Assembly (NCBI GenBank): GCA_021803025.1
Contig: JAJZQV010000023.1
Location: forward strand, 1-35,794
Length of the DNA: 35,794 bases
Origin: Actinomycetes bacterium
GTDB taxonomy: Bacteria > Actinomycetota > Actinomycetes > Propionibacteriales > Propionibacteriaceae
Reading direction: 5' to 3'
This document shows positions 1 to 35,794 of the stretch, piece after piece. The notes under the pieces are model-generated. The model did not search any database, was not told the DNA's origin, and saw nothing but the letters and a program-made list of their open reading frames with translations. Numbering within the stretch: the stretch's first letter is position 1; each line of letters starts with the position of its first letter. The position numbers and the translations under genes were made by a program.

Positions 1-14
1 TGTGAGGCACCATC

Positions 15-1646
15 CTGACAATCCAGCCCGGCTCCATCACGAGCCCCACCAGCGCGCCCGAGAACTACGTCCACGAGCCCGTCGCCGAAGCCGACCCCCG
101 GGTCACGTTCGAAGAGCTCGGCGTCGTGCCCGACATCGTCTCCGCACTCGCCGAGATCGGCATCACCCATCCCTTCCCGATCCAGGTCCTGTCCATCCCC
201 ATCGCCATCCAGGGCACCGACATGATCGGCCAGGCCCGTACGGGCACGGGCAAGACCCTCGCGTTCGGCATCTCCCTTCTCCAGCGCATCGCCGTCCAGG
301 GCGAGCCGGAGTACGACGAGCTCGAGGCGCCAGGCAAGCCGCAGGCGCTCGTCATGTGCCCCACCCGTGAGCTCGCGCTCCAGGTGACCCGTGACATCGC
401 CATCGCGTCGACCAGGCGCAAGGCCCGAGTCATGACCGTGTACGGAGGTGTCGGCTACGAGCCGCAGCTCGACACTTTGGCCACCGGCGTCGACGTCGTC
501 GTCGGCACGCCGGGCCGCCTCAAGGACCTGGCCGACCGCCGCGCGCTGGACCTGTCCCACGTGAAGGTGCTCGTGCTGGACGAGGCCGACGAGATGCTGG
601 ACCTGGGCTTCCTGCCGGACGTCGAGCGGCTCATCTCGAAGACGCCGGCGAGCCGGCAGACCATGCTCTTCTCCGCGACGATGCCGTCCGCGATCGCCGC
701 GCTGGCCCGTACGCACCTGTCGCACCCGGTGAACATCCGCGCCGAGGCCCACGACGCCCAGGCGACCGTGCCGGACACGACCCAGTTCGTGTACCAGGCT
801 CACGACCTCGACAAGCCGGAGATCGTCGCCAAGCTCCTCCAGGCGCCCGGCGCCGACCGCGTCATGGTCTTCTGCAAGACCAAGCGCGGCGTCCAGCGGC
901 TCACCGACGACCTCATCGACCGCGGCTTCGACGCGACGTGCATCCACGGCGACCTCACCCAGGTGTCCCGCGAGAAGGCGCTCAAGCGGTTCCGCGACGG
1001 CAAGGCACAGGTCATCGTGGCGACTGACGTGGCAGCGCGCGGCATCGACGTCGCGAACGTGTCGCACGTCGTCAACTACGAGTGCCCCGACGACGAGAAG
1101 ACGTACGTGCACCGGATCGGCCGGACCGGGCGTGCGGGCAACACGGGCGTGGCCGTGACCCTCGTGGACTGGGCGGACGTGACGCGCTGGAAGGTGATCA
1201 ACCGGGTTCTCGACCTTCCCTTCACCGACATCACCGAGACGTACTCGACGACACCGCAGCTGCTCGCCGACCTCGGCATCCCGGAGGGGACGAGGGGCCG
1301 GATCGTCCCGACCAAGCCCCGCGCCGAGCGCGAGGACCGCGGCGAGCTCCTCGAGCGCGGCGGACGACGTGACGGTGGACGTGACGGTGGCCGGGGCCGG
1401 GGCGGCAGCCGAGGCTCTGAGCGCCGGCCGCGGGAGGAGTCCGCTCCGGCGGGCGACAGCAGGGCCCGGCGTCAGCGCGTGCGCCGACGCAACGGTGAGG
1501 TCCTCGCGGAAGGCGACGCGGTCACGACACCCGCGAGCGGCGCGGCGGGACCGTCCGAGGGTGAGCCCGCGAAGCGCAGGCGGCGCCGTCGTCGTAGCGG
1601 TGCGTCGTCCGAGGGCGCCAACGTCGAGGTCTCCACGGAAGGCTGA
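15..1646 (+). CDS. DEAD-box ATP-dependent RNA helicase (non-AUG start)
   Basis: This is a superfamily 2 DEAD-box helicase that uses ATP to unwind or remodel RNA in the cytoplasm, likely in ribosome assembly or RNA turnover. Visible motifs are the Q-motif region (F-EELG then HPFPIQ), Walker A ARTGTGKT, PTREL, DEAD followed by EMLDLGF, SAT, and HRIGRTGRAG. The C-terminal ~130 residues are a low-complexity tail rich in R, G and D, ending with a run of seven arginines after a lysine; such tails bind RNA. The reading frame is closed by TGA at 3-5. The first conventional start (GTG 126) would delete the conserved upstream aromatic of the Q motif, so a CTG at 15, preceded by GAGG at 4-7, is the better start; ATC at 12 is another option. 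The family is certain; the start is not. Confidence 0.88.
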   Translation: MTIQPGSITSPTSAPENYVHEPVAEADPRVTFEELGVVPDIVSALAEIGITHPFPIQVLSIPIAIQGTDMIGQARTGTGKTLAFGISLLQRIAVQGEPEYDELEAPGKPQALVMCPTRELALQVTRDIAIASTRRKARVMTVYGGVGYEPQLDTLATGVDVVVGTPGRLKDLADRRALDLSHVKVLVLDEADEMLDLGFLPDVERLISKTPASRQTMLFSATMPSAIAALARTHLSHPVNIRAEAHDAQATVPDTTQFVYQAHDLDKPEIVAKLLQAPGADRVMVFCKTKRGVQRLTDDLIDRGFDATCIHGDLTQVSREKALKRFRDGKAQVIVATDVAARGIDVANVSHVVNYECPDDEKTYVHRIGRTGRAGNTGVAVTLVDWADVTRWKVINRVLDLPFTDITETYSTTPQLLADLGIPEGTRGRIVPTKPRAEREDRGELLERGGRRDGGRDGGRGRGGSRGSERRPREESAPAGDSRARRQRVRRRNGEVLAEGDAVTTPASGAAGPSEGEPAKRRRRRRRSGASSEGANVEVSTEG

Positions 1647-1693
1647 CGCATAGCCCAGAGCGGCTGAGCGCGGGTCGTCACCCTCCTGCGTGG

Positions 1694-1708
1694 TGGCCCG
1701 CGGGGCCA
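1694..1708 (+). terminator. Hairpin after the DEAD-box helicase
   Basis: TGGCCC-GCG-GGGCCA is a perfect 6-bp stem with a 3-nt loop, 48 nt after the helicase stop. It has no T-run, so it is only a candidate terminator. Two further small hairpins follow before the next gene: GGAGG/CCTCC at 1722-1736 and CCCGG/CCGGG at 1747-1761. Confidence 0.4.
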
Positions 1709-1776
1709 GCCGTGCTCGTGCGGAGGCCGTACCTCCTGAGGCCGACCCCGGGATCACCGGGCCTGAGGCGCTCTCC

Positions 1777-1782
1777 TAAGGT
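1777..1782 (+). promoter_or_regulatory. Possible -10 box (TAAGGT) before the CtaA-like gene
   Basis: TAAGGT fits the actinobacterial TANNNT -10 and lies 8 nt before the GTG at 1791, as in leaderless genes. The same bases could act as a Shine-Dalgarno (AAGGTGAG), so promoter versus ribosome-binding role is undecided. Confidence 0.35.
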
Positions 1783-1790
1783 GAGCGTCT

Positions 1791-2708
1791 GTGAGCCTCC
1801 CAGTCCTCGATGCCCCGTCGACCTCCACCGTGCCGACCGCGACGCGCCGGGTGTTCGACCTCGCCGCCCTGCTGACACTCCTGGCCGTCGCGCTGGGGTC
1901 GGTCGTCTGCGCAACCGAGTCGGGCTTCGAGTGCGGGAACTGGCCCGGATGCACGGCCTCGGCACTCCTCCCCTCCGGCACCGTCACCTCATTCTTCTAC
2001 AAGAACCCGTGGATCGAGATGACCCACCGCACGTCCGCGATCCTCGCCGGCCCTCTGGCCTTGGTCGCCGGCGTCCTCGCGCTGCGCCTGCGGCACGTCC
2101 ACCCGCTCGTGAAGGTGCTGCCGTGGGTGACCGTCGCCGGGGCTTTCGTGGCCGGGTACTTCGGCCGGCTCACGGTGCTCGGGCAGCCGGTACCGGCGTG
2201 GGGCGGTGCGTTCGACCTCGGCTCGGCCCTCACCGCGATGGCCGCGATGGTCGTGGCGACGGTCGCGCTGGGCCGGACGTCGATGCGCTGGACCGCCTCG
2301 CGAGGCTCAGTCCTCGGCTGGGCGGGGCTCGCCCTCATGGTCGCGATGCACCTCGTCAGCCTGTTCGCCGCCGGCAAGGGCTCGTACACGCGGTGCCTGA
2401 GCTGGCCGGTCTGGGAGCTTGTCGCCGCCGACCGAGCGGCGGGCACAGCCGTCCAGGTCGTACGGGTCGTGCTCGCCGTGCTCGCCCTTGCGGCGGTCGC
2501 TGCCACAGTCGCCGTCACCTGGAGGCAGGAACCGCGTTGGGCGGCGACGGTCGCAGTCCTGCTGGGCCTCGTCCTGCTGTTCGGCCTTGTCATCAGCCTC
2601 ACGCACTCGGACCAGCTCGGCGTCCCCTTCTCGCTGGCCACGGTCGGGCTCGTGTGGACCCAGACGCAGGTCGCAGCCAGGACCACCTTCAGGCGTCACG
2701 CGGCCTGA
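1791..2708 (+). CDS. CtaA/COX15-like multipass membrane protein
   Basis: A 305-aa protein with about eight hydrophobic segments, the size and layout of heme A synthase (CtaA/COX15), which oxidises heme O to heme A for aa3-type cytochrome oxidase. Supporting features are the ExxHR-type motif (IEMTHRTS, near residue 80) after the first loop, and a Trp-Pro-x-Cys pair in each half (NWPGC and a later Cys before SWPVW), as expected of the internal two-fold repeat. Other positions that should carry heme-ligand histidines look replaced: the fourth segment reads AFDLGSAL where CtaA usually has a His. It may be a divergent assembly factor and not an active synthase. GTG start with AAGG nine bases upstream. 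No oxidase genes are nearby. Family moderately sure, activity unsure. Confidence 0.65.
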   Translation: MSLPVLDAPSTSTVPTATRRVFDLAALLTLLAVALGSVVCATESGFECGNWPGCTASALLPSGTVTSFFYKNPWIEMTHRTSAILAGPLALVAGVLALRLRHVHPLVKVLPWVTVAGAFVAGYFGRLTVLGQPVPAWGGAFDLGSALTAMAAMVVATVALGRTSMRWTASRGSVLGWAGLALMVAMHLVSLFAAGKGSYTRCLSWPVWELVAADRAAGTAVQVVRVVLAVLALAAVAATVAVTWRQEPRWAATVAVLLGLVLLFGLVISLTHSDQLGVPFSLATVGLVWTQTQVAARTTFRRHAA

Positions 2709-2790
2709 AGGACGGCAGTCGGCAGCCCGCGCTCCCGGGACGATTCGCGGCCTCGCTGCGGGCCCGGAGGAGCGATACGGACGCAGGATC

Positions 2791-2864
2791 CGCTTTTTCG
2801 TACCGCAGACAGGAAGAACTCCCCCCTATCGGGGGGCAGCACCCACCTACGGTACGAAAACGCG
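2791..2864. repeat. Nested inverted repeat with a C6/G6 hairpin in the centre
   Basis: The outer arms CGCTTTTTCGTACCG (2791-2805) and CGGTACGAAAACGCG (2850-2864) pair over 14 of 15 positions. Inside lies a second hairpin, CCCCCC-TATC-GGGGGG (2821-2836). The AT-rich inner part of the outer arms stands out against the surrounding GC-rich DNA. It could be a protein-binding site, a mobile-element end pair or a terminator; the sequence alone does not decide. Confidence 0.6.
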
Positions 2865-3114
2865 GCGTCGACCGCCATGTCGCTGAGCGGTACGTCCAAC
2901 CTCGGCTCCGGTGGCCGCGCACATGCTCGGTCTCGCGATCGGGTCCCAGGGTGTGGAGGCCAGGGATCGGCTCATCGAAGGCCTCGTACGGACCCTGCCA
3001 CTGGCATCGGCGTAGGACAGAAGCCCGGCGAAGCTGTCAACGCCGGCCGGAAAACTGACCTTGTTCCGGGTGGGTGGGCGCACTGTCGGGATTCACGGCA
3101 GCGACAGAGGCACA

Positions 3115-3147
3115 CCGGCTAGGTCCGGCTAGGTCCGGCTAGGTCGG
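3115..3147. repeat. Three tandem copies of a 10-bp unit
   Basis: The unit CCGGCTAGGT is repeated three times head to tail, with a partial fourth. It contains the in-frame-independent tetramer CTAG, which is usually rare in bacterial genomes. No coding role is apparent. Confidence 0.75.
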
Positions 3148-3362
3148 GCCGCCCCCAGCCGGACACAGCCACAGCAGCCAGCCAGCCACGGACACAGGCG
3201 AGGGGCAGAGCGCTCTCCCCGATGCCGAACGTCGGGCTATAGTGCTGCGCGGGGCTGGAGGCGCACCGACGATCAGGAACGTTGCCTGTGTCAACGCCGA
3301 CGGCCTGGACGGCTCCCGTCCAACCAAATCTGACTGCGTCTCAGGGGAGCTCGGCTCGCCTC

Positions 3363-4568
3363 TCAGGGGATGGCGGAGACGAGGAAAGGACGTTCCAGTA
3401 GCGCCTGCAAGTCAGCAATATCGAAGCCATCTGCCATAGCCTCATAGAGGTCTCTGACCGATTCGGCTTCCCTTTCGTCACGCGCCAGCCCTTGCTCGGC
3501 GAGGAGAGCACCAATCTCGGTGGGGGTGACTCCCTCCTCGTCTGCGAGTTGTCGAAGCCCTGCGGCCAGCGCCAGCCGGATGTGACGCGGTTCAATGCCA
3601 TGGCTACAGCAAAGGTGATGTGCGCCAAGGACCCGATCCCCCTTCGCCAGTTTGCGTCGGGGATCGCGCCCCACTCGCTCAATGGTGTCCGCCAGTGCGC
3701 GGTTGGCGAAGCGATGGAGCAGGTCGTCGATGTGATCCAACAGGGGACCCAGCGGTTGACCATACTCAGCGGCCAGAGCGCTGGCACTCTCGACCATGGC
3801 GTTGCGTACGAGGGCACGAAGCTCCGGTCGCTGAATGGCCTGCCAGACGTAGGTGTCACCACTCAGGCGCCCAAGGAAGGCGGACATCGCGTGCCCCATG
3901 TTATGGAGAAAGAGCTTCCTGTCCGAGTAGTAGTCGAAGGGGACCCCGGGGTCTGCCACCACAGCCGGGATGACGGGAAAGTCACCTCGGATGGCAGCCA
4001 CGTCGATGGGCAGGAAGCGGTATGGCTCAACCTCGATCGCCGCCTCACCCAGCTGAGCGATCTCCTCGCGCGGCGCCGGAATCATGCGTCCGATCGATGT
4101 CGACACCAGACCGACCTGGGATTCGAGAACGGCATCAGTCAGTGCCGGGGCTTTGGCTTGCAGCCACTCGTGCACCCTCGTCTTCGCGTCGTGTAGATTC
4201 TCGGCGATCAACAGGTTCAGGGGTGGTCGCCCCGCCTCGATGCGCCCGCACAGCGCAGGCGCGATGGCTTCACACGCTGCTGGCAGCATGCGCGCACCCA
4301 CACATGTCGCGGCGACCGCAGCATCGCGGAGCGCGTCCTGAACCGCTACAGCGTCGTCGGCTCGCACAGCACGAACTGGTCCGACCGTGACCTGGGTGCG
4401 GGACTCGTTGTCGACCGTAATGTGCACATAGGCCCTATCCCGGTCCAGGGCGGTGATCAGACGCTCGGAGACGTCGATGAACACCACTTCCATCCCTGCT
4501 TCGGAGAACACCTGTCCCAGGAGTCCCCGACCGACGTTGCCCGCACCGAAGATCACAGCCGTTGCCAT
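3363..4568 (-). CDS. mtlD: Mannitol-1-phosphate 5-dehydrogenase-type enzyme
   Basis: A 401-aa protein of the polyol-specific long-chain dehydrogenase family. The family member MtlD interconverts mannitol 1-phosphate and fructose 6-phosphate with NAD(H). The N-terminus carries the Rossmann dinucleotide loop GAGNVGRG within the first 15 residues; near the middle, KLFLHNMGHAMSAFLG matches the MtlD signature with its conserved Asn and His. Length is slightly above the usual ~380. The start at ATG 4568 is chosen because AGGAGG lies 8 nt upstream; GTG 4571 is also possible. It begins 16 nt after the PfkB kinase gene and ends the cluster. Third positions are more A/T-rich than in the rest of the window, suggesting transfer. 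The exact substrate (another hexitol or hexonate phosphate) is not certain. Confidence 0.8.
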   Translation of the reverse strand: MATAVIFGAGNVGRGLLGQVFSEAGMEVVFIDVSERLITALDRDRAYVHITVDNESRTQVTVGPVRAVRADDAVAVQDALRDAAVAATCVGARMLPAACEAIAPALCGRIEAGRPPLNLLIAENLHDAKTRVHEWLQAKAPALTDAVLESQVGLVSTSIGRMIPAPREEIAQLGEAAIEVEPYRFLPIDVAAIRGDFPVIPAVVADPGVPFDYYSDRKLFLHNMGHAMSAFLGRLSGDTYVWQAIQRPELRALVRNAMVESASALAAEYGQPLGPLLDHIDDLLHRFANRALADTIERVGRDPRRKLAKGDRVLGAHHLCCSHGIEPRHIRLALAAGLRQLADEEGVTPTEIGALLAEQGLARDEREAESVRDLYEAMADGFDIADLQALLERPFLVSAIP

Positions 4569-4584
4569 CACGGCCGCCTCCTAT

Positions 4585-5601
4585 CTAGTTCTCGCCCCAC
4601 AGCCGACTGCGTCGCGACGCCCGATAGAACGCCAGCACTTCGTCGTGAGTCCTGATCCCATCAGTGGGGTTCCCCGCCAGCAGCGAGCATGCGGCAGTCC
4701 CCACGCCGGTCTCCAGGGCTTCTGCGAGGTCCTTCGAGGACCAAGCAGCGTGGAGTACTCCGGAGGCGAAGGCGTCGCCTGCACCCGTCGTGGTGACGAT
4801 CTGCTCGGGCTCCAGGTCGACCGAGGGCCGCACAACCCATTCACCATCGCTGCTCAGCCCTACAGCCCCGCCGGGCCAATGGATGACCACCCATGTCGAT
4901 ACACCCAACTCAAAGAGGGCCGAAGCTGCCCGGCGCAGGCCCGTCTCACTCACTCTGCCGTCCTCCACTACCGCAACCCCAGTAGTTCGAGAAGCTTCGA
5001 GCTCATTCACCACGCAGTAGTCGGTATAGCGCAAGGCGAGGGGGACGATTCGGGAGAAGCGATCCGACTGCTCACTGACGACGTCAAGGCAGGTGCGAAT
5101 GCGACGCCTCTTCGCGGACGCCAACAACCGTGCCAATCGAGTCCCGTACTGTGGGTCGGGCCCGTCGAGACTATCCAACAGCAGGACGTACCCGACATGG
5201 AGGAAGTCCGCATCCAGCAGTTCGAAGTCGAAATGCTTCAGGTCGAGAACGGCGTTTGCCCCGCGGAACTGGAAGAAGGTTCGGGTCTTCGTCGAGGAGT
5301 CCTCTACCACATCAGTGAAAGACGTCTGGCCAGCCCTATGGAGCTGCCTGGCATCGATTCCCGGCTGAGCCTGCAACTGGTCCGCCAAATAGTCGCCAGC
5401 CGGGTCAGCTCCCACCACCCCCACAACGGGGATTCTTAACCGCGGGTCCAACCGCGCTAACCCGATGGCACAGTTGCACAGCAACCCACCCGGCACTTGG
5501 GTCACCGAACGCACACTCGTCAGCGCTGATGGCGCGGGATAGGAATCCACCACCATGTAGCGGTCAAGAATTGCGTTCCCGGCAACCGCGATCCCGCTCA
5601 C
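4585..5601 (-). CDS. PfkB-family sugar kinase
   Basis: A 338-aa ribokinase/PfkB-family kinase, expected to phosphorylate a sugar hydroxyl using ATP. The N-terminal GG-x4-N signature (VPGGLLCNCAIG, near residue 40) and the C-terminal catalytic anion-hole motif TTGAGDAFASGV, with its base Asp, are both intact. It lies between an AGE-family isomerase and an MtlD-type dehydrogenase on the same strand. A fructokinase role, making fructose 6-phosphate for the dehydrogenase, fits the context but is inference. The start is GTG at 5601, with a weak GGAG about 11 nt upstream. Like its neighbours it is less GC-rich than the surrounding genes. Family certain, substrate unknown. Confidence 0.85.
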   Translation of the reverse strand: MSGIAVAGNAILDRYMVVDSYPAPSALTSVRSVTQVPGGLLCNCAIGLARLDPRLRIPVVGVVGADPAGDYLADQLQAQPGIDARQLHRAGQTSFTDVVEDSSTKTRTFFQFRGANAVLDLKHFDFELLDADFLHVGYVLLLDSLDGPDPQYGTRLARLLASAKRRRIRTCLDVVSEQSDRFSRIVPLALRYTDYCVVNELEASRTTGVAVVEDGRVSETGLRRAASALFELGVSTWVVIHWPGGAVGLSSDGEWVVRPSVDLEPEQIVTTTGAGDAFASGVLHAAWSSKDLAEALETGVGTAACSLLAGNPTDGIRTHDEVLAFYRASRRSRLWGEN

Positions 5602-5669
5602 TCAAGCACCCGCTCCGACGACGAGGGCGCAGGCGGCGGCGCCAGTCAGGCTACTCACACCTGAGGACG

Positions 5670-6917
5670 TCACGTTACCGAGCCTGCCCAAGTGGCCAGG
5701 CCCAGATGGGCCGGCACCAGCGCATACAACGTGGCTTGGTAGGCGTGGTAAAGGTCGGGCTTGCCCTCCCAGGTGTAGGTGACGGGGGTGCCCGTGGCGT
5801 CGAGCTCGGAGAACCATCCCCCCTTCCGGTGATCGATAAAGTACTGGTCGACGTACTCCCAAAGCTTTCGGTACCAGTCCTGGTACTTCTGATCACCGGT
5901 TCGAAGCCAGAGCAGTCGTGCCGCCCCGATCGCCTCCGCAGGCTCCCAGAAGTACCGCTCCTCCACCACTGGCCGACCGTCCCAGTCCACGGTGTACACG
6001 AAGCCCCCGCTACCGAGCCAGCCTTCGGCGACGGCGGCGGAGAACAACGCCTCCGCGGCGCGCGGAAGCCAGGCGTCCTCCACACCCTGCGCCGAAATCT
6101 GCAGACATAACTTCGACCACTCCAGCCAGTGCCCGATCTGCGAACCGTACGGTCTGAACGGATGTCGTGGATCGTCGATGTTGTAGTCGCGGATCGGGCA
6201 CCACGACTCGTCGAAGTGTTCTGGCAACCGCCATGACCCCGGCACGTCCACCTCTGCGGCGCCGCCGGCGATGTGGTGGGCGATGCGAGTGGCCCGAGCC
6301 AGGTACTGAGGGTCCCTTGTCACCTGATGCGCGGCGAGATATGCCTCAGTCAGGTGCATGTTTGCGTTCTGACCGCGGTAGGGATCCAGCCTGGAGAACG
6401 TGCGATCATACGCCTCGGCACACCGGCCCCATTCCTCGAGCCAAAAGTGACGATCAATCACAGCCAGAGCTTCGTCCATCACCTCCCTGCCCCGACTGAA
6501 GCCCGCCGCCGTCGCCGAGCAACCAGCCAACACCATCTGCGCGATGCCGTAGAGCTCCTTGCGGTCGCTCGCCTCCTTCCCCCCGACAACCGGATACCAA
6601 GCGCCATACCGCTTATCATTACCGGGCCCGTCGGTATAGAAGGACAATCCGTGCTCAACCACACGGGCTGCCCCCGGACGACCAAGCATCGCCGCCAGAG
6701 AGAACACGTGGATCATCCGCGCTCCGAGCCACAACTGGGCGCCTTTGTCGAGAATGGGCGCACCGACGTCGTCAAGCCAGGCGTAGCCGCCGCTCGGTAG
6801 GCACACTCGTGGCTGGTAGAAGTCCAATAGCGACTCACGATGCTTACCCAACCAGGTCCGGTGCGTCACATCGTCGAAATGATCGTTGGTCTCGTCGAAC
6901 AGGTGGCCGGCAGACAT
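5670..6917 (-). CDS. AGE-family epimerase/isomerase (N-acylglucosamine 2-epimerase superfamily)
   Basis: A 415-aa (alpha/alpha)6-barrel enzyme of the AGE family, which includes N-acylglucosamine 2-epimerase, cellobiose 2-epimerase and mannose isomerases of the YihS type. Evidence is full length, barrel-type helical repeats, and the His-bearing segments GSQIGHWLEW and KPDLYHAYQATL near the positions of the catalytic histidines, plus the GGWFSELDATG segment common in mannose isomerases. With the kinase and dehydrogenase downstream, the simplest model is mannose to fructose to fructose 6-phosphate to mannitol 1-phosphate, but this is inference. The start at ATG 6917 is supported by AGGAG 7 nt upstream; further upstream starts lack this. 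First gene of the cluster; no transporter is adjacent. Confidence 0.82.
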   Translation of the reverse strand: MSAGHLFDETNDHFDDVTHRTWLGKHRESLLDFYQPRVCLPSGGYAWLDDVGAPILDKGAQLWLGARMIHVFSLAAMLGRPGAARVVEHGLSFYTDGPGNDKRYGAWYPVVGGKEASDRKELYGIAQMVLAGCSATAAGFSRGREVMDEALAVIDRHFWLEEWGRCAEAYDRTFSRLDPYRGQNANMHLTEAYLAAHQVTRDPQYLARATRIAHHIAGGAAEVDVPGSWRLPEHFDESWCPIRDYNIDDPRHPFRPYGSQIGHWLEWSKLCLQISAQGVEDAWLPRAAEALFSAAVAEGWLGSGGFVYTVDWDGRPVVEERYFWEPAEAIGAARLLWLRTGDQKYQDWYRKLWEYVDQYFIDHRKGGWFSELDATGTPVTYTWEGKPDLYHAYQATLYALVPAHLGLATWAGSVT

Positions 6918-7082
6918 ACCTAGTCTCCTCTCAAGAAGCACATGTTAACCAGCCAGACGCGAGGCCGACACCCTGTGCTACTGCGATGGACCACACACCG
7001 GGAGAGGGGTCCGCCCAAGCCCTCAACGGAGCCTCGAGTATCTGCGGCACTTCGCGACGCACGCCTCGGCCCACAGGATGGG

Positions 7083-7280
7083 TCAGGCAGCGGCAGTATG
7101 GCGGATGAGCTTCAGGATCCGAGACGGGACCGCGACGGGGATACCGTCAACGCCCGTCTCTGAGACGAGCCGGTACACCATTTCCCGGCAGGTTCTCCTG
7201 ATCGAGCAGCCGATCACGGCGCGAACGTCACGGTCGTGCAGCAGATGCCCGGAAGCTAGTCGGCCACCTTGACGCTCCAC
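7083..7280 (-). pseudogene. Unrecognised 65-codon frame, possible remnant next to tRNA-Glu
   Basis: A GTG-started 65-aa frame ending in a basic segment. The run of features (LLHDRDVRAVIGCS, then MVYRLVSETG, then GIPVAVPSRILKLIR) vaguely resembles the helix-turn-helix order of excisionase/MerR-like small DNA-binding proteins, which would fit a decayed integrated element beside a tRNA. The resemblance is weak, there is no good ribosome-binding site, and the start overlaps the edge of a hairpin. It may not be a gene at all. Confidence 0.2.
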
Positions 7281-7281
7281 A

Positions 7282-7302
7282 ATCCCTTGCTGGGCAAGGG
7301 AT
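7282..7302 (-). terminator. Hairpin downstream of tRNA-Glu
   Basis: ATCCCTTGC and GCAAGGGAT form a perfect 9-bp stem around a 3-nt loop, starting 10 nt past the 3' end of tRNA-Glu. Only TT follows the stem on the minus strand, so it is a terminator candidate without a strong T-run. Confidence 0.55.
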
Positions 7303-7311
7303 CTTCGAGAG

Positions 7312-7384
7312 TAGCCCCGACGGGATTCGAACCCGCGCTACCGCCTTGAGAGGGCGGCGTGCTAGGCCGCTACACAACGGGGCC
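7312..7384 (-). tRNA. tRNA-Glu (anticodon CTC)
   Basis: A 73-nt cloverleaf on the minus strand. The acceptor stem is GGCCCCG/CGGGGCT with a G-U first pair and discriminator A. The anticodon stem CCGCC/GGCGG encloses loop CTCTCAA, giving anticodon CTC (codon GAG). The T arm contains GGGTTCGAATCCC. CCA is not encoded. Its 3' side faces the less GC-rich sugar cluster, a typical integration position. Confidence 0.95.
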
Positions 7385-7451
7385 CTAGCTGTGTCACCGT
7401 GTCCGGCGACTGCGTCACGCTACCAAACCGTGAGGTTCCCAGCGAATCGCG

Positions 7452-7523
7452 CTGGGGTACTAGGACTCGAACCTAGACTAGATGAACCAGAATCACCTGG
7501 GCTGCCAATTACCCCATACCCCA
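7452..7523 (-). tRNA. tRNA-Gln (anticodon CTG)
   Basis: A 72-nt cloverleaf on the minus strand. The acceptor stem is TGGGGTA/TACCCCA with discriminator G. The D arm contains the usual TAATTGGCAG. The anticodon region AGGTGATTCTGGTTCATCT gives anticodon CTG (codon CAG) with one G-U pair in the stem. The T arm has GGTTCGAGTCC. It lies 67 bp upstream of tRNA-Glu and 27 bp after the CPBP gene, so all three may share a transcript. A small hairpin CGGCGC-TTCC-GCGCCG (7525-7540) touches its 5' end. Confidence 0.95.
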
Positions 7524-7550
7524 CCGGCGCTTCCGCGCCGAGGCAGAACT

Positions 7551-8501
7551 CTACCGGAGGGGACGGGGGAGGCTCAAACCGGCACCCACTGTCGCAGGTA
7601 CCCGCATCCTGCCCGCGATCCACCAGGCGATGAGGGCGAACACGGCGAAGGCGGCGATCTCCTGGGCAGCGCCCACCCACGTGAGCTCCTGCACGGCCCG
7701 CGCCCGCGCGACCGAGCTGGTCAGGGCTGCCCAGAGGAAGGCTCCGAGGTTGTTCGCGATGTGCGCCCCGATGGACGCCTCCAGACCGCCCGTACGCCAC
7801 ACGAGGGCGCCCATGATGAGCCCGAAGCAGAACCGGTGGAAGAACAGGGGCAGGTTCTGGGTGCCGTGGAACAGAGCGAACAGCAGCGCCGACCCGACCA
7901 CCGCGAACCACTCGCGCCGCCAGACCAGGCCCAGGGCCTGCATGACGTACCCGCGGAAGAAGACCTCCTCCGCAGCCGCCTGGATCGGCGACGTGACGAG
8001 GATGGCGACCACGAACGCGGCGATGTCGTTCTGCGGCGTGAGCACAGGCACCCCGGAGATGATGAACTGCAGCCCCACGAGCACGACGACGCCCACGAGG
8101 AAGCAGGCCAGCAGGAACCGCCACCGCACACCCGGCGAGACCGACCACATCCACGTGGCTCTCCGCCGGTGCAGGAGACGCAGCAGGCCCGCCACGACGA
8201 GGATCGCCGCGCCGATCGCCAGGTTCGCCGCGACGAGTCCTGCGACGGTCTCGAAGGCGCTGCTGCGCGTCGCGTACTCAGCGAGAGTCCCGGGCCTCCC
8301 GTCGACGAGCCAGCCCAGCCACTCGACGAGCATGTTGACCGACGTCGACGCAACCGTGTAGCCGGCGACGGCGACCACGAGCGCGACGATGCCGAAGAAC
8401 CGTACGGACGCCTGGTCGGGGTCGATGCCGCGCGCCAGGAGCGCCAGCGGGTACCGGCTCCCCGGCTCGGGGAGCGTCCACCGGTCCTCAGCCGTCCGCA
8501 C
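7551..8501 (-). CDS. CPBP-family intramembrane glutamic endopeptidase-like protein
   Basis: A 316-aa membrane protein of the CPBP (CAAX protease and bacteriocin-processing; ABI) family. All four signature motifs are present: EExxxR (EEVFFR, residues 178-183), FxxxH (FALFH, His 212), and a final HxxxN (HIANN, His 247). About eight membrane segments span residues 35-300. The start at GTG 8501 is chosen because GGAGG sits 8 nt upstream and the gene then overlaps the FAH-family gene's end by only 14 nt, implying coupled translation. Members process prenylated proteins or bacteriocins, or have unknown substrates; nothing here identifies the target. tRNA-Gln follows 27 bp later. Confidence 0.85.
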   Translation of the reverse strand: MRTAEDRWTLPEPGSRYPLALLARGIDPDQASVRFFGIVALVVAVAGYTVASTSVNMLVEWLGWLVDGRPGTLAEYATRSSAFETVAGLVAANLAIGAAILVVAGLLRLLHRRRATWMWSVSPGVRWRFLLACFLVGVVVLVGLQFIISGVPVLTPQNDIAAFVVAILVTSPIQAAAEEVFFRGYVMQALGLVWRREWFAVVGSALLFALFHGTQNLPLFFHRFCFGLIMGALVWRTGGLEASIGAHIANNLGAFLWAALTSSVARARAVQELTWVGAAQEIAAFAVFALIAWWIAGRMRVPATVGAGLSLPRPLR

Positions 8502-9300
8502 CGGCGTCCTCCACGACGACGTTGTCCAGGGTCCCGATCTCGTCGATCTCCACCTCGACATGCTGGCCCGGAGTCATGGGCCCGACACCCGCCGGCGTTC
8601 CCGTGAGGATGACGTCTCCCGGCAGCAGCGTCATGAAGGACGACACGTACGAGACGAGCGTCGCGAGGTCCCGTACCAGCAGCGTGGTCGACGCGTCCTG
8701 CACGACCTCACCGTCGAGTCTTGTCCGGATGCCCAGGTTCCCGGCCTCCTCGAGGCTGAGGTGCGTGACGATCCAGGGACCGAGCGGGCAGAACGTGTCG
8801 TAGCCCTTCGCACGAGTCCACTGGCCGTCGGTGTTCTGAAGGTCACGGGCGGTCACGTCGTTGGCGACGGTGTAGCCGAAGATCACCTCCGACACCCGGT
8901 CCTTCGGCACGTCACGGCAGATCCGGCCGATGACGACGGCCAGCTCGCCCTCGTAGTGCAGGTTGTTCGTCGTCGTGGGACGGACGATCGCCTCGCCCGG
9001 GCCGATCACCGACGTGTTCGGCTTGAGGAAGACAAGCGGCTCCTCAGGGACCTCGTTGCCGAGCTCTGCGGCGTGTGCGGCGTAGTTCCGTCCGATGCCC
9101 AGCACCTTCGAGCGCGGGATGACGGGTGCGAGGAGCCGCACCTCGTCGAGCGCGTGGCGCTCCCCCGTGTAGCTGACGGGACCCGCGAGCGGGTCCGAGG
9201 AGACGGTCGCCACCGTGTCGGGGTGCCCACCTCCGTCGGCCGCGAGCTCGACGGTGCCGAACTGGATCTGGTCGCCGATGACGTACCGAGCGATGCGCAT
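8488..9300 (-). CDS. Fumarylacetoacetate hydrolase (FAH)-family protein
   Basis: A 270-aa FAH-fold enzyme. Members hydrolyse or decarboxylate C-C bonds in acylpyruvates and oxaloacetate-type keto acids using a divalent metal. Visible are GIGRNYAAHAAE (residues 68-79), the metal-binding HYEGELAVVIG (Glu 117 and Glu 119), the downstream Asp in ANDVTARDLQ, and the C-terminal GDVILTGTPAGVGP loop typical of the bacterial clade. The start is ATG 9300, with AAGGAG nine bases upstream; the GTG 18 nt earlier would place this site inside the coding region. It follows the small LiaF-like gene by about 60 bp and overlaps the CPBP gene. The precise substrate is unknown; oxaloacetate decarboxylase or acylpyruvase are the likeliest. 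Confidence 0.9.
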   Translation of the reverse strand: MRIARYVIGDQIQFGTVELAADGGGHPDTVATVSSDPLAGPVSYTGERHALDEVRLLAPVIPRSKVLGIGRNYAAHAAELGNEVPEEPLVFLKPNTSVIGPGEAIVRPTTTNNLHYEGELAVVIGRICRDVPKDRVSEVIFGYTVANDVTARDLQNTDGQWTRAKGYDTFCPLGPWIVTHLSLEEAGNLGIRTRLDGEVVQDASTTLLVRDLATLVSYVSSFMTLLPGDVILTGTPAGVGPMTPGQHVEVEIDEIGTLDNVVVEDAGADG

Positions 9301-9361
9301 GACGCGGAACTCCTTCACGAGGGTTTGCAGACCGCAGCCTAGGCGATCCGCGGGCGCGTCC

Positions 9362-9859
9362 TCAGCGCAGCAGCTCCCGCGACCCGGCCGCCCCCCGCCC
9401 TCGGCCCCAGCGCTCGAAGAACCGCTCCCGCCGTGCGACGAAGGTCCCGAGGCCGACCGTGCCCGTGACGACGACCACCGGGAAGCCTTGTACGGCGAGG
9501 GGCCCGATCCGGTTCCGTACGGAGCCGAGGCCCTTCCCGAGCCGGTCCGTGTCCACGCCCCACCCTTCCGGGACGATGAGGACGACGTTGCCGGCGACCC
9601 CGTGGACCGACAGGCGGATCGTCAGCGCCTCCGGCACGGCGTCGCGCAGGTCCAGCACGATGTTGCTCATGGTGGGCGCGACCGTCACGTACGGCGGCAC
9701 GAGCCACCGGCCGCGGCGGACCTCGTTGGACCAGGTCGCCGTGAGGCGGAGAGGGTCGTCGGGGCCGTGTCCGGGGGCCTGCATTCTCCCGGACGGCGTG
9801 GCGGGGGTCCGCCCGTCATGATGCGGGAGCAGCGGCCACTGCTGAGGGCCCTCGACCAT
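9362..9859 (-). CDS. Small protein with LiaF-C / cell-wall-response-like domain
   Basis: A 165-aa soluble-looking protein starting 23 nt after cimA. The middle part (about residues 50-125: VAPTMSNIVLDLRDA, then GVAGNVVLIVPEGWGVD, then GLGSVRNRI) has the alternating beta-strand pattern with central IVPEGWGV of the LiaF C-terminal domain (also called cell wall-active antibiotic response domain, a beta-helix). Many actinobacterial proteins carry this domain on short membrane or soluble proteins. No clear transmembrane helix: one moderately hydrophobic segment (about 130-145) precedes a basic tail. ATG 9859 is the first in-frame start after the cimA stop; the ribosome-binding site is weak. Function unknown. 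Confidence 0.65.
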   Translation of the reverse strand: MVEGPQQWPLLPHHDGRTPATPSGRMQAPGHGPDDPLRLTATWSNEVRRGRWLVPPYVTVAPTMSNIVLDLRDAVPEALTIRLSVHGVAGNVVLIVPEGWGVDTDRLGKGLGSVRNRIGPLAVQGFPVVVVTGTVGLGTFVARRERFFERWGRGRGAAGSRELLR

Positions 9860-9882
9860 GAGCCGAGGGTACCGCCGAACCG

Positions 9883-11478
9883 TCAGCCGACAGGCGCGGA
9901 CAGGACCGCGATCCCGTACAGGTACGCATCGGCCAGGGCTTCGTACGAGGCCTCGATGACGTTGCTGCCCACCCCCACGGTCGTCCAGCTCCGGCCGTCC
10001 ATCCGGGTGTCGATGAGCACCCGGACGATCGCGTCCGTGCCGTGGCCGGTGTCGAGGATGCGTACGCGGTAGTCCACGAGCTCGAACCGCGACGCGACCG
10101 GGAACGCGGGCTCGAGCGCCGTCCGCAGCGCCATGTCGAGCGCGTTGACCGGGCCGTTCCCGTCGCCGGCGAACAGCCGCGACGGCTCGCCGTTGGTCGA
10201 GACCCGCAGGATCGCCTCGCTGAGGTCGGTCTGGTCGCAGAAGACCCGCCACTGGTCGACTTTGAACGGACGCTCCAGCTGGCCGAGCTCCTCGCGGAGC
10301 AGCAGGTCGAACGAGGCGTCGGCGGCCTCGTACGAGTACCCCTGCGCCTCGCGGTCCTTGATCCGGTCGGTGACCCGGGCGGCCGTGTCGCGGTCGGACA
10401 GGTCGTGCCCCAGCTGCTCGCCCTTGATCTGGATGTTCGCGCGGCCCGCCATGTCCGAGATGAGCATGCGCATGGTGTTGCCGACGACGGCCGGGTCCGC
10501 GTGCTGGTAGAGCATCTCGTCGACCTTGATCGCCGACGCGTGGAGACCCGCCTTGTGCGCAAACGCGGACGTTCCCGTGTACGGCTGGCGAGCCTGCGGT
10601 GACTGGTTGGCGATCTCGGCGATCGCGTGCGAGATCCGGGTCAGCTCCTGCAGCGCCTCCGGCGCGATGAGAGGCCAGCCGAACTTGATCTGGAGGTTGC
10701 CGATGACGGTGACGAGGTCGGCATTGCCCGTCCGCTCGCCGTATCCGTTGATCGTGCCCTGCACGTGCATGGCGCCGGCCTCGACCGCGGCGATGGTGTT
10801 CGCCACCGCGCAGCCCGTGTCGTTGTGGCAGTGGATGCCCAGGTCCACGCCGATGGCGGACGCGGCGCTGACCACCTCGCCCATCCAGCTCGGCAGCATG
10901 CCGCCGTTCGTGTCGCAGAGGATGACCACCTCGGCGCCCGCCTCCGCCGCCGTACGGACGACGTCCAGCGCGTACTCGGGGTTGCTGAGGTAGCCGTCGA
11001 AGAAGTGCTCGGCGTCGACGAAGACGCGCTTGCCCTGGGAGCGGAGGTACGTGATCGTGTCGCTCACCATGCGGAGGTTCTCGGCGAGCGTGGTCCGCAG
11101 GGCGTCCGTGACGTGGCGGTCGTGCGACTTCGCGACGATGCAGATCATCGGGGTCTGGGCGTCGACGAGGGCTTGCACGAGAGGGTCCTCGCAGGCCTTC
11201 ATGCCGACGCGGGTCGTCATGCCGAACGCGACGAGCGTCGCGTTCGTCAGCGTCAGGCTCTTCGCCGCCTCGGCGAAGAACGCGGTGTCGTTGGGGTTGG
11301 CGCCCGGCCAGCCGCCCTCGATGAATGTCACGCCGAGCTCGTCGAGCAGCGTCGCGATCCGGAGCTTGTCGGACACCGAGAGGCGGAGCCCCTCCTGCTG
11401 CGCCCCGTCACGCAGGGTCGTGTCGAAGATCTGGAAGTTCTCGGGGATGGCGTGCACCGGGCTCATCTCAACCTTCAT
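9883..11478 (-). CDS. cimA: Citramalate synthase
   Basis: A 531-aa member of the isopropylmalate/homocitrate/citramalate synthase family, of the CimA type. It condenses pyruvate with acetyl-CoA to (R)-citramalate, opening the threonine-independent route to 2-ketobutyrate and isoleucine. Seen: DTTLRDGAQ at residues 19-27 (metal and catalytic Arg), VDAEHFFDGY (about 154-163), CDTNGG (188-193), HCHNDTGCAVAN (216-227), HKAGLHASA, and a C-terminal LeuA-type allosteric dimer domain (from about 400). Early YxxxF-type residues and the AEHFFDG segment favour CimA over LeuA. The start is ATG 11478 with only a weak GAGCAG upstream; ATG 11466, preceded by AAGG, is an alternative. It lies downstream of ilvE and upstream of a small LiaF-like gene. 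Confidence 0.92.
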   Translation of the reverse strand: MKVEMSPVHAIPENFQIFDTTLRDGAQQEGLRLSVSDKLRIATLLDELGVTFIEGGWPGANPNDTAFFAEAAKSLTLTNATLVAFGMTTRVGMKACEDPLVQALVDAQTPMICIVAKSHDRHVTDALRTTLAENLRMVSDTITYLRSQGKRVFVDAEHFFDGYLSNPEYALDVVRTAAEAGAEVVILCDTNGGMLPSWMGEVVSAASAIGVDLGIHCHNDTGCAVANTIAAVEAGAMHVQGTINGYGERTGNADLVTVIGNLQIKFGWPLIAPEALQELTRISHAIAEIANQSPQARQPYTGTSAFAHKAGLHASAIKVDEMLYQHADPAVVGNTMRMLISDMAGRANIQIKGEQLGHDLSDRDTAARVTDRIKDREAQGYSYEAADASFDLLLREELGQLERPFKVDQWRVFCDQTDLSEAILRVSTNGEPSRLFAGDGNGPVNALDMALRTALEPAFPVASRFELVDYRVRILDTGHGTDAIVRVLIDTRMDGRSWTTVGVGSNVIEASYEALADAYLYGIAVLSAPVG

Positions 11479-11576
11479 TCTGCTCGGGGGCGCGGCGTGA
11501 CGGCAGAAGCGCCTCGCTGCGTTGGTTGCCCGATTGTGTCTCCCCTGCCCGAAGGCATGGCGGCTCTCCCGGTAGG

Positions 11577-11591
11577 TGAGACGGCGTCTCA
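11577..11591. promoter_or_regulatory. Near-perfect palindrome upstream of cimA
   Basis: TGAGACGGCGTCTCA, two 6-bp half-sites around GGC, lies about 100 bp upstream of the cimA start. It could be a repressor-binding site or a small hairpin in the leader. No regulator is identified. Confidence 0.4.
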
Positions 11592-11628
11592 GGGCGTAAA
11601 GGAAGATCCACGCACGTCTCGGGCACTC

Positions 11629-11648
11629 CCCCAGCTCTCCCCCTGGGG
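11629..11648 (-). terminator. Possible ilvE terminator hairpin
   Basis: CCCCAG and CTGGGG pair around an 8-nt loop, 17 nt after the ilvE stop. There is no T-run, so ilvE and cimA may still be partly co-transcribed. Confidence 0.35.
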
Positions 11649-11664
11649 CGCCCTCGAGCGGGCC

Positions 11665-12753
11665 TCAGCAGACGCGCTGGCGCCATCCGTACGGGTCGTC
11701 GCCGCGACCGTACTGGATGTCGAGGAGGCGGTTCCGGATCGCCATGGTGGCTGTGCCCTGCTGCTGCGTCACGAACAGGGGGTCCTCCCCCTCGCTGTGG
11801 AAACGGCCGATCGGCGTGACCACCGCAGCCGTGCCACAGGCGAACGCCTCCACGATCCTGCCGGACGCGACGCCGTCGACGAGCTCGCCGAGCGCGACGG
11901 GGCGCACCTCGGCTCCGAGGTCGAGCTCGGGCGCCAGCGTGAGGATCGAGTCGCGCGTGATGCCGTCGAGGATCGTGCCCGAGGTCGGCGGGGTGAGCAG
12001 CTTGCCGTCGTCGGTGACGAGGAAGATGTTCATGCCGCCCAGCTCCTCGAGCCAGGAGTGCGTCGCGGCGTCCGTGAACAGCACCTGGCTGCAGCCGTGC
12101 TCGTACGCCTCCTTCTGCGCGACGAGGCTCGACGCGTAGTTGCCTCCGCACTTGGCGGCGCCCGTCCCGCCCGTACCCGCCCGGCTGTACGTGGTGGTGA
12201 CCCAGATGTCGACGGGCTTCACGCCGCCGGGGAAGTACGGACCGACAGGGCTCGCGATGACCGCGTACCGCACGGTCTCGGCGGCGCGGACGCCAAGGAA
12301 GCTCTCGTCGGCGAACATGAACGGCCGCAGGTACAGGCTCTTCTCGCCCTGACCGTTCGGCACCCAGCGCTCGTCGGCCGTGACCAGGTTCCGGACGGAG
12401 GTCAGGAAGTCCTCCTCGGGGAGCGTCGGCAGCCCGAGACGCTCGGCGCTCCTGATGAGCCGGCGTGCGTTCATCTCGGGGCGGAACAGCCACACCGAGC
12501 CGTCTGCGTGGCGGTATGCCTTGAGCCCTTCGAAGACCTCCTGAGCGTAGTGCAGGACCGCGCAGGCGGGGTCGATGGCGAAAGGCGTGTACGGGCCTGT
12601 GGAGTCGCCCCCCCAGCCCTTGCCCTGGTGCCAGGTCGCGACCGCCATGTGGTCGGTGAAATAGCAGCCGAACCCCGGGTCCGCCAGGCGCTCCTCGATG
12701 ACGGCTCCGAGGGCCGGGGAGGTAGGGGCGACGACGGGGAACGCGAGGGTCAT
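11665..12753 (-). CDS. ilvE: Branched-chain amino acid aminotransferase
   Basis: A 362-aa fold-type IV PLP enzyme that transfers an amino group from glutamate to the 2-keto acids of Val, Ile and Leu, the last step of their synthesis. Seen: AQEVFEGLKAYR (residues 70-81), the PLP lysine in GAAKCGGNYA (Lys 201), LGGMNIFLV with the EE pair just before it, and the late SGTILDGITRDS segment. Length is normal for the actinobacterial BCAT. ATG 12753 is preceded by TAGTTT 7 nt upstream and no Shine-Dalgarno, so the mRNA is probably leaderless. It is divergent from leuB across 78 bp and upstream of cimA on the same strand. Confidence 0.95.
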   Translation of the reverse strand: MTLAFPVVAPTSPALGAVIEERLADPGFGCYFTDHMAVATWHQGKGWGGDSTGPYTPFAIDPACAVLHYAQEVFEGLKAYRHADGSVWLFRPEMNARRLIRSAERLGLPTLPEEDFLTSVRNLVTADERWVPNGQGEKSLYLRPFMFADESFLGVRAAETVRYAVIASPVGPYFPGGVKPVDIWVTTTYSRAGTGGTGAAKCGGNYASSLVAQKEAYEHGCSQVLFTDAATHSWLEELGGMNIFLVTDDGKLLTPPTSGTILDGITRDSILTLAPELDLGAEVRPVALGELVDGVASGRIVEAFACGTAAVVTPIGRFHSEGEDPLFVTQQQGTATMAIRNRLLDIQYGRGDDPYGWRQRVC

Positions 12754-12760
12754 GCGTCGG

Positions 12761-12766
12761 AAACTA
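12761..12766 (-). promoter_or_regulatory. -10 box of a leaderless ilvE transcript
   Basis: TAGTTT (minus strand) matches TANNNT and lies 7 nt before the ilvE ATG, which has no ribosome-binding site. No clear -35 was found. Confidence 0.55.
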
Positions 12767-12817
12767 CCAGGGGTGACGGCTCCTGAGATGGCCGGTCATG
12801 CGCGGCGACCCACTCGG

Positions 12818-12823
12818 TAGGCT
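12818..12823 (+). promoter_or_regulatory. -10 box of a leaderless leuB transcript
   Basis: TAGGCT lies 8 nt before the leuB GTG; no Shine-Dalgarno is present. The same hexamer precedes hisF. Confidence 0.55.
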
Positions 12824-12831
12824 CGCCGATC

Positions 12832-13881
12832 GTGACGACACAGACGATCGCGGTGGTTGGCGGCGACGGCATCGGCCCGGAGGTGGTCGCCGAGGGCCTC
12901 AAGGTGCTCGAGGCGGTGGCGCCCGGCGCGTTCAGCTTCGACACGTACGACCTCGGCGCCGAGCGCTGGCAGCGTACGGGAGAGGTGCTCACCGACGCGG
13001 ACCTCGAGCGGTTGGCACAGGCCGACGCGATCCTCCTCGGCGCCGTGGGCGCCGCACCGGGGTCCAAGGCCGTCCCGTCGGGCCTTCTCGAGCGGGGACT
13101 CCTCCTCAAGCTGCGGTTCGCGTTCGACCACGCCGTCAACCTGCGGCCATCGAAGCTCTACCCCGGCGTCCCCACCCCCCTCGCCCCGAGTGTCGTCGAG
13201 GGCAAGACGATCGACTTCGTCGTCGTGCGCGAGGGCACGGAAGGGCTGTACTGCGGGAACGGCGGCGTCGTACGTCAGGGCACGGTCCACGAGATCGCGA
13301 CCGAGGTCAGCATCAACACCGCGATGGGCGTGGAACGGGTTGTCCGTGACGCGTTCGTGCGCGCCGCCGGCCGGCGCCAGAAGCTCACGCTCGTCCACAA
13401 GCACAACGTGCTCGTCAACGCCGGAGGGCTGTGGAACCGGATCTTCCAGGCGGTCGCTGCGGAGTTCCCGACCGTGACGACCGACTACCTGCACGTGGAC
13501 GCGGCGACGATCGCGCTGTGCACGAACCCCGACCGGTTCGACGTCATCGTCACCGACAACCTCTTCGGCGACATCCTCACCGACGAGGCGGCGGCCGTGA
13601 CCGGTGGGATCGGGCTCGCTGCGAGCGCCAACATCAACGTCGACGGCACGTACCCGTCCATGTTCGAGCCGGTCCACGGGTCCGCGCCCGACATCGCCGG
13701 CAAGGGCATCGCCGACCCGCGCGCGGCGATCCTGTCGGTCGCAATGATGCTCGAGCACCTGGGTCGTACCGACGAGGCCGCGTCGATCCAGGCAGCCGTC
13801 GAGGCCGACATCGCGGCGACGGGCGCTACGAAGCGGTCGACGAGCGAGGTCGGCGACGCCATCGTGGCGGCCCTGGGGTGA
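12832..13881 (+). CDS. leuB: 3-isopropylmalate dehydrogenase
   Basis: A 349-aa beta-decarboxylating dehydrogenase that oxidises (2R,3S)-3-isopropylmalate with NAD+ to 2-ketoisocaproate in leucine synthesis. Seen: GGDGIGPEV near the N-terminus, [18 protein letters not shown]-type substrate-binding arginines, [11 protein letters not shown], the catalytic lysine segment (HKHNVL), the metal aspartates in [13 protein letters not shown], and the NAD loop [15 protein letters not shown] start, probably leaderless. The paralog isocitrate dehydrogenase is less likely because of the neutral LeuB-type substrate loop and the BCAA neighbours. Its TGA overlaps the GTG of the downstream globin gene. Confidence 0.94.
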
Positions 13882-14300
13882 CGCTCCCCCTGCGCCCGTC
13901 CTCCGGGCGAGAGCCGGGACCGGAGGCACCCACCGCGTACGAGCGGATGGGGGGCCACGACATGTTCGTACGCCTGGTGGCCGCCTTCTACCGAGGTGTC
14001 GCCACGGACGAGCCGCTGCGTGCGCTGTACCCCGAGGAGGACCTCGGGCCGGCCGAAGAGCGACTGCGGATGTTCCTCGAGCAGTACTTCGGCGGCCCCA
14101 ACACGTACTCGGAGCAGCGCGGCCATCCCCGGCTCCGGATGCGCCACGCCCCGTTCGCGGTCACGCCGACGCAGCGGGACCGGTGGCTGCGGCACATGAT
14201 GGCGGCGTGCGACGAGATCGCCCTGCCCGAGCCGGAGGACACCGAGCTGCGCTCGTACCTCACATATGCGGCCAGCTTCATGCTCAACGCGGAGGACTGA
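13878..14300 (+). CDS. glbO: Group II truncated hemoglobin (TrHbO type)
   Basis: A 140-aa truncated hemoglobin with a 2-over-2 fold that binds heme and O2, proposed to deliver O2 or to detoxify NO and peroxides. Signature residues: the B10 Tyr in AAFYRGV (about Tyr 38), the [22 protein letters not shown] segment typical of group II (residues 69-90) with proximal His 90, and Trp 103 (G8) in RDRWLRHM. The first 20 residues are a Pro/Gly-rich extension. The start is GTG 13878, which overlaps the leuB stop as GTGA, so the two genes are likely translationally coupled. Coupling of an oxygen-binding protein to a leucine enzyme is unexpected. Confidence 0.9.
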
Positions 14301-14484
14301 GCGCGGCCAGCCCGTGAGCAGGAGCGCGGCAAGAGACGGCCGCGGAGGCCACGAGAGATGGACACGGACCCGACGAGAGGCCAGTTCCTGACAGTGGCTG
14401 GAGCCGGGATCCCTTCCGGGAGTCGATGAGGCCTCGACTTCCGTGGTCCCGTGGTTATGGGAGGCGCCCACACCCACCACAAGG

Positions 14485-14593
14485 CTGACTCCCGTGACCT
14501 GGTGGTTTTCAGCCCGATCTGAGCCTCCATATCCACGCGTTCACGGGAGTCAGGCCAGATGCCCGGCCGTAACCCCGCGATCACGGGAGTCAG
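14485..14593. repeat. Three copies of TCACGGGAGTCAG
   Basis: Direct copies lie at 14541-14553 and 14581-14593, and an inverted copy (CTGACTCCCGTGA) at 14485-14497. The inverted pair could form a 13-bp stem with a 43-nt loop; the two direct copies are alternatives for the same stem. Confidence 0.75.
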
Positions 14594-14708
14594 GCGCGGA
14601 ATCCTCAGCCAACCAGGACTCGCCGCACCGGTGTCCAGCACGCGGGCCCGAGGCGCAAACTGCTCAGACGAGAGGCCAGTTCGCGCGCCCCCACGCCGTA
14701 CCGGCCGC

Positions 14709-14777
14709 GCGTGTCGTGGCCTGTCGAGGGAAGAGTGGCCCCGGGGTACGAGCGCGGCGTGTCGTGGCCTGTCGAGG
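14709..14777. repeat. 21-bp direct repeat, two copies
   Basis: Identical 21-bp copies at 14709-14729 and 14757-14777 (core GTGTCGTGGCCTGTCGAGG), with start-to-start spacing of 48 bp. No coding function seen. Confidence 0.75.
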
Positions 14778-14831
14778 CGAGGCCCGGGGACCCGATGCGC
14801 GGACTGCACCGGCATGCAGGCCGTACACATG

Positions 14832-14865
14832 CCGAGACCGGGCCCGCAGGAGGACCCGGTCTCGG
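14832..14865 (-). terminator. Long hairpin after the DUF6458-like gene
   Basis: CCGAGACCGGG (14832-14842) and CCCGGTCTCGG (14855-14865) form a perfect 11-bp stem just past the minus-strand DUF6458-like stop. ACACAT (14825-14830) and ATGTGT (14873-14878) extend the pairing further out. There is no T-run. Confidence 0.5.
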
Positions 14866-14877
14866 TGGCGATATGTG

Positions 14878-15090
14878 TCAGGCGACGTCGTCGCGGTGCT
14901 CCACGACGTTGGTGTGCTTCGTACGTGTCGCCTGGGTGTTCATGATGAGGCCGAGGATGAGGGCGATGACCCCTGCTCCCATGCAGATGTAGCCCACCAT
15001 CACGAGGTCGACACCGGGCACGTTGTCGCGTACCGCGAAGCTCAAGATCGCGCCGATGACCAGCAGTGCAATGCCAGCGCCGATTCCCAT
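14878..15090 (-). CDS. Small two-helix membrane protein, DUF6458-like
   Basis: A 70-aa protein with two transmembrane helices (about residues 3-20 and 30-52) separated by a short loop, then a charged tail with Thr, His and Asp. The opening MGIGAGIALLVIGAILSFAV and the second helix GYICMGAGVIALILG match the actinobacterial DUF6458 pattern. Function unknown. The start ATG 15090 is set by GGGAG six bases upstream; an in-frame start further upstream lacks this. It is transcribed away from the sulfur operon's end; a C-rich ATACCCCCC-type half-site lies just upstream. Confidence 0.8.
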   Translation of the reverse strand: MGIGAGIALLVIGAILSFAVRDNVPGVDLVMVGYICMGAGVIALILGLIMNTQATRTKHTNVVEHRDDVA

Positions 15091-15114
15091 GTTGTCTCCC
15101 TTGCCAGGTTGTGA

Positions 15115-15131
15115 TCCCCCCATACCCCCCT
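15115..15131. promoter_or_regulatory. Possible CsoR/CstR half-sites before the DUF6458-like gene
   Basis: The run CCCCCCATACCCCCC resembles one arm (ATACCCC) of the palindrome at 17703-17719 but has no inverted GGGGTAT arm. It could be a degenerate operator or chance. Confidence 0.25.
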
Positions 15132-15145
15132 TTCGGACGCGGAAA

Positions 15146-15173
15146 CGCCCGGCCCCTCCTGGGGACCGGACGC
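15146..15173 (-). terminator. Terminator of the sulfur operon
   Basis: CGCCCGGCCCC pairs with GGGGACCGGACG (one bulge, one mismatch) 17 nt past the TauE/SafE stop. On the minus strand the stem is followed by GTTTCC. It is nearly identical to the hairpin at 17788-17817. Confidence 0.65.
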
Positions 15174-15189
15174 CGGCGCTCGTGGCGCC

Positions 15190-15975
15190 TCACGCGGTCA
15201 AGGACGCGATGATTCCCGGGACCTCCTCGGCGAGAACGACGGCACCCATGACGAGGACGAAGACGCCGAAGGACTTGCGCAGTGCTCGTTCCGGGATGCG
15301 TCCGATCAACGCCGTGCCGACGAAGGACCCGACGACGGCCGCGGCTGTGACCGCAAGCACGACGGGCCAGTCGAGTGACACGGTGACCAGATGGCCGACC
15401 AGCCCGGCCGAGGACTGCATCGCGATGACGAGCAGCGACGTCCCGACCGCCAGCGCCATGGGAAGACCGCCGAGGAGTGCGAGCGCCGGCACCACGAGGA
15501 ACCCACCCCCCGCCCCGACCAGGCTCGTCGCGAACCCGACGCCGAACCCGTCGAGAAGGACCCGGGCGGGATGACGCGTCGGTGCCGGGGTGTCCGAGGT
15601 CTGCTCACGCCTGCCACGGATCATGGCCAGCGACGTCACGATCATCATGATGGCGAACAGCACCATGAGCACGGCACCTGGGATGAACCCTCCGATGAGC
15701 CCCCCGACGAAGGCGCCCACCATCCCTGCCAAGCCGAACACGACACCGGTGCGCCACGTGATGCGGCCGGCACGGGCGTGCCGAACCATCCCGACGAGCG
15801 CCGTCACGCCGACGACGAACAGCGACGACGTGATGGCTCGGGTCGGGTCCATACCCAGCACGTACGTGAGGATCGGGACCGTCAGGATCGAACCGCCGCC
15901 GCCGAGCAGGCCCAGGCTCACACCGACCAGGACCGACAGGACGAGGGTCATGAGCAACGGCGCAGTGATCGCCAT
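15190..15975 (-). CDS. TauE/SafE-family sulfite/sulfur-anion exporter
   Basis: A 261-aa inner-membrane protein of the TauE/SafE (TSUP) family with about eight transmembrane segments in two homologous halves, each opening with a glycine-rich loop (GLLGGGGSILTVPIL near residue 25 and SLVGAGGGFLVVPAL near 155). Members export sulfite, thiosulfate or sulfoacetate. It starts 6 nt after the single-domain rhodanese and ends the operon before a terminator. With a persulfide dioxygenase upstream, which yields sulfite, export of sulfite or thiosulfate is the natural role; this is inference from context. Confidence 0.88.
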   Translation of the reverse strand: MAITAPLLMTLVLSVLVGVSLGLLGGGGSILTVPILTYVLGMDPTRAITSSLFVVGVTALVGMVRHARAGRITWRTGVVFGLAGMVGAFVGGLIGGFIPGAVLMVLFAIMMIVTSLAMIRGRREQTSDTPAPTRHPARVLLDGFGVGFATSLVGAGGGFLVVPALALLGGLPMALAVGTSLLVIAMQSSAGLVGHLVTVSLDWPVVLAVTAAAVVGSFVGTALIGRIPERALRKSFGVFVLVMGAVVLAEEVPGIIASLTA

Positions 15976-15981
15976 TGCCGC

Positions 15982-16278
15982 TCAGACCGTCGGGAGACCG
16001 GCGGACTGCCAGGCGAGCATCCCGCCCGCCATGTTGTCGCAGACGTACCCGGCCGATGCCAGCATCCGCGTGGCGACGCCGCTGCGGTTGCCGCTGCGGC
16101 ACACGGCGACCACGGGACGGTTTCGATCCAGCTCGCCGAGCCTCCCCCCGAGCTGACCGAGGGGGATGTGCACGCTTCCAGGGATGCGGCCCTGCGCCAC
16201 CTCGTGGTCCTCGCGCACGTCGACGATCTGAGCGAGCTGAATGCGCTCGAAGGCTTCGTGAACACTGATGTCAGGCAA
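15982..16278 (-). CDS. Single-domain rhodanese (sulfurtransferase)
   Basis: A 98-aa rhodanese that carries sulfane sulfur on a cysteine persulfide. The active-site loop CRSGNRS has its Cys at residue 60; the CDC25-like DVREDHEVAQGRIPGSVHIP and the late GGMLAWQSAGLP are typical of the single-domain (GlpE/PspE) class. The start is taken as TTG 16278, giving MPDISVHEAF, because AGGAGG lies 7 nt upstream; the gene then overlaps the end of the CstB-like gene by 8 nt. A longer start inside the upstream gene would add a basic stretch with no counterpart in the family. It probably passes sulfur to or from the adjacent persulfide dioxygenase. Confidence 0.88.
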   Translation of the reverse strand: MPDISVHEAFERIQLAQIVDVREDHEVAQGRIPGSVHIPLGQLGGRLGELDRNRPVVAVCRSGNRSGVATRMLASAGYVCDNMAGGMLAWQSAGLPTV

Positions 16279-17677
16279 CTTTCGCCTCCTCCTCGGCCTG
16301 GTAGTCGAGCCATCCGACATAGCTGCCGTCGAGCTCCACGACGTCGTACCCCGCGCGCCTCAGAGCGCTCGCTGCGACGCTGTTGCGCACGCCGCTCTGG
16401 CAGTACGTCACGATCCTTCCCGCGGCCGGCAGCTCATCGAGTCGCCACATGACGCGACCGGCGCTCAGGTGGACGGCTCCGGGGATGTGGCCCGCCTCGT
16501 ACTCCGTACGGTTGCGGACGTCGAGCAGGATTGCGCGCTCGGTGGTCTCGAGCTGGTCCGGGCTGATCACCGCAGGCACCTCGCGAGGCAGACCCGCGAT
16601 GCTCCTCGTGAACCCGATCGTCGTGTCGATGCCGACCCGCACCACATGGTCGCGGAACTCCTGAGCCGTGGCCTCGTCCGGTGCGAGCACGACGAGAGGA
16701 CGGTGCTCTCGCTCCGGGTCGTACACCCAGGCGGCATAGCTGGCTGCCTTCTCGACCCCGGGGATGTTGAGCGACCGAGCGACCGTGCCCTCGTGGACCT
16801 CGGAGCGGTCACGTGTGTCGACGAAGATCACCTCGTCTGCGACCAGGCGCTCAGAGAGGGTGTGCGCGTCGAGCTCGACAAGGCGCGGCGGCTCTCCCAT
16901 CACCGCCGGCCCGAGCTTGTTCTGCCTCTTCATGCGGGCGAAGTACGCGTGGGCGTCGGGCTGCCCGTCGAGCAGCGCGCGCACGAAGCCCTCCTCGTCG
17001 CGGTCGCGGAGGTAGCCGGCCCACCAGGCGTTCTCGCGCTCGTACCCGACAGTCGTCGAGGCGATGGCCCCGAGGGCCCGTCCGCAGGCGCTGCCCGCGC
17101 CGTGAGCGGGCAGGACCTGGACGTAGTCGGGAAGGGTCAGGAACTCGTCGCGCAGGCTCGCGAACAGCTGGCGAGCGCCCTCGAACCTCGTGTCGACGCC
17201 GCCGGCCGCCTCGTCGAGAAGATCGGGACGACCGAGATCGCCCACGAACACGAAGTCCCCGGACAGCAGATAGCCCGGCTTGTCGCTGAATGCCCCGTCA
17301 GTCACAAGGAAGGACAGGTGCTCCGGCGTGTGCCCGGGAGTGTGCCTGGCTTCGACCGTGAGGTTGCCGATGCTGATCGCGTCGCCGTGGCGGAGCCGCT
17401 CGGCCTCGAACTCGTACTGCCAGTCCTCTCCACCTTCGCCGGAGACGTACAGCGTGGCCCCGGTGGCCTCAGCCAGCTCGCGGCTGCCGGACAGGTAGTC
17501 GGCGTGGATGTGAGTCTCGGTCACTGCGGCGATCCGCATGCCCTTGCGCGCCGCGAGGTCGAGGTACGGGGTGAGGTCGCGCCGAGGGTCGACGACGATC
17601 GCCTCTCCCGTGGCCTGGCAGCCAATGACGTAGCTGGCCTGCGCCAGGTCTTCGTCGTAGATACGTTCGAGCAGCAT
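16271..17677 (-). CDS. CstB-like persulfide dioxygenase-rhodanese fusion (MBL fold)
   Basis: A 468-aa three-domain protein. Residues 1-240 are an ETHE1-type metallo-beta-lactamase domain: HIHAD (56-60), HTPGHT with His 116, SGDFVFVGDLGRPD (Asp 141) and LPAHGAGS supply the iron ligands of persulfide dioxygenases. Residues about 255-350 are a rhodanese fold without Cys (LAPDEAT in the loop), i.e. a pseudo-rhodanese. Residues about 365-460 are an active rhodanese with CQSGVRN (Cys 426). This order matches CstB, which oxidises low-molecular-weight persulfides to sulfite and thiosulfate. The start at ATG 17677 has AGGAGG four bases upstream; ATG 17680 is adjacent. First gene of the operon, behind two CsoR/CstR-type palindromes. 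Confidence 0.9.
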   Translation of the reverse strand: MLLERIYDEDLAQASYVIGCQATGEAIVVDPRRDLTPYLDLAARKGMRIAAVTETHIHADYLSGSRELAEATGATLYVSGEGGEDWQYEFEAERLRHGDAISIGNLTVEARHTPGHTPEHLSFLVTDGAFSDKPGYLLSGDFVFVGDLGRPDLLDEAAGGVDTRFEGARQLFASLRDEFLTLPDYVQVLPAHGAGSACGRALGAIASTTVGYERENAWWAGYLRDRDEEGFVRALLDGQPDAHAYFARMKRQNKLGPAVMGEPPRLVELDAHTLSERLVADEVIFVDTRDRSEVHEGTVARSLNIPGVEKAASYAAWVYDPEREHRPLVVLAPDEATAQEFRDHVVRVGIDTTIGFTRSIAGLPREVPAVISPDQLETTERAILLDVRNRTEYEAGHIPGAVHLSAGRVMWRLDELPAAGRIVTYCQSGVRNSVAASALRRAGYDVVELDGSYVGWLDYQAEEEAKVA

Positions 17678-17702
17678 CATGCCTCCTGTCTGTCCCATGC
17701 GA

Positions 17703-17719
17703 ATACCCCAGTGGGGTAT
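17703..17719. promoter_or_regulatory. CsoR/CstR-type operator palindrome (downstream site)
   Basis: ATACCCC-AGT-GGGGTAT is a perfect 17-bp palindrome between the promoter and the CstB-like gene. ATACCCC/GGGGTAT arms are the known style of CsoR-family (CstR persulfide sensor, CsoR copper sensor) operators. Given the operon content, a CstR-like regulator is likeliest; its gene is not in this window. Confidence 0.75.
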
Positions 17720-17731
17720 GGGTCGCGGTCC

Positions 17732-17759
17732 AGTATACATACCCCCACGGGTACGACAA
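17732..17759 (-). promoter_or_regulatory. Promoter of the sulfur operon
   Basis: On the minus strand TTGTCG (17754-17759) and TATACT (17732-17737) are separated by 16 bp, a good vegetative-sigma promoter. The spacer is occupied by an operator-like palindrome, so repressor binding would block RNA polymerase. Confidence 0.7.
17740..17753. promoter_or_regulatory. Second operator palindrome, inside the promoter spacer
   Basis: TACCC-CCAC-GGGTA lies exactly between the -35 and -10 boxes. It shares the C-tract/G-tract style of the site at 17703-17719, 20 bp away, suggesting two repressor assemblies on one promoter. Confidence 0.65.
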
Positions 17760-17787
17760 GAGAACCCGGAACGACCGGGAAGCTCAA

Positions 17788-17817
17788 GCGCCCGGCCCCT
17801 CTGAGGGGACCGGGCGC
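17788..17817 (-). terminator. Terminator of ilvBNC
   Basis: GCGCCCGGCCCCTC and GAGGGGACCGGGCGC-type arms form a long GC stem about 18 nt after the ilvC stop; the minus strand continues GCTTGAGC. It shares CGCCCGGCCCCTC and GGGGACCGG with the hairpin at 15146-15173. Confidence 0.7.
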
Positions 17818-17834
17818 CTATCGTGAAGAGCATG

Positions 17835-18899
<1,065 letters not shown>

Positions 18900-19439
18900 T
18901 CAGACGCGCTCGGACTTCGGGGTCTTGTCGTAGCGGCTGCGGTCGGTGATGGCACGGGAGCCACGGCCGAGGGCCACAGAGCCGGACTGGACCAGTTCAC
19001 GGATACCGTACGGCTCCAGCAGCTGCAGGAGGGCCTGGATCTTGCCGTAGCCACCGGTCGCCTCGACGACGACGGTGTCGGGGGCCACGTCGACGACGCG
19101 GCCGCGGAACATCTCGGCGATCTCGAGCACCTGGCTGCGGTTGCGCCCGTCGGCACGGACCTTGACGAGGATGAGCTCTCTCCGCACGGCCTCGCCGTGG
19201 TCGAACTCGAGGATGCGGATCACCTCGACGAGCTTGTTGAGCTGCTTGGTGATCTGCTCGAGCACGGCGTCGTTCTCGACCTCGATGACCAGCGTGACGC
19301 GGCTGAGCTCGTGGTTCTCGGTCGGACCGACGGCGAGAGACTCGATGTTGAAGCCACGGCGGGCGAACAGGCCCGAGATCCTGGCCAGGACGCCGGGCTG
19401 GTTCTGCACCAGCACCGACAGCGTGTGGAACGCGCTCAC
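18900..19439 (-). CDS. ilvN: Acetolactate synthase small (regulatory) subunit
   Basis: A 179-aa regulatory subunit giving valine feedback inhibition and full activity to IlvB. Residues 1-75 form the ACT domain ([20 protein letters not shown], then [11 protein letters not shown], then LSRVTLV), and the second half is the usual AHAS small-subunit C-terminal domain ([22 protein letters not shown]). GTG 19439 overlaps the ilvB stop as GTGA and is preceded by GAGGAGGAG, so synthesis is coupled to the catalytic subunit. Confidence 0.96.
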
Positions 19440-21190
19440 AGCTCCTCCTCATCCCACGCCGGAGCGAGGTCCTTCGCGATCTTGATGTCGCTGTTCGAGG
19501 TCCCCGCAGCCACCATCGGCCACACCATCGCGTCCTTGTGGACGACGAAGTCGATGACGACGGGGCGGTCGTTGATCTCCAGCGCCTGCTTGATGACCAT
19601 GTCGACCTCGGCCGGCGTCTCTGCCCGGAGCCCGACGCAGCCCATGGCCTCGGCGAGCTTCACGAAGTCGGGGATCCGCCACGAGTGGAGGTCGGTGTTC
19701 GAGTGTCTCCCGTTGTAGAACAGCGTCTGCCACTGGCGCACCATGCCGAGCGACTCGTTGTTGATGATCGCGATCTTGACCGGGATGTCGTTGAGCGCGC
19801 ACGTGACGAGCTCCTGGTTGGTCATCTGGAAGCACCCGTCGCCGTCGATGCCCCACACCACGGCGTCGGGCTTGCCGACCTTGGCGCCCATGGCGGCTGG
19901 GACGCAGTACCCCATCGTGCCCGCGCCGCCCGAAGTCAGCCACGTGTGCGGCTTCTGGTGCGGCAGGAAGTGGGCGGCCCACATCTGGTGCTGGCCCACG
20001 CCGGTGGCGAAGATGGTGTCCGGTCCGCTGAGCTCGCCGATCCGCTTGATGACCTCCTGGGGCTGCAGGTAGTCGTCCGTGGGGTCCCCCGGGTCGGTCG
20101 GGTAGCGCTCCTTGAGACTTGCGAGGTACGAGGTCCAGGGAGCGAGGTCCTTCAGCGTCTCGCCCTCCAGCTCACGCGCCAGCTGGGCCATCATGAGCTT
20201 CGCGTCTCCGACGATGGGCAGGTCCGCCTCGCGGTTCTTCCCGATCTCGGCCGGATCGATGTCGCAGTGGATGACCTTGGCCTCGGGCGCGAACGTCGAC
20301 AGCTGGCCGGTCACCCGGTCGTCGAACCGCATCCCGATCGCGATGAACAGGTCGCAGCGCTGGAGCGCCCCGACGGCTGCCACGGTTCCGTGCATCCCCG
20401 GCATCCCCATGTTCAGGGGATGCGCGTCGGGAAACATCCCGCGCGCCATGAGGGTGGTCACGACCGGGATGCCCGTCTGCTCGACGAGGTGGGCGAGCTC
20501 CGCGCCGCCGTCGGCCTTGCTCACACCGCCGCCGATGACAAACACCGGGCGGGACGCGTCCGCGATCATCTTGGCGGCCTGCTGCACCTGGCGCGTGTGG
20601 GGACGGACCGTCGGACGGTAGCCGGGGAGGTCCACCTCGCCGGTCCACTCGAACTGCGTCATCGCTGAGAGGGCGTCCTTGCTGATGTCGACGAGGACGG
20701 GCCCGGGCCGTCCCGTACCTGCGATCTCGAACGCCGCCGCGATGGCGGACGGGATCTCGGCGGGGTTGGTGACGAGGAAGTTGTGCTTGGTGATCGGGAA
20801 CGTGATGCCCCGGATGTCGGCCTCCTGGAACGCGTCGGTCCCGATGGCCGCCGAGTTCACCTGCCCGGTGATCGCGACGATCGGCACCGAGTCCATGTAC
20901 GCGTCGGCCAGGCCGGTGACGAGGTTCGTCGCACCGGGGCCGGAGGTCGCCATGCACACGCCGACCTTGCCCGTGGCCACCGCGTAGCCCTCGGCGGCGT
21001 GCGCGGCGCCCTGCTCGTGCCGCACGAGGATGTGACGCACCTTCGAGTCGAACAGCGGGTCGTACGCAGGAAGGATCGCGCCGCCCGGGATGCCGAAGAT
21101 GACTTCTACGCCCACAGCCTCGAGCGATGCGACGAGAGCCTGGGCGCCCGTCATGGTCTGCTTGCTGTCGGAGAGCACTGTGTGTGTCAT
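19436..21190 (-). CDS. ilvB: Acetolactate synthase large (catalytic) subunit
   Basis: A 584-aa ThDP enzyme that condenses two pyruvates to acetolactate, or pyruvate with 2-ketobutyrate to acetohydroxybutyrate. Seen: [15 protein letters not shown] (residues 32-46), catalytic Glu 59 in [14 protein letters not shown], the central FAD-binding domain with [10 protein letters not shown], and the ThDP/Mg motif [15 protein letters not shown] near residues 445-460 with a downstream [12 protein letters not shown]. Start ATG 21190 with GAGGAG 6 nt upstream. A transcription attenuator with a BCAA leader peptide precedes it. Confidence 0.97.
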
Positions 21191-21232
21191 CTGTCGCTCC
21201 TCGGGTGAGTAGGTCTACGTGCGGCTGTCATG

Positions 21233-21265
21233 AAAAAACCCCCGCTGCCGTTCGGCAGACGAGGG
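21233..21265 (-). terminator. ilvB attenuator terminator
   Basis: On the minus strand CCCTCGTCTGCC pairs with GGCAGCGGGGG around GAAC and is followed directly by six T residues: a classical intrinsic terminator 43 nt upstream of the ilvB start. Together with the leader peptide and the pause-type hairpin it makes up a transcription attenuator. Confidence 0.85.
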
Positions 21266-21266
21266 T

Positions 21267-21298
21267 GCGTGTCGACGGCCCCGGGGGCCACGACACGC
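21267..21298 (-). other. ilvB leader hairpin (likely pause/protector stem)
   Basis: GCGTGTCG (21267-21274) pairs with CGACACGC (21291-21298), and GGCCCC with GGGGCC inside. It begins 2 nt past the leader-peptide stop, so a ribosome at the stop or stalled on the leader codons would disturb it. An explicit antiterminator pairing was not worked out by eye. Confidence 0.7.
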
Positions 21299-21300
21299 TG

Positions 21301-21324
21301 TCACAGTACGAGGACGATCCGCAC
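21301..21324 (-). CDS. ilvB attenuator leader peptide (M-R-I-V-L-V-L)
   Basis: GTG CGG ATC GTC CTC GTA CTG TGA encodes a 7-aa peptide of which five consecutive residues are Ile, Val or Leu, the end products of the operon. It is too short for normal gene finding. It sits directly upstream of two hairpins, the second with a T6 tract, and then ilvB, as in ribosome-mediated attenuation. No Shine-Dalgarno is present; a -10 box lies 7 nt before the GTG, so the leader appears to be translated from a leaderless RNA. Confidence 0.85.
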   Translation of the reverse strand: MRIVLVL

Positions 21325-21331
21325 GTCGCCC

Positions 21332-21361
21332 ACTATGCCGCTGGACTGCGGATGACGTCAA
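21332..21361 (-). promoter_or_regulatory. ilvBNC promoter
   Basis: On the minus strand TTGACG (21356-21361) and CATAGT (21332-21337) are spaced by 18 bp. The -10 lies 7 nt from the leader-peptide GTG, placing the transcription start at or next to that codon. Confidence 0.75.
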
Positions 21362-21388
21362 TGCGTGGACTGGTGTTCTCGACATGCG

Positions 21389-21418
21389 GACGGGGACGGC
21401 CCGAAGGCCATCCCCGTC
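21389..21418 (-). terminator. Terminator hairpin of the small membrane protein gene
   Basis: GACGGGGA-C-GGCC and GGCC-A-TCCCCGTC pair over 12 bp with one mismatch around CGAA, 10 nt past the stop at 21429. No T-run. It also separates this gene from the ilvB promoter downstream. Confidence 0.6.
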
Positions 21419-21428
21419 GTGATGCGGT

Positions 21429-22031
21429 TCAGCTCACCGAGACGCTCTGGGGAGCCGCAGCCTCCGACTTGCCCTTGAGCACAGTGAAGGAAAGCACGAC
21501 CAGGGCCGCGCCGAGGATGAGCGCGATGGCGCCGATCCAGATGGCGATGGTGCCGATGAGCCAGAACGCGTAGGCGGTCAGGAGGCTCGTGCGCAGCATG
21601 TCACCCTTGAACAGCGTGTCGCGGAGACCGGAGTACGCGGCCTTCTGGGTGGAATCAGTCGTGGCGCTGACCACGGCACCGAGCCCGGAGTAGGTGCACT
21701 TGTCGGCGGGCACCGCCGGGACGGCGTTGCCGTTGGCGTCCTTGACCGTGCTGCAGGCGGCGGTCATGTGCTCCCAGATGTAGTGGTTGGCGTAGGCCTG
21801 GGCCGCGTCGCCGCTGGCCATGGGCTGACCGGCGAATGGGGCCAGGGCATCCTGCGAGGCCTTCGGCAGGTTCTTGTACGCCGCAGCCGCCGGCATCGTG
21901 ATCTTCTCCTGAGAGAGCTGGTCAGTGACGTAGCCGTGTGCGTAGAGGCCGGCGACGAGAGCGAAGACGCCCACGGCCAGCGCGATGACACCGAAAACCT
22001 GGGCGAGCACCCGGTAGACGACAGTCTTCAT
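21429..22031 (-). CDS. Membrane protein of unknown function (actinobacterial family often mislabelled LigA)
   Basis: A 200-aa protein with one N-terminal membrane helix (about residues 8-33), a roughly 110-residue outside domain rich in Ala/Thr/Ser with two cysteines (in AACSTV and DKCTYSG, possibly a disulfide), and two C-terminal helices (about 150-185). Proteins opening MKTVVYRVLAQVFGVIAL with YAHGYV-DQLSQEKITMP are widespread in Actinobacteria and have been named 'aromatic ring-opening dioxygenase LigA' without enzymatic evidence; no dioxygenase motif is visible here. ATG 22031 has AAGGG 7 nt upstream. The gene stands alone between its own promoter and terminator. Confidence 0.75.
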   Translation of the reverse strand: MKTVVYRVLAQVFGVIALAVGVFALVAGLYAHGYVTDQLSQEKITMPAAAAYKNLPKASQDALAPFAGQPMASGDAAQAYANHYIWEHMTAACSTVKDANGNAVPAVPADKCTYSGLGAVVSATTDSTQKAAYSGLRDTLFKGDMLRTSLLTAYAFWLIGTIAIWIGAIALILGAALVVLSFTVLKGKSEAAAPQSVSVS

Positions 22032-22067
22032 TGCGGACCCTTCTTTTGTCTGCCGGGGAAGCTCCCG

Positions 22068-22096
22068 GCAATAGTTGTCGCTAGGAAGTAGACCAA
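22068..22096 (-). promoter_or_regulatory. Candidate promoter of the membrane protein gene
   Basis: On the minus strand TTGGTC (22091-22096) and TATTGC (22068-22073) are 17 bp apart. A GCCGGG/CCCGGC hairpin (22052-22069) follows at once in the 5' untranslated region. Confidence 0.4.
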
Positions 22097-22150
22097 ATGC
22101 TCTCAGGCTGCTTTCAGGCGGGGCTGGTTGAAGAGTCGAAGATTTCCGTT

Positions 22151-23395
22151 TCAGTCAACAGGGACAGGAGTTTTGACGTCGGCGCGAGCGCGCGGAACTC
22201 TGCTCCGACGCCATGTCACGCGCGCATGGACAGCCAGGGCCAGGATGAATGCCGTGCCAAGGGTCGGACCCAGATTTCCGACCATCTTCTGGCCCCAGGT
22301 GTACGTCAGCTCGACGTGCCCGCCGTACGGGAGAACGGCCAACGGGAGACACAAGGCGATCCAGATCGACCAGGCTCGCCCTGTCCACACGGCCCAGGCG
22401 GGAAGGGTGTTCGCACCCGCGACGGCGACGAGCAGGATCACTGCCCAGACGTAGTGATGCGTCCACGACAACGGGGATGCCAGACATGTGGCGAGGCCGA
22501 CCAGCCCCACCGCGAAGACCTTCTCCCCCCGCCTCCACCACCAGGCAGCCACGGCAGTCGCCACGAGGGCGACGAGGAAACCGATCCCCAAGGCGACGAT
22601 GACCGTCCTCCGGTCCTCCGCGAACCAGCGCGTCATCGCCCCCGTGATGCTCTGGTTGCCCACGTACACGGGGCCCGCCGTGTTCACCTCGCCCTTGCCG
22701 AGGCCGCGCCAGTACTCCAGCGACTCCGTCGGCAGGAGGATCCAGGCGATAGCGGTGAGGAAGACGAACGAGACGGTCGCCATGACCGCGACCCGTCGTT
22801 TCCAGATGAGGAAGGCGAGCACTACGAAGAGCAGGGGCGTGAGCTTCATGGCTGCCGCGAGGCCGATGAGCGCCCCCCTCGGAACCCGCCGGACATGGTC
22901 GGGCTCGTCCGGCAGGAGGTCCGCCACCACGAGCGCCATGAGCATCGTGTTGACCTGGCCGTAGCCCATCGTCGTACGGACCGGCTCCATGGCCAGCACG
23001 AGAGCGGCGGCGACCACGCCCAGGACAAGTCCCCGAGGGATGCGGATGCGTCTCAGGACGCTCAGGAGCGCTCCCGTGCCGATGACGGTCCAGATGACCT
23101 GCCACATCAGGTAGGGGCCGATGAGCAGCGGGGTCATGAGGATGGCGGCGATCGGCGGGTAGATGAACTTGAGGTTGTCGACCGGAGTGCTGGTCAGGTA
23201 GATGTCGCGGCCGTTGACCATATCGCGCACGGCGAGCCGGTAGACGCTGAGGTCGACGGTGTTCGGGCTGTACGGCCACAGGTGTCCGTTGGCGATGACG
23301 AGGGGCAGCAGCGCGAACGACACGACGAGCGCCGGCACCCACTCCGCCGCGGCCCTCGGGAGCCCGGCCCGAATGCGACTCAGGAGCCCGTTCAT
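22151..23395 (-). CDS. GT87-family (DUF2029) polyprenol-phosphate-mannose-dependent mannosyltransferase
   Basis: A 414-aa polytopic membrane protein with about ten to twelve hydrophobic segments. The first loop contains DLSVYRLAVRDMVNGRDIYL with the conserved early Asp of GT-C enzymes, followed by FIYPPIAAIL and later GYGQVNTMLMALVVADLL and LTPLLFVVLAFLIWKRR, all typical of GT87 alpha-mannosyltransferases that build lipomannan, PIM or related glycolipids outside the membrane using decaprenyl-phosphate mannose. ATG 23395 overlaps the HIT gene's stop (ATGA), so it closes a translationally coupled group. The acceptor cannot be told from the sequence. Confidence 0.82.
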   Translation of the reverse strand: MNGLLSRIRAGLPRAAAEWVPALVVSFALLPLVIANGHLWPYSPNTVDLSVYRLAVRDMVNGRDIYLTSTPVDNLKFIYPPIAAILMTPLLIGPYLMWQVIWTVIGTGALLSVLRRIRIPRGLVLGVVAAALVLAMEPVRTTMGYGQVNTMLMALVVADLLPDEPDHVRRVPRGALIGLAAAMKLTPLLFVVLAFLIWKRRVAVMATVSFVFLTAIAWILLPTESLEYWRGLGKGEVNTAGPVYVGNQSITGAMTRWFAEDRRTVIVALGIGFLVALVATAVAAWWWRRGEKVFAVGLVGLATCLASPLSWTHHYVWAVILLVAVAGANTLPAWAVWTGRAWSIWIALCLPLAVLPYGGHVELTYTWGQKMVGNLGPTLGTAFILALAVHARVTWRRSRVPRARADVKTPVPVD

Positions 23396-23790
23396 GCGGT
23401 CAGCTGCGCCCAGACGGCGTCTAGGTCGGTGCTGTCCCGACCCAGGAGGTTGTCGAGGCCGGACGCGTGGTGGTATCTGGGTACGAGGTGCACGTGCGCG
23501 TGCATGACCTCCTGTCCCGCCACCGCCCCCGCGCTCACGAGGACGTTGAGCCCGGCAGCGCCCAGCCTGTCCACGAGCAGCGGGACCACGGACTGCACGG
23601 CCGCCTGGACGTCGTTCCACATCGAGGGGTCGTCGACGATGCTCACCACGTGTCGCCGCGGGATCACCAGCGTGTGTCCCCGGTGCCATGGCTGGATGTC
23701 GAGGAATGCCAGGGCTGCGTCGTCTGCGTGGATCTGGCGGGACGGGACGGAGCCGTCGACGATGCCGCAGAACAGGCAGTCGTCGCTCAT
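23392..23790 (-). CDS. HIT-family nucleotide-binding protein
   Basis: A 132-aa histidine-triad protein. The triad HAHVHLVP lies near residues 96-103 (HxHxH), with an N-terminal CLFC zinc-type Cys pair and RQIHADDAALAFLDIQPWHRGHTLVIPRRH typical of bacterial HIT hydrolases (HinT/Fhit-like) that cleave nucleoside phosphoramidates or dinucleotides. Its start overlaps the dehydrogenase stop and its stop overlaps the next start, both as ATGA. The substrate is unknown. Confidence 0.92.
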   Translation of the reverse strand: MSDDCLFCGIVDGSVPSRQIHADDAALAFLDIQPWHRGHTLVIPRRHVVSIVDDPSMWNDVQAAVQSVVPLLVDRLGAAGLNVLVSAGAVAGQEVMHAHVHLVPRYHHASGLDNLLGRDSTDLDAVWAQLTA

Positions 23791-24716
23791 GACAGTGGTC
23801 CCCAGACGATGTTGTCGAAGCGCTCGCCTGCCGCGAGGTGCGCGAGCTGGCGGGCGATGAGCCGGTCGTAGCGTACGGGCGCCGAGTCGTTCGCCCCGCC
23901 CACGTGGGGCGCGATGGTCACGCCGGGCGCGTCCCAGAGGGGACTGTCCGCCGGGAGGGGCTCGGGCTCGACGACGTCGAGGGCGAACCGCAAGCGCCCG
24001 GCCTCGGCTACGACTGCGTCGGTGTCCATGATCCTGCCGCGGCCCACGTTGACGACGAGTGCGCCGTCATGGAGGAAGGACAGCGTGCGCGCGTCGAACG
24101 CGCCGATCGTGTCGTGAGTCGCCGGGGCGGTGATGAAGACGACGTCGGCCACCGGGAGCAGGTCGTGCAGGTCCGCGGCGGGATGGACCACCGGCTCCGT
24201 ACGTGCCGAGCGGGCCACACGGACGACCTCCGCGGGGTCGAACCCTGCGACGCGGCGTTCCACCGCGGCCCCGATGTGACCGTAGCCGTAGATGAGGACC
24301 CGCTTGTCGGCCAGCGACGTGCCGAAGAACGGGCTCCACGTGTGCGTCTGCTGCTGTCGCGCGAACGTGTCGAGGCCTCGCAGGTTGGCGAGCGCCAGGG
24401 CGACGGCGAGCTCGGCGGTGCCCGCGTCGTGGACGCCGGCCGCGTTCGCGATCGAGACCCCCTCGCGAACCAGACCGAGCATGTGCTCGTACCCCGCGGA
24501 GCCCAGCTGCACCACACGCAGTGCGGGCTTGTCGAGACGCTCCAGATCACCCCAGATCTGGGTCGCGGTGAAGTTCGGCAGGGCGACGAGCTCGACCTCG
24601 TCGGCGCTGGCCTCCAGTCCTCGGACGTCGTCCAGCACGGTCAGGTCGACACCCTCGTGACGGCCCACACGGGCGTACGCCTCCTCGAGTGACGTGTACG
24701 GCACCCATGCCCTCAT
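23787..24716 (-). CDS. D-isomer-specific 2-hydroxyacid dehydrogenase family protein
   Basis: A 309-aa NAD(P)-dependent dehydrogenase that reduces 2-keto acids to D-2-hydroxy acids or the reverse. The Rossmann loop is [10 protein letters not shown] (near residue 145), followed by [13 protein letters not shown] carrying the catalytic Arg and [17 protein letters not shown] with the Glu, and the catalytic His in APHVGG near residue 275. Shorter than SerA (no ACT domain), so not phosphoglycerate dehydrogenase of the long type. ATG 24716 overlaps the hisF stop. Substrate unassigned. Confidence 0.9.
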
Positions 24717-25510
24717 CGTCCGGCTCCTCCTGTCGTGACGGGCTGGAGCGTCCGGACCGGGTGGCCGGCCGCTCTCAGCGCCTCCTTCACCTCCGCGATC
24801 GACAGCGTCGCGTAGTGGAACACCGAGGCCGCGAGGACGGCATCGGCTCCCGCTGCCACGGCATCGACGAAGTGCTGTGCCGTGCCTGCGCCGCCGGATG
24901 CGATGAGGGGGACGTCCGCCACCTCGCGTACCGCCCTGATCATCTCGAGGTCGAAGCCGGCCGTCGTCCCGTCCGCGTCCATGGAGTTCAGCAGGATCTC
25001 CCCCACCCCTCGGTCCACCGCCTCCTTGACCCAGGCGAGCGCGTCGAGGCCCGCCGAGGTGCGGCCGCCGTGCGTGGTCACCCCGTAGCCCGAGGGCATC
25101 CTCTCTTCACGACGCGCGTCGACGGACAGCACGAGCACCTGGTTGCCGAAGCGGTGGGCGATCTCGTCGATGACGCCGGGACGACGGATGGCGCCCGTAT
25201 TGATGCTCACCTTGTCGGCGCCGTGGCGAAGGAGCAGGTCGACGTCTTCGACGGATGCGATGCCGCCGCCGACCGTGAGCGGGATGAACACGGTCTCGGC
25301 CGTACGACGTACGACGTCGCGTGTGGTAGCACGCCCTTCGTGGGAGGCGGAGATGTCGAGGAAGGTCAGCTCGTCCGCCCCCTCGAGCCCGTACCGGCGG
25401 GCGAGCTCGACGGGATCGCCGGCGTCTCGCAGGTCGACGAAGTTGACACCTTTGACGACCCGGCCGTCGTGGACGTCCAGGCAGGGGATCACGCGGATTG
25501 CGACTGACAC
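24713..25510 (-). CDS. hisF: Imidazole glycerol phosphate synthase, cyclase subunit
   Basis: A 265-aa TIM barrel that, with HisH, makes imidazole glycerol phosphate and AICAR in histidine synthesis. Seen: [17 protein letters not shown] with catalytic Asp 11-type position near the start, [11 protein letters not shown] phosphate loop, [20 protein letters not shown] with the second catalytic Asp, and [16 protein letters not shown] 25510 gives [13 protein letters not shown], the family's usual opening; it has no Shine-Dalgarno but a TAGGCT 7 nt upstream. Longer frames upstream run antisense to tldD and are not real. First gene of the hisF-dehydrogenase-HIT-GT87 chain; no other his gene is in the window. 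Confidence 0.96.
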
Positions 25511-25517
25511 GCGAGCC

Positions 25518-25523
25518 AGCCTA
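25518..25523 (-). promoter_or_regulatory. -10 box of a leaderless hisF transcript
   Basis: TAGGCT (minus strand) lies 7 nt before the hisF GTG; identical to the box before leuB. The region to 25597 is shared with the divergent tldD promoter. Confidence 0.55.
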
Positions 25524-25584
25524 GTGCCGCTCCCCGAGACGAGGGCCGTGCGTTCCGCCAGGGAGAAGTGTCCGGGCTCCCCGA

Positions 25585-25590
25585 TAGATT
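25585..25590 (+). promoter_or_regulatory. -10 box of a leaderless tldD transcript
   Basis: TAGATT lies 7 nt before the tldD ATG, with no ribosome-binding site in the gap. Confidence 0.55.
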
Positions 25591-25597
25591 GACGCCC

Positions 25598-27094
25598 ATG
25601 CCCGCCGGTCTCGACGCCCGCTTCATCGCCCTCCCCCTCGATGCGCTCGCGGACGCCGCCCTCAGCAGGGCCCGGGCGCTGGGCGCGACGCACGCCGACG
25701 TCCGGGTCGAGCGAGTCCGTACCGCCGCCCACAGGCTGCGCGACGAGGCACTCGAGAGCAGCACCGACGTGACGGATCTGGGGATCGGTGTCCGCGTCGT
25801 CCACGACGGCGCCTGGGGCTTCGCGGCGGGGATCACGCTGACCTCCGACGCCGCCGCTGCCCTCGCGGACCAGGCCGTGGCCGCTGCCCGGATCAGCCGG
25901 CCGTTGACCTCGGTCCCCGTCGAGCTCGCCCCTGAGCCCGTCCACGTCGGCGAGTGGGTCTCGACGTTCCAGATGGACCCGTTCGACATCGAGGCCGCCG
26001 AACGGATCGCCCGCCTCGTCGAGCTGTCGCGACTCGCGTCGCGCCCCGGGGTCGACCACGTCACCGCGCGCCTGGACATGGTCGACGAGCACAAGCTCTA
26101 CGCGGATCTCTCGGGAACCCGGACCGTCCAGCGCCGCGTCCGGGTGCTGCCGCAGGTCGAGGTGATGGCGACGAGGGACGGCTACCACTCGATGCGCACG
26201 ACGAACCCGCCCGCCGGGCGAGGCTGGGAGTACGTCCTCGGCGACGGCTGGGACCTCGACGCCGAGGTGGCGCAGCTTCCGGACTGGCTGGCGGAGCAGA
26301 GAGCCGCGCCCTCGGTCAGGCCCGGCAGGTACGACCTGGTCGTCGAGCCCACGAACCTCTGGCTCACGATCCACGAGTCCGTCGCCCACGCGACCGAGCT
26401 GGACCGGGCTCTGGGCTACGAGGCCGCCTACGCCGGCACCTCCTTCGCCAGACCCGACACACTCGGGAGCCTGCAGTACGGGAGCCAGGTGATGACCGTC
26501 ACCGGAGACCGGGTCGTGGAGAACGGCCTGGCGAGCTGCGGCTGGGACGACGAGGGCGTCGAGGCGCAGACCTTCGACATCATCCGGGACGGCACCCACG
26601 TGGGCTACCAGCTGAACCGGCAGATGGCGTACGAGCAGGGGCGGGGACGGTCGAACGGCTGCGCTTTCGCGGACTCCTCGGGACACATCCCCCTCCAGCG
26701 CATGCCCAACGTCTCGCTCCGGCCCGCCAGCGCCGACGTCACCGTCGACGACCTGGTGGGGCGCGTGGAGCACGGGCTGTACGTGGTGGGCGACAAGTCC
26801 TGGTCGATCGACATGCAGCGCTACAACTTCCAGTTCACGGCGCAGCGGTTCTACGCGATCGAGAACGGCCGGATCGCCGGCCAGGTCGCCGACGTCGCGT
26901 ACCAGGCGACGACGACCGACTTCTGGCGCTCGATGGAGGCGGTGGGCGGTCCCGGGACGTACCGGCTCATGGGGGCGCTGGACTGCGGGAAGGGACAGCC
27001 CGGCCAGTCGGCGCCGGTGTCGCACGGCGCGCCCGCAGCCCTGTTCCGGTCGGTCAACGTGCTCAACACCGAGGATGAGGGGGCCCACGCATGA
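25598..27094 (+). CDS. tldD: TldD metalloprotease subunit
   Basis: A 498-aa protein of the TldD/PmbA family. TldD and TldE form a heterodimeric zinc protease that degrades unfolded or leader peptides and matures certain modified peptides such as microcin B17. The metal-binding HExxxH is intact: HESVAH at 259-264, followed by [24 protein letters not shown] and the C-terminal [18 protein letters not shown] are family hallmarks. ATG 25598 fits a leaderless start; a GTG 30 nt upstream would include the -10 box in the gene. Its stop overlaps the tldE start as ATGA. No RiPP precursor was recognised beside the pair. Confidence 0.93.
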
Positions 27095-28464
27095 TCGGCG
27101 ACTGGATCGAGGCCGGCCTGGCCGCGGCCACCAGCGACGAGTGCGTGGTCATCGTCCGCGACTCCACCGAGGCGAACCTCCGCTGGGCCATCAACATGCT
27201 GACCACCAACGGGCAGATGCACCATCGGTCCGCGACCGTCGTAGCGATCAGGCGCGTCGACGGGATCGGCCACGCCGGCGTGGTGTCGGGGCCTGTCGCG
27301 TCCGAGGACGACCTGCTCGCTCTCGTGGGCCAGGCCTGTACGGCCTGCGCCAGCGCGCCCGCGAGCGACGACAGCGCACCGCTCCCCGAGCCCGTGGTGG
27401 ACGCGGACTACGCGGAGGGCCCCGTCGCCACCTCGATCGACGTCTTCGCGTCGTTCGCGGAGGGTCTCGGCCGGGCCCTCGACACCTCGCGACGAGCCGG
27501 AACGGAGATGTTCGGCTACGCCGAGCACCACTCCTCGACCGTGTGGCTCGCCACCAGCACGGGCGCGCGGCGCCGAGCCGTGGAGCGCTCGGGAAAGGTG
27601 GAGCTCAACGCGAAGCACGCAGACCGCATCGGCTCAGCATGGGTGGGTCGCTCGACCGCAGAATTCACGGACGTCGACGCCGACGAGCTCGCCGCCGAGG
27701 TCACCCGTCGGCTTGCCTGGTGCGAGCACCGGGTCGAGCTTCCTGCGGGTCGCTACGAGACGATCCTGCCGCCGAGCGCGGTCGCCGACCTCATGATCCT
27801 CACCTACTGGTCGGCCAGCGGCCGCGACGCGGAGCAGGGCCGAACGGTCTTCGCGGGCGCCGAGCCAGGGACGACACGTGTGGGCGAGACCCTGTCCGAG
27901 CTGGCTCTGACGCTGTCCAGCGGCCCGGGCGTCCTGCCCGCACCCCCGTTCGCGATCGTCGAGGGCTCGGTCCCGGGACTTGCCTCTGTCTACGACAACG
28001 GGGCGCCGGCCGAGACGGTCTCCTGGCTCCGGGACGGGACGCTTGCCGCCCTCCCGTACACACGGGCTGGGGCGGCCGCCTCCGGCCGTTCGTATGCGTT
28101 CCCGAGCGAGAACCTCGTTCTCGACGCCGGATCCAGCGTCAGCCTCGACGAGATGGTCCGCTCGACGAAGCGTGGCCTGTTGCTGACCTGCCTGTGGTAC
28201 ATCCGGGAGGTCGACATCTCCTCGCTGCTCGTCACCGGTCTCACCCGCGACGGCGTCTACCTCATCGAGAACGGGGAGATCGTCGGCATGGTGAACAACT
28301 TCCGCTTCAACGAGTCACCCGTGGACCTGCTCCGGCGAGCCGTGGAGGTCTCGGCGACCGAGTCGACGCTGTGCCGCGAGTGGAACGACTGGTTCACCTT
28401 CACGTCGATGCCCGCGCTCCGCATTCCGGACTTCAACATGTCCACGGTGTCGAAGGCGTACTGA
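27091..28464 (+). CDS. tldE: TldE/PmbA-like protease partner
   Basis: A 457-aa paralog of TldD lacking HExxxH ([17 protein letters not shown] stands in that region), as expected for TldE, which completes the substrate cleft of the TldD active site. Shared features are the N-terminal [21 protein letters not shown], the central [14 protein letters not shown], and the C-terminal [21 protein letters not shown] 27091 overlaps tldD by 4 bp, consistent with one-to-one synthesis. It converges with the CAP-domain gene across a 24-bp gap holding a hairpin. Confidence 0.9.
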
Positions 28465-28472
28465 GCCCGACC

Positions 28473-28486
28473 GCCTCGCCCGAGGC
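28473..28486. terminator. Shared hairpin between convergent tldE and CAP genes
   Basis: GCCTCG-CC-CGAGGC is a perfect 6-bp stem in the 24-bp gap between the two stop codons, so it could end transcription in both directions. No T-run on either side. Confidence 0.45.
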
Positions 28487-28488
28487 TC

Positions 28489-29274
28489 CTAGCCGGTGAA
28501 GTCCTCGACCCAGTAGTACGTGCCATTGGCTGCCTGCGCGACACCCACGGAGATGCTTTTGAATTTCGCGTTGAGAATGTTGGCGCGGTGAGTCGGGGAC
28601 GCCATCCAGCCTGCCGTCACTCCAGAAACGCTCGGGTAACCCGCGGCGATATTCTCGCCCGCCGTGCTCGTCCCGCCACAGGAGGTGAGGATCGTCATGA
28701 GGCTGTTGTGGACGAGCGAACCGGTCGACGCCATCTTCACGGCCCAGGTCGCCGGGACGCTGCAGGAGCGGTACGAGAGGGGAGCCAGACCCGCCGCGAC
28801 ACGCTGGGCGTTCGTGGCGGCGGCCACGGCGGACGCGAGGTCCTGGCGCGGCGTCACAGAGCTCTGGGTCACGGCAGGAGCCACCGCGGGCGCAGCCGGG
28901 GCAGCGGGGGCCGCCGAGGTCCTCGTCGTGGTGCGCGTCGTCGTCGCGGCCCTCGCCGCCTTCGTCGGGGCGCTCGGGACGGTCGCCTGGTGTAATGCCG
29001 GCTGAGCGGGAGACGCCGCCGCAGGTGGGGGGGTCTCGCTCGCTGTCGGGACGGGGGTGACACGGACGAGCGTGGTCGGCTTCGTGGGCAGTCCCAGATC
29101 CTCGACGGCCGGGGGCCTGGCGGTGGAGACGATGTCCCGGAACCTCGCCACCGGTTCGGCCGCGACCGGTGCGGAGCTGCTCTCGGCCGAGTAGGCCGGA
29201 CCGGCCGGAAGAGCAGCCGACGCCGCGATGATGGACAGTACTGCGATGCGCTTCACAAGATCGTGCGCGTTCAT
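28489..29274 (-). CDS. Secreted CAP/SCP-domain protein
   Basis: A 261-aa exported protein. A signal peptide (basic KR, then IAVLSIIAASAALPA, likely cut after the AYSA) is followed by a roughly 110-residue Pro/Ala/Thr-rich linker with repeated PAAPA and TTRTTT, then a CAP (SCP/PR-1-like) domain from about residue 150. Domain marks are AATNAQRVAAGLAPL, the His of LVHN, GENIAAGY, GWMASPTHRANIL with its second His, and VGVAQAANGTYYWVEDF. Two Cys pairs (RSCSV and LTSCGG) suggest a disulfide. Bacterial CAP proteins are cell-surface proteins of mostly unknown activity. ATG 29274 has GGAG 9 nt upstream; ATG 29283 abuts that GGAG and is less likely. Confidence 0.88.
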   Translation of the reverse strand: MNAHDLVKRIAVLSIIAASAALPAGPAYSAESSSAPVAAEPVARFRDIVSTARPPAVEDLGLPTKPTTLVRVTPVPTASETPPPAAASPAQPALHQATVPSAPTKAARAATTTRTTTRTSAAPAAPAAPAVAPAVTQSSVTPRQDLASAVAAATNAQRVAAGLAPLSYRSCSVPATWAVKMASTGSLVHNSLMTILTSCGGTSTAGENIAAGYPSVSGVTAGWMASPTHRANILNAKFKSISVGVAQAANGTYYWVEDFTG

Positions 29275-29462
29275 TGCATTCATCTCCGAATCGAGGGTGG
29301 TGACTTCCGCATCGCACTCTAAAGATCACTCGAGATAAAGCTGGGGACGATGAGGTCTCTCTCACGCCAGTCGACGCGGGCAGCGACCTGCACATTCCCA
29401 AAGAATGCAGAAATGTGAGAATGCTCTCAGAGGATGTGTAGGCCGCGCGGCTCGAGCCTCGC
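29275..29462 (-). other. Upstream region of the CAP gene with two small hairpins
   Basis: About 190 bp, noticeably AT-richer than the flanks. It holds a bulged 8-bp stem (29388-29410, CTGCACATTC with GAATGCAG) and TGAGA-ATGC-TCTCA (29416-29429). These could end helY transcription, whose stop is at 29463, or form a 5' leader of the CAP gene. I do not recognise a known riboswitch. Confidence 0.4.
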
Positions 29463-32228
29463 TCACTCCTCGAGCACGTCGACCACTCCGCGGCGCATGC
29501 CCACGGTGACCTCGCGGCACGTCGCACGGAGCGACCCCGGCCCGGCGGCGTCGGCGACCTGACCGGCCAGGTCTATGACCTGCCGCACCCAGCGGACGAC
29601 GTCCCCGGCGGGCAGTCCGGAGAGCGCGAGGACGTCCGCCAGGTCTGATCCGCCGGCCCACGCGTGCGCGGCCTCGGCGAAGCCGATGTCCGGCTCTGGG
29701 CCCCGGTCGACCCGGTGGTCGCGCTCGACCATCCCGACGTCGCGCCAGACCGCCCGCAGGCGGACCTGCGCCGCCTCGCTCTGCCGGTCCGGCATCCTCA
29801 CGGGCCGCCTGCCGTCCGTGGGCCGGGCACGGAATACGAGACTCGACAGGACCGCGGCGAGCTGTGGCGCCGACAGGTGGTCGAAGACGCCGTCGACGAC
29901 GCACTGCGCGGTGACGAGGTCGAGCTCGCCGTAGATCCTGGCGAGCACCCGCCCGGAGTCGGTCACCGCCGCCCCCCGTTCGTCGAGGTACCCCAGCGAG
30001 GAGAGCACGCCGCAGATCCTGTCGAACGCGGTGGCGATCGTGTTGGAGCGCTCCTGGGACCGCTGCCTGGCCGTCGCGGCGTCCCTCTCAAGCCGCATCG
30101 CCTGCTCGGTGAGACGCGCGTGGTCCTCTCGGTCGGGGCAGCGGTGACACGGGTGGGCGCGCACCTTCTCCCGTACCGCCTCGATCTCCGCCATGACCTC
30201 GTCATCCGCACGCGTGCGTCGTCGCGGGTCGGGCAGGTCGACCTCGCCGAGCCGGGTGAGGAACGCTGCTGCGAGGTTTCGCCGCGACGCGGCGCTCTTC
30301 GCGTCGAAGTGCTTGGGAACGCGGACCCTGCCTGCGACGACAGGAGGCGTCGGGAAGTCACCGACGGAGAGAGACTTCAGCTGCCGGTTCTCCGTCATGA
30401 CAAGGGGCGCGGGGCCCTCGGCTCCGGTCCCTCTGGGATCCACCACCGCCGCCCAACCCCGGTGCCGACCGGCGGGGACGGAGATGATGTCCCCGGGTCG
30501 AAGGGACGCGAGGACCGTGAGGGCCTCGGCGTGGTTGTCAGCCCTCCGGCCGCGCGCCGCCTCTGCCTCCAGGGACCGTACGGTCTCGCGGAGCCTCGCG
30601 TACTCGACGACGTCGCCCAGCTCGCACGACGCCTGCTCCAGGAGGCGGGCGGCCTCCGCCTCCGTGCGCCGGATCGAGCGCGATGCGGCGACGACGCCGC
30701 GGTCCGACTGGAACTGGGCGAAGCTCTGCTCGAGCACGGCACGTGCGCGGTCGCGGCCAACGGTGGAGACCAGGTTCACGGCCATGTTGTAGGTGGGGGC
30801 GAACGCGGACCTGAGCGGGTAGGTGCGCCGAGACGCGAGCCCGGCCACGGCCCGAGGGTCGAGCCCCGGCTGCCAGCAGACGACCGCATGGCCCTCGACG
30901 TCGATCCCACGACGCCCCGCGCGGCCTGTGAGCTGCGTGTACTCCCCCGGCGTGACGTCGGCGTGGGCCTCCCCATTGTACTTGACGAGCTTCTCCACCA
31001 CGACCGTACGGGCGGGCATGTTGATGCCCAGAGCGAGCGTCTCGGTCGCGAAGACCACCTTGAGAAGCCCCTCCGCGAATGCCACCTCGACGGCCTCCTT
31101 GAGCGACGGGAGCAGCCCGGCGTGGTGGCTGGCGACACCGCGCTGGAACGCCATGAGCCAGCGGTCGTACCGCAGGGCGACGAGGTCCTCCTCCGAGAGC
31201 CCCCGCGTGTGCTCGTCGGCGATCTCGACAAGGCGGCGCCGGTTGGCGGCGCCGGTGAGCCGCACCCCGTCGGCCATGAGCTGGGAGACGGCGCTGTCGC
31301 ACCCCTGCCTGCTGAACACGAAGACGATGGCGGGGAGCAGCCCCTCGCGGTCGAGCGCGGTGACCATCTGGGAGCGACGGGGGACGAGCGAGTGGCCGGA
31401 CTCGGTCCACCGTACGTGGCTGCCCCCGCCGAACTGACCGGAGCCGTGGGTGTTCCTGACCTTGCCCTTGCCCGAGCGGCCACGGGGACGTCGAGCATCG
31501 TCCCGGAGCCTCGACTCCTGACGGGCCAGCGTGACGAGCTCGGGGTTCACGTCAGCCCTGCCTCCGGGCAGCGGCGTCGCCGTCGGTGCCTCGTGCGCGA
31601 ACAGGTCGACCAGCCTCGTCCCCGCGAGCACGTGCTGGTACAGAGGCACCGGCCTCCGCTCGCTCACGACGACGTCCACGGCACCCCGCACCTCGCGGAG
31701 CCAGTCCCCGAACTCCTCGGCGTTGCTCACCGTCGCCGACAGCGCCACGACCTGGACGGACTCGGCCAACCCGAGGATGACCTCCTCCCACACCGGTCCG
31801 CGGAACCTGTCCGCGAGGTAGTGGACCTCGTCCATGACGACGAAGCCGAGGTTGCCCAGGGTCCGCGACGACGCGTAGATCATGTTCCGCAGCACCTCGG
31901 TCGTCATGACGACGACGTCGGCCTCCGAGTTGATGCTCACGTCCCCGGTGAGGAGCCCGATCCGGTCGCTCCCGTACGCGGACACGAGGTCGCGGTACTT
32001 CTGGTTCGACAGGGCCTTGATGGGCGTCGTGTAGAAGCACTTCCGGCCCCGGGCGAGCGCAAGGTGGACGGCGAACTCCCCCACGACCGTCTTGCCGGCG
32101 CCGGTCGGCGCGGCGACGAGGACGCCGGACCCGGCTTCCACGGAGGTGCACGCCTCGACCTGGTAGTCGTCGAGGTCGAACGTGTAGCGCTCGGCGAAGA
32201 CGGCGAGCTCGGTGGTAGAGGAAGACAT
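29463..32228 (-). CDS. helY: Ski2-like DEVH-box RNA helicase
   Basis: A 921-aa superfamily 2 helicase of the Ski2/Mtr4 type (HelY in mycobacteria), likely an RNA-surveillance or processing helicase. Domain order: RecA1 with Walker A APTGAGKT (residues 40-47), TPIKALSNQK, DEVH at 133-136 and SAT at 164-166; a basic Gly-rich insert (about 245-285); RecA2 with TETLALGINMPARTVV and QLTGRAGRRGID; then a long C-terminal part with the DSHCT domain. The normal actinobacterial neighbourhood (pafBC-tatA-tatC upstream) supports the name. ATG 32228 has no ribosome-binding site but TAGCCT 8 nt upstream. Confidence 0.93.
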   Translation of the reverse strand: MSSSTTELAVFAERYTFDLDDYQVEACTSVEAGSGVLVAAPTGAGKTVVGEFAVHLALARGRKCFYTTPIKALSNQKYRDLVSAYGSDRIGLLTGDVSINSEADVVVMTTEVLRNMIYASSRTLGNLGFVVMDEVHYLADRFRGPVWEEVILGLAESVQVVALSATVSNAEEFGDWLREVRGAVDVVVSERRPVPLYQHVLAGTRLVDLFAHEAPTATPLPGGRADVNPELVTLARQESRLRDDARRPRGRSGKGKVRNTHGSGQFGGGSHVRWTESGHSLVPRRSQMVTALDREGLLPAIVFVFSRQGCDSAVSQLMADGVRLTGAANRRRLVEIADEHTRGLSEEDLVALRYDRWLMAFQRGVASHHAGLLPSLKEAVEVAFAEGLLKVVFATETLALGINMPARTVVVEKLVKYNGEAHADVTPGEYTQLTGRAGRRGIDVEGHAVVCWQPGLDPRAVAGLASRRTYPLRSAFAPTYNMAVNLVSTVGRDRARAVLEQSFAQFQSDRGVVAASRSIRRTEAEAARLLEQASCELGDVVEYARLRETVRSLEAEAARGRRADNHAEALTVLASLRPGDIISVPAGRHRGWAAVVDPRGTGAEGPAPLVMTENRQLKSLSVGDFPTPPVVAGRVRVPKHFDAKSAASRRNLAAAFLTRLGEVDLPDPRRRTRADDEVMAEIEAVREKVRAHPCHRCPDREDHARLTEQAMRLERDAATARQRSQERSNTIATAFDRICGVLSSLGYLDERGAAVTDSGRVLARIYGELDLVTAQCVVDGVFDHLSAPQLAAVLSSLVFRARPTDGRRPVRMPDRQSEAAQVRLRAVWRDVGMVERDHRVDRGPEPDIGFAEAAHAWAGGSDLADVLALSGLPAGDVVRWVRQVIDLAGQVADAAGPGSLRATCREVTVGMRRGVVDVLEE

Positions 32229-32236
32229 CGCTCGCC

Positions 32237-32242
32237 AGGCTA
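32237..32242 (-). promoter_or_regulatory. -10 box of a leaderless helY transcript
   Basis: TAGCCT (minus strand) lies 8 nt before the helY ATG, in the 38-bp gap after the lipid kinase gene. No convincing -35. Confidence 0.45.
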
Positions 32243-32266
32243 CGCCACGGCTGGTCGCTCGCGCGC

Positions 32267-33217
32267 TCAGGTCCTGAGGGCGAGGGCGTGCGGCACGTAC
32301 AGGGTCAGCGCACGAGGGACGGCTTCGAGGAGCAGCGGTACAGGTCCGAGCGCCTCGCCGTCCGCCATCCCGTACAGCCCGTCGCCGTCGATCGTCACGT
32401 GGGTGGCGCGGAGCCGCTCCACCGCCGGGTCGGACGCGAACTTGCCGGAGAACATCGCCGGCAGCAGCCTCAGCAGCGTGAGGCGGCTGACGGGGTGGAT
32501 GATCGTCACGTCGAGGAGCCCGTCCGTCACCGAGTAGTCGGGCGCGATCCTCATCCCACCCCCGAACACCCCCGCGTTCGCGACGGCGATGAGCATCGCG
32601 GTCTGGGTGCGGGGCACCCCGTCCATGGTGATCCGGTAGCGCAGCGGCTCGAAGCGCGCGAGCTCCGCAAGGGCGCTGTACGCGTAGCCGAGCGAGCCCA
32701 GCGTGAAGGTCATCGCGTTCGTGCGACGGTTCACGCGCGCGTCGTAGCCGGTGGACACCACCGACCCGACGTAGCGCTGGGTGGCGCCGTCCGCGAGCTC
32801 GCCCGACACGCGGGTGAGGTCGATGGCCTGGGTGTGGCCGTCAGCGACGACCTTGGCGGCGGCGACAGCGGAGGCGGGGACGCCGACGCCCCGGCAGAAG
32901 TCGTTGCCCGTGCCGGCGGGAATGACCCCCAGCGGCACGCCGCTGCCCGCGGCCGCATTGAGCCCGAGGTGCATCATGCCGTCGCCGCCCATGACCACGA
33001 GGCAGTCGTGGCGCCCGTCGACCGGAGTCGTCCTGGCGGCCTCCACGGCGGCGATACAGCGAATCCGTGCCTCCTCGTACGAGGTGGCACGGACCACGTC
33101 GAGACGGGCGCTGGGCGCCCCCTTGAGAAGCTCCTGGACGACGCTGGGTAGAACGCGAACCGCCTTCCCCCGGCCGGCCGTCGGGTTGACGACCAGCGTC
33201 AGCGTCGGAGGCTGCAT
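32267..33217 (-). CDS. Diacylglycerol kinase-family lipid kinase
   Basis: A 316-aa protein of the DAGK catalytic (DgkB/YegS/BmrU) family, which phosphorylates a lipid hydroxyl with ATP. Seen: LVVNPTAGRGKA at the N-terminus, VVMGGDGMMHLGLNAAAGSGVPLGVIPAGTGNDFCR with the GGDG nucleotide loop (Met replaces the usual Thr after GGDG) and the GTGNDF motif, and the C-terminal beta-sandwich with GGGMRIAPDYSVTDGLLDV. ATG 33217 shares its A with the tatC stop (TGATG), so it is coupled to tatC. Confidence 0.9.
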   Translation of the reverse strand: MQPPTLTLVVNPTAGRGKAVRVLPSVVQELLKGAPSARLDVVRATSYEEARIRCIAAVEAARTTPVDGRHDCLVVMGGDGMMHLGLNAAAGSGVPLGVIPAGTGNDFCRGVGVPASAVAAAKVVADGHTQAIDLTRVSGELADGATQRYVGSVVSTGYDARVNRRTNAMTFTLGSLGYAYSALAELARFEPLRYRITMDGVPRTQTAMLIAVANAGVFGGGMRIAPDYSVTDGLLDVTIIHPVSRLTLLRLLPAMFSGKFASDPAVERLRATHVTIDGDGLYGMADGEALGPVPLLLEAVPRALTLYVPHALALRT

Positions 33218-34074
33218 CAGTCGAGCGTGACGAGTACGCCGCCCTGAGCGGCGAGCTTCTTCTCCTTGGCCGCGTCGTGGCGTCGGCAGATGAACTCCGC
33301 GACCACGTACATGATGGCCATGGGAAGCGCGAGCGCCGTCATGGAGAAGGGGTCGGTCGACGGCGTGGCGATGGCTCCGAAGACGAAGCATCCGAAGATC
33401 GCGACGATGCGTGCCTTCCGGAGCTGCTGGCCCGTCAGCACGCCGGCCAGGTTGAGCATCACGAGGATGACCGGCAGGAGGAAGGAGACGCCGAACAGCA
33501 GCGTGAGCAGGAGCTCCAGCCCGAGGAACGAGTTGAGGTCGAGCTGGTTGATGATCCCCAGGCCCTGAGGCGTGAACTGCAGCATGACGCTGATGCCCTC
33601 AGGCAGGACCATGTAGCCGACCGCGCAGCCGAACAGGAAGAGCGGGATCGAGGACGACAGGAAGTTCCGCGCGTACCGCTTCTCGTTCTCGAGGAGCGCA
33701 GGCACGATGAACTTCCACAGCTGGTACAGCCAGATGGGACATGCCGCGAGCACTCCGGCGACCAAGGACACCTTGAGGGCCAGCATGAACGGCCCCGAGA
33801 CGTCGCGGTTGACGACCTGCGTGGCCACCTCGGGGTTCCACGCCTTGAGCTGTCCAAGTGCGGCATCCCACGGCCACATCACGACGTTGAGGATGGGCCG
33901 GTAGAAGAACGCGGACAGCGACGAGGTGATGACGATCGCGACGGCTGAGACGATCACCCGGTAGCGCAGCTCGCGCAGGTGGTCGTACAGGGACATCGTG
34001 CCGTCCGGGGTCGACGGAGGAGGTTTCAACACCGTCCAGACCCGCCGTACCCCGCTGAGAGCGGACACGGTCAC
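33217..34074 (-). CDS. tatC: Twin-arginine translocase subunit TatC
   Basis: A 285-aa inner-membrane protein with six transmembrane segments, the receptor for twin-arginine signal peptides. Seen: MSLYDHLRELRYRVIVSA with the conserved HLxELRxR (from about residue 27), the PF--- loop (SGPFMLALKVSLVAG), LYQLWKFIVPALLENEKRYA with conserved Phe and Glu, and the late ATPSTDPFSMTALALPM. GTG 34074 overlaps the tatA stop as GTGA. The first ~25 residues before MSLYDHL are an extension common in actinobacteria. Confidence 0.96.
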   Translation of the reverse strand: MTVSALSGVRRVWTVLKPPPSTPDGTMSLYDHLRELRYRVIVSAVAIVITSSLSAFFYRPILNVVMWPWDAALGQLKAWNPEVATQVVNRDVSGPFMLALKVSLVAGVLAACPIWLYQLWKFIVPALLENEKRYARNFLSSSIPLFLFGCAVGYMVLPEGISVMLQFTPQGLGIINQLDLNSFLGLELLLTLLFGVSFLLPVILVMLNLAGVLTGQQLRKARIVAIFGCFVFGAIATPSTDPFSMTALALPMAIMYVVAEFICRRHDAAKEKKLAAQGGVLVTLD

Positions 34075-34322
34075 TTGTCCTTGCGGGTCTCCGGAGTCAC
34101 GATCTCGGCATCCACGGGCTCTGAGACGTCCTCATCCGCCGGTACCTCCTTGGAAGCCTCGATGCCTGTGGGGGCCTTGACCTCTTCCTTGAACTCTCTG
34201 ATGGCGCGTCCCGCGCCCTTGCCCATCCCCGCAAGCCGGGAGCCGCCGAACAGCAGCAGTGCGACAACGAGCAGGATGACCCACTCCATGCCGCCAGGGA
34301 GACCGGCGATCAACGCAGTCAT
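34071..34322 (-). CDS. tatA: Twin-arginine translocase subunit TatA
   Basis: An 83-aa protein: one N-terminal membrane helix (EWVILLVVALLLFGGSRLAG, about residues 12-31) with the conserved FG-x-LP-type hinge here as FGGSRL, an amphipathic helix (GKGAGRAIREFKEEV), and an acidic tail. TatA oligomers form the Tat pore. ATG 34322 has AAGGAG 6 nt upstream, so the longer in-frame start at 34370 is rejected. Coupled to tatC. Confidence 0.94.
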   Translation of the reverse strand: MTALIAGLPGGMEWVILLVVALLLFGGSRLAGMGKGAGRAIREFKEEVKAPTGIEASKEVPADEDVSEPVDAEIVTPETRKDK

Positions 34323-34353
34323 GTAAGACTCCTTCAGTTCGAACGGGCCCATC

Positions 34354-34575
34354 CTAGGCCCGAGTTGCAAGATTCATGCCATGGCGCGGGCTGAGCACGC
34401 CGGTGGCCGGAGGGGCCCCGATCCTGCTCAGCTCGACCGCGATGTGCGAAGCCGTGACTCTCAGCGACCGAAGCTCGGCGTTGAGCTCCCGGAGAGCGCG
34501 CCAGAGGCGCCGGCCGAGCACGAACTGGACCGCAAGCGAGACGACGACGATCGCCGACCAGATCCAGATCCACAC
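34354..34575 (-). CDS. Small membrane-anchored protein between pafC and tatA
   Basis: A 73-aa protein with one N-terminal helix (WIWIWSAIVVVSLAVQFVLG) followed by a basic, likely coiled segment (RRLWRALRELNAELRSLRVTASHIAVELSRI). I do not recognise a named family. GTG 34575 is taken as the start because TAGGGT lies 7 nt upstream; the TAG of this box is also the stop codon of pafC. A longer start at 34623 would run into pafC. Position in the pafBC-tat block suggests co-expression with tatA. Confidence 0.6.
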   Translation of the reverse strand: MWIWIWSAIVVVSLAVQFVLGRRLWRALRELNAELRSLRVTASHIAVELSRIGAPPATGVLSPRHGMNLATRA

Positions 34576-34582
34576 GGCCGCG

Positions 34583-34588
34583 ACCCTA
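34583..34588 (-). promoter_or_regulatory. -10-like box overlapping the pafC stop
   Basis: TAGGGT (minus strand), whose first three bases are the pafC stop codon, lies 7 nt from the GTG of the small membrane protein. It may start a leaderless transcript covering that gene and tatAC. Confidence 0.4.
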
Positions 34589-35554
34589 CACCGACCCCTC
34601 TGGGCGAGGCATGTCGGCCGCACGAGACCACGCGTCGTGTCGGCTGACAGCCTCCCGCGCGGCGAGTACGGCCTCGTCCTGGGCCGCCAGGGGCTCGACG
34701 ACCTCCGCCTCGCCTCCGAGTCTCAGCACGAGCTGGCGCAGCCACGAGGGGTCGAGGACCCGGAGCGTGACGAGGTCCCCGGAGGCGCTCACCGTGGGGT
34801 AGTACTCGGTCATCCAGCCGGCCGACTCCCGGACCCGCAGCGTCACCTCGGTCGCCGCCTCGGACAGCCAGCCGTCACGTGCCGGCGGCCTCCCGTGGTC
34901 GGACGCCTCCTCGCCGGTGGCCTCCACGGCGATGACGCGGTCGAGCCGGTAAGAACGCCAGCCGTCGCGGTCCACCGACCACGCCTCGAGGTAGGCGGAG
35001 CCGTCGCGGACCACGAGCGCTGCAGGGTCCACGACCGGCCGGGTGGTCTCGCCTCGCGACCCGCCCTCGTAGGTCAGCCTGACCTGCCGGCGGCCCTTCA
35101 TCGCGTCCACGAGCGCCTGGCGTACCAGCTCGTCGCCCGTGACGATGGACACGACGGCCGGGGGACCTTCCTCCCACGACATCGTCGCCAGCTTCGCGCT
35201 GGCCGAGTCGATCGCCTCGTACGACTCCGGCGCAGCCACCTCCCGTACCGCCTGCAGCGCGAGCCGCAGCGTACCGACCTCGTGGGGCGCGAGGCGCAGG
35301 GGCTTCGACAGGATGTCCGCGTTGCTGAGGCGGATGACGCCCTGGCCCTCGACGGCGTCCATGTCGACCTCGATGAGGTCTCCCGGCATGCCGCCCGGCA
35401 GTCCGCACATGAACGCGACCCACAGGTCGGCCATGAGCTGCTTGGGCGTGAGGGAGAAGGCGGCGGCCGCCTCCGCGAGCGGGATTCCCGGGCGCGCCTG
35501 GAGGTACGGGATGAGCGCCAGGAGCCGGGCGACCTGGTCGGCGCTGGTGCTCAT
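34586..35554 (-). CDS. pafC: WYL-domain transcriptional regulator PafC
   Basis: A 322-aa DNA-binding protein: N-terminal winged helix-turn-helix (residues 1-70, RLLALIPYLQARPGIPLAEAAAAFSLT), then a WYL domain (about 140-225; GRRQVRLTYEGGSRGE through AYLEAWSVDRDGWRSYRLDRV) and the WCX C-terminal segment (WLRQLVLRLGGEAEVVEP). With PafB it forms the activator of the mycobacterial-type, LexA-independent DNA-damage response, responding to single-stranded DNA. ATG 35554 overlaps the pafB stop as ATGA. Confidence 0.92.
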   Translation of the reverse strand: MSTSADQVARLLALIPYLQARPGIPLAEAAAAFSLTPKQLMADLWVAFMCGLPGGMPGDLIEVDMDAVEGQGVIRLSNADILSKPLRLAPHEVGTLRLALQAVREVAAPESYEAIDSASAKLATMSWEEGPPAVVSIVTGDELVRQALVDAMKGRRQVRLTYEGGSRGETTRPVVDPAALVVRDGSAYLEAWSVDRDGWRSYRLDRVIAVEATGEEASDHGRPPARDGWLSEAATEVTLRVRESAGWMTEYYPTVSASGDLVTLRVLDPSWLRQLVLRLGGEAEVVEPLAAQDEAVLAAREAVSRHDAWSRAADMPRPEGSV

Positions 35555-35794
35555 GGCCGCTCCGTCGACAGGGGCCGCGCCGCCACGGCACGGAGCCGCC
35601 TGAGGGTCGCGTCGCGGACCTCCTCCGGCCCGAGGACAATCACATCGGGTGCTGCCGCAGCAGCCTGGTCCGCGATCTCCTGCACCGACCCGTACGGGAC
35701 GGCGTGGACGACGTAGCCCTCGGGTGCGGGCAGGTCCGCCTCCGTGCCACGGCGACGGAGCGCAGGGGCCGCGGTCCCCCGGATCCGCGGTGGG
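35551..35794 (-). CDS. pafB: WYL-domain transcriptional regulator PafB, C-terminal part (cut by window end)
   Basis: The last ~80 codons of an open frame that runs off the right edge. The readable end (RGTEADLPAPEGY, then VVHAVPYGSVQEIADQA, then DVIVLGPEEVRDATLRRL, ending LSTERP) has the strand-strand-helix pattern of the WCX end of WYL proteins. Together with the ATGA overlap to pafC this supports PafB. The N-terminal domain is outside the window. Confidence 0.8.
   Translation of the reverse strand, partial: PPRIRGTAAPALRRRGTEADLPAPEGYVVHAVPYGSVQEIADQAAAAAPDVIVLGPEEVRDATLRRLRAVAARPLSTERP

Follow-up and report, generated by a model that had tools for sequence, protein, structure and literature searches.

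The ilvBNC operon of this Propionibacteriaceae genome is very probably controlled by a ribosome-mediated attenuator built on a leaderless leader peptide, judging from the 35,794-nt stretch of contig JAJZQV010000023.1 that we analysed (hereafter, the window) and from its relatives. The original prediction, made from the letters of the window, had read the region in this way, and this is still the best reading in view of conservation, covariation, a natural change of codons on the citramalate synthase gene (cimA), and precedents in Corynebacterium, Streptomyces, and Mycobacterium. Leaderless ilvB leader peptides have been reported before, from C. glutamicum and from Streptomyces, and M. tuberculosis is known to attenuate ilvB; the window adds a Propionibacteriaceae case, and leaderless branched-chain amino acid (BCAA) attenuation, known from a few model actinobacteria, very probably extends to this family and to most of the Actinomycetes sampled. 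Three features appear to be undescribed and are the parts worth following as testable additions: a CTC-GTA codon pair whose rare GTA lies 10-11 nt before the first hairpin (P1), as if set by a ruler; the abutment, without a linker, of P1 and the terminator hairpin (T), with no conserved strand exchange or evident antiterminator; and a sister element with Ile-Ile codons upstream of cimA in other Actinomycetes.

All components lie on the minus strand. The -35 box (TTGACG, 21356-21361), whose position relative to the leader start is common to relatives, is separated by an 18-nt spacer from the -10 box (CATAGT, 21332-21337), and 7 nt (GGGCGAC) further on begins the apparently leaderless reading frame GTG-CGG-ATC-GTC-CTC-GTA-CTG-TGA (21301-21324; M-R-I-V-L-V-L, the first residue being M/V), which starts at 21324-21322 and stops at 21303-21301. 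After the dinucleotide CA follow P1 (21267-21298; basal stem GCGUGUCG/CGACACGC), identified by folding, covariation, and its spacing from the leader codons, and, directly abutting it, the T stem-loop (ACCCUCGUCUGCC-GAAC-GGCAGCGGGGGU, 21238-21266), identified by folding and covariation, with a T6 tract (21233-21238) that completes an intrinsic terminator. Downstream are the ilvB Shine-Dalgarno sequence (GAGGAG, 21197-21202), ilvB itself, encoding the acetohydroxyacid synthase large subunit (19436-21190, ATG at 21190), ilvN for the small subunit (18900-19439), whose start shares 4 nt with the ilvB stop, and the ilvC reading frame for ketol-acid reductoisomerase (17835-18866), the last two named from sequence and position.

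This anatomy agrees with the first description in its coordinates and in its parts: a seven-codon leader 7 nt 3' of the -10 box, a GTG that no Shine-Dalgarno precedes in the window sequence, a stop codon 2 nt before a strong hairpin, a T6 intrinsic terminator ahead of ilvB (its stem of about -20.7 kcal/mol also covaries), and five regulatory codons, I-V-L-V-L, that cover all three BCAAs within seven codons. A further GTG, at 21333, shares the leader frame; it overlaps the -10 box and would be 5' of the predicted start. A pattern search of the whole genome returned no ATG version of the leader, the start being GTG. Moreover, a covariance model found a single copy of the attenuator in this genome, and an Rfam scan of the whole window gave, at gathering score, only two tRNAs and no T-box, riboswitch, or other motif. 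The nearest named relative of IlvB belongs to a Propionibacteriaceae MAG (93%).

For the comparative analysis, 80 named contigs together with 80 genomes of the family yielded 140 distinct regions upstream of ilvB; the best promoter was chosen regardless of any reading frame, and a short frame was then sought 4-9 nt 3' of its -10 box. An ATG or GTG frame with at least three consecutive Ile/Leu/Val codons was present at this distance in 122/140 regions (87%), against 0.2% of shuffled sequences. Among the 122 positive loci, 90 had 6 nt between the -10 box and the start codon, and 27 had 7 nt. Leader length ranged from 7 to 18 amino acids among the 135 loci with both leader and U-run, seven being the shortest class, and the covariance model matched in 111/148 Actinomycetes genomes. 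T could instead be the ordinary terminator of the upstream gene, accompanied by a chance short frame, and a co-directional gene does end at 21429; but the promoter sits between that gene and T, and the class as a whole conserves the codons of the leader, its frame, and its spacing, which refutes this reading unless all of this is incidental, an extremely improbable outcome.

The predicted leaderless start is supported, to within 2-3 nt, by the conserved spacing of 6-7 nt together with the mapped leaders of S. lividans and C. glutamicum. The ilvL leader of S. lividans, MRTRILVLGKRVG, is reported to be transcribed leaderless (PMC8079986), and an identical peptide occurs in four of our loci (L173, L174, L175, and L177), where the promoter spacing is 7 nt and the CTC-GTA pair and abutting P1/T are shared with the window element. 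In C. glutamicum, whose leaderless ilvB leader has been known since 2000 (Morbach et al., 2000, as cited in PMC11857589), transcription starts one nucleotide from the leader ATG (PMC11857589). Transcription might nevertheless begin a few to tens of nucleotides further upstream, leaving a short 5' UTR, as the sequence cannot give the exact start; we consider this very unlikely, since in nearly all loci the start codon lies 6-7 nt after the -10 box, where the start site is expected, and the same architecture maps leaderless in S. lividans, and to within one nucleotide of the ATG in C. glutamicum. A comparison of Shine-Dalgarno sequences at the leader and ilvB starts had little power, the ilvB start positions being approximate.

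The 92-nt leader RNA has a minimum free energy of -53.2 kcal/mol in a fold where P1 and T coexist with a small hairpin at the 5' end (GUGCGG/CUCGUAC), which recurs in several relatives and is not general. Among 43 aligned elements, 97.5% of the P1/T cells are standard pairs, and double changes in P1 and T number 38, compared with 8.7 in shuffles, a signal that was lost when the partners were slid. The start of P1 falls 9-14 nt after the first nucleotide of GTA (10 nt in 60/95 loci and 11 nt in 18/95, SD 1.0 nt; 11 nt in the window), whereas the distance from the stop codon to P1 is scattered (-14 to +6, SD 6.9 nt), so that the ruler is set by the regulatory codon and not by the stop. P1 has the properties of a switching hairpin open to masking by the ribosome between the regulatory codons and the stop: it covaries, and at most loci its distance from GTA is 10-11 nt. 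Furthermore, of 132 loci, 103 have no nucleotide between P1 and T, 20 have one, and 9 have two. Since zero gaps arise in about a third of minimum-energy folds even when the linker is shuffled, the argument from abutment rests on the basal P1 stems of at least 6 bp, found in all 132 loci kept, and not on the fold by itself. Outside the window's family, more distant members of the phylum (L190, L191, L193, L202, L172, and L182) keep GTA and the abutting P1/T, and their hairpin sequences are quite different.

The regulatory pair CTC-GTA (Leu-Val, 21307-21312 in the window) is present in 97/135 leaders and is an unusual way of writing these residues. GTA makes up 48% of the Val codons in leaders, compared with 1.4% of those in window genes and 2.0% in the set of 80 IlvB genes; for Ile, the share of ATT is 52% in leaders versus 8% in IlvB, and Leu-Val pairs are written CTC-GTA in 97 of about 123 cases in leaders versus 6/503 in IlvB. 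Because the pair is kept despite quite different terminators, coding rather than pairing is the likely reason for it. For Leu, Val, and Ile, respectively, the leaders of the 135 ilvB loci prefer CTC/CTT, GTA, and ATT, unlike gene usage, and this preference suggests selection for particular tRNA isoacceptors.

A ribosome covers about 12 nt past the first nucleotide of the A site. With CTC in the A site, its edge would therefore lie at the base of P1; with GTA there, the ribosome would cover about 2-3 nt of P1, with the last BCAA codon there about 5 nt, and at the stop codon the basal 5' arm. Such geometry fits a model in which a stalled ribosome leaves P1 free to form, whereas one at the stop codon masks it.

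The original prediction had proposed RNA folding as a check for an antiterminator, and this check brought to light no conserved alternative pairing. The duplex between the P1 3' arm and the T 5' arm had no energetic advantage over its counterparts with shuffled T arms (132 loci, mean z +0.21), neither the leader nor either arm of P1 paired with the T arms beyond chance (mean z near 0 for the pairs shown), and consensus folding of stalled states retained only P1 remnants and 2-bp alternatives. Folding of truncated and ribosome-masked RNAs left the T 5' arm mostly free when P1 was formed. The element was consequently not assigned to the classical strand-exchange (trp/his) class, as no terminator-exclusive pairing rose above chance, and standard strand exchange does not explain the switching. 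An arrangement of the trp type, in which a stalled ribosome masks the P1 5' arm and the freed 3' arm pairs with the T 5' arm, P1 acting as an anti-antiterminator, has general precedent and the three-hairpin model of C. glutamicum behind it (PMC11857589), as well as the masking of P1 noted above, about 2-3 nt for a stall at GTA and about 5 nt for one at the last BCAA codon. It is nonetheless unlikely here, given that its key duplex is at chance, that the stalled-state folds offer only remnant P1 and 2-bp alternatives, and that both arms are pyrimidine-rich. We also considered, and rejected, leader CUCGU as a decoy for the T 3' arm: the pairing is possible in the window's family, but CTC-GTA is kept where that arm differs, the pairing shows no excess over shuffles, and the regulatory logic would run backwards.

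In the mechanism that we propose, transcription would start no more than about 3 nt from the leader GTG, as the conserved spacing implies, so that the ribosome would initiate at the 5' end without a Shine-Dalgarno sequence. When Ile, Val, and Leu tRNAs are charged, the ribosome would reach TGA and cover the P1 5' arm, and T would terminate transcription before ilvB. Under a shortage of branched-chain aminoacyl-tRNAs, it would stall on I-V-L-V-L, above all on CTC-GTA, where its front would just reach the base of P1, leaving P1 free to fold, and RNA polymerase would read through into ilvBNC. In this scheme the anatomy, conservation, covariation, codon ruler, abutment, and cimA elements are observed, and the start site, stalling, termination, and readthrough are inferred. 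In the last step, folded P1, abutting T, would keep the T stem from completing in the RNA exit channel, with no strand shared between them. We prefer this version of the switching step only tentatively and at less than even confidence. If an abutting hairpin does block T, transcription attenuation can do without competing strands. The elements could then, as an equally tentative proposal, represent an Actinomycetota class of attenuators without strand exchange, in which a hairpin positioned by the regulatory codons, and masked or released by the ribosome, abuts and sterically blocks the terminator, the regulatory codons being Leu-Val for ilvB and Ile for cimA.

The weakest point of this steric model of P1 is that untranslated, free RNA would fold P1 too, predicting readthrough, against which stands the C. 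glutamicum attenuator, with a different hairpin layout, where expression falls by 80% when the start codon is lost (PMC11857589). Two further points weigh against the model: P1 and T coexist in the minimum free energy fold, and a ribosome stalled at the last BCAA codon would cover about 5 nt of P1. P1 might alternatively aid termination, either as part of a tandem-hairpin terminator that re-forms once the ribosome departs, with a stalled ribosome weakening P1, or as a pause hairpin that allows a ribosome to load on the leaderless mRNA. This would suit the abutment of P1 and T, a pause role has been proposed for the first hairpin of C. glutamicum (PMC11857589), and a proposal that hairpin clusters act as transcription terminators is found in PMC8355165. 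T is strong by itself (about -20.7 kcal/mol plus T6), so that a weaker P1 should not yield readthrough, and a pause role would fit the favoured model without replacing it; we thus regard a terminating role of P1 as improbable. Codon changes in the S. coelicolor ilvB leader had no effect, as cited by Seliverstov et al. (PMC1262725), which also speaks against the attenuator proposed here.

Comparison with known systems places the window element close to several of them. The C. glutamicum ilvBNC attenuator, which corresponds to the ilvB-II motif (PMC10272879), likewise combines a leaderless BCAA leader peptide and an intrinsic terminator on the same operon, and codon and start mutants alter its expression (PMC11857589); it differs in having a 15-amino-acid leader and three overlapping hairpins in a 292-nt region, in contrast to the 7 codons and two abutting hairpins of the window element, whose U-run ends after about 92 nt. 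The ilvL elements of S. lividans and S. coelicolor (PMC8079986; ilvB candidates in PMC1262725) also have a leaderless leader, hairpins, and a U-tract before ilvBHC, but the Streptomyces leader is longer and its last codons lie inside P1, whereas the window leader ends 2 nt before it. In M. tuberculosis, ilvB1NC is preceded by a terminator and a BCAA upstream frame with GUA as the regulatory codon, and an LVVI-to-AAAA change abolishes the response (PMC13236596). A ribosome at the stop codon is proposed there to block an antiterminator, a logic shared with the steric model, although those authors propose a mutually exclusive terminator and antiterminator, an overlap not found in the window class. 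Mycobacterial polycysteine attenuators (Canestrari et al., 2020, as described in PMC13236596) are similarly leaderless short-frame sensors of an amino acid, but use cysteine codons and are described in that source as translation attenuation.

Ten genomes carried two copies of the element, the second lying 5' of a citramalate synthase family gene (L239, L242, L244, L246, L248, L250, L252, L254, L256, and L258); eight of the ten proteins were scanned, and all exceeded the TIGR00977 cut-off. With the addition of further cimA loci (L269-L298), an upstream covariance-model match was found in 27/40 (E up to 1, the weakest being marginal). Among the 24 cimA loci whose leader is clear, almost every one has an Ile-Ile run (e.g., MAQALIIG, MTAVIIII, and MSTQVIIT), with ATT twice as frequent as ATC; the P1-T gap is 0 in 21/24, and in most cases 7-9 nt separate the last Ile codon from P1. 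Citramalate synthase contributes to isoleucine only, so the leader codons match the product in what amounts to a natural codon-swap experiment, and this match gives indirect support to attenuation acting through the leader codons. A literature search, with most subscription papers outside its scope, returned no report of such an Ile-coded element. The window's genome has two citramalate synthase genes, one in the window (9904-11433, minus strand), before which no Ile element was seen, and one on contig C100 of the same assembly (G000).

Regarding the upstream flank, the co-directional gene at 21429-22031 (minus strand) encodes a protein with a hydrophobic C-terminal part, and similar C-terminal ends precede the attenuator in two loci of the same genus (L091 and L093), so synteny may be conserved. 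Just 3' of this gene lies a strong GC hairpin without a T-run (GACGGGGATGGCCTTCGGGCCGTCCCCGTC, 21385-21416), which probably limits readthrough into the attenuator.
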